Assembly (NCBI RefSeq): GCF_004365635.1
Contig: NZ_SOBH01000003.1
Span: 372,001-436,000, forward strand
Length of the DNA: 64,000 nucleotides
Source of the DNA: Litoreibacter halocynthiae
GTDB lineage: Bacteria > Pseudomonadota > Alphaproteobacteria > Rhodobacterales > Rhodobacteraceae
Direction: 5' to 3'
The notes under the pieces were generated by a model, which saw nothing but the letters and a program-made list of their open reading frames with translations, searched no databases and was not told where the DNA came from. Both the position numbers and the translations under genes were made by a program. Shown piece by piece: positions 1 to 64,000 of the stretch. The stretch's first letter is position 1. Each line of letters starts with the position of its first letter.

Positions 1-629
1 AAGCCTCGCTGATCTGCAACAGCCTTAACCGCCCGCACGGTGCCATGTTGCTCATAGAGGGCATAGAGCGTGCGGACCGTCAGTGCTTCATTGTCGTTGA
101 TCTTGAGTGTTCGACCGTTGGCAACATAGCCAAGCGGCACATTGCCACCCATCCAAAGCCCTCTGCGTTTCGAGGCTGCAATCTTGTCGCGGATGCGCTC
201 TGCCGTCACCTCACGTTCAAACTGGGCAAACGACAGCAGCATGTTCAGCGTTAAACGTCCCATGCTGGTCGCGGTATTGAAGGATTGCGTGACAGAGACA
301 AACGATGCCTCTGCTGCATCCAGTGTATCGACGATCCTGGAGAAATCCGCGAGGGACCGCGTCAGGCGGTCGATCTTGTAGACGATGATCTGGTCCACCC
401 GCCCATCTGCGATGTCGTTAAGGAGCTTTTGCAGCGCAGGCCGTTCCAGTGATCCTCCGGACAGCCCTCCGTCATCATAATGCTCTGGCAGCAGCACCCA
501 GCCCTCATGCTTCTGGCTGGTGATGTAGGCTGCACAGGCTTCGCGCTGTGCATCCAGCGAGTTGAACTCTTGCTCCAACCCGTCTTCTGAGGACTTACGG
601 GTGTAGATGGCGCAGCGGAGCTTCTTCAT
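1..629 (-). CDS. Serine recombinase family protein (C-terminus beyond the window edge)
   Basis: Site-specific recombinase of the resolvase/invertase superfamily, large-serine-recombinase type. About 209 residues are visible, reading from the ATG at 629 off the left edge. The catalytic serine motif YTRKS lies at residues 9-13. It is followed by the resolvase-domain signatures DGGLSGG, VYKIDRLTRS and LLSFAQFEREVTAERIRDK, and then the start of the 'recombinase' domain (GNVPLGY). The zinc-ribbon/coiled-coil end is not in the window. The start overlaps the stop of the DUF2924 gene by ATGA, so the two are probably translationally coupled. The family excises or integrates DNA by strand exchange through a Ser-DNA intermediate. 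Whether this copy mobilises the adjacent block cannot be judged without the left flank. Confidence 0.9.
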   Translation of the reverse strand, partial: MKKLRCAIYTRKSSEDGLEQEFNSLDAQREACAAYITSQKHEGWVLLPEHYDDGGLSGGSLERPALQKLLNDIADGRVDQIIVYKIDRLTRSLADFSRIVDTLDAAEASFVSVTQSFNTATSMGRLTLNMLLSFAQFEREVTAERIRDKIAASKRRGLWMGGNVPLGYVANGRTLKINDNEALTVRTLYALYEQHGTVRAVKAVADQRG

Positions 630-1036
630 GAGCGCCCTCGAGCCTGTGCGTTCAGCCCAAAGAAGCGCGGGCCCGACCACGTCGCGCCTGTGATGTGCTT
701 GGCGATTGCGGACAGTGATTTCCACGCCTTGCCATCCAGCTCGAAGCCACCGTCCACCACGTGAACCTGATAGGTTCTTCCATTCCATTCGCGAACAAGG
801 TGCGCGCCAGGTCGCAGGGATGCTCGGCTCACGGCTTCGATCCCATCCCCTTTTGCGATCTGTTTGAGCGCGCGCCTCATCCCCGCTGACAATCCGCCCA
901 GCGCTTTACACTGTGCTTCATACGCCAAGGCCTTCTGCATAAATGGCACTGACAGATACGGCGGAGGAGGCGATCCAAAGACCGCCGTCCAATGCTCAAG
1001 TGTCGCCGGACGCTCAGGGTTTGGATTACGCCCCAT
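626..1036 (-). CDS. DUF2924 domain protein
   Basis: 136-residue protein. The ATG at 1036 (MGRNPNPERPATLEHW) is preferred over an upstream extension because it sits at the end of the preceding gene, with an 11-bp overlap. It has a basic C-terminal region with the pattern LVREWNGRTYQVHVVDGGFELDGK followed by SLSAIAKHITG, typical of DUF2924 proteins. These are small proteins found repeatedly beside phage-type serine recombinases in alphaproteobacteria. The C-terminal part looks like a small DNA-binding or structural domain. The molecular role is unknown; a recombination accessory factor is an inference from the constant neighbourhood. It overlaps the recombinase start by 4 bp. Confidence 0.8.
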   Translation of the reverse strand: MGRNPNPERPATLEHWTAVFGSPPPPYLSVPFMQKALAYEAQCKALGGLSAGMRRALKQIAKGDGIEAVSRASLRPGAHLVREWNGRTYQVHVVDGGFELDGKAWKSLSAIAKHITGATWSGPRFFGLNAQARGRS

Positions 1037-1295
1037 GAGCCTCAACCACCGCTGTTGTGCCCTGCGGCATCGCTGGCGATGACACAATGCGGTACTTCGA
1101 AATGCCACCATTCGCTGGTTTCTCGTTGACCACTTCGAACCCGGCTTTGCGCAGACCGCTCATTGCCGCTCGTGTCGTATGCTGCTGCCAACCAAGCTTT
1201 GCGCTCAGTGATTTGATGTCGTTGCCGGACTTCGTGCCGAGCAGCTTGATCAGCTGGTCCTTCTTGGTCGTGCGCTTCTTAGGTGAATTGGTCAT
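1026..1295 (-). CDS. DUF3489 domain protein (small helix-turn-helix-like)
   Basis: 89-residue basic protein. The start at 1295 is supported by GAGGAA 6-7 bases upstream. The central segment (DQLIKLLGTKSGNDIKSLSAKLGWQQHTTRAAMSGLRKAGFEV) reads as a winged-helix/HTH fold: 'SLSAKLGWQQHTTRAAMSGLRKAG' resembles a recognition-helix unit, followed by a short wing (ISKYRIV). This matches the DUF3489 family, which commonly precedes DUF2924 and a recombinase. It is the first gene of the three-gene unit and could be its autoregulator or a directionality factor; both are inference. Confidence 0.8.
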   Translation of the reverse strand: MTNSPKKRTTKKDQLIKLLGTKSGNDIKSLSAKLGWQQHTTRAAMSGLRKAGFEVVNEKPANGGISKYRIVSSPAMPQGTTAVVEAHGA

Positions 1296-1532
1296 GGCCG
1301 TTTCCTCAGATGATCAGCGGGAACATCCCGCTGCTACTGAGCAAAGCCTGGAAGTTCCAGGCGAGCCACGCGAATACCTATCGCGCAGTGATACTACCGC
1401 TCTAGTTGCTGCCGAAGTCCAGTCGGTTTGCGAGAAAATTCGGCACAACGGGCGGAAAGCAGAAGTTCGCTGCGGTTGCAAAACGGTCAAGGCAAATTGT
1501 CAAAGCAGCCATTGAGGTCGTCTCTTAGGTGC

Positions 1533-3371
1533 CTATTTTCTAATGCCTCGTGGCTTCCCAGTGCTGTCATAGTTGCGGCTTACTGATCGCCTAACCTTCT
1601 CAATATTGCTGGCGAGAACAGACTTACCCTCTTTGAACGGATCTGCCTGCCACTCTGCACTCAACCCACGTCGAGAGGCTTCTTCTCTGAGGCCCGAGTA
1701 CAGTTGAGTGAGGTATTCATAAAACCTTTCAACCCTCTCAATTCTCTTTATTATCCTTTTTGTAGGCGCACGTTCGCTGTAGATTTCCGATGTGATACCT
1801 TGAAGATCAAACCAAGTATCGTCATCATCGATGAATGTATCCATGACCACGTTTTCAAGAAAAACAAACTCTGTCATGAGCACCCTCAGAACGTGTCCAC
1901 CCAGCCTAGATGGCAGGAAACTTGCTTCAAATGTTGGCTTGCTGTGAGCCGTCGTAAAAATATAGCGGGCGGCACACATTCCTTGAAGGATTTTCAGCGT
2001 AATGTCTGGGCTGTAGCCCATTTCTAGTAGCGCGCTTCTGATCTCCTCCCCAGAAATGCTAGATACTTTCCGGGACGAACATTTCCTAACTATCGCCGAA
2101 AGTACAAAGAGGCGTAGCAGCTGAGCCTTGCTGAGATCGAGCTTCGCGTCAAATGGATTGGCTACCGGACTAAACTCTTCAGAATATACGGGTTGAGATC
2201 CGAGCATTATTGCTCGCATAGCTTCATGCGCAGGGAGTCGATATCTTCCAGTGCGTTGAAAGATATCGACGGCCTTTCCGGTAGCAGTATATCCGTTCCG
2301 TAAGAACTCTCGAGTCATGCGCAAACATAACCTGATGTCACCTGTTGAAAGAACGGAGATCGCCGAACCGACTGTGCTGTCCAAAACTGAAGAGGATATC
2401 AGATCAATGAGCATGCTAGTGTCGTCTAGGTGCATTTTCGCGCCGTTTTCAGCGGTGAAATCTGATGGCTTGTCTTTGAGCAATTCCTTTGCGACAGCAA
2501 ATCGCCGTGCCAATACTGCCTTGACGTCGGGGGCCTCAACCTGAACGGGGTCAAAATCAAAAGCATCAAAAATTGGCTTTGCCCTGTTTTCAACATAAGT
2601 AGCATCACGCATGGCGAGAACTAGGCAAAGGCCTAACCGCTGCGCGACCGCAATTGCATCGCCAAAAATGATTTCTTGGCGTTTTGGATCGTCGAATTGG
2701 TCAACATTATCGATAACCAGGAAAACGGCCGAGTTTTTTGCAGCGTAGGTGAAGACACGCTCTAGGTACGGCTTCTTGGCTTCGTAATCCTTAGTCAGAA
2801 ACTCCGCGATCTGCCGTTTTTGTTCATTCTCGTCGAATGCAAGCAGGCTGAGCGGACCACGTTGCATTGCTTCAATTTCTTTTTTGTAAGCAAATTTCAC
2901 GCAACGCTCATAGCTCGACAGAAACTCATCATTAGTTAGGTGCGCAAACATGACAGACGCTATAAAATCCGATGGGCTTTCAGTTTGACCAAGCTTTCGG
3001 CAATCTACGTAGATCCAGTGAGGATAAGGCCTGTCTGCCCTCGGTTCGAACCGATCTCTTTCGCGAACAGTCTTGATGTGTGTGATAAACGTTGTCTTTC
3101 CTGCGCCGACCTGTCCAAGTACCAGCAAAGCTAGCGGTCTAACTGAGTCCGCTGCCCGCTCAATAGCCCCAGAAATTGCTCGCCTTCCTTGGGGAGACAT
3201 TGCTTTGTGCGGGGCTTTCGGTGCAACATTTTGGCGTTTTGAAAGATGCATTCCAATGCGCTTGTCGTACCGTAAACGTTCTGGCGTCTCGACATAGGCT
3301 TTGGCGAATAGGTCGGGGTCAGATGAAATAATGTCTTCTGAGAATGCTGTTGAAATCTCGTTCTCTATCAA
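1533..3371 (-). CDS. P-loop ATPase of a candidate nuclease/ATPase defence pair
   Basis: 612-residue protein with an AAA/STAND-like ATPase core. Walker A is LGQVGAGKTTF at about residues 86-96; Walker B is VFLVIDNVDQFDD near 217-229, followed by a sensor-like strand (LCLVLAMRDAT). The region beyond about 300 is helical with no recognised domain. I know no family name for it. It lies directly downstream of, and overlaps by 53 bp, a PD-(D/E)XK nuclease, which suggests an ATP-gated nuclease complex. The start is uncertain: the first codon used here is TTG at 3371 without a clear ribosome site. The same frame is open further upstream inside the nuclease gene, and the next ATG is at 3251. Base composition is visibly more AT-rich than the flanking operons, in keeping with transfer. 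Confidence 0.75.
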   Translation of the reverse strand: MIENEISTAFSEDIISSDPDLFAKAYVETPERLRYDKRIGMHLSKRQNVAPKAPHKAMSPQGRRAISGAIERAADSVRPLALLVLGQVGAGKTTFITHIKTVRERDRFEPRADRPYPHWIYVDCRKLGQTESPSDFIASVMFAHLTNDEFLSSYERCVKFAYKKEIEAMQRGPLSLLAFDENEQKRQIAEFLTKDYEAKKPYLERVFTYAAKNSAVFLVIDNVDQFDDPKRQEIIFGDAIAVAQRLGLCLVLAMRDATYVENRAKPIFDAFDFDPVQVEAPDVKAVLARRFAVAKELLKDKPSDFTAENGAKMHLDDTSMLIDLISSSVLDSTVGSAISVLSTGDIRLCLRMTREFLRNGYTATGKAVDIFQRTGRYRLPAHEAMRAIMLGSQPVYSEEFSPVANPFDAKLDLSKAQLLRLFVLSAIVRKCSSRKVSSISGEEIRSALLEMGYSPDITLKILQGMCAARYIFTTAHSKPTFEASFLPSRLGGHVLRVLMTEFVFLENVVMDTFIDDDDTWFDLQGITSEIYSERAPTKRIIKRIERVERFYEYLTQLYSGLREEASRRGLSAEWQADPFKEGKSVLASNIEKVRRSVSRNYDSTGKPRGIRK

Positions 3372-4026
3372 GTGGAAATATACTATTTCGTGACAATTTC
3401 GAGAAGCCGGTGGTGAAGTACTGGTTTAAGCGACGGCCGTCCGTCTGGTCTTCAATTCGTCCGAGAAGCTCAGTTTCGAGCGACCCTCCGATCACGGCTT
3501 CTCTCGAAAGGAGATCATAGAAATCAGAAAAATCTCGCTCCAAGACAGATTGGATATTCGGAAAGACGATAGCGCTCGATTTTTCGAATGGTACTTCATC
3601 TGTACGCGTTGCAGGGAAAATGACCCATTGGTCGCCGTTGGTGACCATTGCAAACGGAATAGCTAGCTTCCGCTCATAGTCGCGGGCTTGAATGATGGCA
3701 TCTCCGGTATCACCTGAGACAAGCTTCCGATTTAGTAGTGCTTTGCGTTTGTCAGCGACAACTAAATCTGATCGCCCCGACCTTTTTGCTTCGATCACAA
3801 GGGACGAAAAACCTGTTCTTAGGACATAGTCAGAAAATGTGGTATTCCCATCCTCACTCACACGCTCTTCCACACTGGCATCGTCGTGTCCCCAGCCAAG
3901 CACTTCGAAAATGATACGGTCAATTAGTTTTAGTCTTGTTTCTGCTTCATTTGCATCCGCAAGTGTTAACAGGCGGTGGCGGTCTAAAAGTTCTGGAACA
4001 AGCGAAGACAAAGTATGAAACCTCAA
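3319..4026 (-). CDS. PD-(D/E)XK nuclease, type I restriction HsdR N-terminal-like
   Basis: 235 residues. The arrangement EAETRLKLIDRII (Glu about 29), FSDYVL (Asp about 66) and VIEAKRSG (Glu79-x-Lys81) is the PD-(D/E)XK catalytic layout of the HsdR N-terminal/HSDR_N family, followed by the strand-helix run 'PFAMVTNGDQWVIFP' usual in that family. The helicase motor of HsdR is absent; a separate ATPase follows and overlaps by 53 bp in another frame. The first codon is TTG at 4026; a second TTG at 4011 has GAGG 9 bases upstream and may be the real start. No methylase or specificity subunit is adjacent, so this is not a standard type I system. The cut substrate is unknown. Confidence 0.75.
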   Translation of the reverse strand: MRFHTLSSLVPELLDRHRLLTLADANEAETRLKLIDRIIFEVLGWGHDDASVEERVSEDGNTTFSDYVLRTGFSSLVIEAKRSGRSDLVVADKRKALLNRKLVSGDTGDAIIQARDYERKLAIPFAMVTNGDQWVIFPATRTDEVPFEKSSAIVFPNIQSVLERDFSDFYDLLSREAVIGGSLETELLGRIEDQTDGRRLNQYFTTGFSKLSRNSIFPLDRERDFNSILRRHYFI

Positions 4027-4384
4027 ATTAGATCGAACTTAAGCTGACGAGTGCTTTTGGGTAGATCTGAGAATCTTATCGAGCGAATATTTGGCTGCAG
4101 CTAGCCAACCCGATGACCTTAGCTTAGGGCCACATGAGTTGCGAAGCACCATCCGAACGAATGTCTCTTGTGACGGAAGCGTCGCGACATCAGAGGTGGC
4201 GGATGAACGGCAGCTATGGGCCGTTCTTGAGGGTGATATAGTTGCTGGGCACGGTGAATGCTGCGCTGCCTCCGATGGCGGCAACGAGCCCAGAGTGACC
4301 GATGCTGCGTTGCGCTCCAATGACGGCTTAAGAGGAATCGCGTGCGCAATAAGTATCAAATGTTTATGTGCGAGTGTCCAACGC
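4027..4384. other. Intergenic region holding a dispersed repeat copy
   Basis: No convincing gene. Short open frames exist on both strands but have no start signal or family resemblance. The stretch 4209-4327 is copy A of the dispersed element described separately. Confidence 0.7.
4209..4327 (+). repeat. Dispersed intergenic element, copy A (42-bp core 4286-4327)
   Basis: The core begins GAGCCCAG and contains CGATGCTGCG and AATGACGGC. It matches cores at 24962-25003, 29974-30015 and, inverted, 51717-51758, all exactly 42 bp long. With copy C (29898-30015) the similarity extends over about 118 bp, starting at GGCAGC-ATGGGCCGT. All copies are outside genes. The nature is unknown: a decayed mobile or palindromic unit, or a structured RNA. 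Confidence 0.65.
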
Positions 4385-5026
4385 TCAAAGGTTAGCGCTT
4401 CCATTCTGCTCTATCGAGAAAGCCTGTAAAAAACGATCAACCGCATGCTCAATTGCCAGACTGGGGTCTTCTGGGCAGGGCATTCGGTAGATGTGCTGGC
4501 GGATGCCGATATAGACGATGCCACCGTGTAAGTTCCAAAGATCTTCCATGTCGGGCTTCATCGAGCTTGAAGAGGCGGCTTGAATTTCGTTGACCAGCGG
4601 ACCCAAGATCATTTTATTCAGGTGTTCCAGATAGCGGCGGTTCAGCTCCGCACCAGCCAGTCCCGAAAACATAAAAATTCGCATCCACTCGTATTCGAAA
4701 ATCAGCTTGCTGTAATCCCTATAAAAGGCCAGCAACCTGGACCTTAACGGCACATTTCGATCTATTAGGCGGCGCGGCCATTCCGGCGAAAGCCTATCAA
4801 TATAGACTTGTGCATAGACGGCTTCGATCAGCGCTTCTTTGTTTTCGAAGTACTTGAAAAGAAGCGATTGAGTGATGCCAAGATGCTTGGCCAAATCGCG
4901 GGTTTTTCCCTCAAGCCCGACTTTTGCAAAGAACGCCACGGCCCCGTCCACAATTTGTTGCCGTCGCTCGCTAGGGGGGAGGCGCCGCCGTTTTGCTTTC
5001 GGGTCGGTGATATCGGTTTTGTTCAT
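4385..5026 (-). CDS. TetR-family transcriptional regulator
   Basis: 213-residue TetR/AcrR-type repressor. The N-terminal HTH reads RRQQIVDGAVAFFAKVGLEG, then TRDLAKHLGITQSLLFKYFENKEALIEAVY, the classic TetR recognition helix and 'YF-xKE' end. The C-terminal ligand/dimer domain is helical (DYSKLIFEYEWMRIFMFSGLAGAELNRRYLEHL). The ATG at 5026 is chosen because AGAGGG lies 6-7 bases before it; an in-frame upstream start at 5062 has none. It is divergent from the molybdenum hydroxylase operon, with a 20-bp palindrome in the 107-bp gap, so it most likely represses that operon and itself. The ligand is unknown, plausibly the hydroxylase substrate. Confidence 0.9.
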   Translation of the reverse strand: MNKTDITDPKAKRRRLPPSERRQQIVDGAVAFFAKVGLEGKTRDLAKHLGITQSLLFKYFENKEALIEAVYAQVYIDRLSPEWPRRLIDRNVPLRSRLLAFYRDYSKLIFEYEWMRIFMFSGLAGAELNRRYLEHLNKMILGPLVNEIQAASSSSMKPDMEDLWNLHGGIVYIGIRQHIYRMPCPEDPSLAIEHAVDRFLQAFSIEQNGSANL

Positions 5027-5074
5027 ACCCACCCTCTTGGTCAGAAAAGAAAAGCCTTGCAATCATAAATCTTT

Positions 5075-5094
5075 TATTGATCATGTGATCAATA
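5075..5094. promoter_or_regulatory. Probable TetR operator (20-bp palindrome)
   Basis: TATTGATCATGTGATCAATA: two perfect 9-bp arms around a TG centre, between the divergent TetR gene (start 5026) and the hydroxylase operon (start 5134). The size and position are those of a TetR-dimer site. Confidence 0.7.
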
Positions 5095-5133
5095 GTCGAT
5101 GCGGGAGGTGTCGATTACAAGGGAGATCAGCTT

Positions 5134-5967
5134 ATGAAAGCGTCTGCGGGCGGGTATGCCCGAGCAAATAACCTATCGCACGCGATAGAGCTTTTGGCAT
5201 TGTCCGATGGTATGGGCCGCGTTCTCGCTGGGGGGCAAAGCCTTATAGCGGCGATGAATATGCGGCTTTCAACGGGTGATATGTTGGTTGATATCTCGCG
5301 TGTATCAGGCTTGTCGGGCGTCATCGACGAAGGGGAAACCCTGCGTATCGGAGCCTTGACCAAGCATGTTGAGATTGGTGCACACCCATTGATCCGCGCG
5401 CATGCCCCTTTGCTTGCCGACGCGGTCTCGTTCATCGCGCATGCCGCAATTCGCAACCGGGGTACTATCGGCGGGGCGCTGGCGCATGCCGACCCAGCTG
5501 CAGAGTTCCCGGCCTGCATGTTGGCCTTGGGCGCAACACTGCACATTCATGGCCCAGATGGGGAACGGAGCGCCGCTGCCGAAGACTTCTTTGAAGATTT
5601 GTTTGAGACATCCATTAAAGAAGATGAAATTTTGACAGCCATCACAGTTCCCAAGGCCGAAGCGGACGAACGTCAGGTCTTGCAAGAAGTTGCGCGCCGA
5701 TCTGGGGACTACGCCTTGGTTGGGTTGTGCCTTGTCGCCCGCAGCAGCGGGCATCGGATTTCGCTACTGTCAGTCGCCTCGACGCCAATTCTGGCACGCA
5801 ACGCGATGACGCAACTTGATCAAGGCAATGTCGATGGTGCGGTCGCCGCACTACGGGCAGAGATTGACCCGCCGTCTGACACGCAGGCAAGCGCAAGCTA
5901 CCGCCGCCACATCGCCGGAATTCTGCTGCGCCGTGCTGTGGCACAGGAAAAAGGAGATTTCGCATGA
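5134..5967 (+). CDS. Molybdenum hydroxylase FAD-binding (medium, CoxM-like) subunit
   Basis: 277 residues; start supported by GGGAG 7-8 bases upstream. It carries the FAD pyrophosphate-binding motifs of the CoxM/XdhB family: AGGQSLIAAMNMRL near residues 31-44, and IRNRGTIGGALAHADPAAEFPA near 107-128. The C-terminal CO-dehydrogenase flavoprotein domain follows. It takes electrons from the two 2Fe-2S clusters of the small subunit and passes them to an acceptor. It is the first gene of an operon in the order medium-small-large, and its stop overlaps the next start by ATGA. The xanthine dehydrogenase superfamily assignment is firm; the substrate is not readable. Confidence 0.93.
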   Translation: MKASAGGYARANNLSHAIELLALSDGMGRVLAGGQSLIAAMNMRLSTGDMLVDISRVSGLSGVIDEGETLRIGALTKHVEIGAHPLIRAHAPLLADAVSFIAHAAIRNRGTIGGALAHADPAAEFPACMLALGATLHIHGPDGERSAAAEDFFEDLFETSIKEDEILTAITVPKAEADERQVLQEVARRSGDYALVGLCLVARSSGHRISLLSVASTPILARNAMTQLDQGNVDGAVAALRAEIDPPSDTQASASYRRHIAGILLRRAVAQEKGDFA

Positions 5968-6464
5968 CCAAAGCCTTCGCTGACAAGGTCGTTATTGAAC
6001 TGACAGTCAATGGCGAACCGGTCGAGGCACGTGTGCCAGCCGGACAGCATGTTGTAGACTTTCTGCGGCAGGATCTTGGTTTGACCGGTGCTCATGCCAG
6101 CTGCGAACATGGCGTTTGCGGCGCTTGTACAATTCGCGTGGATGGGTCGTCGGTGCGGGGCTGTCTCATGCTGGCCGCCCAGTTGGACGGATCCGACGTG
6201 TGGACCATCGAAGGTCTCTCCGACAAAGAGGCTATCCGAGACCTTCAAGAGGCGTTCATTGCCCGCAACGCGCTGCAATGCGGGTTCTGTACACCCGGAA
6301 TGCTGGTAGCAGCAGAAGAGCTTTTGGCGCAAGGCGGCGTGCCCGAACGAGCCACAATCCGTGAGCATCTGTCAGGCAACTACTGCCGCTGTACCGGATA
6401 TGAGGCAATTGTCGATGCCGTCGAAACGGTGGCGCAGCAACGAGCGGGACAGGTGCAGGTATGA
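5964..6464 (+). CDS. Molybdenum hydroxylase 2Fe-2S (small, CoxS-like) subunit
   Basis: 166 residues. It has a plant-ferredoxin-type cluster motif CEHGVCGAC with a later Cys (VRGC), and a second cluster domain with QCGFCTPGM and NYCRCTGY, the standard CoxS/XdhC-small-subunit pattern. AAGGAG lies 7 bases before the ATG. It overlaps both neighbours by 4 bp, so the three subunits are made together. It relays electrons from the molybdenum site to FAD. There is no signal peptide, so the enzyme is cytoplasmic. Confidence 0.95.
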   Translation: MTKAFADKVVIELTVNGEPVEARVPAGQHVVDFLRQDLGLTGAHASCEHGVCGACTIRVDGSSVRGCLMLAAQLDGSDVWTIEGLSDKEAIRDLQEAFIARNALQCGFCTPGMLVAAEELLAQGGVPERATIREHLSGNYCRCTGYEAIVDAVETVAQQRAGQVQV

Positions 6465-8842
6465 CCGTTCAGTTTGGCAATCCCGACCGGCCCAATTCCT
6501 ACATTGGCAAGACGGTTCCACGCCCCAACGCCGGCCGATTGGTCGAGGGTCGGGGTAAATACGTCGACGACATTACCTTGCCACGCATGGTGCATGTGGC
6601 CTTCGTACGGTCGCCGTTCGCGCATGCCAAGATACTTTCCATTGATACGGAAGACGCCAAGTCGGTCAAAGGTGTTCTGCGGATATTCACCGGGGCGGAT
6701 TTGGCCAAGGTCTGCACGCCTTGGGTCGCTGTGCTGGAGCACCTCAAGGGTCTGAAATCCCCGCCGGAGCATCCCATGGCCATGGACCGATCCTGTTGGG
6801 TCGGGGAGCCGGTGGTTGCTGTGGTCGCGACGTCTCGTGCGGCGGCTGAAGATGGCGCTGCGTTGGTTGATGTGGACTATGAACCGCTGCCCGTTGTCGC
6901 TGACATGATGACGGCGCTTGATGCGTCTACGCCGGTTCTGCATCCTGAGATGGGTGACAATCTCGCCTTTCAGCGCTTGCATGAAGAGGGCGACGTGGAC
7001 GGCGTTTTTGCAACTGCCCACAAGGTTGTTTCTGCACACTTCAAGACGGGACGACACACAGGCGTCACGTTAGAGCCGCGGTCAATTCTGGTCGACTGGA
7101 ATCCCGCCGAAGGACAGATGACAGCTTATCACGCAACGCAAGCACCGCATATGGTTCAGACCGTTCTGGCGACACATCTCGACGTGCCCGAGTCCCGCGT
7201 TCGGGTCATTTGTGGCGACGTCGGCGGGTCCTATGGCATCAAGGTCCACGTCTATCCCGATGAGGTGGCAACGGCTGCGATCTCCAAGATCATGGCACGA
7301 CCCGTCAAGTTCATCGCTGACCGTCTAGAGAGCTTCACCACCGACATTCATGCCCGCGACCACGAGATCGAGGCTAAGATTGCGGTGGACGCAAACGGCA
7401 AAATCTTAGCGTTCGATGTGGACGACTGGACGGCCATTGGCGCTTATTCGGTCTACCCGAGGACATCAGCGATCGAGGGCAATCAGGTCGTGAATCTATG
7501 CGGCGGGCCCTATGATTTCGCCAATTACCGTGCCAAGACAACCGTGGTGTTCCAGAACAAGACACCGACCTGCCAATACCGCGCAGTCGGGCATCCGATT
7601 GCGGTGGCTATCACCGAGGGTCTGGTTGATATGGCGGCGGCAGAGATGGGCATGGACCCGGTCGAGATACGCCGCCGGAACATGTATGCTGACGATGCCT
7701 ATCCCGTGACCTCGCCCGCGAATATGCGGTTCGAGGGGCTGTCGCACCACCAAAGCATGGATAAGCTGATGGGTTTGATGGACTACGACGCACTGCGCGC
7801 CGATCAAGCAGAGGCGCGTGCGCGCGGGGTCCATCGTGGTATCGGCATTGCCAGTTTCATTGAACTGACCAACCCCTCGCCATTCATGTATGGCATCGGC
7901 GGTGCGCGCATCTCGGCGCAGGATGGCTGCACCGTGCGGATGGACCCGGACGGGTCAATCGTGGCGATGTCAGGGGTTACCGAGCAGGGACAGGGCACCG
8001 AAGCGATGCTGTCTCAAATTGTCGCCGAAGGTGTGGGCGTGTTGCCTAGCAATGTGCGGGTGATCACCGGCGATACCCAAGTCACGCCGTATGGTGGTGG
8101 CACTTGGGCGTCTCGTGGCGCGGGCATTGGCGGAGAGGCGGCCTTGCGGTCAGCACGAGCCCTGCGGGACTCGATCCTCGAAGTTGCAGCCGCGATGCTA
8201 CAATCGGACCAGGCGTCTCTGGATATTCGCGACGGTCATGTCGTGGATATTGAAACGGGCGCAGAGCGTATGCCGCTCGAAGAGCTTGGGCGCATTGTCT
8301 ATTTCCGTGGCGATACGCTGCCTAAAGGCTTGCCGCGCGAGTTGGTGCAGACCCGCCATTACATCACATCCGAATACCCGTTCGCGTTCACCAACGGGGT
8401 GCAGGCCAGCTACCTTGAGGTCGATATCGAGACCGGAGTCGTGACGCTTTTAAAGCATTGGTGCGTGGAAGATTGCGGACGGATCATCAACCCACAACTG
8501 GTGGACGAGCAGATCAGGGGCGGCATCGTTCAAGGGCTTGGCGGCGCGCTATTCGAAGAAATTCATTACGACGACGAAGGCCAGCTGCTTAACGGGTCCA
8601 TGGCTGACTATCTGGTGCCCATGGCAGGCGAGATGCCTGATATGGTCGTGGGCCATGTGGAAACCCCGACCAAGGAAAGCGAGCTTGGCGCCAAGGGTGC
8701 GGGCGAGGCCGGCACTGCTGGCGCGCCAGCGGCTGTGATGAATGCGATCAACGACGCGTTGCGACCCTTGGGGGCGCAGGTGACCCAAATGCCATTCACA
8801 CCAGAGCGCATCTTGCGCGCGCTTGGTGCCATTGAAGACTGA
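6461..8842 (+). CDS. Molybdenum hydroxylase catalytic (large, CoxL-like) subunit
   Basis: 793 residues, normal for the family. The N-terminal aldehyde oxidase/xanthine dehydrogenase a/b hammerhead domain (GRLVEGRGKYVDDI) is followed by the molybdopterin-binding region. The motif GAKGAGEAGTAGAPA near the C-terminus contains the conserved catalytic Glu. The loop at about 370 reads CQYRAVGHP, where form I CO dehydrogenases have AYxCSFR and form II enzymes have AYRGAGR, so it is neither a canonical CO dehydrogenase nor a typical form II protein. Likely substrates are aldehydes or N-heteroaromatics. The gene is followed after 48 bp by a TRAP solute receptor, which suggests that the imported compound is the substrate. 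No XdhC/CoxF-type maturation gene lies in the window. Confidence 0.92.
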   Translation: MTVQFGNPDRPNSYIGKTVPRPNAGRLVEGRGKYVDDITLPRMVHVAFVRSPFAHAKILSIDTEDAKSVKGVLRIFTGADLAKVCTPWVAVLEHLKGLKSPPEHPMAMDRSCWVGEPVVAVVATSRAAAEDGAALVDVDYEPLPVVADMMTALDASTPVLHPEMGDNLAFQRLHEEGDVDGVFATAHKVVSAHFKTGRHTGVTLEPRSILVDWNPAEGQMTAYHATQAPHMVQTVLATHLDVPESRVRVICGDVGGSYGIKVHVYPDEVATAAISKIMARPVKFIADRLESFTTDIHARDHEIEAKIAVDANGKILAFDVDDWTAIGAYSVYPRTSAIEGNQVVNLCGGPYDFANYRAKTTVVFQNKTPTCQYRAVGHPIAVAITEGLVDMAAAEMGMDPVEIRRRNMYADDAYPVTSPANMRFEGLSHHQSMDKLMGLMDYDALRADQAEARARGVHRGIGIASFIELTNPSPFMYGIGGARISAQDGCTVRMDPDGSIVAMSGVTEQGQGTEAMLSQIVAEGVGVLPSNVRVITGDTQVTPYGGGTWASRGAGIGGEAALRSARALRDSILEVAAAMLQSDQASLDIRDGHVVDIETGAERMPLEELGRIVYFRGDTLPKGLPRELVQTRHYITSEYPFAFTNGVQASYLEVDIETGVVTLLKHWCVEDCGRIINPQLVDEQIRGGIVQGLGGALFEEIHYDDEGQLLNGSMADYLVPMAGEMPDMVVGHVETPTKESELGAKGAGEAGTAGAPAAVMNAINDALRPLGAQVTQMPFTPERILRALGAIED

Positions 8843-8890
8843 GATTACAAAGGGATGCGCATGAGCATCCATGTTCAGGGAGGAACAACC

Positions 8891-9946
8891 ATGAAATACA
8901 CTACATTCAGCGCAGTTGCCGCATTGGGGATCAGCGCCGCAGGATGGGCCACGGCCCAAGAGCAGATCACGATCAATATCGGCTCGTCACATCCGGAGGC
9001 CAATATCTGGGTTTACGCGATGAAGAACACCTTCCAACCCGAGGTGAATCGCATTCTGGCCGAAGCGGGAGAGTACCAAGTCAACTGGAACGAAGCCTAC
9101 GCCGGAACGCTCTACAAATTCACCGACACCCGCGAGGCGGTGATGGACGGGATCGTCGATGTCGGCATGGTCGGTACGGTTTGGGAAGGGGCGAACATGC
9201 CGCTCCAGAACGTCACCTACTTCACACCCTTTGCCACATCAGACCACAAGATGATTATCGAGATTTTCGATGACCTAAGCCAGAACTTACCCGAGTTGGC
9301 GAATAGCTGGTCTGAGAACGGCATGGTTCACCTATCGTCGCTGATCACTGACAGCTACGACATTTATGCGACCTTCCCGGTCAACACGATGGCCGACCTG
9401 CAAAATCGCAAGCTGAATGCGCCGGGCACCTCGGCAAACTGGCTTCGTGACACTGGGGCAACCCCTGTCGATGGCGCGTTGACCACTTACTACACCAACA
9501 TCCAAACCGGCGTGACCGAAGGCACTTTGTCATTTGCATCAGGCATCTTGCCAACTCGCGTCTACGAAGTCGCACCCGAGTTGACCCGTGTCGGGATCGG
9601 GTCAATGTACTTCGGCGGGATCGCTGCGAATGAGGACTTCTTCAATGGATTGCCCGAGCCGGTTCAACAGGCATTCCGTGAGGCAGCCAAGTCCACGTCG
9701 GCTGCACATGGCGACTATGTGTCTGGTCTGGCCGAACGTGCGATGACCGAAATGCAAGCCGCGGGCCTGACGGTTCACGAGCTGCCCGAGGCGGAGAAAA
9801 CGGCGTGGGTGACGGGTCTTCCCGACATTGTCGCGCCATGGCTCGAGCAAACGGGCGACGCAGGCAAGGTTGTTCTCAAAGCCTATTTTGATGCGCTGCG
9901 CGACCGCGGTGCAACTCCATTGCGCAACTGGGACGAAGGCCGCTAA
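8891..9946 (+). CDS. TRAP transporter solute-binding protein (DctP family)
   Basis: 351 residues. The ATG at 8891 is chosen over an upstream one because GGGAGG sits 8 bases before it and it gives a clean signal peptide (MKYTTFSAVAALGISAAGWATAQ). The mature part has the DctP-type fold with the ligand-contact segment 'LQNRKLNAPG...' around residue 165. It captures an organic-acid-like solute in the periplasm and hands it to DctQM. A small hairpin (GGATGC at 8853-8858 with GCATCC at 8865-8870) precedes it, and a terminator-like stem follows, a common way to raise receptor levels over permease levels. Confidence 0.92.
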   Translation: MKYTTFSAVAALGISAAGWATAQEQITINIGSSHPEANIWVYAMKNTFQPEVNRILAEAGEYQVNWNEAYAGTLYKFTDTREAVMDGIVDVGMVGTVWEGANMPLQNVTYFTPFATSDHKMIIEIFDDLSQNLPELANSWSENGMVHLSSLITDSYDIYATFPVNTMADLQNRKLNAPGTSANWLRDTGATPVDGALTTYYTNIQTGVTEGTLSFASGILPTRVYEVAPELTRVGIGSMYFGGIAANEDFFNGLPEPVQQAFREAAKSTSAAHGDYVSGLAERAMTEMQAAGLTVHELPEAEKTAWVTGLPDIVAPWLEQTGDAGKVVLKAYFDALRDRGATPLRNWDEGR

Positions 9947-9966
9947 ATTACGACCATGAACAATAA

Positions 9967-10002
9967 GGTTCCGGCTGGACAAAATCCGGCCGGGGCCTTT
10001 TT
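9967..10002 (+). terminator. Rho-independent terminator/attenuator between receptor and permease genes
   Basis: 13-bp stem including G-U pairs (9967-9979 with 9985-9997), loop CAAAA, followed by TTTTT at 9998-10002. It probably lets only part of transcription reach the permease genes. Confidence 0.8.
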
Positions 10003-10041
10003 GCAACTCCCCCTTTTCCGGAAATTCACGAGCGCGCTGAT

Positions 10042-10608
10042 ATGAGCCAGGACTACCCAAGCCACGAAACAGATCGCTTTGTCCCCAGCTTTGCCGAGGC
10101 ACCGGTGGGGGCAATTCTGGGTAGTGTGGCGGCAGTTATGTTCTCGGTTGGAACGCTGTGCATTGGCGGGCTCATGGGGCTGGTCGTGGCCGACGTTTTG
10201 GGCCGCAACTTCTTTGACGCGCCCATCACGGGGGTGTCCGAAATAGCTGCCCGCACGGTTGTGGCAATCGTATTCCTGCAAGTCGCTGCGGCGATCCAGC
10301 AAAAGCGGCTGACGCGGGCGGACTTTCTGGTGCGCAGGCTAGAGCGATCATCGCCCCGCACCGTGTGCTTGTTAGAGGCGTTTTTTGCACTGAGCGGGGC
10401 AATCGTGTTTGCCCTGATCGTCTGGGCCTCGTGGCCCAAGATGATAGATGCCTGGACCGGAGCCGAGTATTTCGGCGTGCAGGGCGTCTTTACCATTCCG
10501 ACCTTTCCATTCAGGGCAATTACCGTGCTTGGATCCGCTGTGGCTTCGCTTTCAGCGCTCTATCGCATGGCCGATGAAATCCGCAGTTTTCGGAGGGACG
10601 CCAAATGA
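10042..10608 (+). CDS. TRAP transporter small permease (DctQ family)
   Basis: 188 residues with four predicted membrane helices, for example GSVAAVMFSVGTLCIGGLMGLVVADVLGRNFF and the segment around LLEAFFALSGAIVFALIVWASW. 'VLGRNFFDAPITGVSEIA' is the conserved DctQ signature. It forms the membrane unit with DctM and uses a Na+ or H+ gradient. It overlaps dctM by 4 bp. The long hydrophilic N-terminus (about 25 residues) makes the exact start slightly uncertain. Confidence 0.9.
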   Translation: MSQDYPSHETDRFVPSFAEAPVGAILGSVAAVMFSVGTLCIGGLMGLVVADVLGRNFFDAPITGVSEIAARTVVAIVFLQVAAAIQQKRLTRADFLVRRLERSSPRTVCLLEAFFALSGAIVFALIVWASWPKMIDAWTGAEYFGVQGVFTIPTFPFRAITVLGSAVASLSALYRMADEIRSFRRDAK

Positions 10609-11933
10609 CCACGCTTGCCATTGGCTTCATTCTGATCGCCGTCCTTGTGGGGTTGGTCCTGCTGGGTATGCAGATCGCCTATGCTCTGTTTGCGGTGGCG
10701 TTTGTCGGCATTTGGGTCATTCGCGACAACATGGATCTGGCGTTTAAGATGCTGGAGTTGACTGCTTATAGCGGGATTGCAGATTACCTTTTTGCGACGA
10801 TCCCGCTGTTCGTGCTGATGGGGCTTCTGGTGAGTGTCTCCAACGTGGGGCGCGACACGTTCGAGGTGGCCGAAGAGCTTTTGCGTCGAATGATCTGTGG
10901 GCTTGGCGTCGCAACTGTAGCGGCAAACACAATCTTTGCTGCGGTCACTGGCGTATCCATCGCGTCGGCTGCGGTGTTTACGCGGGTCGCAGTGCCTGAA
11001 ATGACGCGCCACGGATATAGGCCCGCGTTCTCGGCAGGGACAGTGGCGGGGTCTTCGGTTCTGGGAATGTTGATCCCGCCAAGCCTCCTGCTGATCATCT
11101 ATGGCGTGCTTGCCGAGGTCTCTATCGGCGGAATGTTCCTTGCCGGTATCCTTCCGGGGCTCATGCTCGCGGGTGGATTTGTCGCAATGTTGGTCGGCGT
11201 TACTGTCCTGTTTCCACGCTTTGTGCTGATGGACCCTGACGCTACCAAGGCGCGGCGTCAGGACCTTAATGCGGAGAAAATGCCGCCCTTCATAATGCTG
11301 GCTAAGCTTGTGCCGATTGTCCTGTTGGTCATCTTGGTTCTGGGGGGGCTTTACACAGGATACTTCACCCCAACAGAGGCCGGCGGCATTGGCGCGTTCG
11401 GCGCACTCATTGTTGCGGTGTCGCGCAGGTCGCTTGATCGCAAGCGGTTGTGGGAGGTGATGAAGCAAACGGCGATTATTTCGGTGTCGATCCTGTTGCT
11501 GTTGATCGCGGCCAGCTTCTATTCGCGCATGTTGTCGATTGCCGGGCTACCCAATGCGATTGCAAACCTTGTGCAGGGATCGGGGTTTGGCCCATTGGGC
11601 TTTCTGTTCCTTTACGCAGTCCTCATCCTGCTTATGGGTATGATCCTCGACAGCACATCAATCCTGCTGATCATGGTGCCGATTGCTGCCCCTATCGCTC
11701 AAGGCATGGGTATCGACCTGAGCCATTTCGGGATCATTACCGTACTGGCCGTCGAGATCGGGTTGCTCACACCCCCATTTGGGATATCGGTGTTTACCGT
11801 CCACAATACGCTCAACGATCCTAACGTCTCCGTCGAGCAGATATTTGCGGCTACGCTGCCATTCGTCGGCGTGATGTTGATTGTTCTGCTTGTTGTTGCT
11901 GTATTTCCAACGACCGCGACTGCATTTTTGTAG
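10605..11933 (+). CDS. TRAP transporter large permease (DctM family)
   Basis: 442 residues, about 12-14 hydrophobic segments, the usual DctM length. Family marks include FATIPLFVLMGLLVS, AAVTGVSIASAAVFTRVAVPEM, LGMLIPPSLLLIIYG and YFTPTEAGGIGAFGALI. It is the ion-coupled transport channel working with DctQ and the upstream receptor. It is the last gene of the hydroxylase/TRAP operon, since about 560 bp without a gene follows. Confidence 0.95.
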   Translation: MTTLAIGFILIAVLVGLVLLGMQIAYALFAVAFVGIWVIRDNMDLAFKMLELTAYSGIADYLFATIPLFVLMGLLVSVSNVGRDTFEVAEELLRRMICGLGVATVAANTIFAAVTGVSIASAAVFTRVAVPEMTRHGYRPAFSAGTVAGSSVLGMLIPPSLLLIIYGVLAEVSIGGMFLAGILPGLMLAGGFVAMLVGVTVLFPRFVLMDPDATKARRQDLNAEKMPPFIMLAKLVPIVLLVILVLGGLYTGYFTPTEAGGIGAFGALIVAVSRRSLDRKRLWEVMKQTAIISVSILLLLIAASFYSRMLSIAGLPNAIANLVQGSGFGPLGFLFLYAVLILLMGMILDSTSILLIMVPIAAPIAQGMGIDLSHFGIITVLAVEIGLLTPPFGISVFTVHNTLNDPNVSVEQIFAATLPFVGVMLIVLLVVAVFPTTATAFL

Positions 11934-12491
11934 ACAACGGCCCCGTGCCGGTCTTCGGCGGAATGCTGAAAACGATGGGTCAAGTATCGGGAGTGCCCTG
12001 ACTAGTCGGCACTGAGCGGATCGACGATGAGAGGTTCGTACCGCAGTAACAGACATTGCCGGCATCGATTTGAACGGCGGCTCCGTCCGCATAGCTACCA
12101 TCGATTCGAGAGGTATTTAGAGGCAGCTTTGGACCCAAAATCCCGATGATGGTGGATATCGGAAACATCATCGGACAGCTAAAAGGATCACCTCCTTACG
12201 AAACCGATTACACTAGAAGGGGTTGCGCCGAGCCATAGAAGTCTCGCCCTTTGGTTGAGTCACAGTATCAGTCATGACAGATGACAACGTAACAAAACCC
12301 GCTGGAGCGTGAAAACTTGGAATGACCACCAGTGCAAACTATAGGTCAAAATATCTACTTTAGTAAATTTATTAACTGTAAATTGACTTGCACACCTGCG
12401 CTATGCAAGGGTTTCTTAAACCGTCTTTGCCGGTATGCGACACGTCGCATCGACATTGGCGGATGTACGGGTTCAATATCGGGGAGGATAG
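11934..12491. other. Intergenic region upstream of the ABC/phosphatase operon
   Basis: No convincing gene. An open frame on the minus strand (11980-12171) has no recognisable family. The right half is AT-richer and carries the promoter region: TTAA-N7-TTGAC around 12372-12387 (one mismatch from a CtrA-type site, and the TTGACT could be a -35 element), a GGTTT-CTT-AAACC dyad at 12410-12422, and the dyad at 12435-12450. Confidence 0.5.
12435..12450. promoter_or_regulatory. Candidate LacI-type operator
   Basis: ATGCGAC-AC-GTCGCAT, perfect 7-bp arms with 2-bp spacer, about 57 bp upstream of the leader ORF. It is the best dyad in the promoter region of the operon that ends beside a LacI-family gene. 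The assignment to that regulator is inference. Confidence 0.45.
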
Positions 12492-12545
12492 ATGACAACC
12501 CTTAGAGTGGCGGCTTCCAGCTTCAGCACTTTGATGCCCAACTGA
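12492..12545 (+). CDS. 17-codon leader ORF coupled to the permease gene
   Basis: MTTLRVAASSFSTLMPN. A strong Shine-Dalgarno (GGGGAGG, 12481-12487) lies 4 bases before its ATG. Its TGA overlaps the permease ATG (TGATG), while the permease itself has no Shine-Dalgarno sequence. Translation of the permease therefore probably depends on re-initiation from this leader. The peptide has no run of a regulatory amino acid; a structural role in coupling is the simplest reading. Confidence 0.5.
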   Translation: MTTLRVAASSFSTLMPN

Positions 12546-14377
12546 TGCGGGTCGAAACACCCCTTGCGTTACCTGACGACAAGCCGTCGTTCACTCAGGC
12601 TATGCGTTACAAGATGAAGCTGACGATGCGCGAACCGACGACTGCAGTTGGGTTTGTTGTGGCGATTATCTTCGCATATCTCATCCTGCTTCCCGTGCTG
12701 TCGATCCTTCTAGACGCCGTGAAAGTCCAACTTGGCGATGCCCGCCGCATTGGCGGAGAGGTTGGGGATGGAACGCTTTACTACCTGCATCGGACGTTCC
12801 TTAGCCCAGTTGCACAGAATTTTTTCTGGGGGCCACTGAAGAATACTCTGTCCGTCGCGCTTGGTGCGATCTTGCTATCCTTCCTCATCGGCACGCCGCT
12901 TGCATGGTTGCTAAGCCGCACCGACATGTTCGCGCGTCGCTGGTTCGCGACTGCTTTGATCGTTCCATACATGCTGCCCTCATGGACCTTTGCGCTGGCC
13001 TGGACGACCTTGTTCAAGAACCGCACCGTTGGTGGCCAGCAAGGATGGCTGGAAGCGATGGGCATGACGCCGCCTGATTGGATGTCGTACGGGCAATTCC
13101 CGATCACCATTATTTTGTCGCTGCACTATGCGCCGTTCATCATTTTGCTGCTGGGCAACGGGTTGCGCCGTTTGGACAGTCAACTGGAAGATTCAGCACG
13201 GATCCTTGGTGCCACACGCGGACAGATCGCGGTTCAGGTCCTGTTGCCGCTGATGCGACCGGCGCTGTTTTCGGCGGCGTTGTTGATTTTTGCCAAATGC
13301 CTTGGCGATTTTGGCGTGACCTATGTATTGGGGTTGCCGGTGCAGTTCGACGTTCTTGCGACATCGCTTTACCGCTCCATTGGGTCGCGACAGACAGGCG
13401 TCGCCGGAGTTCTTGCGGGGTCGATCATGGCTATGGGGATCGTCGCGCTGCTGATCGACGCATATGTTGTGCGCGAGGCGCGTCGGTTCGTGACCGTCGG
13501 GTCCAAAGGGTCGATGGACCGCAAGTCCCAGCTGAAGAAATGGCGCATCCCCGCGACCGGATTTGCCGCCTTCATCTTTATAATCAGCGTCGGCTTGCCG
13601 GTCCTGACACTGACGCTGTCAACCATCATGTTCGTACCGGCAAAGTTCACTTTGGATAACTTCACGCTACAATACTGGATCGGCACAGACCTTGAAACCG
13701 TCGCGATGCGCACCGGTATTTTATTGGCGCCGGACATGTGGTCGGCAGCATGGAATACCTTGCGCATTGTCGGATCAGCAGCGGTTTCCGCCGGATTCCT
13801 CGGGCTGCTCGTAGGTTATGTCGTAGTGCGGACGCCTTTCCGACCTTTGTCGACCTTCCTGAGGCATGTAACTTTCCTGCCGTATCTAGTGCCGGGGATC
13901 GCGTTTGCGGCGGCTTACCTGTCGCTGTTTGCCGTGTCGCACGGGCCGGTGCCGGCACTGTACGGCACCACTGCGATCCTGATCCTTGCGCTAACAGCAG
14001 ATCAGATGCCCTATGCCTCCCGCGCCGGAATCTCGGCGATGATGCAACTCGGCAAGGAGCCGGAAGAAGCGGCGCAGGTCGCTGGTGCCGGATGGGTGCG
14101 GCGGATGAGGTCCATTGTGATCCCGATCCAGAAGCGTTCACTGGTGACCGGAGTCCTTCTGCCGTTCATTTCGGGTATCAAGGGGCTCAGTCTTTTCGTC
14201 ATGCTGGCTGTCCCAAGTACTGACGTTCTGACGACCTACTCGCTCCGCCTGATTGACTACAACTACACGCAGGCCGCGAATGCCGTGGTCCTTATCATCG
14301 CGGCGGTGGCCTATTTCGGCACACTTCTGGCGCAGCGTCTGACGAATACAAATCTTGCTGAAGGTCTGGGGGGCTAG
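12545..14377 (+). CDS. Fused ABC transporter permease (FbpB/AfuB type)
   Basis: 610 residues with two tandem binding-protein-dependent transport domains, each with about six membrane helices. The EAA loops read LEDSARILGATRGQIAVQVLLPLMRP (about 215-240) and GKEPEEAAQVAGAGWVRRMRSIVIPIQ (about 503-530). The fused layout is that of FbpB (ferric iron) and AfuB (sugar phosphate) permeases. The domain spacing and length fit AfuB-like proteins. One base separates it from the ATPase gene. The downstream phosphatases favour an organophosphate over iron as substrate. Confidence 0.92.
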   Translation: MRVETPLALPDDKPSFTQAMRYKMKLTMREPTTAVGFVVAIIFAYLILLPVLSILLDAVKVQLGDARRIGGEVGDGTLYYLHRTFLSPVAQNFFWGPLKNTLSVALGAILLSFLIGTPLAWLLSRTDMFARRWFATALIVPYMLPSWTFALAWTTLFKNRTVGGQQGWLEAMGMTPPDWMSYGQFPITIILSLHYAPFIILLLGNGLRRLDSQLEDSARILGATRGQIAVQVLLPLMRPALFSAALLIFAKCLGDFGVTYVLGLPVQFDVLATSLYRSIGSRQTGVAGVLAGSIMAMGIVALLIDAYVVREARRFVTVGSKGSMDRKSQLKKWRIPATGFAAFIFIISVGLPVLTLTLSTIMFVPAKFTLDNFTLQYWIGTDLETVAMRTGILLAPDMWSAAWNTLRIVGSAAVSAGFLGLLVGYVVVRTPFRPLSTFLRHVTFLPYLVPGIAFAAAYLSLFAVSHGPVPALYGTTAILILALTADQMPYASRAGISAMMQLGKEPEEAAQVAGAGWVRRMRSIVIPIQKRSLVTGVLLPFISGIKGLSLFVMLAVPSTDVLTTYSLRLIDYNYTQAANAVVLIIAAVAYFGTLLAQRLTNTNLAEGLGG

Positions 14378-14378
14378 C

Positions 14379-15503
14379 ATGCCAACAATCGCACTTAGTC
14401 AGGTCAGGAAGACCTATCCTGGATCCTCTACCGATGCGGTACGGTCGCTGGACCTGGAAATCGCTGACGGTGAATTCATGTGTCTGTTAGGGCCGTCGGG
14501 CTGTGGTAAGACGACAACCCTCAGGATGATTGCTGGGCTGGAAAACCTATCAGCCGGGGAACTGAGGATCGGCGACAGGGTGGTCGACAGCGCAGTTGAG
14601 GCGACGTTTGTACCGCCAGAAGACCGCAAACTTGGCCTTGTATTTCAAAGCTATGCGCTTTGGCCGCACCTTACCATCGAACGCAATACCGATTTCGGAT
14701 TGCGTTTGCGTAAGGTGCCTAAAGCGGAGCGCATCAAGCGAACCGATGACGTGATGCGCGCGCTTGGGATCGAACAATACCGCGACCGCTATCCTTCGCA
14801 GCTGTCAGGCGGGCAGCAACAACGGGTGGCTTTGGCGCGCATGCTGGCGGTCAGTCCCGGCGTTCTGCTGCTGGACGAGCCATTGTCAAACCTTGATGCG
14901 CGGTTGCGGCTGGAAATGCGCGCCGAGCTGAAACGCATTCATGGCAAATTTGGAACGACCATTGTTTTCGTCACCCACGACCAATGGGAAGCAATGACGC
15001 TGGCCACCACGATCGCCGTGATGAACGACGGCGTAATCCAGCAGATGGGCACACCCGACGACATCTATGAACGCCCCGCCAATCGGTTTGTAGCGGAATT
15101 CGTCGGCTCGCCACCAATTAACCTGATTGAACAGAACGCGAATACGCCAATTGCTGCGGCCATTGCCAGCTATCTGGACGGTCGGTTGCACGATGTCGGG
15201 GCCGTGGCGCTTACAGGTATCCGGCCGGAAGCGATTGTTTTGCACACCGATGCCAAAGATGTTCCGCAAGACAGTTTCAATCTCCGCGCAGTGATCGAAG
15301 GGGTTCTGCCAACCGGCGGCAGTTGGATCGTCGAAGTTCGCGCGGGGGGGCAATTGCTTTTTATGACAACCCATGTAGCCCCAACCCTGTCAGCAGGGGA
15401 CGATGTTACGATGGTCGTCGAGCCCGCCGCTTTTCATCTGTTCGATACGGATGGGCAACGGATGCTTAACGCTGACAAAGCGCTAGGACACAGCGCTGGA
15501 TGA
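14379..15503 (+). CDS. ABC transporter ATP-binding protein (FbpC/AfuC type)
   Basis: 374 residues; GGGGGG lies 5 bases before the ATG at 14379. Walker A GPSGCGKTT, signature LSGGQQQRVALARML, Walker B LLLDEPLSNLD and H-loop FVTHDQWEAM are all intact. A C-terminal TOBE-like regulatory domain follows (about 280-365, containing TGIRPEAIVLH). It powers the fused permease upstream. Confidence 0.93.
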   Translation: MPTIALSQVRKTYPGSSTDAVRSLDLEIADGEFMCLLGPSGCGKTTTLRMIAGLENLSAGELRIGDRVVDSAVEATFVPPEDRKLGLVFQSYALWPHLTIERNTDFGLRLRKVPKAERIKRTDDVMRALGIEQYRDRYPSQLSGGQQQRVALARMLAVSPGVLLLDEPLSNLDARLRLEMRAELKRIHGKFGTTIVFVTHDQWEAMTLATTIAVMNDGVIQQMGTPDDIYERPANRFVAEFVGSPPINLIEQNANTPIAAAIASYLDGRLHDVGAVALTGIRPEAIVLHTDAKDVPQDSFNLRAVIEGVLPTGGSWIVEVRAGGQLLFMTTHVAPTLSAGDDVTMVVEPAAFHLFDTDGQRMLNADKALGHSAG

Positions 15504-15511
15504 AAACCACC

Positions 15512-15537
15512 GCCAAAGACGTGGAAGCTTCTTTGGC
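15512..15537 (+). other. Intercistronic hairpin
   Basis: GCCAAAGA pairs perfectly with TCTTTGGC across a 10-base loop, in the gap between the ATPase and the solute-binding-protein gene. There is no T-tract, so an RNA-stability or partial-attenuation element is more likely than a full terminator. Confidence 0.5.
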
Positions 15538-15603
15538 ATTGTACTCTTGCATCACTGGGTCATCGACCCGGCGGCAAGGCCAACACGAAAGGGAGAAATA
15601 ACA

Positions 15604-16731
15604 ATGAGAATTATCGACAGGACACGCATCGCGACGACATCGGCAAGTTTCGCCGCCCTGCTAGCAGGCGGCCTTGGCATGGCGCATGCACAGGATTTCG
15701 ACCTCGACGCGTTGATCGAGGCCGCGCGCGCCGAGCCGCAGCTGACGGTTTTTGACAGCACCGGCAAAATCAAGACAATGGCCGAAGCTTTCTCGGCCAA
15801 ATACGGTATCGACGCCGTCGGAACCAAGATGAAGGCCCCGGCCCAGATCGAGATGTTTGACCGCGAAGCCCGCGCCGGAAATGTTCAGGCAGACGTCGCG
15901 ATCATTTCGGATGCCTCCGCTGTTATCGCCCAGTTGATCCCGACTGGGGCCGTCACAAGCTGGTCGCCACCCGATCTGGCCGACAAGATCGACCCGGACT
16001 ATCAGAACCCGCTAGTTGTCGTCGCCTCGGCCAATCTCTGGACCTACAACACTGAACTCTATGACTCCTGCCCGGTTTCCAACATTTGGCAACTGACTGA
16101 ATCCGAATGGAAAGGCAAAGTCGCGATGCAGGATCCGCTGCGCAATCCTGGACTGACCAACTGGTTCAACCAGCTTGAAATGCACCACGACGACAAGATC
16201 GGGGCCGCCTATGAAGCGCAATACGGCAAACCGCTGGACAGCGACGCAGGCAGCGCAACCAAGGCTTGGCTGAAGGCGCTAGGTCAGAACGCACCATTGC
16301 TGGGATCCTCGGACAGCGCGGCTGCTGAATCGGTTGGAGCACCGGGCCAAAGCGAGGGCTTCATGGGGCTGATGGCGTCCGCCAAATACCGCGACAACGC
16401 GGACAGTGACTACAAGCTGGGCCTGTGTGATGGCATCAAACCGTTTGTCGGCTTTACCAGCGTCAATGTCGGGGTCATTGCGACAGGGTCGGACAGTCCG
16501 AACGCGGCCAAGCTGTTTTTGCACTATGCGATGACACCTGAAGGCATCGCGCCGCAAAACAACGACGGCAAAATGTCTTCCAACTCGGACGTGGGGCTGC
16601 CCGCTGACGAGGCATCCGGTGTTGGAAACGTGTTGGATCAAGTGCAAAACTACCGCATTTCCACTGCGGCAGATGACTGGGAAACTCGCCAGGACTGGCA
16701 GGATTTCTGGCTGCTGAACTACAGCCGCTGA
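15604..16731 (+). CDS. ABC transporter solute-binding protein (Fbp/Afu-like)
   Basis: 375 residues. The ATG at 15604 follows GGGAGAAATAACA and starts a signal peptide (MRIIDRTRIATTSASFAALLAGGLGMAHA). The mature protein has the type II periplasmic-binding fold of the iron/polyamine/sugar-phosphate group (LTVFDSTGKIKTMAEAFSAKYGI near the N-terminus, and EGIAPQNNDGKMSSN late). The paired tyrosines typical of ferric-binding FbpA near the C-terminus are not evident: the end region has YRISTAADDWETRQDW instead. That argues against simple iron binding. Confidence 0.88.
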   Translation: MRIIDRTRIATTSASFAALLAGGLGMAHAQDFDLDALIEAARAEPQLTVFDSTGKIKTMAEAFSAKYGIDAVGTKMKAPAQIEMFDREARAGNVQADVAIISDASAVIAQLIPTGAVTSWSPPDLADKIDPDYQNPLVVVASANLWTYNTELYDSCPVSNIWQLTESEWKGKVAMQDPLRNPGLTNWFNQLEMHHDDKIGAAYEAQYGKPLDSDAGSATKAWLKALGQNAPLLGSSDSAAAESVGAPGQSEGFMGLMASAKYRDNADSDYKLGLCDGIKPFVGFTSVNVGVIATGSDSPNAAKLFLHYAMTPEGIAPQNNDGKMSSNSDVGLPADEASGVGNVLDQVQNYRISTAADDWETRQDWQDFWLLNYSR

Positions 16732-16863
16732 TCACTTCCCCACCTTACGGAACGATACGAGTCAAACACTCTGCACGTTTGGTTCGCGTCCTTCGCTTCT
16801 CCGGACATTTCTCAAGTTCGGGGAGGCGGGCTTCAAACAGTCGTCACACCTAGGAATACACTC

Positions 16864-17703
16864 ATGTCACAGCAACCAGAGCCCCTTGATCACGGCGCGT
16901 TGAAAGCGCGGGCTGACTTTTGTCGCGACTTGATCGCGAGCGCATCAGCGCTTGCACTGGAAGGGTTTAAAAATCGCAACACTGGTGCCAGTGAGCGCAA
17001 GGGGCCGCAGGATTTTCTGACGGAAACTGATGGTGCGGTCGAGCGGCACATTCGTGCCCGCATAGCCGAAGCTTTCCCTGAAGACGGCTTTATGGGAGAA
17101 GAAACTGGTGGCGCGCCGACAGCACGCGTCTGGGTGGTCGATCCTATCGACGGAACCGCGAACTTCGCACGGGGAATACCACATTTCTGCGTCTCCATTG
17201 CGTTTGTCGCTGACGGGGAAATCAAGATCGGGTCAATCTGCGCGCCCGCAACTGACGATCTGTATTTCGCGCAAGCGGGGCAAGGTGCCACCCGTAATGG
17301 TGCACCTATCCATGCAGCAAAGACGGAAGATTTTGATGCTGCCTGCGTTGAGCTTGGCTGGTCGGGGCGAGTTTCGCAGGATCGGTACTTGAAAATCCTG
17401 ACCGGTATTCTCGATTTGGGGGCCAATGTGCGGCGTGGTGCCTCGGGCGCGATGGGTTTGGCCTATGTCGCCGATGGGAGATCCGACGCCTATCTTGAGC
17501 TGCACATGAATGCTTGGGATTGCCTCGCGGGTCTGCTGTTGGCGCAAGAAGCCGGTGCGCGAATTTGTGATTTCCTAGGAGGCGGCCCGCTTGAGGGTGG
17601 CGGCCCGGTCATTGCCAGCGTCTCGGCACTTGCCGACCAGTTAAGCGATGTCAGTGGGCTTGCCTTAGCACCTGCCGCGCGCGATCTCGCGTACGCTACT
17701 TGA
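16864..17703 (+). CDS. Inositol monophosphatase family phosphatase
   Basis: 279 residues. Metal-site motifs of the IMPase fold are present: GEETGG (about 79-84), DPIDGTANFARG (about 98-109) and NAWDCLAG (about 217-224). It hydrolyses a small phosphomonoester such as inositol or sugar phosphate in a Mg-dependent, cytoplasmic reaction (no signal peptide). It follows the transporter genes and precedes two other phosphatases, which points to processing of an imported phosphorylated compound. Cysteine- or nucleotide-specific motifs of CysQ are not obvious. Confidence 0.9.
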   Translation: MSQQPEPLDHGALKARADFCRDLIASASALALEGFKNRNTGASERKGPQDFLTETDGAVERHIRARIAEAFPEDGFMGEETGGAPTARVWVVDPIDGTANFARGIPHFCVSIAFVADGEIKIGSICAPATDDLYFAQAGQGATRNGAPIHAAKTEDFDAACVELGWSGRVSQDRYLKILTGILDLGANVRRGASGAMGLAYVADGRSDAYLELHMNAWDCLAGLLLAQEAGARICDFLGGGPLEGGGPVIASVSALADQLSDVSGLALAPAARDLAYAT

Positions 17704-17756
17704 GTCAGACACGACTCGGCGTCGTCGATTACACGCCGTTCCAGAAAGGATGCCAG

Positions 17757-18386
17757 ATGGGCACAGCACACTATGACCGACCTGCGATCAGCTTGATCGA
17801 AGAAAAAGTAACCCCGTTTGACGTCGCGCTTTATATTGGCGGGCGCGAAGGTACTGCCGATTTGCCGCTCCTGAAGAAACACGGGATTTCTATCGTCGTG
17901 AACTGTGCGGTGAATCTGGATCTCAACTATGTCCCAACGGAGGAACCATCCCGCATTGATGCCCCCGTTCCCTATGGGCACGGGGCGTTGCGGTATTACA
18001 AGATCGGCTTGGTGGATGGATCGGGAAGCCCGGCGTCGATGATGCTGGCCGGTTACTACATTTTGCGCGGTGCGCTGGTGCAGGAATTGCCGGACCGCCC
18101 CAGCTATCCCCATCGCGAACGAGGGAATATTCTGGTCAATTGTCGTGGCGGACGCAGTCGATCGACGGCCTTGGTCAGCCTGTTCCTGCAGAAATCCATG
18201 CCGAATACCTATCCGACCATGGAAGCGGCCCTTGCCCATGTCCGCGAACGGCGGAAGTTGCGCCGGGACGAATGGCACGAGACGCCGAAGCAGGTTCTGG
18301 TTGATGCCATAAAGCAGGCGTCGGACTGGATCGACATGATCGGTCACGACGACGTGCCACGCTATGATGGAAAAGGCACGGAATGA
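17757..18386 (+). CDS. Cysteine-based (dual-specificity-like) phosphatase
   Basis: 209 residues from the ATG at 17757, which has AAAGGA 7-8 bases upstream; an upstream TTG at 17700 is not supported. The active-site CX5R loop reads NCRGGRSRS (Cys and Arg both present) near residue 129, preceded by a DSP-like strand 'KHGISIVVNCAV' and an acid-loop region (YYKIGLVDGSG). Protein phosphatases and several small-molecule phosphatases share this fold; in this operon a small organophosphate substrate is at least as likely as a protein. It overlaps the next gene by 4 bp. Confidence 0.82.
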   Translation: MGTAHYDRPAISLIEEKVTPFDVALYIGGREGTADLPLLKKHGISIVVNCAVNLDLNYVPTEEPSRIDAPVPYGHGALRYYKIGLVDGSGSPASMMLAGYYILRGALVQELPDRPSYPHRERGNILVNCRGGRSRSTALVSLFLQKSMPNTYPTMEAALAHVRERRKLRRDEWHETPKQVLVDAIKQASDWIDMIGHDDVPRYDGKGTE

Positions 18387-19924
18387 CTTCGCACTGGACG
18401 GGACAGGTCGCCGTTCTGGCCGATCCGCATTTGCATGATGTAGCTGCCGGTCGTGCCTATGGGCTGGTTCACGAAGATTGTTTTCGCAGTTTGGCGGACA
18501 CGGCCTCATCGACCCGAGTGTTCAATGAGGGCGGTGCAGCGTTGGTTCGTGCATTGGACATACTGGTGGAACATGGCGTGCGACTGGTGATGATCGCAGG
18601 TGATCTGACCGATGATGGCCAACCAGCAAACTGGAATGCCGCTGCCAGTCTATTGCATAAATATACGCAAAAATACGGGATGAGGTTCTTCCTGACGCCG
18701 GGCAATCACGATCAATGGTATGGTGACGGCAAGGCGCTGAAAAAAGGGATGGTAACGCGAGACGGAGTTATCTTTGCTGTTGCTGGCGACCCATCCGAAC
18801 CAAGCGCTGTCCACGCCCCCGCGATGCGGCAAGTCGGACAGGCGGAGATGCTGGACTATGCGCGTTCATTTGGATTTTGCCGTCACGACGACGATCTGTA
18901 TTGGGAAACGCCCTTCGGGGTGTCCGATGCTTTAGCCGATCGCATAGGAACGGTGACGGATTCTGATGGTGATCCGGTGCTGGGTCCTGATTTATCCTAT
19001 CTGGTGGAACCCGTGGAGGGGCTGTGGATTCTGTCGGTAGACGCCAATGTCTACTTGCCTGGCACGGATGGATGGGTGGATTGTGGGCAACAGGGTTGGA
19101 ACGCCGTTCTGCACCACAAGGCTTGGTTGTTGGACTGGATGCGCGACGTCGCTGCACGGGCCAAAGCGCAGGGTAAGCAGCTTTTGACCATGTCACATTT
19201 TCCGGCGATCGACGTGCTGAACGACGTGCCCGGCGGGCTGGCTCAACGGGTGATGCCCACGCACTTGACCGCAGATGCCACGACAGCAACGGGTGTGGGC
19301 CTGCATTTCAGCGGGCATTGGCATATCAACCGCACCGGCGCACGGCACTTTGGGAAGGACTGGTTAGTGAATGTGGCGATTCCGTCGACCGCAAGCTTTC
19401 CTGCCGCCTTTAAGCTGGTCAATCTGGAGCAGACCTCTGCCCGCGTTGAAACCGTTCAACTGGGACAGGTCCCGGGGTTCGATGCGGGCTTTGCGCATTA
19501 CCTTGCCGAGCAGCCCGATGCGACGCTTCCGCGGTGTGAAAGCTATGCCGATTTCTTGCGGGACCATCTGGGTGAGCTCACCGGTCGGCGGTATCTGGCG
19601 CGTGATTGGCCCACCGAATTCGGCGCGTATCTAGAGCAGGAAACGCTGGCCGATATCTTAACGCAGATAGGGGTCAACGCTGATAGTGCCACGACAAAAA
19701 TTCCCGCGCGGCTGGCAATTGACGACTATTACTTCTTGGAACGTGGTGGGCAGCTTGCGGAAATTCCGGCTGAACGGTTGTCTGTCTATAGGGCGCTTGA
19801 TTCGGCCGAACCCCTTAAAGGTGGTGACAGCCAAAGACGCCTGATCATGGGGTTGGCGCGCTACAGTCAGGCACTTCCGGATGACAAATTTACAGTAGAT
19901 TTGACCAACGGCTCGGTCACTTAA
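18383..19924 (+). CDS. Metallophosphoesterase (calcineurin-like)
   Basis: 513 residues. The five metal motifs are in order: ADPHLHD (about 14-20), AGDLTDDG (about 73-80), TPGNHDQW (about 106-113), SHFPAI (about 272) and SGHWHINR (about 311-318). The last 150 residues are a C-terminal extension without a recognised domain. It has no signal peptide, so it acts in the cytoplasm. Members of this fold split phosphodiesters or monoesters. Together with the IMPase-like enzyme it could convert an imported phosphodiester to an alcohol plus phosphate. Its stop overlaps the convergent LacI gene by 4 bp. Confidence 0.9.
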   Translation: MTSHWTGQVAVLADPHLHDVAAGRAYGLVHEDCFRSLADTASSTRVFNEGGAALVRALDILVEHGVRLVMIAGDLTDDGQPANWNAAASLLHKYTQKYGMRFFLTPGNHDQWYGDGKALKKGMVTRDGVIFAVAGDPSEPSAVHAPAMRQVGQAEMLDYARSFGFCRHDDDLYWETPFGVSDALADRIGTVTDSDGDPVLGPDLSYLVEPVEGLWILSVDANVYLPGTDGWVDCGQQGWNAVLHHKAWLLDWMRDVAARAKAQGKQLLTMSHFPAIDVLNDVPGGLAQRVMPTHLTADATTATGVGLHFSGHWHINRTGARHFGKDWLVNVAIPSTASFPAAFKLVNLEQTSARVETVQLGQVPGFDAGFAHYLAEQPDATLPRCESYADFLRDHLGELTGRRYLARDWPTEFGAYLEQETLADILTQIGVNADSATTKIPARLAIDDYYFLERGGQLAEIPAERLSVYRALDSAEPLKGGDSQRRLIMGLARYSQALPDDKFTVDLTNGSVT

Positions 19925-20943
19925 CGCGGACGCACCGTGTTGCGCCAAATCGGGGTGGTCTTCAACGCGATGTCACGCCCAACGCCGCCCACCGGCGGAT
20001 CGCCCAAGAGGCGCCCGATCTGTTCCGCAATCTCGGTAACTGGTTGCCGAAATGTTGTCAGCCGGTAGGACGTCCATTGCGCTTGCTCGATATCGTCAAA
20101 CCCGATCACGCAAAGATCGTCGGGAATGTTCAATTGAAATTCCTGCCTCGCCGTGTCCATGAAGCCAAGCGCCAGTATATCCGTAACGCAAAACGCTGCA
20201 TCCGGTGTCGATGCGCGTCCAAAAACCCTACGCGCGGCTTCTGCCCCCGTGGCATAGCTGGTAGGGCCGACGGCCACGACCTCCACTTCGTCACCAATCG
20301 CCTTCGCTTCGGTGACATAGGCCAGTTCGCGAGCCGCGAGACTTGGTGTCAGACTGGTCGAGGAAACAACGACATGGCGACGGCAGCCGGCCCGCTTGTT
20401 CAGGCGAACGGCCTCGGTTGCTGCTCCTTCGTTGTCGATTGAAATCCGGTCGGCACCGTCGTGTCGCTTGCCGCGGTTCAGAAGGATAACGTGCTGACCA
20501 TTTGCCAGACAGGTATCGACCAGATCGTATGAGGGTTGGCCGGACAATACGACCGTGGCCTCGGCCCGGAAATTCAGACTTTGCGTTAGGGCTTGTGCTG
20601 CACCGTCGTCAACACCGTCGGCGTTGATAACCAGTGCTACGCGGTCTGAGGCTTGGAGAACCCGAATTATCTCGTCCATCATACGCGACTGATAGGGATT
20701 GCTGACGGATCGAATGACCAGCGACACGATGTTGGTGCGGTCCGACAAGAGCCCGCGAGCAAGGTGGTTGACGTGATAGCCAAGCTCTTTAGCCGCCGCG
20801 ATGACCTTTTGTCGGGTTTCGGGTGAAACACTGCCGCCATCGGAGAATGTTCGTGATACGGCAGACCGGGAAACGCCTGCCAATTCCGCAACCTTCAGGG
20901 CGCTTACAAAACCCTTGTTATGCACCTTCGTAGGATTCTTCAC
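19921..20943 (-). CDS. LacI-family transcriptional regulator
   Basis: 340 residues starting at a GTG (20943). The N-terminal HTH reads LKVAELAGVSRSAVSRTFSDGGSVSPETRQKVIAAAKELGY, followed by the hinge helix (NHLARGLLSD) and a periplasmic-binding-like effector domain (IPDDLCVIGFDDIEQAQW, TTFRQPVTEIAEQ). It probably senses a product of the convergent transporter/phosphatase operon. No regulator of other type lies nearby. A candidate target dyad is at 12435-12450. Confidence 0.9.
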   Translation of the reverse strand: MKNPTKVHNKGFVSALKVAELAGVSRSAVSRTFSDGGSVSPETRQKVIAAAKELGYHVNHLARGLLSDRTNIVSLVIRSVSNPYQSRMMDEIIRVLQASDRVALVINADGVDDGAAQALTQSLNFRAEATVVLSGQPSYDLVDTCLANGQHVILLNRGKRHDGADRISIDNEGAATEAVRLNKRAGCRRHVVVSSTSLTPSLAARELAYVTEAKAIGDEVEVVAVGPTSYATGAEAARRVFGRASTPDAAFCVTDILALGFMDTARQEFQLNIPDDLCVIGFDDIEQAQWTSYRLTTFRQPVTEIAEQIGRLLGDPPVGGVGRDIALKTTPIWRNTVRPR

Positions 20944-21531
20944 ATTGGGCTTTCTGTTGTTGCGCTGGTGACTGAACTATAAATTTTTTATACGTTTATC
21001 GCCAGCGGAAGAAATACTCAGCATCGAGGTATTGGGGCTGTCTTCGGTTATGATGTATCCCTGCCCAAGGAGTCTTGGGGCAGAACGAAGCCTGACGTTG
21101 ACCTTAGTCAATAGGGGCGATCAGTGCGGAAGTCGCTCATATCGCCGGAACGCTTGAACGGACATTCGTTCGGCTGAGTTAAATGTTGGCTAGGTCCCGA
21201 TTGTGTTGAAAAACTCCGAAATTCGGATGTCGTAACTTTCAGGCAAAAGCCCGTTATACTAGGAAGTCAAATGAGAACGTTCCTGAGGCGAAGAGAGTTG
21301 GCAATTGAGCGGCCAGAGGTCAACTAGGCCGCCTCTCGCCACCAAAAACTCATCGGCCTGTACAGCGAAAAAGTTCGGCAGTCAGTACCAAAAGCGGTGT
21401 TTTTCAACACAATCGCCGCATTACAGTCGCCCAATAAACGTATGTCCAACGTCAGCTTCAACGAGAAATCGGTCAAATCCCAACGTTTGTCCACCGCGCT
21501 ATGAACCGTTTCGGAATGCTTCAACACCAAA
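20944..21531. other. Intergenic region with a hairpin and an inverted-repeat remnant
   Basis: No convincing gene. A hairpin CTGCCC-AAG/CTT-GGGGCAG lies at 21061-21083 without a T-tract. An AT-rich dyad TATAAA-TTT-TTTATA at about 20979-20993 lies in the LacI promoter region. The stretch 21198-21415 is bounded by long inverted repeats and is listed separately. Confidence 0.5.
21198..21415. mobile_element. Inverted-repeat-bounded remnant (MITE-like or IS-end remnant)
   Basis: CGATTGTGTTGAAAAAC at 21198-21214 is the exact reverse complement of GTTTTTCAACACAATCG at 21399-21415 (17 bp perfect, with weaker inward similarity). The 218-bp unit has no transposase. The end sequence (TGTTGAAAAAC) resembles terminal repeats of transposase-bearing insertion sequences, but I cannot name the family. 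No clear target duplication flanks it. Confidence 0.55.
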
Positions 21532-22080
21532 TCAATGTCGAGCGAGCCGAACCTCAGCCCCCGTGATCTGGCTAATAACTCCCCCTGTGTTGACGGCGCT
21601 GTAGATTGATCTCGGCGGACGGGCGGTATTGGTAACGCTCCTATGCACCCAGCTTCGCTCTTCCATAGATTTCAGAGTCTGCGACAAAGCACGATCCGTA
21701 ATCGTTAACAGGTTTCGCCTGATCTCGTTAAAATGGCGCGGCGTTTGAAGCGTTGTCAAAACTGGCAATGTCCATGAACGACGCAGCAAGTCCTGATCTT
21801 CGTCTCCAGAAACACTTTGAACTTTATAAGCGATTGCGGCGGCCGTTACGCCACTTGGCGTCAGACGAAACTCTGGCCGCAGCGGATGGCCGTGGCCGGG
21901 GTTCCGTTCCAGAAGCCCACTCTCAATAAGGTGTTCCATGCTTTGGCCGAAGGCTGATCTGCTGGCACCTGTTGCAGTCAGCAGCGCCGCCTGTCGCCCA
22001 GCAACACCTTCATGCAGGTTCGATAGAATGGAAAGTGCCCAAGCGCGAGAAGTGATGTTGACAAGAAAATCAATGTCCAT
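21532..22080 (-). CDS. Winged-helix regulator, tandem HxlR-like
   Basis: 182 residues that read as two HxlR-type winged helices in a row. The first is about residues 5-75 (RAWALSILSNLHEGVAGRQ...SRSAFGQSMEHLIESGLLERNP), the second about 95-165 (RRSWTLPVLTTLQTPRHFNEIRRNLLTITDRALSQTLKSMEERSWVHR). Most HxlR proteins have one such domain and act as dimers, so this may act as a pseudo-dimer. It is divergent from a VOC-family gene with a 13-bp dyad in the 38-bp gap, so it probably controls that gene. Confidence 0.8.
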   Translation of the reverse strand: MDIDFLVNITSRAWALSILSNLHEGVAGRQAALLTATGASRSAFGQSMEHLIESGLLERNPGHGHPLRPEFRLTPSGVTAAAIAYKVQSVSGDEDQDLLRRSWTLPVLTTLQTPRHFNEIRRNLLTITDRALSQTLKSMEERSWVHRSVTNTARPPRSIYSAVNTGGVISQITGAEVRLARH

Positions 22081-22084
22081 AAAG

Positions 22085-22097
22085 TATAGTTACTATA
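22085..22097. promoter_or_regulatory. Probable operator of the HxlR-like regulator
   Basis: TATAGT-T-ACTATA perfect dyad, 5 bp from the regulator start and 21 bp from the VOC gene start, in the short divergent gap. Confidence 0.5.
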
Positions 22098-22118
22098 TTA
22101 TTAACCAAAAGGAAGCCC

Positions 22119-22496
22119 ATGCCACTCGTTTCAATAGAAAACACCATTACTATCGCTTTGTCAGTGACGGATCGATACAAAAGCGCCAAGTGGTATGAAA
22201 ACATGCTTGGGTTTCAGACAAATTTTCATGCTGATGAGGCAGGCTGGTCTGAACTCCAGACCAAAACAACTGGGGTCACTATCGGTCTTGGTGAGCATAC
22301 CAAACCTGCCCCCGGCAACTGCGTGCCAGTTTTCGGAATTGCTGACTTAGATACCGCGCGTCAAAAACTGGAGCATGCCAAAGTTAAGTTTGATGGTGAA
22401 ACAGATGTCGTAGAGGGCATGGTAAAGACCGCGACCTTCTATGATCCTGATGGCAACGCGCTCATGCTTGCAGAAGATCTGACGGGTGGTATCTAA
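22119..22496 (+). CDS. VOC (glyoxalase/bleomycin-resistance/dioxygenase) superfamily protein
   Basis: 125 residues, one complete VOC module of two beta-alpha-beta-beta-beta units. Family marks are ALSVTDRYKSAKWYENMLGF near the N-terminus and VKTATFYDPDGNALMLAED near the end (metal-ligand Glu in the last strand). AAGGAAG lies just upstream of the ATG. The reaction is not predictable from sequence. It is divergent from the HxlR-like regulator and followed by a second, broken VOC gene two bases later. Confidence 0.85.
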   Translation: MPLVSIENTITIALSVTDRYKSAKWYENMLGFQTNFHADEAGWSELQTKTTGVTIGLGEHTKPAPGNCVPVFGIADLDTARQKLEHAKVKFDGETDVVEGMVKTATFYDPDGNALMLAEDLTGGI

Positions 22497-22498
22497 CG

Positions 22499-22906
22499 AT
22501 GAGATGGCTAACAAAAACCTCAATAGCACTTCTTGCGCCCACTAGTTTTGCCTCGGCAGAGCCGTTCGGCGAAGTCACAGTCGGTGTCCCCGTCTCATCC
22601 ATCGCAGAAGCGGAGACATGGTATCTAAACTTTCTAGGTGCAGAAACCAAAATAATGCGGCCCTTTCCCGGCGTTGTTGAATTCAAAGTTTCGCCCGACA
22701 CCTGAGTTCAACTCTTTGAAGTCGAAAACCAACAACCGTCCGGGGCCATCATCAAATTCTTGGTGGAAGATATGGCAGATGCGCAGCGCGAGCGTGCTGA
22801 ACTTGGCATCAATACTGGGGACGCAATCGATATTCCCGGTGTTGTGACATACTCCGAATTCGCCGACCCCTTTGGCAATGCACTCGGTCTATATGACCTG
22901 CCATAG
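22499..22906 (+). pseudogene. VOC superfamily gene interrupted by one in-frame TGA
   Basis: The frame opens at 22499 with a signal-peptide-like N-terminus (MRWLTKTSIALLAPTSFASA), then VOC sequence to ..EFKVSPDT and a TGA at 22703-22705. The same frame continues without interruption as VQLFEVENQQPSG...YSEFADPFGNALGLYDLP to TAG at 22904-22906. VOC proteins usually have a Trp before the VQLFE strand, so the TGA looks like a TGG-to-TGA change. No other damage is visible, so the lesion is recent or the stop is read through. Confidence 0.75.
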
Positions 22907-22980
22907 ATAGTGCCGAAAACGACCGATACTGGTGAGCAACTCGACCTACCAAGTGTTGGATTTGGTCAGGAGGCATCACA

Positions 22981-23109
22981 ATGTGGAAGCAAATCATGGA
23001 AATATGGGTGGATGTCGTCCTGATGTTGGCCTTTCAAGAATCAAGCTGGAAGCGTGTATCGAACAGGCTGGATAAGAAACGAAAGGAGCTAAACACGTAT
23101 GTCAAATGA
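22981..23109 (+). CDS. Small hypothetical protein (42 aa)
   Basis: Begins MWKQIMEIWVDVVLM and ends in a basic segment (SSWKRVSNRLDKKRKEL). AGGAGG lies 7 bases before the ATG, the best ribosome site in this neighbourhood. Its end overlaps the start of the LysE-family gene by 11 bp, so it may couple translation of that gene. I recognise no family. The short hydrophobic stretch is too short for a confident membrane helix. Confidence 0.45.
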   Translation: MWKQIMEIWVDVVLMLAFQESSWKRVSNRLDKKRKELNTYVK

Positions 23110-23728
23110 CTTGATCACGATCGCGACGGTCGCGGTTCTCTATGCAGCGGTTGTGGTGAGCCCCGGTCCGAATTTCGCGCTCATATCGAGGCTCGCGATT
23201 TCAGGCGCACCTCGAACTGCGCATGGAGCGACACTGGGGCTTGCTTTGGCGGCAACGCTATACGCTGTTCTCAGCATGACGGGTCTTGCGGTGGTCTTGT
23301 CACATATGGGTTGGCTTGGCAGCTTTGTTCAAGTCGCGGGTGGATTGTTTTTGATTTATCTCGGACTTCAGAGCCGGCTTCAGCCCAACGCGTCCAAACC
23401 GAAAAGCCCGACGGTGTTGTCAGACGACACTTTCGAACGTGGTCTCAGATTAGGACTTCTGATCAATCTTTCCAACCCTAAGGCGATAACCTTCTTTGTC
23501 AGCCTCTATGCGGTCGCGATATCATCCGAGACAGGACTTGGCGCCAAGTCCGCCATTCTCTTTATAGGATTCGGGATGGAGGTCTTATGGTACACGATCG
23601 TTGTCGCGATACTGTCTACTGGTCCTGCCCGTGCGATTTACAACCGATTTGGCGTTTGGTTTGAACGCACACTTGGAACAATTTTGGTAGTGCTTGGCAT
23701 TCGAATGATTATGGAGCGCCAGCCATGA
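23099..23728 (+). CDS. LysE-family amino-acid/metabolite exporter
   Basis: 209 residues with five to six hydrophobic segments and the LysE/RhtB signature near the N-terminus (VVVSPGPNFALISRLAISGAPRTAHGATLGLALA). It also has GLRLGLLINLSNPKAITFFVSLYAV in the middle and the closing segment LGTILVVLGIRMIM. It exports an amino acid or related metabolite from the cytoplasm. AAAGGAG lies 8-9 bases upstream. It overlaps a decayed acetyltransferase by ATGA. Confidence 0.9.
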   Translation: MSNDLITIATVAVLYAAVVVSPGPNFALISRLAISGAPRTAHGATLGLALAATLYAVLSMTGLAVVLSHMGWLGSFVQVAGGLFLIYLGLQSRLQPNASKPKSPTVLSDDTFERGLRLGLLINLSNPKAITFFVSLYAVAISSETGLGAKSAILFIGFGMEVLWYTIVVAILSTGPARAIYNRFGVWFERTLGTILVVLGIRMIMERQP

Positions 23729-24245
23729 CCATTCGCAACGCGACCCCATCAGACGCGTCAATCATGGCAGCAATCTCAATGGAAGTTTGGATCGGGACCT
23801 ATCTCAAAAGAGGCGTGAGCACGTTCTTTGCCGAGTATCCGTTAGAGACTTTCACGTCTGTAAGACGAGCGCTCTGATATCCGACCCATCCTAGTTCATT
23901 TTGGTTTCTGAAAACGCAGAAGGAATTGATGGCTTTTTACGTGTAACACCGAGAAGCCCCGCCCCCGTTTGAAGGCTGTTCAGACACGGAAATTGCAACT
24001 TTCTATGTCCAATCGCGCCACCACGGACAAGGAATAGGCAAACGACTTCTGAACACTACCCTTAAACACTGTCGCAAACAGGGCGTGAGTTCTGTCTGGC
24101 TGGCGACAAAGCCGAGAACTCTCCAGCAATAGCCTTTTACATTTCTCAAGGCTTCAAGCATGTCGGGGAAACAGAATTTCGAATTTAAGATCAAGGATAC
24201 CTCAACAATATCTATTCTTACGGATTGTCTGCCTCTGCTCGATAA
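23725..24245 (+). pseudogene. Decayed GNAT-family acetyltransferase
   Basis: The first frame (MTIRNATPSDASIMAAISMEVW...) stops at 23875-23877. Acetyltransferase sequence resumes in another frame with the acetyl-CoA motif RHHGQGIGKRLL near 24012-24050. It then continues in a third frame (NSPAIAFYISQGFKHVG, then after one stop DQGYLNNIYSY) to 24245. There are at least two frameshifts and two stops. The start codon still overlaps the LysE stop by ATGA, showing it was once in the same operon. Confidence 0.8.
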
Positions 24246-24313
24246 CATCTTTCAGATATCTGCGGCAGATAAGAACTCGCGTTACGCGGACGATACCATG
24301 ACCGGGGTTACAA

Positions 24314-24739
24314 GTGTCTGACATTGAAAATACGTTAAGCAGCTCGCAAGCGGGAACGGCAGCTGCAAGCAAGGAAGTCCCCCAGATTTCCATACGCGGG
24401 GCCGATATCAGCGACGCCATGACAGTTGCCCGATTTGTCCATGCTCTCGTGGACGAATTGTCTGGTGGTGAGACAGCTACAATTGAGGAAGTCTTTGAGA
24501 TAACATCGCGCGTCGTTTCAGACGCTGGTGTTATCGCGTTGATCGCTTATGAGGATCGCCAACCTGTAGGAGCGATGACCCTCAACGAATGCAAAGAAAT
24601 CTATGCAGGCGGCAAATTCGGGGAAACTTCAGAGCTATATGTCGACCCAAACCATCGATCGCACGGAATTGCCAAGCAACTGTTGGGCAGCGCTCAATCG
24701 GAGGCCAAACCGCGTTCGTCAAATGTTATTTGCTTTTGA
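24314..24739 (+). pseudogene. C-terminally truncated GNAT acetyltransferase
   Basis: The 141-residue frame starts at GTG (24314) and contains N-terminal GNAT elements and the motif A region ELYVDPNHRSHGIAKQLLGSAQ, including the R-x-x-G-x-A pyrophosphate loop. After residue 130 the sequence leaves the family and ends (PRSSNVICF), so motif B and the last strands are missing. It is probably non-functional, and no continuation is seen in the other frames immediately downstream. Confidence 0.6.
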
Positions 24740-25271
24740 TTTTCAGGCTTTGTCGGATCCAGCAGTAGACAAGTTTCGGTGTCGCAGTCACGACTATCCT
24801 AGGTTGCTCGCGCACAATCTGGGGCCAAAGGAAAGAAATCCCATTTTCCGCGAGTTTCTCCTTCTCCGTCCTTATGCGGTGAGTTGGGGTAGCCTATAAA
24901 CTAATGTCGGCTTCGCCGCGGGCGCGTCATCAAGTGTTTCTGCGAAAACAAAGGCGGCTTCGAGCCCAATTTGACCGATGCTGCATTGTGCACAGATGAC
25001 CGCAAGCTGCGAATACCGGCCCCTAGCAGGTCTCGTAGCATTATTCTGTATCAACGACCTCTGATCGATGGACGTCAAGAAAAACACGCCCAAACCCAAA
25101 TGCTGCCATTCGAAATTTAAGTTCTCGAGTTTGTGCCAGAACGGCGTTTCCGCGGCGCTGGAAGCACAAGCTGAGAAGGTGGTTTTGGCAGTCGCTGCGC
25201 CAATGGAGGCATTACCGCCATCAACGAGCATCCATGACTAATGCGGAAGTTCGGTCTCGTCCGCGTCGTCT
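24740..25271. other. Intergenic region holding dispersed repeat copy B
   Basis: No gene seen. It contains repeat core B at 24962-25003. It lies between a truncated acetyltransferase and the 3' end of the RND pump gene. Confidence 0.6.
24962..25003 (+). repeat. Dispersed intergenic element, copy B (42-bp core)
   Basis: Begins GAGCCCAATTTGACCGATGC and ends ATGACCGC. Same length and order of conserved blocks as copies A, C and D. Preceded by AAAGGCGGCTTC. Confidence 0.65.
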
Positions 25272-28200
25272 TCAAGACTTCAGCGGCTTCTTGTCTCCGC
25301 GGACCAATCGCAGGTCATATAAGATCATGTAGGCGGCGGGCGTTACAAACAGTGCCAGAAACGTAGCGCCGGACAATCCAAAGGCCAGACTCGCGACGAT
25401 CGGCCTCAGGAACTGGGCTTGGGTTGACTGTTCAAACAGAAGTGGGCCAAGCCCCACGACGGTGGTCAAGGAAGTCAGGAAGATCGGGCGAAAACGATCC
25501 CGCACCGCACTAACCCCAGCGTCCATCAGGTCATCGCTAGTATCATGATGGCTCTTGATGAACTCCACCAACAAGATCGAGTTGTTTACAACGACGCCAG
25601 CAAGCGTTGCCAGACCAACGAAACTTGGCAGGGACAACTGCATTCCAAGCGCAAGGTGCCCCCACATCATCCCGATGATGCCCAATGGAATTGCAAGAAA
25701 GACTGCAATTGGCTGGATAAAACTACGGAACTGAAAGGCGAGGATGAGCCAAACACCAATGAACCCCATGGCGAGGTTGCGCATCAGCGATGCACCGGTG
25801 GTGGCGGTGTCTTTGGACTCGCCCACGACCACGACGTTTATTTCCGGATGGCGCTGGCTTAGATCAGGGAGAAAGCCAGTGCGCATGGCCGCCATCAGCT
25901 CGCGCGAATTTGCGACATTGGGATTGATGGAGCCTGTCACCGAAACCGTTCGCATTCCATCAATCCGAGTGATCGAGGCATAGCCTCGCGTCAGACGAAT
26001 ATCTGCCACAGATGAAAGCGGCACCAATGCACCGCCAGTTCCAGACACGCGGATGCTACCGATATCGCTGGCAGCATTGCGGTCTGACGCGTTGAGACGC
26101 GCAACGATATCAAGCCCACCCAGCGTGTCCTGCACTTCCAGACCGGTATCGCCACGAAAGCTTGCTCGTAGTTCTGTCGCGATGCCTTGTGCTGACACTC
26201 CAAGCGCCGAGGCGGCGGCGGGACGCAGCGAAACGACGTACTCAGGTTTACCCGGACGCAGATCATAGGCTACGTCGCGTACGCCTTGGAAGGCACGAAA
26301 GAATGCTCGCATGTCGCGCGCTGTTTCCTCCAGTGCCACCATATCAGGCCCCTGCAAACGCACATCAATTGGCTTGCCGCCAACGCCGCGTTCCTTGTCC
26401 GTAAATCTTAGGCTGGCCATGTCCGGCATTGGGCCAGTGGCCTTTCTCCAGTCGCTGACGATCTGTGTGACTGTTGTCGTTCGGACCCCAGCTGGCAGAA
26501 GCTTTGCGCTGACTGTTGCCAGATGAGGGCCACTTTCAGACGCAGCATCGGCATTTGAACCAAAGGTAACCGTTACACTTTGGACAAGCGGCTGCGTGTC
26601 AGGTTGTTTTGGTGTTTCCGCGGCGTTGATTTTTTCCAGCGCAGCGACAACCTTTTGAACACGTGCTTGGGTCTGCGCCAGCGGCGCGCCCTGCGCGAGT
26701 AGGAGCCGTGCTTCGACTGTATCGCTCTCCAAAGTCGGAAAGCTTTGGAACTTGATCAGCCCTGCGGTGAACGGAGTGATTGATACCAGCAGGATGAAGC
26801 CAACCACCCCCAACGTGAAGTAGCGAAACCGCAGCGCTTGGCGTGCAAGCGGCACAATGGCTCGGTCGCGGAGGATGTCGAAAACCCCATTCATCCAACG
26901 ATTGACGCGATTGGGCTGCATGTCGCCGCGCAGTGCGTGTGCAAGGTGGTTCGGGAGCACAAGAAACGCCTCTATCAGGCTAACAATAAGGGTGATCACC
27001 AAGACCACGGGAAGGAATTTGAGCACTGCGCCAATCTGACCCGCCATGAGCCCAAGTGGACCCACAATCATGACGGTTGTTAGAAAAGAGGCCATAACGC
27101 CAGGGCCCACTTGTGTGACCCCCTTCAAGGCGGCTTGTACGGGCGTTTCCCCAGCCAATCTGCGACGTACGATGTTTTCGGATATCACGATCGAGTCGTC
27201 CATCAGCAAGCCAATCGCGACCAAGAGTGCTACCATTGTAATCATGTTGATCGTCAACCCCAAAAGCTGCATCGTGAAGATGGTGCCTAGAAAGGACACC
27301 GGCAGCGTCAACGCGACCCAGAAGGAAAAGCGCAGCCCAAAGAATAACCCCATCACGATCAGGACCAGAACCAAGCCCTGCATGCCGTTCGTGGTGATGA
27401 TCCGCAGTCGTTCGGTGATATTGGATGTACTGTCTTGCGAGATTGCCAATTCGATCCCAGCGGGTGCCTGCGCGCGCGCCGTATCCAAGCGGGTTTTTAA
27501 TGCGGCCATCACACGCAACGCATCTTGCGTCGAGGTCTTCGTGACGCTGACGATTGCTGCGCGCTTGTTATTGTAGAACGTCGCATCATAGTCGTCCGCG
27601 AACCTGTTGGTGATTTTTGCGACGTCCCCAAGCAAAATCTCAGTGCCCAATTCTGATCCCAGCAATGGGATTGTCGCCAACTCGTTTGGGCGTCGGCGTT
27701 CACCAGCAAACCGTACCAATGCGTCACCCTCGGGGCCCTCTAGCGTTCCGGCGGGGACATCCAAGCTGTTGCGGGACAATGCGGCTGCGACCGCAGATAT
27801 GGTCAAACCATGACGTTGCAGCGCCGTGGCGGATATTTCGATGACAATCTCTCGGTCAGAGAAACCGCCTACGGTTGCTTGGGATATCTTCGGATCAGCC
27901 TTTAAAAACTCCGCAAACTGATCGGCGTAGGCTAAGAGAACTTTGGGGTCGGTCGAGCCAGTCACCGCGATCGAGGCAACGTTTGCGACGCGTTCTACGA
28001 TGCGGGTTACTGGAGCGTCGGCCTTTGCAGGGTAGGCGGTGACCCCATCCACGGCGGCTTTCACATCAGCGGCAAAGCGCGTCATGTCGGCGCCTTCGAC
28101 CATTTCAGCTGTCAGAACAGCCATGTTGTCGCGCGCCTGACAGGTCAGCTCCGCGAGGTTGTCGACACTCCGGATCGGGTCTTCGGCGACCATGCAAATG

Positions 28201-28379
28201 CCAGTTTCGACGTCGGCTGGTGCCGCTCCGGGATAGACGATTCGCACTTCAACATCGGACGGCGGGATTTCGGGAAAACTGTCGCGTTGCAGTGTTGGCA
28301 AGGCGGCGATGCCAAGGCCGATGAACAGCACCATCAAGATGTTGGCGGCGGTTGCGTGGCGCGTGAACAGCTCGATCAT
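25272..28379 (-). CDS. RND-family efflux pump inner-membrane transporter
   Basis: 1035 residues, the normal length for an AcrB/MexB-type proton-driven pump with 12 membrane helices and two large periplasmic loops. The N-terminus MIELFTRHATAANILMVLFIGLG and helix 4 with LLMDDSIVISENIVRRR (paired Asp for proton relay) are characteristic. Late helices include LPSFVGLATLAGVVVNNSILLVEFI. It works with the adaptor encoded just upstream (4-bp ATGA overlap) and an outer-membrane channel not in the window. The drug or lipid substrate is not readable. No regulator gene is adjacent. Confidence 0.95.
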   Translation of the reverse strand: MIELFTRHATAANILMVLFIGLGIAALPTLQRDSFPEIPPSDVEVRIVYPGAAPADVETGICMVAEDPIRSVDNLAELTCQARDNMAVLTAEMVEGADMTRFAADVKAAVDGVTAYPAKADAPVTRIVERVANVASIAVTGSTDPKVLLAYADQFAEFLKADPKISQATVGGFSDREIVIEISATALQRHGLTISAVAAALSRNSLDVPAGTLEGPEGDALVRFAGERRRPNELATIPLLGSELGTEILLGDVAKITNRFADDYDATFYNNKRAAIVSVTKTSTQDALRVMAALKTRLDTARAQAPAGIELAISQDSTSNITERLRIITTNGMQGLVLVLIVMGLFFGLRFSFWVALTLPVSFLGTIFTMQLLGLTINMITMVALLVAIGLLMDDSIVISENIVRRRLAGETPVQAALKGVTQVGPGVMASFLTTVMIVGPLGLMAGQIGAVLKFLPVVLVITLIVSLIEAFLVLPNHLAHALRGDMQPNRVNRWMNGVFDILRDRAIVPLARQALRFRYFTLGVVGFILLVSITPFTAGLIKFQSFPTLESDTVEARLLLAQGAPLAQTQARVQKVVAALEKINAAETPKQPDTQPLVQSVTVTFGSNADAASESGPHLATVSAKLLPAGVRTTTVTQIVSDWRKATGPMPDMASLRFTDKERGVGGKPIDVRLQGPDMVALEETARDMRAFFRAFQGVRDVAYDLRPGKPEYVVSLRPAAASALGVSAQGIATELRASFRGDTGLEVQDTLGGLDIVARLNASDRNAASDIGSIRVSGTGGALVPLSSVADIRLTRGYASITRIDGMRTVSVTGSINPNVANSRELMAAMRTGFLPDLSQRHPEINVVVVGESKDTATTGASLMRNLAMGFIGVWLILAFQFRSFIQPIAVFLAIPLGIIGMMWGHLALGMQLSLPSFVGLATLAGVVVNNSILLVEFIKSHHDTSDDLMDAGVSAVRDRFRPIFLTSLTTVVGLGPLLFEQSTQAQFLRPIVASLAFGLSGATFLALFVTPAAYMILYDLRLVRGDKKPLKS

Positions 28380-29659
28380 TGAGCTGACGCCTGAACGGCC
28401 AATGCGGCTGCAAGTGCTTTGTCCTCAACTGGTTTAACAGCCATGCCCGGTACTGCTACAGACAGATCTGTGACTACGAGTTTATCGCCCACAGCAAGTC
28501 CGCCAGAAATAATGGCCAGACCATCGACTGTGTAGGCAAGCTTAACCTCGCGTGGCTCAAGCTTACCTTGCGCGCTGACAACAAGCGCTTGGTTCTGGGT
28601 GATCGCGGTGGACGGTGCGACCAGAGCTTTGCGTGACGGAGCGCGAAGCAGTACCTCGACAAACATATCGCGGCGCAACGGCGGCCTTTCGCCTGCAATC
28701 GCCTGCTCCATGGGCCTGTCAACCCGAACAACAATTCTGGCGCTTTGGGTGCGCGCTTCGATTGCATCACTGACGCGTGCGACAGTTGCAGGCCACTCGA
28801 TAACACGACCGGCTTGGCTCAACTCGACTTGCGCGTTCAGGTCCAGAACGCTCATGCCGGGCTCCAGCGACCGTATCAGCGGGCCCATTTGCCCGATGGG
28901 GAATTGAGCCGTGATTTCCACGGCTTCCGTTCCATCTGCTGAAAACAAGACAGCGCCGCGGGCCACATATTGTCCCAGGTCTGCCTCAACTGATCTGATT
29001 TGAACGTCGAAAGGCGCGACCACCGACATAAAATCGAGGCTACGCGCAGAACTGGCACGTTGCGCCAACAGGACCGCGCGCTCGGCCTCATTCAATGCAA
29101 GTTGGTTTTGGATATCCGTCAGTTTAGAGCGGGCCGTTAACTCCGCCCGTGCCGCCTGATCGCGCGCAGTTCGTGTTGTGACGCCTTGGTCTTGAAGGTC
29201 TTGTTGCCGCTTTAGATCACTCTCGCTAATGGCCAGATCGGCGCGGCTAAGTTCAAGGCTTGCATTCAGCGTATCATCTTTCACATTTAATGCCGCCATT
29301 TGCGCATCCAACTGCGCAAGGGTTAGCCGCACATCCGTGTCATCGATCTTCAACAACTCTGTCCCCGATGGCACAAAATGCCCATCCGAGAGAAGCGGTG
29401 AAGACTTTATGATATTGCCCTCCACTCGCGCTATGGCGCGCCATTCGCGAGCTGGGGCTACAACACCATATCCGGTGACACGAGGGATCAGATCGACTTC
29501 GCTCAAGGTAATGACCCGCACCGGTACAGATAGTGATGCGGTTTCCTTAGGGGCGGCCTCGGATTTGATGGAGCCAGAGTAGAGGATCGCCCCAACGCCT
29601 AACGCTAGCGGAATACCCACGGCAAAAAGCCGTCTGAAAACGATTATCCAAGTGCGCAT
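28376..29659 (-). CDS. RND efflux periplasmic adaptor (membrane-fusion protein)
   Basis: 427 residues. An N-terminal membrane anchor (LFAVGIPLALGVGAILYSG) is followed by the split lipoyl domain (VVAPAREWRAIARVEGNI ... APFDVQIRSVEADLGQYVARGAVLF). Between them lies a coiled-coil hairpin rich in L, A, Q and R (about 105-205), then beta-barrel and membrane-proximal domains. AAAGGA lies 8 bases upstream of the ATG. It bridges the pump to an outer-membrane channel. Confidence 0.93.
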   Translation of the reverse strand: MRTWIIVFRRLFAVGIPLALGVGAILYSGSIKSEAAPKETASLSVPVRVITLSEVDLIPRVTGYGVVAPAREWRAIARVEGNIIKSSPLLSDGHFVPSGTELLKIDDTDVRLTLAQLDAQMAALNVKDDTLNASLELSRADLAISESDLKRQQDLQDQGVTTRTARDQAARAELTARSKLTDIQNQLALNEAERAVLLAQRASSARSLDFMSVVAPFDVQIRSVEADLGQYVARGAVLFSADGTEAVEITAQFPIGQMGPLIRSLEPGMSVLDLNAQVELSQAGRVIEWPATVARVSDAIEARTQSARIVVRVDRPMEQAIAGERPPLRRDMFVEVLLRAPSRKALVAPSTAITQNQALVVSAQGKLEPREVKLAYTVDGLAIISGGLAVGDKLVVTDLSVAVPGMAVKPVEDKALAAALAVQASAQ

Positions 29660-30221
29660 GATAATGATCCTTTGGGGTTTCCGTTAACGTTGCGTTGGTC
29701 GACTACGAAAAATCGACCGTCAGAAACTGTCTTGTGACTTCAGCGGACAATGTATTCAATATTAAGAATATATCTTTGATACAAGTCAATCTGCATGACC
29801 CTAAAGAGTATGATCTCTGGCGCGCTTCCACTGTGAAATTCGCTTCGTCGTGGATGAACGAAGGCCGCGTGTGCAACATCGCATGACAGTGGTCAATGGC
29901 AGCCATGGGCCGTCCCCCCCATCGGTAGGGCAGTGTCAGGTCCAAATGCTGCATCGCCTCCGAGGTCTGCTCCGAGCCCTCTCATACCGATGCTGCAATC
30001 TGCACGAAAGTCTGCTTCTTCAGTAGTGCATCTTGCTACTTTGGCTATCTCTGGGCGAAACACAAACTAAACACAGTTCAATACGCAAGCAGAATATCCC
30101 TTCAACTTCGCAGCCAATATCAAACAGATTGTGCTGGTGCTGCTTGTTGGAATTGCAATCAGCTTGCCAGATGCTCCGATTGCCATAAGATAGGTCCACC
30201 TTCACGATAATAGGAAGGCCG
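29660..30221. other. Divergent intergenic region holding dispersed repeat copy C
   Basis: Contains the promoters of the pump operon and of the GAF-Fis regulator. An AT-rich imperfect dyad (TGTAT...ATACA) spans about 29748-29780 near the pump gene. The repeat copy C occupies 29898-30015. No gene seen. Confidence 0.55.
29898..30015 (+). repeat. Dispersed intergenic element, copy C (42-bp core 29974-30015)
   Basis: Similar to copy A along its whole length: GGCAGC-ATGGGCCGT at the left end, AATGCTGC then GCCTCCGA in the middle, and the core GAGCCC...CGATGCTGCA at the right. The left-end-to-core distance is 76 bp here and 77 bp in copy A. The last bases of the core are less conserved than in A and B. 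Confidence 0.6.
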
Positions 30222-31181
30222 ATGGACCCTAAGACTTCGCACGCTGATCGAGTTCTCGAAGCGACACGTTCCGCTTCTGCTGCCGCACGTTCGCAAATCG
30301 CGGCGAGCTGGCATCGATCCGTGCAGAAACACGGGTTGGACCCCAACAACCGACGCGCACCAGACAAGATTGAACACGCTGCGTTGCGGGAACGGTTGGA
30401 GGTCTACGAGAAGTTCATGATGGTCGCCGCACCGCGATTGGACGCGTTGTATTCGCTCGTCGGGCAATCGGGGTGTGCGGTTCTGATGACGGACACCGAG
30501 GGCGTTATCCTCGACCAGCGCATGTCGGATGCTGACACCCCTGCCTTTGAAAGCTGGGGCCTGAGCGCGGGCGCGAACTGGAGCGAGGAGCGTGAGGGAA
30601 CCAACGGGATTGGCACCTGCCTGACCGAGCGTCGCCGTGTGATCATTCATCAGGACGAACATTTTCATGTCCGCAACACCGGAATGAGCTGTATTGATGC
30701 GCCGATTTTTGACGAGAACGGGCAGATCGTGGCCGCGCTTGATGTGTCCTCGGCGCGGGCGGATCAAACCGAGGCCTTTAATCGACTGATCGGGGCGCAA
30801 GTGGCGCAAACCGCCCGCGCGATTGAAGAGGCCAACTTTCGGGCGGCGTTCAGCGCGGCGCGCATTATCGTGGCCGAAAGCAGTGAAGCGGATTCTGCGA
30901 CCCTGCTGGCCGTGGACAGCCACGACCTTGTCATTGGCGCAACCCGCGAGGCACGCCGCGCGTTTGGATTGGCCGGAACGGGGCCGCTTGCCGCGCGTCC
31001 TGCCGCTGATATTTTGGGCCAGGAAGACGGCCCCACAGGGTTCCAGCGCGCTGAACGCGCCGCCGTGGTGCGTGCGCTTGCGCGGGCCGACGGCAACGTG
31101 TCACAGGCCGCGCGCCAGCTTGGTGTGGGCCGCGCGACGCTCTATCGGCGCATGAAGCGGCTGGGCTTGCACGAAACCTGA
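30222..31181 (+). CDS. GAF-domain/Fis-type transcriptional regulator (AcoR-like without AAA domain)
   Basis: 319 residues. The N-terminus (SWHRSVQKHGLDP) and GAF region (VLMTDTEGVILDQRMSD ... GTNGIGTCLTERRRVIIHQDEHF) match the sensor part of AcoR-type activators. The C-terminus is a Fis-type HTH (RAERAAVVRALARADGNVSQAARQLGVGRATLYRRMKRLGL). The central sigma-54-activating AAA+ domain (GAFTGA loop, Walker motifs) is missing, so it cannot activate sigma-54 polymerase in the usual way. It likely works as a simple activator or repressor of the adjacent aldehyde dehydrogenase through the dyad at 31190-31207. Confidence 0.9.
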   Translation: MDPKTSHADRVLEATRSASAAARSQIAASWHRSVQKHGLDPNNRRAPDKIEHAALRERLEVYEKFMMVAAPRLDALYSLVGQSGCAVLMTDTEGVILDQRMSDADTPAFESWGLSAGANWSEEREGTNGIGTCLTERRRVIIHQDEHFHVRNTGMSCIDAPIFDENGQIVAALDVSSARADQTEAFNRLIGAQVAQTARAIEEANFRAAFSAARIIVAESSEADSATLLAVDSHDLVIGATREARRAFGLAGTGPLAARPAADILGQEDGPTGFQRAERAAVVRALARADGNVSQAARQLGVGRATLYRRMKRLGLHET

Positions 31182-31189
31182 CTGAATCT

Positions 31190-31207
31190 GTCTCAGGGAT
31201 GAGACAC
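31190..31207. promoter_or_regulatory. Probable operator of the GAF-Fis regulator
   Basis: TGTCTCA-GGGA-TGAGACA, perfect 7-bp arms, between the regulator stop and the aldehyde dehydrogenase start (about 100 bp upstream). Fis-type HTH dimers bind dyads of this kind. Confidence 0.65.
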
Positions 31208-31310
31208 ATCACCCACTCTTTCTGTTTTGCCCTACTGACGGACGCGAAAGCCCTTGTCAGGTTATGCCTCAGCCCAGGTGGAGGACTTGGGCATTCAGGA
31301 GGAAAAAATA

Positions 31311-32834
31311 ATGAAAGATCTCGCACATACTGAGTCTGGGACATACACGTCTCCGTTCAAAACAAAGTATGACAACTTTATCGGCGGCAAATTCGTGCCG
31401 CCTGTGAACGGACGCTACTTTGAAAACGTGACGCCGATTACCGGCGAAAAAATCAACGACATCGCCCGCTCTGACGCGGATGACGTCAATCTGGCATTGG
31501 ACGCTGCACATGAGGCGAAAGCCGCGTGGGGCGCGACGTCGACAACCGCGCGTGCAAACATTTTGCTGAAGGTCGCAGACGCGATTGAGGACAACCTCGA
31601 GCTGCTGGCCCAAGCCGAAACATGGGACAACGGCAAGCCGATCCGCGAAACGATGGCCGCGGACATTCCGCTTGCCGCAGACCATTTCCGCTATTTTGCG
31701 AGTGTGCTGCGTGGGCAAGAAGGCTCAATGAGCGAAATTGATGCCGATACTGTGGCCTATCACTACCATGAACCGCTGGGCGTCGTCGGCCAGATCATTC
31801 CATGGAACTTCTCAATTCTGATGGCCGCGTGGAAACTTGCGCCAGCACTGGCTGCGGGCAACTGCGTGTTGATGAAACCGGCGGAACAAACACCGGCTGC
31901 GATTATGGTCTTGGCAGAGCTGATCAATGACCTGCTTCCGGCGGGTGTGCTGAACATCGTCAACGGTTATGGCGCGGAAGTTGGCGCGGCATTGGCCACG
32001 TCAAAGCGTATCGCGAAGATCGCGTTCACAGGGTCCACGGCGACAGGCCGCACGATCATGCAAGCCGCGACCGAGAACCTGATCCCCGTCACGCTTGAGC
32101 TGGGCGGCAAAAGCCCCAACGTCTTCTTCTCCGATATCATGCGCGAAGACGATGCGTTCTTTGATAAGGCGATCGAGGGCTTCGTTCTGTTCGCCTTCAA
32201 TCAGGGCGAAGTTTGCACCTGCCCGTCACGCGCCTTGGTGCAGGAAGACATCTACGAGGCCTTCATGGAGCGCGTCATCGAACGTGTGAAAGCGATCAAG
32301 CACGGTGATCCACGTGACCCTGAAACGATGGTTGGCGCCCAAGCCAGTACCGCCCAGCAAGAGAAAATCCTGTCTTACTTCACCATTGGCCGTGAAGAAG
32401 GCGCTGAAGTTCTTATTGGCGGTGCAGCTGCGGAGTTTGGTGGCGAATTGTCAGGCGGTAACTACATCCAGCCGACGATTTTTAAAGGCGACAATTCCAT
32501 GCGCGTCTTTCAGGAAGAAATCTTTGGCCCGGTCGTTTCGGTCACAACCTTCAAGGACGAAGCAGAAGCCTTGGCAATTGCGAACGATACGATGTACGGC
32601 CTTGGTGCCGGCGTTTGGTCGCGGGATATGAATACCTGCTACCGTATGGGCCGCGCAATCGAAGCAGGCCGTGTTTGGGTGAATAACTATCACGCTTATC
32701 CAGCGCATGCGGCCTTTGGAGGTTACAAACAATCCGGCATCGGACGCGAGAACCACAAGATGATGTTGGACCACTATCAGCAGACCAAGAACATGCTGGT
32801 CAGCTACAACCCCAACAAACTTGGGTTCTTCTAG
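31311..32834 (+). CDS. NAD-dependent aldehyde dehydrogenase (AcoD/ExaC-like)
   Basis: 507 residues. The ATG at 31311 has GGAGGA 6-8 bases before it, better than an in-frame upstream start. Catalytic elements are [25 protein letters not shown] (Asn), [10 protein letters not shown] (Glu) and [14 protein letters not shown] (nucleophile Cys). The length and the N-terminal [16 protein letters not shown] resemble acetaldehyde/chloroacetaldehyde dehydrogenases of the AcoD/ExaC group. It oxidises a short aldehyde to the acid with NAD+. It is followed by a hairpin terminator and controlled, by context, by the GAF-Fis protein. Confidence 0.93.
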
Positions 32835-32846
32835 GTTAACGAAGAA

Positions 32847-32872
32847 GGCTCCCGTGCTTGTGCGCGGGAGCC
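32847..32872 (+). terminator. Hairpin terminator after the aldehyde dehydrogenase gene
   Basis: GGCTCCCG pairs with CGGGAGCC over a 10-base loop, 12 bp past the stop codon. There is no T-tract, so termination may be weak or Rho-assisted. Confidence 0.55.
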
Positions 32873-33646
32873 AACCAAGACCGCGATAATCAAACCAGAC
32901 ATAACCCAAAGATCTGTGTTCGTCGAAATACCATAGCGATCTCAATACTGCCGTCGGCGACCCAAAAACTCGTTACCGATTTTCGCTGCATTGCGTGTTT
33001 TCGAACGAATTTCGCCGAATACACAGTTACGAGTTGATACCGGCTGTTGGACCGAATGAATCAAAAGTCAGCTAAGTCCGCACAGCGGACCACCGTCCAG
33101 GACGCGGCGAAAGACCGCTTGCCGCATATTGGGCTCTGAAGGTGCTTCATCTTTAAGGTATCAGGGTAGTTGTCATCACCCCTTAGAAGGAAGGCATGCC
33201 GGTATTCGAGGTAGCATTCAAAGGCAAGTATTTCTGAAATCGAGCTCGCGTAACCAAAATCAACCAATTACCACAATGTGTTAACAGCCACCCAAGGGTG
33301 GCTTTCGGCGTTAGGGCTATCGCCATGGAAGCTCTGTAGAAGCAACCGAAGCGCGTAATGTCGGGCCAATCGGTTGCAACAATCTCCAGTCATCTTGATG
33401 ATGCCTGATCATCCAAATTTGAGGCATAGAGAAAATCGGGCGAAAACTCGCAATGCTTGAAGGAGGAGATGCATGGCGGTTTTCTTGCCAACTACGTGGT
33501 ATTAAAATCGTGCCCGCGGGGCATTTGACAAAGCAGAATCGTCCTATCTAGTGACAAATCAGATACAACAGATCAACGGCTTCACAGTTGCGTGATCTAC
33601 GTCGTGGACTGCCCAGCAAAAAATGACGTATGGACAAAGGCAAAAG

Positions 33647-33662
33647 TTAAAGAAGTCTTAAC
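33647..33662. promoter_or_regulatory. CtrA-type binding motif
   Basis: TTAA-AGAAGTC-TTAAC matches the alphaproteobacterial CtrA consensus TTAA-N7-TTAAC exactly. It lies 123 bp upstream of the start of the Ig-repeat surface protein. Confidence 0.5.
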
Positions 33663-33784
33663 CTGCGGTTTTTTCAAGTTCATTTTTTAAGAGTCCCACC
33701 GAGGAGAGCAGACTTCCAAATAATAAATTGCGATTGAATCGGCTGAGCAGGCCGAGCGCGTCGCAGATAGTGCGGGAGAACGTG

Positions 33785-36700
33785 ATGTCGGGCATAATGC
33801 GTGGCGCAATGCAGTCGGTTATTTGGCTGGTTGTTCTTTTCGGGTTTCTGGCAATACGCCGCGGCATATCTCTTTTCCAAACTCCGGGTAATTATCTGCG
33901 CCGATCTTGCTCGGTGGCTACAGGCTTTTGGGATCGAAACCTAAAGATCGTTTCACGTATTTTGGCCACGGTTGTCGCTCTCACTGCCCCCCTTACAGCT
34001 TCTGCGGGTCAGGAAACCTTCACCGTCCAGTCAGTTCCCAATTTCTATACAATGATCCTCGGCGACGGGAACGGGAACACGATCACAGTTACCGGCGACC
34101 CGACAAACTCCAACTGTTTCTCGATTACCTCCGCTGGCCGGGTCACGATGTTCGCTTCATATCCTCAACCCCTAGTAAACAATACGACCGCCTGTGACCG
34201 CTCCATCGTCATGACGTTCACAACGAACGGGTTTGAAATGGGCGATGTCCTGTTCGCCGATATTGATGACATGGACGGCTTCACGTCGCGGGACAGTTTC
34301 GCGTCGAATGTTCCGGGGACATGGAGTTCTACCACGGGTCTGGGGCAATACAGCCTCACATCGCCACCCGGCTTCGCCGATGAAGTCGGCCGTCTTATTG
34401 CCTCCGGTGGTGTCGGCAGCTTTTTGGCGAGAGATTCGGTAAACGATCCGACCGACGATCAGGCGAGGTTTGTTCTCGATACTCCCGCGACGACGTTTCA
34501 AATTATTCAGGATGATGTCCAAGGCGTGCGATCAGCACGCATGTTTTTCACATTGTCGCCGCTTCCAGTCTTCATCACCGACCCGATAGTTGCAATAGAC
34601 GATACATCCCCCCCGATAATCGGTTCTGTCGGCGGGACGACAAGCTCGGTGCTTGATAATGATACACTCGCCGGGAGCCCGGCAACGCCGACCAATGTGA
34701 CCCTGACCCCGGGCACCGCTCCCACGCCGACTGCGGGTTCGCTTACCATGAACCCGGATGGCACCATCACGGTTGCACCGGGTACGACCGCTGGCACCTA
34801 CACCTATAACTACGAAATTTGCGAGACGGCATTTTCGACAAACTGCGCAACTGCAACCGCCACCGTCGAGGTCGCGCCCGCCGATATTCTTGCGGCGGAT
34901 GATGGCTACGGCCCGTCCAATGGTCTGACCGGTGATCCCGATGTGGGCAACGCCTTCGACAATGACACGCTGAACGGCGATCCCGTCGTTCCTGCCGACA
35001 TCACCGCCACCGTGCTGACCCCCGCCACGCCACTTGCGCCGGGCGCGCCGGTGCCGGCGCTGGATCCGGCGACGGGAACCGTCTCGGTGCCTGCGAACAC
35101 GCCGGCCGGCAGCTACACGATCAGCTACGAGATCTGCGAGAACCTGAACGCGACCAATTGCAGCGACGCCGAGATCACCGTCGAGGTCGCGCCCGCCGAT
35201 ATTCTTGCGGCGGATGATGGCTACGGCCCGTCCAATGGTCTGACCGGTGATCCCGATGTGGGCAACGCCTTCGACAATGACACGCTGAACGGCGATCCCG
35301 TCGTTCCTGCCGACATCACCGCCACCGTGCTGACCCCCGCCACGCCGCTTGCGCCGGGCGCGCCGGTGCCGGCGCTGGATCCGGCGACGGGAACCGTCTC
35401 GGTGCCTGCGAACACGCCGGCCGGCAGCTACACGATCAGCTACGAGATCTGCGAGAACCTGAACGCGAGCAGCTGTGATGACGCGATCGTCACGGCGGTT
35501 GTAACGCAAGCCCCGATAGAAGCAGTCGATGACACGCCGCCGCCTGTGAACGGGCTTGAGGGTAATCCAGAGGTTGCCAATGCCTTCGACAATGACACGC
35601 TGAACGGTGATCCTGTCGATCCCGAGGATATCACTGCGACGGTGACGACCCCGGCTACTCCCATTGTGCCGGGGGCTTCCGTTCCCGTTCTGGACACGGC
35701 CACAGGTGTAGTATCGGTAGCGCCGGAAACTCCGGCGGGCGAATACTCGATTGTCTATGAAATCTGCGAGGACCTGAACCCGACCAACTGCGACGATGCA
35801 ACTGTCGTCGTCACGGTAACGGAGGCCCCGATTGGGGCAGAGGACGATACCCCGCCGCCCGTGAACGGCCTGCTTGGCGACCCTGAGGTCGTGAACGTTC
35901 TGGACAACGATACGTTGAACGACACGCCGGTTGACCCAAGCGATGTATCTGTTGCGGTTACGGCACCGGCCACGCCGGTGACTCCGGGCGCACCTGTTCC
36001 GGTGCTGGAGGAGGCGACGGGTATCGTGTCCGTTCCGGCAGGAACACCGGCTGGCACCTACGAGATCACCTATGACCTTTGCGAGAACCTCAACCCCGCC
36101 AATTGCGATACGGCCGTGGTCACCGTCGTGGTCGATCCGCCGGAAATTGAAGCGGTCGACAACATTCTGACGACGCCTGTTGATTTGGCCCTGCCTGTGG
36201 CCGGACTTGTGAATGTCTTCGACAATGACACGCTCAACGGGGCGGCGTTTGATCCCAGTGCTGTGACGGTGACGCCGGTAGGCGCGTTGCCCGCCAACTT
36301 TGTGCTGAACCCCGATGGGACCGTGGACACGACCGCGTTTGTGCCTAACGGAATCTACACGTTCGACTATCAGATCTGCGAGGTTGTGAACCCGACCAAT
36401 TGCTCGACCGCGACGGTGTCCGTGCCGGTCGAAAGCTCTGTCCCTGCGGTCAGCGGGACGGTCTACCTTGACAGCAACGGTAACGGCGCCTTCGATGCGG
36501 GCGCGGACGAGACTTTGCCAAACTATGTGGTGCAGTTGCTCCGCAATGGCGAGGTCGTTGAAGAAACGGTGTCCGGCCCCGATGGCGAATACCTGCTTTC
36601 CGGTTTCCCGCCCAACTCGGGTTACGAGATCATCTTTACCGACCCCGAGACAGGGATCGCTGTCGGGTCGATCCAGGACCTGACATTCGAGGTCGATACA

Positions 36701-38158
36701 ATTCTCGAAGACCAGAATCAGCCGATTGATCCGGCGGGCGTCGTCTACGACTCCTCCACGGGTTTGCCGATCTCGGGTGCAACCTTGCAGCTGACCGATG
36801 CGGCGGGCGTTGCGCTGCCGACGGCCTGTCTGTTGCCGGGACAGCAGCCCCAGACGACAAATGCTTCCGGCGCTTACGGTTTTGACGTGATCCCCGGTGC
36901 GGCACCGCAATGTCCTGCCGGTGAAACCGAGTACCAGATCGCCATCACGACCTACCCGCCTGGCTATGTCGCGGCCCCCTCGGCCTTGGTTCCGCCACAA
37001 GCTGGATCGCTGGACGCCACCACATGTCCGGTTGATGCCATCCCCGGTGGCAGCTGCCAGTTGTCGGCATCACTGGCACCCCCTGCGGCGGGTGCACCGA
37101 CGCCCTACTACTTCAGTTTCTTGCTGGAAGCAGGCGATCCGGATGTCATCAATAACCATATCCCGCTGGACCCTATTCCTGTGGTGCCGGTAGCGGGCCT
37201 GACCGTCACCAAGATTGCTAGTGTTTCAACCGCGCGCTTGGGCGACACGGTGACGTATACGATCACCGCTGCGAACGCGAACCTGACTGCTGCGGGTCCT
37301 GTCGATCTGGTTGACAGCTTGCCGCCGGGATTCCTGTTCACACCGGGCAGCGCAACGCTGGACGGCGCGCCTGTTGTCCCGACCGTCGTGGCCAACCGTA
37401 TTACCGTGCCGGGTGTGACCGTGCCTGCCTCGGGCAATGTCGTGCTGGTCCTGCAAGCGCGTGTTACAAGTGCCGCGCCTCCGGGTGATGCGGTCAACCG
37501 TGCGCGTCTGGTTGATCCGGCGACGGGCAATCCGCTGACCGCCGATGGCACCGCTATCGTTCGGATCGTGGCGGAACATGTCTTCGACTGCGCCGACATC
37601 ATCGGCAAGGTGTTCGACGACAAGAACCACAACGGATATCAGGACGAGGGCGAGCCGGGTCTGGCGGGCGTCCGTGTCGTCACCGTCCGCGGCGTGCGGA
37701 TCACCACTGACTCCTTCGGCAGATACCATGTGCCTTGCGCGGAGCTGCCCTCCGACATCGGGTCGAACTTCACGCTGAAGCTGGACACCAACAGCCTGCC
37801 TACCGGCTACCGGGTGACCACGGAGAACCCACGGGTGATCCGCGTGACAGCGGGCAAAATGGCCAAGCTGAACTTCGGCGCCTCGATTTCAAGCGTGATC
37901 GACATCGACCTGACGGCGGCGGCGTTCGATCCGACCACGGGCAAGCTAGTCGACGGATTTGAAGACAGCGTTGATCGGCTCTTGGGCGCGATACAGCGCA
38001 AACCTTCGGTGCTGCGCCTGTCCTACATTCTTGAGAATGACGACCTGAAAACAGCACGGGCGCGGCTTCGCGGTGTCGAAAAACTACTACGCACGAAATG
38101 GCGCAGGGTGGGCAGCTACAAGCTGAACATCGAGCAGACCGTCAAGCGGGTGCAGTGA
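33785..38158 (+). CDS. Large secreted Ig-like repeat / SdrD-B-like surface protein
   Basis: 1457 residues from the ATG at 33785 (GGGAGA 6 bases upstream; the longer TTG start has no support). There is an unusually long N-terminus with two hydrophobic stretches, the second (VSRILATVVALTAPLTASAG, about 57-76) resembling a signal peptide. Six Ig-like/cadherin-like repeats of about 105 residues follow (about 270-885), each with a DNDTLNG-type motif and a closing YEICE-LN-NC strand. Next come an SdrD-B/CNA-B-like domain (GTVYLDSNGNGAFDAG), a carboxypeptidase-regulatory-like domain, a DUF11-type domain (VTKIASVSTARLGDTVTYTI) and a second SdrD-B unit (GKVFDDKNHNGYQDEGEPGLAGVRV). The C-terminus is basic. 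It forms an operon with the outer-membrane barrel gene 11 bp downstream. It is probably surface-exposed or secreted; the ligand is unknown. Confidence 0.85.
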   Translation: MSGIMRGAMQSVIWLVVLFGFLAIRRGISLFQTPGNYLRRSCSVATGFWDRNLKIVSRILATVVALTAPLTASAGQETFTVQSVPNFYTMILGDGNGNTITVTGDPTNSNCFSITSAGRVTMFASYPQPLVNNTTACDRSIVMTFTTNGFEMGDVLFADIDDMDGFTSRDSFASNVPGTWSSTTGLGQYSLTSPPGFADEVGRLIASGGVGSFLARDSVNDPTDDQARFVLDTPATTFQIIQDDVQGVRSARMFFTLSPLPVFITDPIVAIDDTSPPIIGSVGGTTSSVLDNDTLAGSPATPTNVTLTPGTAPTPTAGSLTMNPDGTITVAPGTTAGTYTYNYEICETAFSTNCATATATVEVAPADILAADDGYGPSNGLTGDPDVGNAFDNDTLNGDPVVPADITATVLTPATPLAPGAPVPALDPATGTVSVPANTPAGSYTISYEICENLNATNCSDAEITVEVAPADILAADDGYGPSNGLTGDPDVGNAFDNDTLNGDPVVPADITATVLTPATPLAPGAPVPALDPATGTVSVPANTPAGSYTISYEICENLNASSCDDAIVTAVVTQAPIEAVDDTPPPVNGLEGNPEVANAFDNDTLNGDPVDPEDITATVTTPATPIVPGASVPVLDTATGVVSVAPETPAGEYSIVYEICEDLNPTNCDDATVVVTVTEAPIGAEDDTPPPVNGLLGDPEVVNVLDNDTLNDTPVDPSDVSVAVTAPATPVTPGAPVPVLEEATGIVSVPAGTPAGTYEITYDLCENLNPANCDTAVVTVVVDPPEIEAVDNILTTPVDLALPVAGLVNVFDNDTLNGAAFDPSAVTVTPVGALPANFVLNPDGTVDTTAFVPNGIYTFDYQICEVVNPTNCSTATVSVPVESSVPAVSGTVYLDSNGNGAFDAGADETLPNYVVQLLRNGEVVEETVSGPDGEYLLSGFPPNSGYEIIFTDPETGIAVGSIQDLTFEVDTILEDQNQPIDPAGVVYDSSTGLPISGATLQLTDAAGVALPTACLLPGQQPQTTNASGAYGFDVIPGAAPQCPAGETEYQIAITTYPPGYVAAPSALVPPQAGSLDATTCPVDAIPGGSCQLSASLAPPAAGAPTPYYFSFLLEAGDPDVINNHIPLDPIPVVPVAGLTVTKIASVSTARLGDTVTYTITAANANLTAAGPVDLVDSLPPGFLFTPGSATLDGAPVVPTVVANRITVPGVTVPASGNVVLVLQARVTSAAPPGDAVNRARLVDPATGNPLTADGTAIVRIVAEHVFDCADIIGKVFDDKNHNGYQDEGEPGLAGVRVVTVRGVRITTDSFGRYHVPCAELPSDIGSNFTLKLDTNSLPTGYRVTTENPRVIRVTAGKMAKLNFGASISSVIDIDLTAAAFDPTTGKLVDGFEDSVDRLLGAIQRKPSVLRLSYILENDDLKTARARLRGVEKLLRTKWRRVGSYKLNIEQTVKRVQ
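34861..35468 (+). repeat. Near-identical 315-bp tandem repeat inside the Ig-repeat gene
   Basis: 34861-35153 and 35176-35468 are identical at 292 of 293 positions (A at 35032, G at 35347), offset 315 bp = one 105-residue Ig-like module. The neighbouring modules share the same period but are much more diverged, so this pair is a recent duplication or is kept alike by gene conversion. Confidence 0.9.
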
Positions 38159-38169
38159 GGGATATGATC

Positions 38170-41100
38170 ATGAACATTCACCACAGAAAATCCTTCATCC
38201 GCACTCTGCTTGGGGCAACCGCGCTTGGCGCGATTGCGACAGCACTGCCCGCCGCCGCGCAGAACAACTGCGATCTGGTCAACGGGGTATTGCCCGCATC
38301 CTGCGAAACCGGAAATGCGGGCGACACGGTCCGTATGCCCGTTGGCGTGAATACCGAAATCGCAAACGGCGCACGCCAGCCCGCGACCGGATTTATCATT
38401 AGCGTCGATGGCGAAACCTTCGAGGGTGACGAGAAAGTCGAGCAGAAGAAGCGGCAAGCGGACGTGGCTTTGGCAAAGGCTGACATTCGCGTGCAAGCCG
38501 ATGATCTGGCTGTCGAGAAGCGTCTGGACCTGGAGGTCATGGGACCAACCCGGGGCCACAAACCGGGCGACACTGTACGGTTCCAATCCGCGACCAACTA
38601 TCCGGCGTTCCTGACCCGTGGCGAGGTGCGCATCATCGACCAGCAGGCCCGTGGCGGCCCGCGCACCGTGGGCGTGTTCCCGATTGGCCCCAATGGTCAG
38701 GCCGAAGTTCGACTGCCTGATGGCCGCGATCTTGTGGCCGTTCACCGCGTCTATGACGCGCGTGGCCGCTATGACGAAACGACCGCGCTGGTGCTGGATC
38801 GCCCCAATCAGGCGCGTGGGCAGGACGACGTCGAGGAGGGAAGCTCGACCACCGCCATCGACCGCATCCCTGTCCGTGGCGGGGCCGTGACGGTCTCCGG
38901 CAGCTCGCTTGCCCCGAACGAGACCGTTTCGACCTTGGGCGAAACGATCCGCGCCGACGCGCAGGGCCGGTTTGTGTTGCAGCGCATCCTGCCGAAAGGC
39001 GATCAAACCGTCATTGTCCAAACCAAAAGCGCAGGCCGCGACGTGACGCTGGCGCGTGAGGTTGAATTGGGTAAAGCGGACTGGTTCACGGTCGCCGTCG
39101 CCGACATCACCGTCGGCCATCGCGAGCAGGCCGTGACCGGCACGGATGGAAGCTATCAAAAGGGCCGTCTGGCGTTCTTTACGCAAGGCACAAACGCCAA
39201 TGGCGTGACCATCACAGCCTCGGCGGATACGCGGGAGGAAGACCTATCGGACATCTTCCGCAAATTCGACGAGAAAGACCCGCGCAGCCTGCTGACGCGC
39301 ATCGACCCGGACGAATACTACCTAACTTACGGCGACGACAGCACCTTCGAGGAGGCCGCGCCGACGGCGGGAAAGTTCTATTTCAAAGCGGAAAAGGACG
39401 AGAATTTCGCGCTTTGGGGTACATTCAAGGGCCAAGTCAACGGATCGCATTTCCTGCGCAACGAGCGCACGCTTTACGGCGCACAGGCGCAGTATAAATC
39501 CGCTCAGCAGACCAAGAACGGCGATGCAAAGGCGGAACTACAGCTCTATGCGGCACAGCCCGACAACCTGCCGCAGCGCGATATTTTCCGCGGTACGGGC
39601 GGGTCGGTCTATTTCCTTCAGCGGCAGGATATCTCCATCGGTTCGGAAACCCTGAGCGTCGAAATCCGCGATCCGGATTCAGGCCGGGTTCTGGAGCGGC
39701 GCACGCTGGTTTATGGCCGGGATTACGACATCAACTATCTGCAAGGCGTCGTGACACTGCGCGCACCCTTGAGCAGCAGCATCGGCGGTGGAGTGGTCGT
39801 CACCAATCCCGGCGGTGAAGAAAACGTCAATCTGGTTGCCCAATACGAATACACCCCGACCGCCGGAGGCCTTGACGGATATTCCTACGGGGGCAGGGCG
39901 CAGGTTTGGGCCACGGATCAGCTGCGCTTCGGCGCAACCGCGTTGATCGAGAAGACCGGAGCCGCCGACCAGAAATCCTATGGCGCGGATATGCTCTATC
40001 AGTTCAGCGAACGCACTTATGCGACGCTGGAATACGCCCGCAGCGAGGGTCCGGGCTTCGGCTCCAGCTTCTCGACCGATGGTGGCCTGATCATCGACAA
40101 CACGGCGCCAGCTGGCGGCACGGGCGAGGCCTACAAGGCGGAAGTCGTTGCCGATTTCGCAGATCTCGGATTTACCACCGATGGTCGCTTCGGAGTGTAC
40201 TATGAGCACCGCACGCTAGGCTTCTCGACGCTGGACCATCAGGTGAGTGCGACGACGGGCGACGAAACGCTATGGGGGGCCTATACCGAATTCCAGGCCT
40301 CCGAGCGGTTGAAGTTCACGCTGTATTACGACGATTACAAGAACGACGCCGGTCAATACGCACGCGAGGGCGGTGTCGAAGGCAGCTATAAGCTGTCAGA
40401 GACCCGCACGCTTGGGTTTGGGATCGAGCATCTCGACAAGCTGACCGCTCGCGAAACAGGGTCGCGGACCGATTTTGCGCTGCGCTACACGGTGAAACCG
40501 AACGAGCGGCTGGAATGGTTCGTCTATGGGCAGGCGACGCTGAAACGCTCAGGTCTGGAAAAGAACAACCGCGTCGGGGCAGGGGGATCCTACGCCTTCA
40601 ACAACGGCTGGAAGGTCGAAGGCGAAGTGTCGGATGGCTCCACCGGTGTAGGAGCCGCCGCGCGTGTCTCCTACGAGGACGAGAACAACAACAGCGTTTA
40701 TTTCGGCTACGAGCTGGACCCGAACCGCGAGTTCTTTGCAGGCAGTGTAACTGGCAAAGACAAGGGGCGGTTTGTATCGGGTGGCCGCCGACAGGTCACG
40801 CGTGACCTCGCCTATTACGGGGAAAACACCTATGACCTGTTCGGCTCCCACAGGTCACTGACCAGCACCTACGGCGTCGATTACGCGCGCAGCGAGTTCC
40901 TGTCCTACACCGGATCGCTTGAGGTTGGCCGGATCAACGACAGCATCAATGGCGACTTTGACCGGCACGCGCTGTCATTCGGCGTGCGGTACGAGGATGA
41001 AAGTCTGACCGCACGGGGCCGTCTGGAATACCGCCGCGAACGTGGTCTCACATCCGGCACCAACCGGGATGCGGATACCATCCTCTTTGCCGCTTCCGGT

Positions 41101-41700
41101 CGCTACAAGATCGACGACACCCAACGGCTGGTGTTCAATCTGGACGCCTCGAAAACCGATACGGATCAGTCATCGATCCTCGACGGCAAGCTGGTCGACG
41201 CGTCCATCGGATATGCCTATCGCCCTGTCGACAATGACCGCCTGAATGTCTTGCTGAAATACCGCTACCTCTATGACGATTACGGCCAGCGGATAGACGG
41301 CACCGACGTGACCGGCCCGCGCCAGCGCAGCCATGTGCTGAGCTTTGACGCCATTTACGATCTGAACCAGCAATGGACGATTGGCGGCAAGATCGGCGCA
41401 CGTTTGTCTGACTCCTCTCCTAACGCCACAACGGCGTTCTCCGAGAACGACGCGTGGCTTGGTGTTGCGAATGTCCGGTATCATTTGGTCCACAAGTGGG
41501 ATGCGCTGCTGGAGGCCCGCGTTTTGAATGCGCGGCAAATCCAGACGAAGGAATACGGGCTGGTTGGCGCGATCTATCGCCATGTCGGAAACAACTTCAA
41601 ACTGGGTGTCGGCTATAATTCCGGCCGGTTCTCAGATGATCTGACCGATCTGACATATGACGACAAAGGTGTCTTCATCAACCTGATCGCCAAGTTTTAG
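38170..41700 (+). CDS. Large outer-membrane beta-barrel protein paired with the Ig-repeat protein
   Basis: 1176 residues. The ATG at 38170 is chosen because AGGGA lies 7 bases before it; it gives a signal peptide ending ALPAAAQ. Residues about 30-330 are periplasmic, including a Lys/Glu-rich segment (EKVEQKKRQADVALAKADIR) and Ig-like beta strands. From about 340 the pattern YYLTYGDDS ... ENFALWGTFKG ... NERTLYGAQAQYKS begins a long series of amphipathic strands with Tyr/Arg/Glu alternation to the end. The final residues are INLIAKF, with the terminal Phe of BAM-inserted barrels. There is no TonB box or plug domain signature, so it is not a standard TonB receptor. It likely anchors or exports the upstream surface protein. 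Confidence 0.8.
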   Translation: MNIHHRKSFIRTLLGATALGAIATALPAAAQNNCDLVNGVLPASCETGNAGDTVRMPVGVNTEIANGARQPATGFIISVDGETFEGDEKVEQKKRQADVALAKADIRVQADDLAVEKRLDLEVMGPTRGHKPGDTVRFQSATNYPAFLTRGEVRIIDQQARGGPRTVGVFPIGPNGQAEVRLPDGRDLVAVHRVYDARGRYDETTALVLDRPNQARGQDDVEEGSSTTAIDRIPVRGGAVTVSGSSLAPNETVSTLGETIRADAQGRFVLQRILPKGDQTVIVQTKSAGRDVTLAREVELGKADWFTVAVADITVGHREQAVTGTDGSYQKGRLAFFTQGTNANGVTITASADTREEDLSDIFRKFDEKDPRSLLTRIDPDEYYLTYGDDSTFEEAAPTAGKFYFKAEKDENFALWGTFKGQVNGSHFLRNERTLYGAQAQYKSAQQTKNGDAKAELQLYAAQPDNLPQRDIFRGTGGSVYFLQRQDISIGSETLSVEIRDPDSGRVLERRTLVYGRDYDINYLQGVVTLRAPLSSSIGGGVVVTNPGGEENVNLVAQYEYTPTAGGLDGYSYGGRAQVWATDQLRFGATALIEKTGAADQKSYGADMLYQFSERTYATLEYARSEGPGFGSSFSTDGGLIIDNTAPAGGTGEAYKAEVVADFADLGFTTDGRFGVYYEHRTLGFSTLDHQVSATTGDETLWGAYTEFQASERLKFTLYYDDYKNDAGQYAREGGVEGSYKLSETRTLGFGIEHLDKLTARETGSRTDFALRYTVKPNERLEWFVYGQATLKRSGLEKNNRVGAGGSYAFNNGWKVEGEVSDGSTGVGAAARVSYEDENNNSVYFGYELDPNREFFAGSVTGKDKGRFVSGGRRQVTRDLAYYGENTYDLFGSHRSLTSTYGVDYARSEFLSYTGSLEVGRINDSINGDFDRHALSFGVRYEDESLTARGRLEYRRERGLTSGTNRDADTILFAASGRYKIDDTQRLVFNLDASKTDTDQSSILDGKLVDASIGYAYRPVDNDRLNVLLKYRYLYDDYGQRIDGTDVTGPRQRSHVLSFDAIYDLNQQWTIGGKIGARLSDSSPNATTAFSENDAWLGVANVRYHLVHKWDALLEARVLNARQIQTKEYGLVGAIYRHVGNNFKLGVGYNSGRFSDDLTDLTYDDKGVFINLIAKF

Positions 41701-42028
41701 CGGGCTTTTTTCGGAGGTTACTACCAAGTGATGCTGTCGCACCGCGCAGACCGCCGATGCCGGACCTCGCGTTATGTTACCAATGACCGCTGTGGGAACT
41801 CCTGTTTCTGGGACACGGGATTGACCATAGCTTAGGATTGCCCGCTATCCTACGCCCTTTGATCTTTGATGCCTCCTTGAGTTCGGTACAAGCCAAATCC
41901 TACTCCCGCAACCAAACACAATACCTCAGACTTACGATCTGCGTTTGTACAGCGATGTAGAACTGATGCGTCGGGCAACCACGCCGTCGACAAAACGGTG
42001 ACGCGTCCCCAACTAAACCCTGAGCGGG
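41701..42028. other. Intergenic region between convergent genes
   Basis: No gene seen and no clear hairpin. A TTTTTT run follows the barrel gene stop within 12 bp but without a paired stem. Confidence 0.4.
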
Positions 42029-42758
42029 TTAAGCGCTAACGACGGACAAACCCGCGTCGAGCGCTTCCAATATGGTCGCAATTTCACCTTCGCTGATGAT
42101 GAGTGGTGGCGACATCAGCAGGTTATTCCCGCCGATACGCACCATTGCACCAGCCTCATAGGCTACATTGAACACTTCCGAGACACTGGACGGTGCGGCT
42201 GGTGTTTTGGCGTTCGTATCTGACACCAATTCCAAAGCAGTCATCAACCCATGGCCACCATGCACGCCGCCAACGATGTCATACTTGTCTTTCAAGAACA
42301 GCAGGCCGTTAAATAGTTGCGACCCGCGCGGAGCCACGTTCGCGTTGATCTTCATTCGTTGGGTTTCTCTGATGCACGTTAAAGCAGCGGTCGAGCCGAC
42401 GGGATGCGCCGAATATGTGTAGCCGTGGAAAATGGCCGCGAGGTTCGGGTCGCAGGTCTCGAAAACTTCGACGACCGCTTCGGACACCATACCGGCACCA
42501 AAGGGGAAGTAGCCGGAGGTGATGCGCTTGGCCATGGTCATCATGTTGGGCTGAACACCCCAGTGGCGCGAGCCGGACCAGTCGCCGGTCCGACCAAATG
42601 GTCGAGCCTTGTGCCGATGAAATAATGCGCGGCGGGTGTTCTTGCATAGCTCCCACGTGGCCCATCGGATGCCACATGTGGTGTGCGTTGTTTTCGTTGA
42701 GGAAGTTTAAGTCTTTCGTTTGGCGTCTCCCGAAGCCGTTGGCTACGGGTTGCGCCAA
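42029..42758 (-). pseudogene. Class III aminotransferase with large internal deletion
   Basis: The upstream part reads NFLNENNAHHMWHPMGH ... PPRIISSAQG, the usual N-terminus of omega-type class III aminotransferases. At about 42600 the sequence jumps, with a change of frame, to GRTGDWSGSRHWGVQPN and MMTMAKRITSGYFPFGAG, which is the region around the PLP lysine, and then runs to a normal C-terminus at 42029. About half of a 450-residue enzyme (the PLP-binding core) is missing. The C-terminal frame alone (171 residues) would not be active. Confidence 0.85.
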
Positions 42759-42830
42759 AAGGCAACGCCTGCAAGCCCGTTTCCGACATCGCCCTTGTTT
42801 GGAACGGAGGGGGGCTCTACATGGTTAGGA

Positions 42831-43631
42831 ATGAAACGTTTTATTCCTTTTGTGAAGTCGCCGCCAACGGTCAACGTCGTCGCGATGAGCGGTGTGATCG
42901 CGGCTGGCGGTCGGGGTGGCAATCTTAACGACGCGGGGCTGGCGTCGATGTTGCACAAAGCCTTCAAGAAGGGGAAACCGACTGCTGTTGCCTTGCAGTT
43001 AAACTCGCCTGGCGGCTCTCCCGTTCAAAGCTCTTTGATCGGTGCACGCATCCGGCGGTTGGCCGACGAGAATGATGTGCCTGTCTTCGCGTTTGTCGAG
43101 GACGTGGCGGCCTCGGGTGGATACTGGCTCGCCGCGAGTGCCGACCACATCTATGTGGACCACAGCTCTATCGTCGGTTCTATTGGTGTGATCTCTGCAA
43201 GCTTCGGGTTTCACGAGTTGATGCAACGCCAAGGTGTGGAGCGTCGCGTGCACACGGCGGGCAAGGACAAGTCCATGCTGGATCCATTCCGTCCGGAGCG
43301 GCCTGCTGACATCAAGCGCCTCAAGGCTTTGCAGGCGCAAATCCATGATACATTCATCGCGCATGTAAAATCCCGCCGGGCGTCAAAGCTGTCCGACAAT
43401 AGCGACCTGTTTACCGGCGAGATTTGGGTGGGCGAGAAAGCGATCGAGGTTGGCCTTGCTGACGAAGTCGGCCACTTGGTACCCGTGATGAAAGAACGGT
43501 TCGGAGACAAAGTCCGGTTCAACACCTTTGGACCGAAGCGCTCCTTGTTCCAACGGTTTGGGGCGCGGGTTCTGACTGACACAATTGATCAGCTCGATGA
43601 AAAAGCGCTTTGGGCGCAGTTCGGGCTTTGA
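42831..43631 (+). CDS. S49-family signal-peptide-peptidase-like protease (SppA/SohB type)
   Basis: 266 residues from the ATG at 42831. It has the ClpP-like fold: VNVVAMSGVIAAGG, LQLNSPGGSPVQSS, and the catalytic serine region EDVAASGGYWLAASADHIYV, followed by IVGSIGVISASFG. The short form (one S49 domain, no N-terminal helix visible) is that of small SppA/SohB-like proteins; the catalytic Lys would lie in the C-terminal half. It may clear signal peptides or damaged membrane proteins. The start is slightly uncertain because the GGAGGGGGG run lies about 17 bases upstream. Confidence 0.9.
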   Translation: MKRFIPFVKSPPTVNVVAMSGVIAAGGRGGNLNDAGLASMLHKAFKKGKPTAVALQLNSPGGSPVQSSLIGARIRRLADENDVPVFAFVEDVAASGGYWLAASADHIYVDHSSIVGSIGVISASFGFHELMQRQGVERRVHTAGKDKSMLDPFRPERPADIKRLKALQAQIHDTFIAHVKSRRASKLSDNSDLFTGEIWVGEKAIEVGLADEVGHLVPVMKERFGDKVRFNTFGPKRSLFQRFGARVLTDTIDQLDEKALWAQFGL

Positions 43632-43635
43632 CCTC

Positions 43636-43812
43636 ATGATATTCAAGATCATCACATTGTTTCTTGTCGGCATGGCTGTATTGGCGATGTTTGGTAAGCT
43701 TAAATTCCCTAAAGTTGGCCCGAAACTGGGGGCGAAAACCGCGCTGAAATGCAGCAAATGCGGAAGTTACAGAATAGGCAAGGGCCCGTGCCCCTGTCAG
43801 AAAAAAGGCTAA
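43636..43812 (+). CDS. Small membrane protein with C-terminal zinc ribbon
   Basis: 58 residues from the ATG at 43636, four bases after the S49 gene. The N-terminal helix MIFKIITLFLVGMAVLAMFG anchors it in the membrane. A basic linker (KLKFPKVGPKLG) follows. The C-terminus carries CSKCGSYRIGKGPCPC, a four-Cys zinc knuckle. The tight spacing between a membrane-associated protease gene and an exchanger gene suggests co-transcription. The function is unknown; a small adaptor of the protease is one possibility. Confidence 0.8.
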   Translation: MIFKIITLFLVGMAVLAMFGKLKFPKVGPKLGAKTALKCSKCGSYRIGKGPCPCQKKG

Positions 43813-43815
43813 GGC

Positions 43816-44763
43816 ATGCTTGAATTTCTCGGGGCGCTCGGCGGGCTGATTATCCTGCTGTTAGCTGGCGATGCCCTTGTGCGTGGCGCGGTAAACTTGT
43901 CTTTGCGGCTTGGTATTCCGGCCTTGATTGTAAGTCTCACCGTAGTTGCCTTTGGCACATCGGCGCCAGAGCTTCTCATTTCAATTCAGGCGGTGATTGA
44001 CGGCGTTCCTGGTTTGGCTTTGGGCAATGTTGTCGGTTCGAACACGGCCAATGTGTTGCTGGTGCTGGGTATACCCGCCTTGTTTTATGGACTTCCCACC
44101 AGCCAGTCTCGTACTCAGAAGAGCTACCTCCAGATGATTGCGGCGACACTGCTTTTCATTGCTGTCAACTTCTTCGGGCCGATCACATGGGTGCACGCTT
44201 TGGTTCTGCTTGCGGGCATTGCGCTGATCCTGACGGATCAGTTCCGCGACGCGCTGAGTGGCCGCGCCGCCGCAGCGCAGGAGGAGCCGGAGGGTGCAGA
44301 TCCCACAATGCGCGGTTGGAAAATCGCGGCCTACCTGATTGTGGGCCTTATCGGACTTCCGTTCGGGGCGAGTCTTTTGGTTGAAAACGCCAGCGCGATC
44401 GCAACCCGTATGGGGGTGTCTGATACGGTCATCGGCCTGACCCTCGTCGCTGTTGGCACTTCACTTCCGGAACTCGCGACCACTGTGGTTGCCGCAATGC
44501 GCAAGCACGCCGACGTGGCCTTGGGCAACGTGATCGGGTCCAACATATTCAACCTTCTTGTGATTATCGGCATTGCTGGTTTGGTTGGTCCGCTTCCTGT
44601 TCCGCCCGCGTTCCTGCGTTTTGATTTGTGGGTGATGCTGGCATCATCTTTGATCCTGTTTCCCATTGTGTTCTGGCACAAAGATCTGGGCAAGCGTTGG
44701 GGCTTCGCGCTGTGCGCGTTATATGTCATCTACATTGTGATCGTGTTGGGCGCAGAGGCGTAA
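43816..44763 (+). CDS. Calcium/sodium exchanger family protein (CaCA, YrbG-like)
   Basis: 315 residues with about ten hydrophobic segments and the two inverted alpha repeats of the family: VVAFGTSAPELLISI with GNVVGSNTANVLLVLGIPAL, and LVAVGTSLPELATTVV with GNVIGSNIFNLLVIIGIAGL. The acidic residues of the PEL motifs bind the cations. It exchanges Na+ (or H+) for Ca2+ or a related ion across the inner membrane. It is packed between the zinc-ribbon gene (3-bp gap) and the SDR gene (adjacent). Confidence 0.93.
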   Translation: MLEFLGALGGLIILLLAGDALVRGAVNLSLRLGIPALIVSLTVVAFGTSAPELLISIQAVIDGVPGLALGNVVGSNTANVLLVLGIPALFYGLPTSQSRTQKSYLQMIAATLLFIAVNFFGPITWVHALVLLAGIALILTDQFRDALSGRAAAAQEEPEGADPTMRGWKIAAYLIVGLIGLPFGASLLVENASAIATRMGVSDTVIGLTLVAVGTSLPELATTVVAAMRKHADVALGNVIGSNIFNLLVIIGIAGLVGPLPVPPAFLRFDLWVMLASSLILFPIVFWHKDLGKRWGFALCALYVIYIVIVLGAEA

Positions 44764-45549
44764 ATGACGAACGGGCGGGCATTGGTAACAGGGGCATCGG
44801 ACCGGCTGGGCCGCGCTATGGCGCTTAAGCTGGCTGATATGGGGTTCGATGTCGCGGTGCACTACGCCTCGTCCTCCGAGGCCGCCGCCGAAACTGTCGC
44901 GCAGATAGAGGCGAAGGGGCGCAAAGCCGTGGCTTTGCAAGCAGACCTGCTGGACCTGGACGCAGCAGAGGCGTTGGTTCCCGCCGCCGCCAAAGCTTTT
45001 GGGCAACCGCTGACAGTCCTCATCAACAACGCCTCGATATTCGAGTATGACACTCTTCACTCTGCCACCCGCGAGGGGTGGAACCGCCACATGGGGTCCA
45101 ACTTTCAGGCGCCGTTTCTTCTGACACAGGCATTTGCCAAGCAAGCGCCACAAGTGGGTGAGGATCAAAACGGCGAACGGATAGCGCAGGCAGTGATCAT
45201 AAACATGATCGACCAGCGGGTTGAGAAACTGACGCCTGAATTCATGACCTACACGCTCGCCAAGATGGGGTTGTGGGCACTGACGCAGACCAGCGCACAG
45301 GCACTGGCTCCAGCGATACGTGTTAACGCGATTGGCCCCGGACCGACATTGCAGGGCGCACGGCAGTCGGATGATCACTTCGCACGGCAGCGTGCGGCGA
45401 CCATTCTGGAACGCGGATCAAATGCCGAGGACATCACGTCTGCGGTGGAGTATATTGTCAGATCGTCGGCGCTGACGGGGCAGCTTTTGTGTATCGACGG
45501 CGGCCAACATCTTGGATGGCGCACTCCCGATGTTTTGGGTGTTGAATAG
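44764..45549 (+). CDS. Short-chain dehydrogenase, pteridine-reductase-like
   Basis: 261 residues. The cofactor motif is TGASDRLG, the TGxxxRxG variant of pteridine reductases (PTR1/FolM), not the common TGxxxGxG. The catalytic YTLAK (Tyr-x3-Lys) lies near 162 and the C-terminus has DGGQHLGW, again PTR1-like. A role in NADPH-dependent reduction of dihydropterins is likely but not proven. Directly follows the exchanger gene with no gap. Confidence 0.8.
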   Translation: MTNGRALVTGASDRLGRAMALKLADMGFDVAVHYASSSEAAAETVAQIEAKGRKAVALQADLLDLDAAEALVPAAAKAFGQPLTVLINNASIFEYDTLHSATREGWNRHMGSNFQAPFLLTQAFAKQAPQVGEDQNGERIAQAVIINMIDQRVEKLTPEFMTYTLAKMGLWALTQTSAQALAPAIRVNAIGPGPTLQGARQSDDHFARQRAATILERGSNAEDITSAVEYIVRSSALTGQLLCIDGGQHLGWRTPDVLGVE

Positions 45550-45857
45550 GGGAAAAGTATCAGCTTTTTGCCGTATCGGGATTGACTTGTCCACGTCAGC
45601 AATTGCCGTCACGAATCTGTTACTAAAAGACTAATGTTTTCAGGTGTTTGTCAGGGTTGATAAAAAATAACATTTAAAAACAATAACTTAATTTATCGCC
45701 TAATTTTTGTGCAACTAGCTGGTAGGCCCGAAAACTAAGGATAATTTATAGCTCACCACATTTCCCCCACAAGGTTATCCACAGAAATAGTGGAAACCTT
45801 TTATCTTGAACCCAACCGCGCGACATTGCAGCGAAGGTAAGGAATCACGTAGCACCC
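45550..45857. other. AT-rich intergenic region upstream of uvrC with a DnaA box
   Basis: The left half is a long A/T run (45655-45720). A perfect DnaA box lies at 45775-45783. No gene seen. Confidence 0.6.
45775..45783 (+). promoter_or_regulatory. DnaA box (TTATCCACA)
   Basis: Exact match to the 9-bp DnaA consensus, 75 bp before the uvrC start and next to an AT-rich tract. DnaA control of uvrC or simple titration are possible; a single box does not make an origin. Confidence 0.5.
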
Positions 45858-47747
45858 ATGACTGACGCTAAGTCACCCTCAGACGCCACCCCTGAAGCTT
45901 CCGTTACGTTAACGGGGCATGCCTGCGTGCAGTCCTATCTCAAGACGCTCGACAACTCTCCGGGCGTATACCGAATGCTCGATGCGCAGCAACGCGTGCT
46001 TTACGTTGGCAAGGCGCGGTCACTGAAGAAGCGTGTCTCCAATTACGCCAATCCCAACGGCCACAGTCCGAGGATCGAGAGGATGATTTCGGAAACATCG
46101 TCAATGATGTTCCTGACGACAAAGACCGAAACCGAGGCGCTGCTGCTGGAGCAGAACCTGATCAAGCAGCTGAAGCCCAAGTTCAACGTATTGCTGCGCG
46201 ACGACAAAAGCTTCCCGAATATTCTGGTGACCAGCACGCACAAGTTTCCGCAGATCAAAAAACACCGTGGCGCGAAACGTGAGAAGGGGGACTATTACGG
46301 CCCCTTCGCGTCTGCCGGCGCGGTGAACCGGACATTGAACCAATTGCAGCGCGCGTTTTTGCTGCGCAACTGTTCCGACAGCGATTTCGAGACTCGGTCG
46401 CGCCCGTGCCTGCAATACCAGATCAAACGGTGTTCTGCGCCCTGTGTCGGGAAGGTCAGCGAGACTGACTACGATAAGCTGGTGCGCGATGCGCAGCAGT
46501 TTCTTTCAGGCCGCTCCACCGACATGCAGGAGACCTTGGCCAAACAGATGCAACAAGCCTCCGAGGATATGGAGTTCGAACGCGCTGCCGCTCTGCGTGA
46601 CCGCATTCGCGCGTTGACCCAAGTGCAGACAACACAAGGCATAAATCCGCAAACGGTGGCCGAGGCCGACATCATCGCCCTGCATCTGGAACACGGGCAG
46701 GCCTGCGTGCAGGTCTTCTTCATTCGCGCCAACCAAAACTGGGGCAATCGCGACTTCTATCCCAAGACCGCCAACGCGGCGGAGCCCGAGATTTTGCAAG
46801 CCTTCATGGGGCAGTTCTATTCTGACAAAGAGCCACCTCGCCAGATCATCCTGTCGCACGGGATCGAAGACCCTGACCTGATGGCGGAGGCCTTGGGGCA
46901 GAAAATCGGGCGAAAGGTTGAAATCTTGGTCCCGCAGCGTGGTGAGAAGCAAGAGCTGGTCACCAGTGCCCTGCGTAATGCCCGTGAAAGTCTGGCCCGC
47001 AAGATGTCCGAAAGCGCGACCCAAACGAAACTTCTGAAAGGCGTGGCCGAGGCGTTCGACTTACCGGAGCCGCCGAAGCGGATCGAGGTTTACGACAACT
47101 CCCACATCCAAGGCACGAACGCCGTCGGCGGCATGATCGTCGCGGGCGAAGAGGGCTTCCTGCGCAACCAATATCGCAAGTTCAACATCAAAGGAGAGGA
47201 ACTGGTACCGGGTGACGACTTTGGCATGATGAAGGAAGTGCTGCAAAGACGCTTCAAGCGCCTGCAAAAGGAAGATCCAGAGCGTAAGACCGACATGTGG
47301 CCCGACCTCCTGCTTATCGATGGTGGCGCGGGGCAGGTGTCAGCTGTGCGCGAGATCATGCGGGAGATGGATGTCGAGGATATTACCATGATCGGCGTCG
47401 CCAAAGGCGTTGATCGCGACGCGGGCAAAGAGGAATTCCACCGCACGGGCAAGCGCCCCTTCGCGCTGCGCCACAACGACCCTGTGCTCTACTTCATCCA
47501 GCGCCTGCGCGACGAAGCGCACCGTTTCGCAATCGGAACCCACCGCGCCAAACGCGCCAAGTCGCAATTGAAGAACCCGCTGGACGAGGTCGAGGGCGTG
47601 GGTCCGAAACGCAAGAAAGCACTGCTTTTGCATTTCGGTTCCGCCAAAGCAGTGGCTCGCGCGAACTTAAACGATCTGACAAGTGTCGAGGGCGTGTCGG
47701 AAGCGATGGCCCGCGTAATCTACGACCATTTTCACGAAAAAGGATAA
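45858..47747 (+). CDS. uvrC: Excinuclease ABC subunit C
   Basis: 629 residues, normal length. The GIY-YIG nuclease domain ([30 protein letters not shown]) makes the 3' incision. The UVR motif for UvrB contact is [20 protein letters not shown] (about 230-250). The RNase H-like 5'-nuclease domain includes [15 protein letters not shown] and LLIDGGAGQ. Two helix-hairpin-helix motifs close the protein ([33 protein letters not shown]). Works with UvrA and UvrB in nucleotide excision repair. The first 20 residues are variable; the Shine-Dalgarno (AAGGAA) is rather far upstream. Confidence 0.97.
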
Positions 47748-47801
47748 GAGGCGGGTCGCGCGCACTTGGCAGACACTCCGGTTCTCCATAGCTTGTCTGG
47801 T

Positions 47802-49082
47802 ATGACGACTGACACAGCATTGAGTACCCGTATCGACGCAAAGCGAGACGATCTGATCGCGCTCACCCAAGATTTGGTGCGCATCCCGACCTTGAACCCG
47901 CCGGGCGAGAACTACCGCGAGATTTGCGAATACCTAAAGCTGCGGCTAGAGGCGCGGGGATTCACCTGCGACCTGATCCGCGCGTTTGGGACTCCCGGTG
48001 ACAGCGAAAAATATCCGCGATGGAACATTGTCGCCCGATATGAAGGCAAGCGTGCCGGCGATTGCGTGCATTTCAACAGTCACACCGATGTGGTCGAAGT
48101 CGGGGCCGGCTGGACCAAGGACCCGTTTGGCGGCGAGCTGAAGGACGGAAAAATCTTCGGACGCGGCACCTGCGACATGAAAGGTGGCCTCGCCGCATCT
48201 ATCATCGCCGCCGAGGCGTTCATCGAACAGCACCCCGATTTCTCTGGCAGCATCGAGATCAGCGGCACCGCTGACGAGGAAACCGGCGGCTATGGCGGTG
48301 TGGCCTATCTGGCGGAGCAGGGGCATTACAAAAACGTCCAACACGTGATCATCCCCGAGCCGCTTCAAAAGGACCGGATTTGCCTTGGCCACCGTGGCGT
48401 CTGGTGGGCGGAGGTTGAAACTCATGGCGAGATCGCCCATGGCTCCATGCCATTCCTTGGCGATTGCGCTGTGCGCCACATGGGCGCGGTCCTGCACGAG
48501 ATGGAAGAGAGCCTGTTTCCTGCCTTGGCGCAGAAAAAGACGGCGATGCCTGTGGTGCCGGTCGGCGCGCGGTCGTCCACGATGAACATCAACTCGCTGC
48601 ATGGCGGGCAGGCGGAACCCGAACAGGACTTCACCGGACTGCCCTCGGCTTGCGTCCCCGACCACGCCAAGATGATCATCGACCGCCGATACCTCATGGA
48701 GGAAAGCAAGGGCGAGGTGGAGAGCGAGGTACGTGCGGTGTTGGAAAAGGTGAAGTCAGAGCGCGAAAACTTCCGCTATGACCTCAACGAGATCTGGTCT
48801 GTGGAGCCGACCATGGCTCCGAAAGATGCACCGGTAGTGACGTCAGTGGCGAAGGCCATCGGGGATGTGTTGGGCGTCGAAGCCGAATACGTGGTCTCGC
48901 CGGGCACTTATGACCAGAAACACATCGACCGGATCGGCAAGCTCGATAACTGCATCGCCTACGGGCCGGGCTTGTTGGAGTTGGCGCATAAGCCTGACGA
49001 ATATGTTGGCGTAGACGACATGCTCGACAGCGCCAAGGTCATGGCGCTGGTTCTGGTGGATTTGTTGGTGTCCAAGGAGTAG
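47802..49082 (+). CDS. M20-family metallohydrolase (ArgE/DapE-like deacylase)
   Basis: 426 residues from the ATG at 47802. The dinuclear zinc ligands are visible: HFNSHTDVVEVG (His), GRGTCDMKGGLAA (bridging Asp), GTADEETGGYGG (catalytic Glu and ligand Glu) and a late His (YDQKHIDRIG). The dimerisation lid lies between about 195 and 310. The family hydrolyses N-acyl amino acids such as N-acetylornithine or succinyl-diaminopimelate; which of these cannot be fixed. It is separated from uvrC by 54 bp on the same strand. Confidence 0.9.
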   Translation: MTTDTALSTRIDAKRDDLIALTQDLVRIPTLNPPGENYREICEYLKLRLEARGFTCDLIRAFGTPGDSEKYPRWNIVARYEGKRAGDCVHFNSHTDVVEVGAGWTKDPFGGELKDGKIFGRGTCDMKGGLAASIIAAEAFIEQHPDFSGSIEISGTADEETGGYGGVAYLAEQGHYKNVQHVIIPEPLQKDRICLGHRGVWWAEVETHGEIAHGSMPFLGDCAVRHMGAVLHEMEESLFPALAQKKTAMPVVPVGARSSTMNINSLHGGQAEPEQDFTGLPSACVPDHAKMIIDRRYLMEESKGEVESEVRAVLEKVKSERENFRYDLNEIWSVEPTMAPKDAPVVTSVAKAIGDVLGVEAEYVVSPGTYDQKHIDRIGKLDNCIAYGPGLLELAHKPDEYVGVDDMLDSAKVMALVLVDLLVSKE

Positions 49083-49385
49083 CTAGGAAATTGGAAGGTC
49101 TGTTCTGCGGACAATGGGTTCATTCGCTGCACTTGCTCCAATGGCTGCTTCCAAGAGATTTCGTTGCTCACCGTAGTCGATAGTACTCTTGCTTTCTGTG
49201 TGTCGCTATTGGCAAGGACTCGAACCAGCTCGCCCATGTTGCCAATTCAGAAGAATGGCTTGATCGGCAGGCGGACAGATGGTCGTACGCGGTGGATAAT
49301 GCCGATCAGAAAACGCGATCAGGGGCTGGAACCATAAATTGGGTACTTCTTCGGAATGTGTGATGATCAGTCTCTGATGTTTTTC
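49083..49385. other. Intergenic region between convergent genes
   Basis: About 300 bp. Nothing recognised: no clear hairpin with T-tract, no RNA gene, no repeat shared with the rest of the window. Confidence 0.4.
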
Positions 49386-50762
49386 CTAATCACAATCCGA
49401 ATTGAGAGCACTCTCGACGACATCTTGAAATTGCTCCTGTAATTCTCGAGCAGTTGCGTACTCTAATTTGGCGGGAACTGGCACAGCATAAAGCCTTTGA
49501 CAATCAGTGGAATAGTGGCTTGCAAGTCCGTCCCGTAGGGCGAGGTTGTCGTGGGCGAATGTCGGGTACCTGACAAATCCTCTTGAAAATGTTACGACTT
49601 TTACACCTGAAGTTTGAAGTTCATGGAGCATATTGTTGAAGTCTACGATAGATTCATTTCTGCCCTCAGTTGTCTCTGGCCCTTGTTGAAAACACGAATA
49701 GTGTAAAACAAGGACTTTAGGTGGCTCAAGTTCCCAGATATATGCTGAAAAACTCTGCCGCCAATCTTGCGGCATCTCTCTCGTAAAGCGCCATTGAGCA
49801 CCGATCCGGACTATCTCAGACGATATTGTCGAGTACAAATCTTCACCGTAATGGTCGGTAGAACACCTCGCGATGACAACTTGTTCCGTCGCTTCTTGAC
49901 GGCGTGCTAAGCCGGAGTCTGGAAATGTGTCAATGTACCAGATTACGAGCTGCTGGTGTTGATGTGAAAATCTGTTAATTGGTCGAACAATATCGCTGTG
50001 GTTAGCTGCAATACCGGTTAACCCAGAGTCACAGAGAAGTTCTGCGCTAAGCTTGTCGACAGGTATCGCAGTAAACACTAACCACTTGGTGGTGCCAATG
50101 GTTTCAAATGCACAATAACTCCAAGTTTGCCTTGCCATATGTGTGTTTCTCCAAGAATTGCGCAACGTCACCAAAAAACTGTCAGCTCCGCCAGCCTCCT
50201 GATCTATGGAACGTCTTAAGTCTCGGACTGCGGAATTCGAACTGAAAAAATCCAAGACAGATGCTAATGAACTGCCTCCGGAGGGCGTTGCAAAGGTAAA
50301 TATAGCTGGCGTAATCGATCTTAGAACTTCGCTGTCAAGCAACGCACGCCGCACAATAAGGCCACCCATACTATGGGCAACAAATACGACATCATCGTAA
50401 GTACTCGCATCTATTCCATCAGCAGCCAGCATGTCCTCAGCAAATTTGGCGGCAAGATCAGAAACGCTTAACCCGTTTCCAAAATAGGAAGATGGATAAT
50501 CATACACTATGATATCTGTACCAAAGAATGTGTCATCATCCTTTACTATCTGAGGCCAGTATGCACCGGATTCTTCGTTTAGCCATGCAGCCTTCCCGTC
50601 TGATGTAATTCCGTGAACAAACACCATGAGGCGTGCGTTGCGAGGAGTATTGCGATCCTCAGGTCGAACAAAAGTAGCCTCAGCCATCACTGGAAAAGAC
50701 AGGAACGTACAAAAACAAATCGCAATACATGAAATTACTGCTTTGAGACTATAGATCATCAA
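49386..50762 (-). CDS. Secreted alpha/beta hydrolase (lipase-like)
   Basis: 458 residues. A signal peptide (MMIYSLKAVISCIAICFCTFLSFPVMA) precedes a hydrolase domain with oxyanion strand LMVFVHGITSD (about 45-55) and nucleophile elbow VAHSMGGLIVRRA (Ser about 134), close to DUF676/PGAP1-like lipases. The C-terminal half (about 280-458) has no recognised domain. Sequence is visibly AT-richer than uvrC or panC on either side. It is upstream-adjacent to a peptidoglycan amidase gene (42-bp gap, same strand), so both may belong to one transferred unit. Confidence 0.75.
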   Translation of the reverse strand: MMIYSLKAVISCIAICFCTFLSFPVMAEATFVRPEDRNTPRNARLMVFVHGITSDGKAAWLNEESGAYWPQIVKDDDTFFGTDIIVYDYPSSYFGNGLSVSDLAAKFAEDMLAADGIDASTYDDVVFVAHSMGGLIVRRALLDSEVLRSITPAIFTFATPSGGSSLASVLDFFSSNSAVRDLRRSIDQEAGGADSFLVTLRNSWRNTHMARQTWSYCAFETIGTTKWLVFTAIPVDKLSAELLCDSGLTGIAANHSDIVRPINRFSHQHQQLVIWYIDTFPDSGLARRQEATEQVVIARCSTDHYGEDLYSTISSEIVRIGAQWRFTREMPQDWRQSFSAYIWELEPPKVLVLHYSCFQQGPETTEGRNESIVDFNNMLHELQTSGVKVVTFSRGFVRYPTFAHDNLALRDGLASHYSTDCQRLYAVPVPAKLEYATARELQEQFQDVVESALNSDCD

Positions 50763-50804
50763 AAATATCCGTATATACTAAATTTTTGCCGAAATCTCGG
50801 CTAG

Positions 50805-51401
50805 CTATGCCTTTTGAGATTTAAGGAATTCCCCAATATGAGAAGCGAGTTTTTCTGAGAATTTATCCATATTAAGCCCAGCCATGATTGGTGCATCTTC
50901 ATGGAAGATTTCCACTTGTTTAGCCCTAATCATTTCTCGAAGATGATCTCCAACTTCAATCGGGTGACCGGGCTTAGCCATGCCGGGCAACCATGTAATA
51001 TCCCACTTTCCGTTTTGTTTTACTCCGTGCGTGATTTGGACTTCGGCATGAGACAAAACGTTTTCTCTGGTAATGTCGATGTTGTATGTATCGGCGTACT
51101 CGGCAACCATCTCGACAAATACATCTAGTTGAACCGGAGTAATCGGATACTTTCCTTTAGAGAATGGTCTTTCTTTTGCACCACTCATCGCAGCCATGGA
51201 AAGACCAATAGCGCCAGTATTGAACGCGCGCGTGTGTGCCGCATAGTGGCCGTCAGAAGTAGAGTTATTGGCTTCGGGAAGGTGATCACCTCCGACACGG
51301 TCTCCGTCACCTTCGACGATCTCGTGGTAATGTCTTTTGTCAGACGAGTTCGCGTTATGACCACCAGCTGACCAATGCATAACAATTTTCTTTAATGGCA
51401 T
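50805..51401 (-). CDS. N-acetylmuramoyl-L-alanine amidase-like protein
   Basis: 198 residues from the ATG at 51401 (GGAGTTACTCAA just upstream). It has the zinc-amidase fold of the amidase_2/PGRP/T7-lysozyme type: first ligand in IVMHWSAGGHNA, second in VLSHAEVQ, and a third acidic position in WDITWLPG. It lacks a signal peptide, as phage endolysins do. It would cut the amide bond between MurNAc and L-Ala of peptidoglycan. It lies in the same AT-rich block as the secreted lipase-like gene, between conserved housekeeping genes. A prophage or toxin/effector origin is possible; no holin or immunity gene is seen. Confidence 0.75.
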   Translation of the reverse strand: MPLKKIVMHWSAGGHNANSSDKRHYHEIVEGDGDRVGGDHLPEANNSTSDGHYAAHTRAFNTGAIGLSMAAMSGAKERPFSKGKYPITPVQLDVFVEMVAEYADTYNIDITRENVLSHAEVQITHGVKQNGKWDITWLPGMAKPGHPIEVGDHLREMIRAKQVEIFHEDAPIMAGLNMDKFSEKLASHIGEFLKSQKA

Positions 51402-51781
51402 TTGAGTAACTCCTAAAAACTGAATGGTTGTAATTTTATCATAATTATTGCGTTTTTGGTGATTAAACGATCGTTTTTTTGCCACGTAGTTTTGCCACGT
51501 GAGATGCACGCTTTTAGATTCAATGACTTAGGTGCGGTAAATACTTGTGACAAAACCCCGTAAGTTTTTGAAGGTTTTGGGCACGGCCTTGCGCGGGCAA
51601 CGGCAGTTCCATTGTCTTGGTCAATCCGGCTCGGAGTGCTTGAGGTGATTCGCTGACCTTGGATCCCTGCAAGGGGTACTGTTGCTACCCTCAAGATGAC
51701 AATCTCATTGAACAATGCCGTCATTCGCACGTCGCGCAGCATCGCTCAAAATGGGCTCAAACCAGACATCCGGCACTCCAA
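51402..51781. other. Intergenic region with short direct repeats and dispersed repeat copy D
   Basis: Contains TTTTGCCACGT twice (51477-51487 and 51490-51500, 13-bp period) upstream of the amidase gene, and the dispersed-element core D at 51717-51758 next to the panC stop. An open frame across it has no family resemblance. Confidence 0.5.
51717..51758 (-). repeat. Dispersed intergenic element, copy D (42-bp core, inverted)
   Basis: On the minus strand it begins GAGCCCATTTTGAGCGATGC and ends AATGACGGC, the same length and block order as copies A-C. It lies 24 bp past the panC stop codon, at the edge of the AT-rich block. Confidence 0.65.
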
Positions 51782-52627
51782 CTACCCCACCGCAATATTG
51801 TCGATCAATCGCACTCCGGCCAGCCATGCGGCGGCCAGCAGTCGTGCGGGGCGGGTGGGGGAGGTCAGCTCTTCCAACGTATCGCAGGCGCGCAGGTCCA
51901 GGTATTCGACCTCGGTAAAGCCCGCCCGCTCGATACGGCCCACGGCCTGCGCGCGCAGCTCGACGGCATCGCCTCCTGCCAACAACCCTTCGGCCAATTC
52001 CTCCATCGCTGCATTCAGCTCAGGCGCCCAAACGCGGGCGCGGTCGGACAGTAGCAGGTTGCGTGACGACATGGCCAATCCATCCTCCTCGCGGATGGTC
52101 GGGCAACCTACAACCTCGATGGGAATGTCCAAGTCAGCGGCCAAGCGAGTGACCACCTGCAACTGCTGGAAATCCTTCTCGCCAAAATAGGCGCGGTCGG
52201 CTTGGGTTTGCAGGAACAATTTGCTGACCACAGTCGCGACGCCGTCAAAATGGCCTGGCCTGTGCGCGCCGCACAGCACATTCGTCAGCCCGCCAACAGA
52301 TACATTGGTGGCAAAACCGTCAGGATACATTGTCGGCCCATCGGGAACATAGACGGCATCAACATCAAGAGGCCCAAGCTTGCGGGCGTCGTCTTCCTCC
52401 GTGCGCGGATAGTTCTCGTAGTCCTCGGGGTTATTGAACTGCTTGGGGTTGATGAAAATAGTCACGACCACGCGGTCGCAGCCTTCCTTGGCCGCTCGCA
52501 CAAGGCTCAGATGCCCCTGATGCAACGCTCCCATGGTCGGCACCACGCCTACGGTTTCACCGCTCTGTTTCCATCTTGAAACCATCCCGCGCAAGTCGCT
52601 CAGGGAGCGGACAATAGGCGCGCTCAT
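51782..52627 (-). CDS. panC: Pantothenate synthetase
   Basis: 281 residues. ATP-dependent joining of pantoate and beta-alanine, last step to vitamin B5. The nucleotidyltransferase motif is PTMGALHQGHLSLVRAA (HxGH), with FINPKQFNNPEDYENYPRT for pantoate binding, FFGEKD-type AYFGEKDFQQL, and TIREEDGLAMSSRN before the KMSKS-like region. GGAG lies 8 bases before the ATG. The usual partner panB is not on the window's visible side. It is divergent from the peptide ABC operon. Confidence 0.97.
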   Translation of the reverse strand: MSAPIVRSLSDLRGMVSRWKQSGETVGVVPTMGALHQGHLSLVRAAKEGCDRVVVTIFINPKQFNNPEDYENYPRTEEDDARKLGPLDVDAVYVPDGPTMYPDGFATNVSVGGLTNVLCGAHRPGHFDGVATVVSKLFLQTQADRAYFGEKDFQQLQVVTRLAADLDIPIEVVGCPTIREEDGLAMSSRNLLLSDRARVWAPELNAAMEELAEGLLAGGDAVELRAQAVGRIERAGFTEVEYLDLRACDTLEELTSPTRPARLLAAAWLAGVRLIDNIAVG

Positions 52628-52722
52628 GTCAATTGCTCCGGTGCTGTTTTCGTAAATGTGTACCCCGACGCAGGGTCGCTGCGGGGGGCATCTTCGTGGG
52701 CTTTACGGGCAGTGGCGCTCAT
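52624..52722 (-). CDS. Possible 32-codon leader ORF upstream of panC
   Basis: MSATARKAHEDAPRSDPASG... ends with a TGA that overlaps the panC ATG (ATGA). GAAGG lies about 9-10 bases before its start. panC has its own GGAG, so the ORF may be chance; the exact ATGA junction is the only argument for it. Confidence 0.25.
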   Translation of the reverse strand: MSATARKAHEDAPRSDPASGYTFTKTAPEQLT

Positions 52723-52737
52723 GAGGGCGGGCCTTCT

Positions 52738-52752
52738 CGCAACAAAGTTGCG
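52738..52752. promoter_or_regulatory. Dyad in the panC / peptide-ABC divergent promoter region
   Basis: CGCAAC-AAA-GTTGCG, perfect 6-bp arms, between panC (start 52627) and the solute-binding-protein gene (start 52874). Candidate binding site of an unidentified regulator. Confidence 0.35.
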
Positions 52753-52873
52753 CAGGGCCTAGCAATTTAGCGTCTGTGTTACCAGTGGCTTGCGCTTGAT
52801 TACCTTGCAAATCCGTTACAGACTTCGCCCAACGGCGCGGCTATCGCGTTTACCCGAACGGAGGATTCCCCAA

Positions 52874-54346
52874 ATGACCCGCTGGATTTTTGGAACCATG
52901 GCAGCAACAGCGCTGCTAACAGGGGCGGCCATCGCCAAAACCGATGTAACCATCGGGCTGCAACTGGAGCCGCCGCATCTGGACCCGACCTCTGCCGCAG
53001 CAGGTGCAATCGACCAGGTTCTGTATGCCAACGTGTTCGAGGGGCTGATGCGCTTCGCTTCCGACGGCTCGGTCATTAATGGATTGGCGGAAGATTGGGA
53101 CATTTCCGAGGACGGCAAAACCTATACATTCAAACTGCATAGTGGCGTGAAATTCCACGACGGCACGGATCTGGATTCTGCTGATGTTAAATTCTCACTC
53201 GACCGTGCGCGGGCCGAAGATTCGGTGAACGCTCAAAAAGCGCTGTTCGCCAATATCGCCAGCGTCGAAGCCGTGGATCCGCTGACCGTCAAAGTCACTC
53301 TGACCGCACCTCAAGGCAACTTCCTGTTCAACATGGCATGGGGCGACGCCGTGATCGTGGCCCCTGAAAGCATCGACGACATAAAGGTCAAACCGGTCGG
53401 AACCGGGGCGTTCAAGTTTGACGACTGGAAACAGGGCGACAGCATCACCTTGGTGAAGAACGCAGATTACTGGGGCGACGCGGCCAAGCTGGACAAAGCC
53501 ACGTTCAAGTTTATCTCGGAGCCGACCGCCGCCTTCGGCGCCATGATGGCCGAAGACGTAGATGCCTTCTACAGCTACCCCGCGCCGGAAAACCTCGCAC
53601 AGTTCGAAGCCGACCCGCGCTTCACCGTGCTGGCCGGGAATACCGAGGGCGAAACGATCCTTGCGATGAACAACAAGCAAGCCCCCTTCGACAACAAGCT
53701 GGTGCGCGAGGCCGTGAGCCACGCCATCGACCGGCAAGCCATCATCGACGGCGCGATGTTCGGCTACGGCACGCCCATCGGTTCCCACTTCGCGCCGCAT
53801 AATCCGGCCTATATCGACCTGACCGGAAACTCCGAATACGACCCCGAGAAAGCCAAAGCCCTGTTGGCCGAGGCAGGCATGGCCGACGGCTTCAAAACCA
53901 CGCTGAAACTGCCGCCACCCTCCTACGCGCGGCGCGGCGGCGAGATCATTGCGGCGCAATTGCGTGCGGTAGGGATCGAGACGGAAATCAGCAATCTGGA
54001 ATGGGCGCAATGGCTGGAACAGGCTTTCCGTGGCAAGGATTTCGGCCTGACCATCGTGTCGCATACAGAACCGATGGATATCGGTATCTATGCGCGGCCC
54101 GACTACTACTTCCAGTATGACAATGCCGACCTGCAAAAGCTGATGGCCGATTTCGACGTCGAGGCGGAAGGCGCTAAACGCACCGAGATGCTGCAACAGG
54201 CGCAGACGATCATTTCCGAGGATTACGTCAACGCCTACTTGTTCCAGCTGGCCTTGACCACGGTGGTCAACGCCAAGCTGCAAGGCATCTGGCCCGATGC
54301 ACCGACGCAGGCGATTGATCTGACCGCCGTCAGCTGGGCCGAGTAA
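52874..54346 (+). CDS. ABC transporter solute-binding protein, peptide/nickel family 5
   Basis: 490 residues. The ATG at 52874 has GGAGG about 8 bases upstream and starts a signal peptide (MTRWIFGTMAATALLTGAAIA). The mature protein has family-5 marks: ANVFEGLMRFASDGSVINGLAEDWDISEDGKTYTFKLHSGVKFHDG, and GTGAFKFDDW. It binds a peptide- or opine-like ligand in the periplasm for the two permeases that follow. First gene of a seven-gene run in the same direction. Confidence 0.93.
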   Translation: MTRWIFGTMAATALLTGAAIAKTDVTIGLQLEPPHLDPTSAAAGAIDQVLYANVFEGLMRFASDGSVINGLAEDWDISEDGKTYTFKLHSGVKFHDGTDLDSADVKFSLDRARAEDSVNAQKALFANIASVEAVDPLTVKVTLTAPQGNFLFNMAWGDAVIVAPESIDDIKVKPVGTGAFKFDDWKQGDSITLVKNADYWGDAAKLDKATFKFISEPTAAFGAMMAEDVDAFYSYPAPENLAQFEADPRFTVLAGNTEGETILAMNNKQAPFDNKLVREAVSHAIDRQAIIDGAMFGYGTPIGSHFAPHNPAYIDLTGNSEYDPEKAKALLAEAGMADGFKTTLKLPPPSYARRGGEIIAAQLRAVGIETEISNLEWAQWLEQAFRGKDFGLTIVSHTEPMDIGIYARPDYYFQYDNADLQKLMADFDVEAEGAKRTEMLQQAQTIISEDYVNAYLFQLALTTVVNAKLQGIWPDAPTQAIDLTAVSWAE

Positions 54347-54368
54347 GCGCGGGGCATAGCGGACCAAT

Positions 54369-55313
54369 ATGCTACGCTATGCCATCAAGAGAATAGGCTC
54401 GCTCGCGATCTCGCTGATCGTGGCGAGTCTTGTCATTTTTGCCTGCATCGAGGTAATCCCCGGGGACCCCGCTTCCTTTATGCTGGGCATCAACGCGCAG
54501 CCCGACACGGTCGCCGCCTTGCGCGAAGAACTGGGGCTCAACGCCTCCCTTGGCGCGCGCTACTTGTCGTGGGTGACCGGAATGCTGTCGGGTGATTTCG
54601 GCACCTCCTATACCTACCGCTCACCAGTGGCCGAGATCATCGGTGACCGCCTCTGGATATCCCTTCCGCTTGCGCTTATCGCGCTGGGCCTCACGGTCCT
54701 GATCGCCTTCCCCGTCGGCATCCTCGCCGCCACAAAACGCGGCTCTTGGGCGGATATGTCGGTGATGGGGGCGACGCAATTGGGCATCGCGATCCCCAAC
54801 TTCTGGTTCGCCATGCTCATGGTGCTGCTGTTCGCCATAAACCTGCGCTGGTTCTCTGCGGGGGGTTTTCCCGGCTGGGAACACCCGCTGGCGGCCCTGA
54901 AAGCGCTAACCCTTCCCGCGATCGCGCTGGCCTTGCCACAGGCCTCGATCCTTGCCCGCGTCATGCGCTCCGCCCTGCTTGATACCTTGTCAGAGGACTA
55001 CATCCGCACCTGCCGCGCCAAGGGGCTGACGCAACGCCAAGCGCTCTGGCGGCACGCCCTGCGCAACGCCATGATCCCTGTGCTGACCATCATCGGCCTG
55101 CAATTCTCGTTTCTGCTGGCGGGCGCGATCATCATCGAGAACGTCTTCTACCTGCCGGGCCTTGGCCGCCTCGTCTTCCAAGCCATATCGCAGCGCGATC
55201 TGATTATGGTGGAAAGCGTGGTATTCCTGCTGGTCTTCGCCGTCATCATGGTCAATTTCGCCGTCGATCTGGCCTATGCGTGGGTCGATCCGCGCCTCAG
55301 GGGGCGGTCATGA
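54369..55313 (+). CDS. ABC transporter permease, DppB type
   Basis: 314 residues, six membrane helices. It has the DppB-family N-terminus (MLRYAIKRIGSLAISLIVASLVIFACIEVIPGDPA) and the EAA loop DYIRTCRAKGLTQRQALWRHALRNAMIPVL. It overlaps the next permease by 4 bp. Confidence 0.94.
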   Translation: MLRYAIKRIGSLAISLIVASLVIFACIEVIPGDPASFMLGINAQPDTVAALREELGLNASLGARYLSWVTGMLSGDFGTSYTYRSPVAEIIGDRLWISLPLALIALGLTVLIAFPVGILAATKRGSWADMSVMGATQLGIAIPNFWFAMLMVLLFAINLRWFSAGGFPGWEHPLAALKALTLPAIALALPQASILARVMRSALLDTLSEDYIRTCRAKGLTQRQALWRHALRNAMIPVLTIIGLQFSFLLAGAIIIENVFYLPGLGRLVFQAISQRDLIMVESVVFLLVFAVIMVNFAVDLAYAWVDPRLRGRS

Positions 55314-56119
55314 GGAACCTCACCTTCGGGCTCATCCTCACCACAATTTTCGCAATCGGCGCTTTGGTCTCCTTCGTTTGGACGCCCTATGACGTCACCG
55401 TTCTGGAAATCGCCAACAAGCTTAAGTCCCCGACCGCCGACCACTGGTTCGGCACCGACCATTTCGGGCGCGACATCTTCTCGATGATCATGGTCGGCGC
55501 ACGCACCTCCATCGCCGTGGCCATCGTCGCGGTCGTCATCGGCATGGGGCTGGGCGTGCCGCTTGGCCTCGCCGCCGCTGCCCGCAAAGGCTCGCTGCTG
55601 GACGAGGTCATCATGCGCGGCAACGATCTGATCTTTGCCTTCCCGTCGCTGCTGATCGCCATCCTGATCACCGCGATTTTCGGCCCCTCCGCCGTCAACG
55701 CCATCATCGCCATCGGCATTTTCAATATCCCCGTTTTTGCGCGACTGACCCGCGGCGCGGCGCTGTCTCTCTGGACCCGTGACTACGTGCTGGCGGCAAG
55801 GGTCGCGGGCAAGGGTGCGACGCGCATCTCCGTCGAGCACATCCTGCCCAACGTCGCCAACCTGTTGATCGTGCAAGGCACAATCCAGTTCTCGTTGGGC
55901 ATTCTGGCCGAGGCCGCCTTGTCCTATGTCGGGCTAGGTGCGCAGCCCCCCACGCCAAGCTGGGGCCGGATGCTGGCAGACGCGCAAACCCTGATCGCGC
56001 TTGCACCCCATGTCGCCCTGTTCCCCGGCTTCGCCATTCTGCTCACCGTGTTGGGCTTGAACCTTGCAGGCGACGGCTTGCGCGACGTGCTGGACCCGAA
56101 ACTGAGGGTGCTGCGATGA
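55310..56119 (+). CDS. ABC transporter permease, DppC type
   Basis: 269 residues from the ATG at 55310 (ATGA overlap with the gene before). It has the DppC layout: an N-terminal helix, then HWFGTDHFGRDIFSMIMVGARTS, and the EAA loop DYVLAARVAGKGATRISVEHILPNV. It partners DppB in the membrane channel. Overlaps the ATPase gene by 4 bp. Confidence 0.94.
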   Translation: MRNLTFGLILTTIFAIGALVSFVWTPYDVTVLEIANKLKSPTADHWFGTDHFGRDIFSMIMVGARTSIAVAIVAVVIGMGLGVPLGLAAAARKGSLLDEVIMRGNDLIFAFPSLLIAILITAIFGPSAVNAIIAIGIFNIPVFARLTRGAALSLWTRDYVLAARVAGKGATRISVEHILPNVANLLIVQGTIQFSLGILAEAALSYVGLGAQPPTPSWGRMLADAQTLIALAPHVALFPGFAILLTVLGLNLAGDGLRDVLDPKLRVLR

Positions 56120-57669
56120 CCCTCCTGTCCATCGAAAACCTGTCTTTGTCGATCCGAGGTATTCCAATTCTTCGCGACGTGTCGCTGTCGTTGAACCATG
56201 GCGAAATCCTAGGTGTGATTGGCGAAAGCGGCTCCGGCAAGTCGCTGACGACGTTCTCGGTCCTGCAGTTGCTGCCAAGCGGCACGACATGCCAAGGGCG
56301 CATAAACTTGCTGGGCGGGGACGTGCTGACCAAGTCTGAACAGGCCCTCTGCGCGATGCGGGGCCGCGACGTGGGAATGGTGTTTCAGGAACCCATGACC
56401 GCGCTGAATCCCGTGCAAACCATCGGCGCGCAGGTGGCGGAAACTATCCTGATCCACGAGCCCAACACCTCCAAGGTGGACGCGATGAAGCGCGCCGCCC
56501 ATGCCCTGACCCGCTGCGAGCTGCCGCAATACAAGTTTCCCCTCAGCCGCTACCCGCACGAGATGTCAGGCGGCCAGCGCCAGCGCGTGGTGATCGCCAT
56601 GGCGATTGCCTTGCAGCCGAAACTGCTGATCGCGGACGAGCCGACGACGGCGCTCGACGTGACCACGCAGGCCGAAATCCTCGATCTGCTGTCGCGGCTG
56701 GTGCGCGAGGACGACATGGGGTTGATGCTCATTTCTCACGATCTTGCCGTGGTCAGCGACATGGCGCACCGCATTGCCATCATGAAAAACGGTGAGGTGG
56801 TGGAGGAAGGCGGTGCGGATCTGCACCGCACCATGACGCACCCCTACACCAAGGCGCTGTTCGCGGCGTCCAGTCATCAGCCCGAACGCAACGCCACCCC
56901 AGAGGATAAACCGCTGCTGGAGATCAACGACGCGATCCGCGACTACACGCTGCCACGCAAAAGCCTCTTCGGTGCGGCGGATACTTTCCGCGCCGTAGAC
57001 AATGTCAGCTTCCAGATCAAGCGCGGTGAAAGCCTTGGCCTTGTCGGCGAAAGCGGTTGCGGAAAATCGACGCTGACACGGGCCATTCTGGGGCTGGAAC
57101 CATTGCAAGGCGGCACCATCCTGCTCGACGGCCAACCCGTCGGGCCAGCAGTTCGCCGCAAAATGCAGGTCGTGTTCCAAGACCCCTATGGCAGCTTCAA
57201 TCCGCGGCACAAGGTCGCCCGTCTGGTGTCCGAGCCGTTCCATCTGGTGGGCCGCAAAGCCACCGACGCCGAAATAGACGAAGCGCTCATCTCCGTCGGC
57301 CTCACCCCCGCCGACAAGACGAAATACATCCACGAGTTCTCCGGCGGCCAGCGCCAACGCATCGCCATTGCCCGCGCCCTGATCATCAAGCCCGAACTCA
57401 TCGTGTTGGACGAGGCCGTATCGGCCCTCGACGTGTCGATCAGGGCGCAAATCCTCGATTTGTTGGCCGATTTGTCCGACCGGTTCGGCCTGACCTACCT
57501 GTTCATTTCCCACGATTTGTCCGTGGTCCGCGCCATCACCGACCGTTGCCTCGTCATGCAATCGGGCAAAATCGTCGAAGAAGGCGACACTGAACGTCTG
57601 TTCACTGCCCCCACACATCCCTACACTCAGACTCTAATAGCTGCCGCACCGACGCTTCCCGAACCATAG
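56116..57669 (+). CDS. Fused ABC transporter ATPase (DppD-DppF type)
   Basis: 517 residues with two complete ATPase domains in one chain. Domain 1 has Walker A GESGSGKS (about 37-44), signature [14 protein letters not shown] and Walker [13 protein letters not shown]. Domain 2 has GESGCGKST (about 313-321), signature [15 protein letters not shown] and [12 protein letters not shown]. Both H-loops ([16 protein letters not shown]) are intact. The usual oligopeptide-binding C-terminal extension is present after domain 2. Drives the DppBC-like permeases. Confidence 0.94.
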
Positions 57670-57681
57670 AAAGGCCATCCC

Positions 57682-59136
57682 ATGAGCATCCAAGACATCT
57701 GGTTCGATACTGCCCTGTGTTTCATCGGCGGCGCGTGGGTCGACCCGGCGGAAGGGCAGACGCTTGAGCTTGAGAACCCCTCTAACGGCGAGGTGATCTG
57801 CCTGATCGCCCGTGGCCAGCAAGACGATATCGACCGCGCCGTGGCTGCCGCGCAAGAGGCCCTTCAAGGCCCATGGGCCCGCATGACCGCCCCTGAACGC
57901 GGGCGCATTCTTGCTCGCATCGGCCAGTTGGTTCTGGAGAACGCCGACAGGCTCGCGCGGCTGGAGGCCATGGATGTCGGCAAACCGCTGAAGCAGGCCA
58001 AAGCCGACGCCCTTGCCTTGGCCCGCTACATGGAATTCTACGGCGGGGCGGCGGACAAACTGCACGGCCACACGATCCCCTATCTCGACGGCTACACCGT
58101 CTACACCCTACGCGAGCCGCATGGCGTCACCGGCCACATCATCCCGTGGAACTACCCGATGCAGATCATCGGGCGGTCCGTCGGCGCGGCGCTGGCGATG
58201 GGCAACGCTGCCGTGCTGAAACCTGCCGAGGAAGCCTGCCTGACGGCCCTCGCCTTCGCCGACCTCGCCCGCCAAGCGGGCCTGCCTGACGGCGTATTAA
58301 ACGTAGTGCCGGGTCTAGGCATCGAGGCCGGGGCAGCGTTGTCCGGCCATGCAGACGTTAACCACATCTCCTTCACCGGCTCCGTCGGCGTCGGCAAGCT
58401 AATCCAGCGCCAAGCGTCAGAACACATCGTCCCCGTCACGCTGGAGCTTGGCGGCAAGTCCCCGCAACTGGTATTCGACGACGCCGACATCGACGCGGCG
58501 CTACCGTTCCTCGTGAACGCGGGTGTGCAGAACGCGGGCCAGACCTGCTCCGCCTCCTCACGCATCCTTGTGCAACGCGGCGTGTTCGACGAGGTGCTGG
58601 ACCGCATGGCCGCCCGCTATGGCGAGTTGCAAGTCGGCCCCGCGATGGAAGATCTGGACGTGGGCCCCCTGATCTCTGCCCGCCAGAAAGAGGTGGTCGA
58701 AGGTTTCCTGTCTCACGGTGCATCGTTGGAAAAAGCCGCCCAAGGCCAGATCGTGGACAACGCGCCTGCAGATGGCCACTACGTTGCGCCCACGCTCTTC
58801 GCAGGCGTCAGCCCCGGCCACATCCTTGCACAGGAAGAAATCTTTGGCCCGGTTCAGGTGGTCATTCCCTTTGATGACGAGGCACAGGCGCTGTCTATCG
58901 CCAACGGCACGCAGTTCGGCCTTGTCGCCTCCGTCTGGTCCCGCGACGGGGCGCGGCAGATGCGGCTGGCCAAGGCGCTGCGCTCGGGTCAGGTGTTCCT
59001 CAACAACTATGGCGCAGGCGGCGGGGTGGAGCTTCCCTTCGGCGGCACCGGCCTGTCCGGCCATGGCCGCGAAAAAGGGTTCGAGGCGCTCTATGGCTTC
59101 TCAACCCTCAAAACTGTCGCCGCCCTGCACGGCTGA
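57682..59136 (+). CDS. Aldehyde dehydrogenase
   Basis: 484 residues. Catalytic elements are IIPWNYPMQIIGRSVGAALAMGNA (Asn), [18 protein letters not shown] (Glu) and NAGQTCSASSRILV (nucleophile Cys). It is similar in build to betaine/aminoaldehyde dehydrogenases, but the exact aldehyde cannot be assigned. AAAGGCCATCCC precedes the ATG. Twelve base pairs separate it from the ABC ATPase gene, so it probably acts on a breakdown product of the imported compound. Confidence 0.92.
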   Translation: MSIQDIWFDTALCFIGGAWVDPAEGQTLELENPSNGEVICLIARGQQDDIDRAVAAAQEALQGPWARMTAPERGRILARIGQLVLENADRLARLEAMDVGKPLKQAKADALALARYMEFYGGAADKLHGHTIPYLDGYTVYTLREPHGVTGHIIPWNYPMQIIGRSVGAALAMGNAAVLKPAEEACLTALAFADLARQAGLPDGVLNVVPGLGIEAGAALSGHADVNHISFTGSVGVGKLIQRQASEHIVPVTLELGGKSPQLVFDDADIDAALPFLVNAGVQNAGQTCSASSRILVQRGVFDEVLDRMAARYGELQVGPAMEDLDVGPLISARQKEVVEGFLSHGASLEKAAQGQIVDNAPADGHYVAPTLFAGVSPGHILAQEEIFGPVQVVIPFDDEAQALSIANGTQFGLVASVWSRDGARQMRLAKALRSGQVFLNNYGAGGGVELPFGGTGLSGHGREKGFEALYGFSTLKTVAALHG

Positions 59137-59159
59137 ATTGAAGATAAGGGAGACCCCAC

Positions 59160-59900
59160 ATGCGGCTTGAAGGAAAAACAGCAATCGTCACCGGCGGCGC
59201 GTCGGGGTTCGGCGCAGGAATTGCGCGCAAGTTTGTGGCCGAAGGCGCCAACGTCATGATCGCAGATCTGAACATGGCAGATGACTTGGTGGCAGAGCTT
59301 GGCCAAAACGCCCGCGCGGTAGAGGCCAACGTCGCCCAAGACGCCAGCGTTCAAGCCATGGTGCAAGCCACGCTCGACGCCTTCGGGCGCATCGACATCC
59401 TGATCAACAACGCAGGCACCACGCACCTGCCGACCCCGATGGAAGACGTCTCTGAAGACGACTTCGACAAGGTCTTCGCGGTCAACTGCAAATCCGTCTA
59501 CCTGACCGCCAAACACCTCGTCCCACTGCTCAAGAAACAGGGCAGCGGTGCCATCCTCAACGTCGCTTCCACCGCAGGCGTCAGCCCGCGCCCGCGGCTG
59601 AACTGGTACAACGCCTCCAAAGGCTGGATGAACACCGCGACCAAGGCCATGGCGGTGGAACTGGCCCCTGAAGGCGTCCGCGTCAACGCGATCAACCCCG
59701 TGGCGGGCGAAACGCCCTTGCTCAAGAGTTTCATGGGCGAAGACACGCCGGAAATTCGTGCCAAGTTCCTGTCCACCATCCCGCTGGGCCGCTTCTCCAC
59801 GCCCGAGGACATGGCAAACGCTGCCTGCTTTCTCTGCTCGGAGGAGGCGTCGATGATCACCGGTGTCTGCATGGAAGTCGATGGTGGGCGTTGCATCTGA
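59160..59900 (+). CDS. Short-chain dehydrogenase/reductase
   Basis: 246 residues of the classical SDR type: TGGASGFGAGIA for NAD(P) binding, NNAG at about 82, YNASK catalytic Tyr-Lys at about 150, and VDGGRCI at the end. The Asp after the second strand (IADLN) favours NAD over NADP. GGGAG lies 8 bases upstream. The stop shares one base with the next start (TGATG). Confidence 0.92.
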   Translation: MRLEGKTAIVTGGASGFGAGIARKFVAEGANVMIADLNMADDLVAELGQNARAVEANVAQDASVQAMVQATLDAFGRIDILINNAGTTHLPTPMEDVSEDDFDKVFAVNCKSVYLTAKHLVPLLKKQGSGAILNVASTAGVSPRPRLNWYNASKGWMNTATKAMAVELAPEGVRVNAINPVAGETPLLKSFMGEDTPEIRAKFLSTIPLGRFSTPEDMANAACFLCSEEASMITGVCMEVDGGRCI

Positions 59901-60868
59901 TGAAGGCCGGTCCGCGAAATCTGATCACCGATGTGGCGGGCCTGAAGGTCGGCCATGCGCAGGACGACGCCCTGAAATCCGGCGTCACGGTCTTGACGGC
60001 AGGCTCGCCTTTCATAGCGTCGGTCCATGTCATGGGCGGCGCACCTGGCACGCGGGAAACGGACCTGCTCGACCCCGACAAATCCGTCGAAGCCGTCGAC
60101 GCGCTGGTCCTCTCCGGCGGCTCCGCTTTCGGGCTGGACGCAGCCTCCGGCGTGGTGTCAGGCCTGCGCGAACAGGGGCGTGGCTTCGCGGTCGGCGACG
60201 TACGCGTGCCGATCGTCCCCGCTGCGATCATCTTCGATTTGCTCAATGGCGGGCGCAATGACTGGGGCGAGAACCCCTACGCCAAGCTGGGCCGCACAGC
60301 ACTCGACAACGCAACAGGAGATTTCGCTTTGGGGTCGGTCGGCGCTGGCACAGGTGCGACCTCCGCCACCTACAAGGGCGGACTGGGTTCCGCCTCCATC
60401 ATCCTTGACGATGGCGTCACCGTCGCCGCTTTGGTCGTTGCCAATCCCATCGGCTCGGTCGTCACGCCCAAGGGAAAATTCTGGGCCGCGCAGTCTGAAA
60501 TCGACGCCGAATTCGGCGGTCTTGGAGGTGACCCCGCTTCTTACGGCGCGGTCAGGCTGCCCTTGAAAACCGACGCGGGCGAGGGCGCGAACACCACCAT
60601 CGCCATCGTCGCCACCGATGCCAAACTGACCAAACCGCAAGCCAAACGCATGGCCGTCGCCGCTCATGACGGCATGGCGCGGGCCATTGTGCCGTCGCAC
60701 ACACCAATGGACGGCGACTTGATTTTCGCGGTCTCTGCAGGCGACAAGCAAGGCGACCCACTGAGGATCGGCCACGCCGCCGCGACCTGCCTTGCCCGCG
60801 CCATCGCCCGCGCGATCTTTGAGGCGACCCCCGCCGAGAACGACCCACAGCCCTGCTTCAACCCCTAA
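59900..60868 (+). CDS. P1/S58-family self-processing hydrolase (DmpA/NylC-like)
   Basis: 322 residues. The N-terminus DVAGLKVGHAQDDALKSGVTVL, VLSGGSAFGLDAASGV, and VAALVVANPIGSVV are S58-family marks. The junction AN-TTIAIVATDA places the N-terminal nucleophile Thr at residue 232 after Asn231, as in NylC, where the chain cuts itself there into alpha and beta parts. Such enzymes hydrolyse beta-peptides, D-peptides or cyclic/linear omega-amides. In an operon with a peptide-type ABC transporter it probably processes the imported amide. Confidence 0.85.
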   Translation: MKAGPRNLITDVAGLKVGHAQDDALKSGVTVLTAGSPFIASVHVMGGAPGTRETDLLDPDKSVEAVDALVLSGGSAFGLDAASGVVSGLREQGRGFAVGDVRVPIVPAAIIFDLLNGGRNDWGENPYAKLGRTALDNATGDFALGSVGAGTGATSATYKGGLGSASIILDDGVTVAALVVANPIGSVVTPKGKFWAAQSEIDAEFGGLGGDPASYGAVRLPLKTDAGEGANTTIAIVATDAKLTKPQAKRMAVAAHDGMARAIVPSHTPMDGDLIFAVSAGDKQGDPLRIGHAAATCLARAIARAIFEATPAENDPQPCFNP

Positions 60869-60937
60869 ACATAAGCGCTTTTCCCAAAGCCGTTTTCCGT
60901 GCCACAATGTTGGCACCTACACATCAAGGATGATACC

Positions 60938-61699
60938 ATGACCAAGGGCGCCGCTCTATTCGACCTCACAGGCAAGCGCGCGCTTGTTACCGGTTCCTCT
61001 CAGGGCATCGGCTACGCCTTGGCCCAAGGGTTGAAGGATGCAGGCGCCGAGATCATTCTGAACGGCCGCGACGAGGCCAAACTCGGCGCCGCCGCCAAGG
61101 CGCTCGACACGCCGCATACGCTGGCATTCGACGCGACTGATCACGAGGCCGTTCGCAAGGCGGTGGACGAGTTCGAGGCCGATACCGGCCCCATCGACAT
61201 CCTGATCAACAACGCAGGGATGCAGCACCGGACAGAACTGGAAAACTTCCCCGCCGACGCGTTCGAGAAGCTGCTGCAAACCAACATCGCCTCGGTCTTT
61301 CATGTCGGCCAAGCCGTCGCGCGCCACATGATCGCTCGCGGCGCAGGCAAGATCATCAACATCGCCTCGGTTCAAACCGCACTGGCCCGCCCCGGCATCG
61401 CGCCCTACACCGCGACCAAGGGCGCGGTGGGCAACCTGACCAAGGGCATGGCGACCGACTGGGCCAAGCACGGACTGCAATGCAACGCCATCGCGCCGGG
61501 TTATTTCGACACCCCGCTGAACGCCGCGCTGGTCGCCGACGCCGACTTCTCGGCGTGGCTGGAAAAGCGCACCCCCGCAGGCCGCTGGGGAAATGTGGAC
61601 GAGCTGGTGGGCGCGGCGGTATTCCTGTCCTCGCCCGCGTCCAGCTTTGTGAACGGGCATATCCTTTATGTCGACGGCGGCATCACGGCGTCACTCTAG
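60938..61699 (+). CDS. idnO: Gluconate 5-dehydrogenase-like SDR
   Basis: 253 residues from the ATG at 60938 (AAGGA 7 bases upstream). It starts LFDLTGKRALVTGSSQGIGYALA and has INNAGMQHR, YTATKGA (catalytic Tyr-Lys), NAIAPGYFDTPLNAAL and WLEKRTPAGRWG. These closely follow IdnO/Gno, which reduce 5-ketogluconate to gluconate. The gluconokinase gene follows with no gap (the last base of this gene is 61699 and the kinase ATG begins at 61700), which supports the assignment. Confidence 0.82.
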   Translation: MTKGAALFDLTGKRALVTGSSQGIGYALAQGLKDAGAEIILNGRDEAKLGAAAKALDTPHTLAFDATDHEAVRKAVDEFEADTGPIDILINNAGMQHRTELENFPADAFEKLLQTNIASVFHVGQAVARHMIARGAGKIINIASVQTALARPGIAPYTATKGAVGNLTKGMATDWAKHGLQCNAIAPGYFDTPLNAALVADADFSAWLEKRTPAGRWGNVDELVGAAVFLSSPASSFVNGHILYVDGGITASL

Positions 61700-62182
61700 A
61701 TGCTGAAAGCCATCGTCATGGGCGTTGCGGGATCGGGGAAATCCTCGGTCGGGCATGCAGTGGCGGGTCGCTTGGGTGCGCATTATTTCGACGGAGATGA
61801 CCTGCACCCGCAAAGCAATATCGAAAAGATGGCCGCAGGCACACCGCTCGACGACTCTGACCGCGCGCCGTGGCTCGACAAGGTGGGCGCGGCGTTGATG
61901 CAAGCCGGCGGCCCGACGCTGATCGGTTGCTCCGCTCTCAAACGCAGCTACCGCGACCGCATCCGCGCCGCATGTCCACAAGCCCGCTTCGTCCACCTCA
62001 TCGGCAACCGCGCGGTGATCGAAGCCCGCATGTCCGCCCGCACTGGACACTTCATGCCTGTCAGCCTGCTCGACAGCCAGTTCGCGACGCTGGAACCGTT
62101 GCAAGCTGACGAGGCAGGCTTCGCCATCGACATAGCGCAGGACTTCGACGCCGTGGTGCAGCAAGTGGTCGCCTGTTTCTGA
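61700..62182 (+). CDS. gntK: Gluconokinase
   Basis: 160 residues. P-loop GVAGSGKSS, the substrate/ATP motif DGDDLHPQSNIEKMAAGTPLDD, CSALKRSYRD, and the closing GHFMPVSLLDSQFATLEPL are diagnostic of GntK. It phosphorylates gluconate to 6-phosphogluconate, feeding the Entner-Doudoroff or pentose phosphate route. Paired with the gluconate 5-dehydrogenase just upstream. Confidence 0.95.
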   Translation: MLKAIVMGVAGSGKSSVGHAVAGRLGAHYFDGDDLHPQSNIEKMAAGTPLDDSDRAPWLDKVGAALMQAGGPTLIGCSALKRSYRDRIRAACPQARFVHLIGNRAVIEARMSARTGHFMPVSLLDSQFATLEPLQADEAGFAIDIAQDFDAVVQQVVACF

Positions 62183-62328
62183 CCGTCAGATAGCCCCGTG
62201 CACACGAGATGGCGCACGCTAAGGTCTTCCAATCAGGAGGTTTTTCTCATGTGAGAAAATCGTGAAGAACTTGGTGAACCTCGTGGCAACTCGTTAGCTT
62301 TGTCTTCAGAACAAGCAGCGAGGTCTTG

Positions 62329-63969
62329 GTGGCCGACAAACTCAAAATTTCATTGTTCGGGCCTTGCGACGTGCGCATCGAAGGCACCGACGGGATCGAA
62401 ATCAAGGGCGCAAAGCACAGGGCGCTGTTCGCGCTTCTGGCAACGGCACCTCTGGGGCGACGTACCCGATCCTATCTGGAGCGGACGTTGTGGGGCCCGT
62501 ATTGCTATGATGATGGACGCCAGAATTTGCGTCGAGCGCTGTCCGATCTGCGTAACATTTTGGGCTCAAACTTTGACCGCTTTATCAAATGCACCAACAG
62601 CGATATCGAACTGGACTTGTCGTCCGTTCACTTTTCGGGCGCACCGGGGAACGGGGCGTTCATGGAAGGTATCGGCATTGATGTCGCGGGTTTTCAAAAC
62701 TGGGTCGCTGCGATGCGGGCAAACGAAAGCCAGATTGCGGCTTTGTATCGTACATCACCACGTTCGGCGCTTGGACGCCCCTTGCCGCGTGTCACTGCAA
62801 TGCCGTTTCAGCGGGTATTGGGGGACAAGAACCTGTGGGTACTGGGCGACTGGCTGGCAGAAGAAATCTGCCGCTCGCTGTCGCGCTCCAATCTTCTGTC
62901 CGTCATTTCCCATCTGTCGAGCCGTGCCTTGGCAACAAGCACGACCAGCACCCTTGATGTCCGCCAAAAGCTTGGCGTTGATTATTTCATCACCGGCTCG
63001 ATCCGCGAAATGGGAGGGCGGATCGTCGTAGACATGGATTTCGTCGACGCGCGCGATGGCAATATCCTATGGACGCGGCAGATCGCCGGACCCCCGGCGA
63101 ATTTCTGGGATGCTATGACCAGCGGGCTTGACGATGTCGTGCGCGCGATTGGCCGCTCTATCGCCGACGAGGCCATTACCTATATAAACGACCGCCCTTT
63201 GCCCGAGCTTGAAGATCATCACCTGCTTATCGGGGGCGTGTCGCTGATGCACAGCTTGACGTTCCGCGACTTCGCCAGGTCCCGCGCCTATTTGGAAGAG
63301 GCGGTGTCTCGTACGCCCATGGCCGCGGAAACACATGCGTGGCTGGCAAGGTGGTATGTTTTATGCGTGTTCAACGGCTGGACAACGGATAGGGCGGGCG
63401 ACACCCAAAAAGCGCTGGATGCGACATCGAGGGCGCTTGATATCAACCCCGACAGCTCCTTCTCTTTGGTGATTGACGGGATTGCGCTTAACAATCTGCC
63501 GCCGCAAATGGGGGTTGCCAGCCAGCGCTATGACAGCGCGATTGGCATCAACCCGAGCGAAAGCCTGTCATGGCTTTTGCGTGCGGCGCTTCTGGCGTTT
63601 CAGGACGAAGGTGCGGGCGCGGTAACTGCGGCACTGAAAGCCCGCGGATTGTCGCCAATTGATCCGTTCAGATATTATTTTGATAGCCTGTCTAGCACCG
63701 CGTTTCTGGCCGCCGAAGACTACGATCACGCCTTGAAGCTTGCGAACGAGTCATTGGCATACAATGACCGGCATCTTTCCACGCTACGCGCAAAAATTAC
63801 CGCACTGCATTTTTTGGGCCGTGGTGAAGAAGCCCGTGCTACTGCTGGAGAGCTGATGCGCAGGTCTCCAGGGTTTAATCTTGATGCTTACAAGGCGGCC
63901 CATCCCGTCGCCAAAGCAGATCTGGGTCGCAAAGTCATTGCAGCTCTGATCGCTGCGGGAATTCCCTAG
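62329..63969 (+). CDS. Winged-helix / TPR regulatory protein (CadC/SARP-like)
   Basis: 546 residues; GTG at 62329 with GAGG 5 bases upstream is preferred over the adjacent TTG. Residues about 1-90 form an OmpR/SARP-type winged helix (KISLFGPCDVRIEG ... LRRALSDLRNIL). About 160-260 is a FlgO/TolB-N-like domain (LGVDYFITGSIREMGGRIVVDMDFVDARDGNILWTRQI). From about 285 there are TPR-like repeats (ETHAWLARWYVL, ALDATSRALDINPDSS). Proteins of this layout in rhizobia and roseobacters are often annotated adenylate-cyclase-like regulators, but no cyclase domain is present. Neither membrane helix nor signal peptide is visible. Confidence 0.8.
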   Translation: MADKLKISLFGPCDVRIEGTDGIEIKGAKHRALFALLATAPLGRRTRSYLERTLWGPYCYDDGRQNLRRALSDLRNILGSNFDRFIKCTNSDIELDLSSVHFSGAPGNGAFMEGIGIDVAGFQNWVAAMRANESQIAALYRTSPRSALGRPLPRVTAMPFQRVLGDKNLWVLGDWLAEEICRSLSRSNLLSVISHLSSRALATSTTSTLDVRQKLGVDYFITGSIREMGGRIVVDMDFVDARDGNILWTRQIAGPPANFWDAMTSGLDDVVRAIGRSIADEAITYINDRPLPELEDHHLLIGGVSLMHSLTFRDFARSRAYLEEAVSRTPMAAETHAWLARWYVLCVFNGWTTDRAGDTQKALDATSRALDINPDSSFSLVIDGIALNNLPPQMGVASQRYDSAIGINPSESLSWLLRAALLAFQDEGAGAVTAALKARGLSPIDPFRYYFDSLSSTAFLAAEDYDHALKLANESLAYNDRHLSTLRAKITALHFLGRGEEARATAGELMRRSPGFNLDAYKAAHPVAKADLGRKVIAALIAAGIP

Positions 63970-64000
63970 CGTGCGTTCCGGCTTAACGCAGCAATTGGTA

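Follow-up and report, generated by a model that had tools for sequence, protein, structure and literature searches.

A fibrillar adhesin-like protein and a very large predicted outer-membrane barrel, encoded side by side or fused in many Gram-negative bacteria

Long adhesins of Gram-negative bacteria that carry a CLIPPER domain and end in an OmpA-type domain are already known, as exemplified by B9T28_05395 from Acinetobacter silvestris (PDB 9IFR; PMC12617251, PMC10952558). In the accessible text of these reports, such proteins combine great length with a stalk of Ig-like repeats, a CLIPPER domain with its residue triad and a C-terminal OmpA-type domain, and the repeat protein described below resembles them in this layout, with a putative OmpA-like end. 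How OmpA-ended fibrillar adhesins cross the outer membrane is given no explanation in the portion of the adhesin literature available to us. A barrel partner goes unmentioned in both papers, as judged by term counts of zero in their accessible text, and our search of print sources, which mostly lay outside subscription papers and preprints, found none.

Several other systems offer partial parallels, each compared here through the accessible parts of its description. The ZirTS system of Salmonella is encoded by two genes, with an outer-membrane barrel that is required for secretion of its partner (PMC2270342). The gene pair examined here likewise joins an outer-membrane barrel to a partner, whose export by the barrel we infer; however, ZirT is a barrel of the intimin/invasin type and ZirS goes into the medium. 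In RTX adhesins, a terminal part inserted in an outer-membrane pore holds a long adhesin at the cell (PMC8286594), but those proteins use type I secretion and N-terminal retention, whereas the end proposed to be held here is C-terminal. SprA, with 36 strands, is the largest barrel known according to a 2022 review, and has folded inserts between strands 7 and 8 and between strands 11 and 12 (PMC9127263).

The pair is located in a 64,000-nucleotide stretch of Litoreibacter halocynthiae DNA (GCF_004365635.1, contig NZ_SOBH01000003.1, positions 372,001-436,000), which we call the window. A preliminary description reported a 1457-residue repeat protein followed 11 bp later by a 1176-residue protein ending in Phe, and both ORFs lie exactly as described, on the + strand and free of internal stops. 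Their features are as follows.

33785-38158, +: P0001, putative fibrillar adhesin gene, 1457 codons from a tentative start, with a candidate alternative start at GTG 33914
34004-34594, +: N-terminal head, candidate adhesive domain, residues ~74-270
34586-36484, +: Ig-like repeats of ~105 aa each, residues ~268-900, boundaries set by eye
34861-35468, +: near-perfect 315-bp tandem duplication within the repeat array, 99% matches, 1.9 copies
37199-37543, +: CLIPPER (DUF11) domain, residues 1139-1253, with Lys1143, Asp1177 and Asn1238
37607-37729, +: SdrD_B domain, best stretch residues 1275-1315
37871-38155, +: degenerate C-terminal domain, probably OmpA-like, beta-alpha-beta-alpha-beta in the model, lacking the HTD...N..L...RA motif
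38170-41700, +: P0002, dedicated gene for a predicted outer-membrane barrel, 1176 aa
38395-39069, +: Ig-like region ahead of the barrel, residues 76-300, presumably periplasmic
39079-41697, +: predicted barrel, residues 304-1176
39592-39813, +: predicted folded insert, residues 475-548 (GTGGSVYFL ... GRDYDINYLQG)

The reading frame of P0001 begins with TTG at 33728. The sole Sec-like signal peptide candidate spotted by eye, VATGFWDRNLKIVSRILATVVALTAPLTASA, starts from the GTG at 33914, and the homologous N-terminus in a Litoreibacter relative (locus L033, identical to L095) starts slightly upstream of this point. That relative is also the one with which residues 36-340 share 38% identity. A promoter scan, which says little for this bacterial group, found no sigma-70-like promoter on the + strand. 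Nine neighbouring ORFs in the window were scanned and, as the preliminary description had it, none encodes a type I ABC exporter. The sole transport machinery of this kind that was seen consists of an RND permease with its adaptor, at 25275-29659.

P0001 looks like a Gram-negative fibrillar adhesin, with Ig-like repeats, an SdrD_B domain, a CLIPPER/DUF11 domain and a degenerate OmpA-like end. Its CLIPPER domain matches PF01345 (E 1.2e-7, 32.5 bits against a cut-off of 24.6). A profile built from the CLIPPER domains of 59 loci and the window (alignment A3) has 9IFR as its only PDB match at E ≤ 0.01 (E 6.1e-8), and structural comparison of the domain with 9IFR gives Z 12.8 and an rmsd of 2.9 over 119 aligned residues. 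Moreover, K1143, D1177 and N1238 align with the isopeptide Lys/Asp/Asn triad of 9IFR, and the full triad is present in 58 of the 60 rows, so far as aligned residues can predict a bond. The published domain order of B9T28_05395, in the accessible text, is that of one barrel partner in our set, L185, which carries CshA_NR2 and GEVED at its N-terminus, then DUF11 repeats and OmpA. P0001 itself departs from the published proteins in having a degenerate OmpA-like domain and a head without a Pfam match. The preliminary description overlooked that P0001 fits an already published class of OmpA-ended adhesins, and that its own C-terminal domain is probably OmpA-like. A search for the A. silvestris genome gave matches in 2 of 200 genomes of the family of G405, at no more than 41% identity.

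The evidence for an OmpA-like end of P0001 runs solely through an intermediate domain of other lineages, and the direct tests are negative. Neither P0001 nor any of the 23 members of alignment A4 has a Pfam OmpA match, and direct profile comparison of the C-terminal domain with canonical OmpA yields probabilities of 0.84 and 2.25. The domain does match the first of two tandem domains found in other lineages (probability 75.5, E 2.4e-5), and this first domain in turn matches the second, canonical OmpA domain (probability 98.1). Four such intermediate domains were compared with Pfam OmpA; two matched at E 0.0019 and 0.011, both below the curated cut-off, and two did not match. A canonical OmpA domain forms the adhesin end in L119, L124 and L185, lies between stalk and barrel in the fusions L152 and L159, and sits in the early part of the barrel protein in L176. 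Provided that the domain fulfils its customary role in these lineages, its position places the junction of adhesin and barrel in the periplasm. The domain in the window lacks the peptidoglycan-binding motif and so could be held only by docking, which we suppose to occur.

P0002 appears to be an outer-membrane barrel outside any named Pfam or NCBIfam family, a view supported by its profile matches. Its only Pfam match at E ≤ 1, a range in which HMMER filters discard most matches above ~0.1, is a weak one to OMP_b-brl (E 0.0094), and NCBIfam gives none. Among 19 relatives of the barrel (A6), the matches are to generic barrel families (DUF2490 in eight, OMP_b-brl in six) and, in one, to YadA_anchor (9.2e-4), together with the Ig-type domains Invasin_D3 (three) and Big_1 (four). 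Relatives of the barrel are encoded in at least 584 stretches of public genomes, which puts the family far beyond chance; one relative, L119, comes from viral contigs. The AlphaFold model (mean pLDDT 79, pTM 0.69) predicts 40 strands of at least eight residues, or 42 with two of seven, the insert excluded; this is a count from one model, with closure of the barrel presumed. The preliminary description had assigned the strands to a long C-terminal part. The model does contain them, but the predicted barrel makes up most of P0002, from residue 304 to the end. Within the family, the insert at residues 475-548 lies in one of the best conserved stretches, and the C-terminal Phe is at least 90% conserved.

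Among the structural matches listed, SprA of the type 9 system ranks first (Z 16.1, 622 residues, rmsd 13.2), within 1 Z of ordinary porins, which reach 15.4. SprA has no sequence match to the barrel family in the PDB at E ≤ 10 or to P0002 in Pfam, and no type 9 motor genes were seen beside the pair at this locus. P0002 as modelled shares with SprA/Sov, in the accessible descriptions, a very large barrel made by one chain and interrupted by folded insertions.

Several other secretion and receptor systems were rejected on profile searches, with Pfam families at E ≤ 1. Two-partner secretion was set aside given that P0002 has no POTRA domain and P0001 no TPS domain, both family types being absent from both proteins. 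P0002 also has no barrel family of type Va or inverse autotransporters, no Slam barrel (T11SS) and no chaperone-usher usher family; FimD (Z 14.4) and PapC (13.8) rank among the porins in the structural comparison. In the accessible text of a T11SS paper (PMC12282271), nearly all 'duf11' places are DUF1194, and the paper describes a different system. Nor does P0002 have the N-terminal plug family of TonB-dependent receptors, and its residues 76-300 form Ig-like strands in the model. These results agree with the preliminary description, which had seen no TonB plug, autotransporter layout or TpsB POTRA domains. The pair shares with type Vb and type Va systems a two-gene or single-chain logic, including fusions with an N-terminal passenger, but the predicted P0002 barrel is much larger.

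The barrel and the adhesin form a dedicated two-gene unit, as had been proposed from the window alone. The two genes are nearly always adjacent and often fused. We collected 81 barrel loci that include the best 80 of at least 584 relatives and hence represent near relatives. A candidate ORF lies upstream of the barrel in 76 of these, and the adhesin C-terminus is present in 75 of the 76. In the lone upstream exception, L050, and in L056, a DUF11 repeat ORF is located directly downstream of the barrel, and both loci stop short of the adhesin C-terminus; G461 (L168, L187) shows the swapped arrangement in full. Leaving aside four loci whose barrel gene abuts the edge of a contig (L072, L087, L105 and L107), the adhesin gene adjoins the barrel in all 77 loci with room for it, in swapped order in two. 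In 28 loci a single ORF encodes both, with the adhesin ahead of the barrel, among them L127 (4545 aa) and L178, where both complete ends are joined; for most of these fusions the match to the barrel profile is partial. Over 31 pairs the spacing has a median of -4 bp and a range of -214 to 31, measured on longest ORFs, which perhaps overstates the overlaps. Adhesin and barrel distances correlate (r 0.85, against at most 0.12 in 2000 shuffles) over the 56 rows common to A3 and the barrel alignment A2 (69 of the 81 loci and P0002), which is weak evidence because linked genes share ancestry.

Genome surveys scored at most two barrel and five to seven adhesin-end candidates per genome, and absences and copy numbers from them are lower bounds. 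In a sample of 396 Pseudomonadota genomes, 50 carry the barrel, that of the window included, and 47 of these have an adjacent pair (in swapped order in G461) or one fused ORF. The three counted as unpaired are G474 and G378, which are truncated by the ends of their contigs, and G487, a 91-codon remnant with a stop. Every one of the 42 genomes whose adhesin-end match reaches E ≤ 1e-20 falls within the 50. A class-level sample, which overlaps the phylum sample by at least G000, G157 and G228, gave a less uniform picture: four of its ten barrel-bearing genomes (G135, G214, G278 and the fragmentary G335) have a barrel that lacks an adjacent adhesin. Solo genes, whose frequent presence would by the preliminary description speak against the pair, are uncommon in the phylum sample, though the class sample shows that they exist.

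This encoding, side by side or fused in many Gram-negative bacteria, suggests how the adhesin might leave the cell and stay attached. From the pairing, the fusions and the domain make-up observed in both proteins, and from a barrel whose nature and size are predicted by the model, we propose with moderate confidence that the pair is a surface fibre with its own outer-membrane gate, in which the barrel exports the adhesin, holds it, or does both, a role already suggested in the preliminary description. The adhesin would pass the inner membrane via Sec, and its N-terminal head and Ig/CLIPPER stalk would then exit through the very wide barrel. The C-terminal OmpA-like domain would remain in the periplasm against the Ig domains of the barrel protein, and the fibre would thus be held and not released. 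The conserved insert within the barrel might serve as a plug or gate. Against this proposal stand the unpaired genes of the class sample, the lost peptidoglycan-binding motif of the window, the partial barrel matches of most fusions, a strand count from a single model and a SprA score close to that of porins.

More tentatively, the pair could represent an unnamed export route. Its single-chain barrel would have ~40 strands, more than the 36 of SprA, and would let a fibrillar adhesin through in its entirety, perhaps including folded domains locked by isopeptide bonds, while the OmpA-like end stayed periplasmic. Across Pseudomonadota, the published OmpA-ended adhesins would then have their missing exporter in such a barrel, whether encoded separately or fused. 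Since the partner is nearly always next door and often fused, the question of crossing could be tested by a single gene deletion. Should the strand count be right, P0002 would surpass every single-chain barrel that the accessible reviews name, and genes now annotated as TonB-dependent receptors would be renamed.

An unlikely alternative is that the adhesin gets to the surface in some other way, with the barrel only fixing its C-terminal end within the outer membrane. In the accessible text of two papers the OmpA-type end of these proteins is indeed described as an anchor, and G135, G214 and G278 carry adhesin-end genes without an adjoining barrel. However, a predicted barrel of ~40 strands far exceeds the needs of an anchor, and the nine scanned neighbours offer no type I ABC exporter.

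Type Va autotransporters also place the passenger first and the barrel last. The 28 fusions share this order, and the single-ORF form might be ancestral, exporting the passenger at its own N-terminus; the two-gene form would then be the same machine cut in two. This seems improbable, as autotransporter barrels have 12 strands whereas ~40 are predicted in P0002, and it departs from the proposed fibre and gate chiefly in history, not in mechanism. It is quite improbable that the pair serves uptake, as a TonB-type receptor together with a binding protein at the surface. Several plasmid homologues of the barrel are annotated as 'TonB-dependent receptor', and Foldseek matches to P0002 include the receptors Cir and FptA, but the plug family is absent from P0002 (E ≤ 1) and from the 19 A6 members (E ≤ 0.01), the modelled insert lies within the barrel and not ahead of it, and the partner is of the adhesin type.

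Very improbable is a periplasmic tether, in which the repeat protein would link periplasm to outer membrane and stabilise the envelope without surface exposure; OmpA-type domains in several lineages would suit it, but the 22 partners with a complete ORF span 727 to 4078 aa and the longest adhesin, in Sulfitobacter guttiformis, has 6195 aa, seemingly too long for the periplasm, and L185 bears CshA_NR2 and GEVED at its N-terminus. The two shortest partners, L172 and L139, follow another DUF11-matching ORF and may be fragments.

Both ORFs of the two-gene pair reported in the preliminary description were found, separated by 11 bp, and the relevant features of the window are as follows.

25275-29659, - strand: RND permease and periplasmic adaptor genes, with no relation to the pair seen
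33785-38158, + strand: adhesin gene (P0001, 1457 aa), read as an ORF
38170-41700, + strand: barrel gene (P0002, 1176 aa), read as an ORF
42029-42544, - strand: 3' remnant of a class III aminotransferase gene (171 aa; profile PRK07481, 281-450 of 453)

The exaC gene (acetaldehyde dehydrogenase) lies upstream and ends about 900 bp before the adhesin gene starts. The intervening region (32835-33727, about 900 bp) holds no evident gene. Directly downstream of the pair, the aminotransferase remnant on the opposite strand suggests an insertion or deletion scar.

Public contigs yielded 81 loci as best matches, and so as near relatives; four cut at the barrel gene were left out. An adhesin with a homologous end lies directly upstream of the barrel gene in 75 of the remaining 77; in the other two (L050 and L056) the ORF directly downstream of it encodes DUF11 repeats. 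A fairer sample for pairing is 396 Pseudomonadota genomes, including the window's own, of which 50 have a barrel match. Forty-seven of these 50 carry an adjacent pair (order swapped in genome G461) or both parts in one ORF, and the remaining three comprise two loci cut at contig ends and one remnant. The shared C-terminal end of the adhesins (E<=1e-20) occurs in 42 of the 396 genomes, all among the 50 with a barrel. Where the pair is split into two genes, the median gap is -4 bp (n = 31).

One gene without the other is uncommon in the Pseudomonadota sample. Evidence against strict pairing comes from a class sample of 290 genomes, where 4 of the 10 genomes with a barrel match (G135, G214, G278 and G335) have a barrel gene without an adjoining adhesin. 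G335 is fragmentary; the other three encode adhesin ends elsewhere, with no adjoining barrel (L133-L138), and a fused gene is present in G214 as well. In these genomes several adhesins may share a single barrel. Loci L135-L138 encode an extra 119-136 residues after the shared end. Three class-sample genomes have an adhesin-end match and no barrel, and there the match is limited to the DUF11 part.

The existence of natural gene fusions argues that adhesin and barrel probably act as one functional unit. Both proteins are encoded in one ORF, with the adhesin part N-terminal, in 28 fetched loci (among L127-L203), and L034 is a further example. L178 joins a complete adhesin end to a near-complete barrel (profile 35-1155); for most of the other fusions the match to the barrel profile is partial. 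In L127 (4545 aa), an SdrD_B region is followed by 43 residues and then the barrel. A canonical OmpA domain lies between stalk and barrel in L152 and L159; in L176 an OmpA domain is found close to the N-terminus of the barrel protein.

P0001 looks like a member of a published adhesin class, with a probably degenerate C-terminal end. It matches Pfam SdrD_B and DUF11 above cut-offs and CarboxypepD_reg more weakly, and about six Ig-like repeats can be made out by eye ahead of these domains. Two stalk repeats are tandem copies of a 315-bp unit (99% matches; 34861-35468). A 2025 survey (PMC12617251) gave DUF11 the new name CLIPPER. A profile of 60 adhesin C-termini has a sole PDB match at E<=0.01, the CLIPPER domain 9IFR (E = 6.1e-8), and 58 of the 60 sequences carry all three aligned residues, Lys, Asp and Asn. 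OmpA-like domains are listed in an earlier paper (PMC10952558) among the anchors of such adhesins, mostly in Proteobacteria.

The last 95 residues of P0001 are modeled as beta-alpha-beta-alpha-beta (mean pLDDT 89.7, pTM 0.58). Pfam OmpA matches none of the 23 members of this C-terminal domain family, and direct profile comparison with OmpA gives probabilities of 0.84% and 2.25%. Six related adhesins of other lineages have a tandem pair of domains, the first at the equivalent position and the second resembling canonical OmpA (Pfam OmpA is found in L124 and L185). Because the window's family matches the first tandem domain (75.5%, E 2.4e-5), which in turn matches the second (98.1%), the end of P0001 most likely represents an OmpA-like domain that has degenerated. 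The HTD...N..L...RA motif is missing from it, which makes peptidoglycan binding doubtful in the window's lineage.

P0002 has no Pfam family above cut-off and fits no NCBIfam family, and relatives with an annotation are called TonB-dependent receptor, OmpA family, outer membrane protein transport protein or hypothetical. Its AlphaFold model (70 sequences, pLDDT 79, pTM 0.69) has Ig-like strands at 76-300, after which strands run from 304 to the last residue. Six strands of >=8 residues precede a folded insert at 475-548 and 34 follow it; the count reaches 42 when two strands of 7 residues are included. That many porins align across 304-1176 in structural comparison suggests that the first and last strands may meet and close the barrel. 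YGD and the insert's DY do not vary among 19 relatives, which come from alpha-, beta- and gammaproteobacteria and cyanobacteria, including betaproteobacterial Eleftheria and gammaproteobacterial Vibrio. The largest single-chain barrel named in two reviews (PMC9127263, PMC13067283) is SprA, with 36 strands and, like the P0002 model, folded inserts between strands. SprA is also the best structural match (Z 16.1, 622 aligned, rmsd 13.2); porins come next at Z 15.4, so the likeness is no proof of kinship, and P0002 and SprA do not match by sequence.

Complete adhesin partners reach 4078 aa (n = 22) and the Sulfitobacter guttiformis adhesin 6195 aa, lengths at which the stalk side would seem not to fit within the periplasm. 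OmpA-type domains at the adhesin-barrel junction point to a periplasmic position for the junction. In the simplest arrangement, head and stalk would lie outside the cell, having passed either through the barrel or alongside it, and the junction would be on the periplasmic side. The preliminary description proposed a surface system whose barrel anchors or translocates its partner; the observation of the pair stands, and the barrel's role is a prediction, with even chances that it exports the adhesin. That it holds the adhesin without exporting it is unlikely. For export by the barrel, threading in unfolded form is hard to imagine for domains locked by isopeptide bonds; they would either fold after passage or traverse a pore wide enough for folded domains, which the predicted barrel size might permit. 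The literature searched contains no description of this barrel partner or of how strongly it is linked to the adhesin, and novelty of the export route is a real possibility.

The pair is accessory: a barrel match is found in 16 of 61 genomes (own included) and is missing from 8 of 20 same-genus genomes. The window's genome carries a second pair on another contig (L021, G000:C1:845000-860000), whose barrel is 59% identical to P0002 and whose adhesin has an open frame of 4211 codons. Barrel relatives are also plasmid-borne (22 records), and on cyanobacterial plasmids L123 and L125 the gene for a 541-542 aa protein with the DUF11-SdrD_B part shares a 4-bp overlap with the barrel gene.
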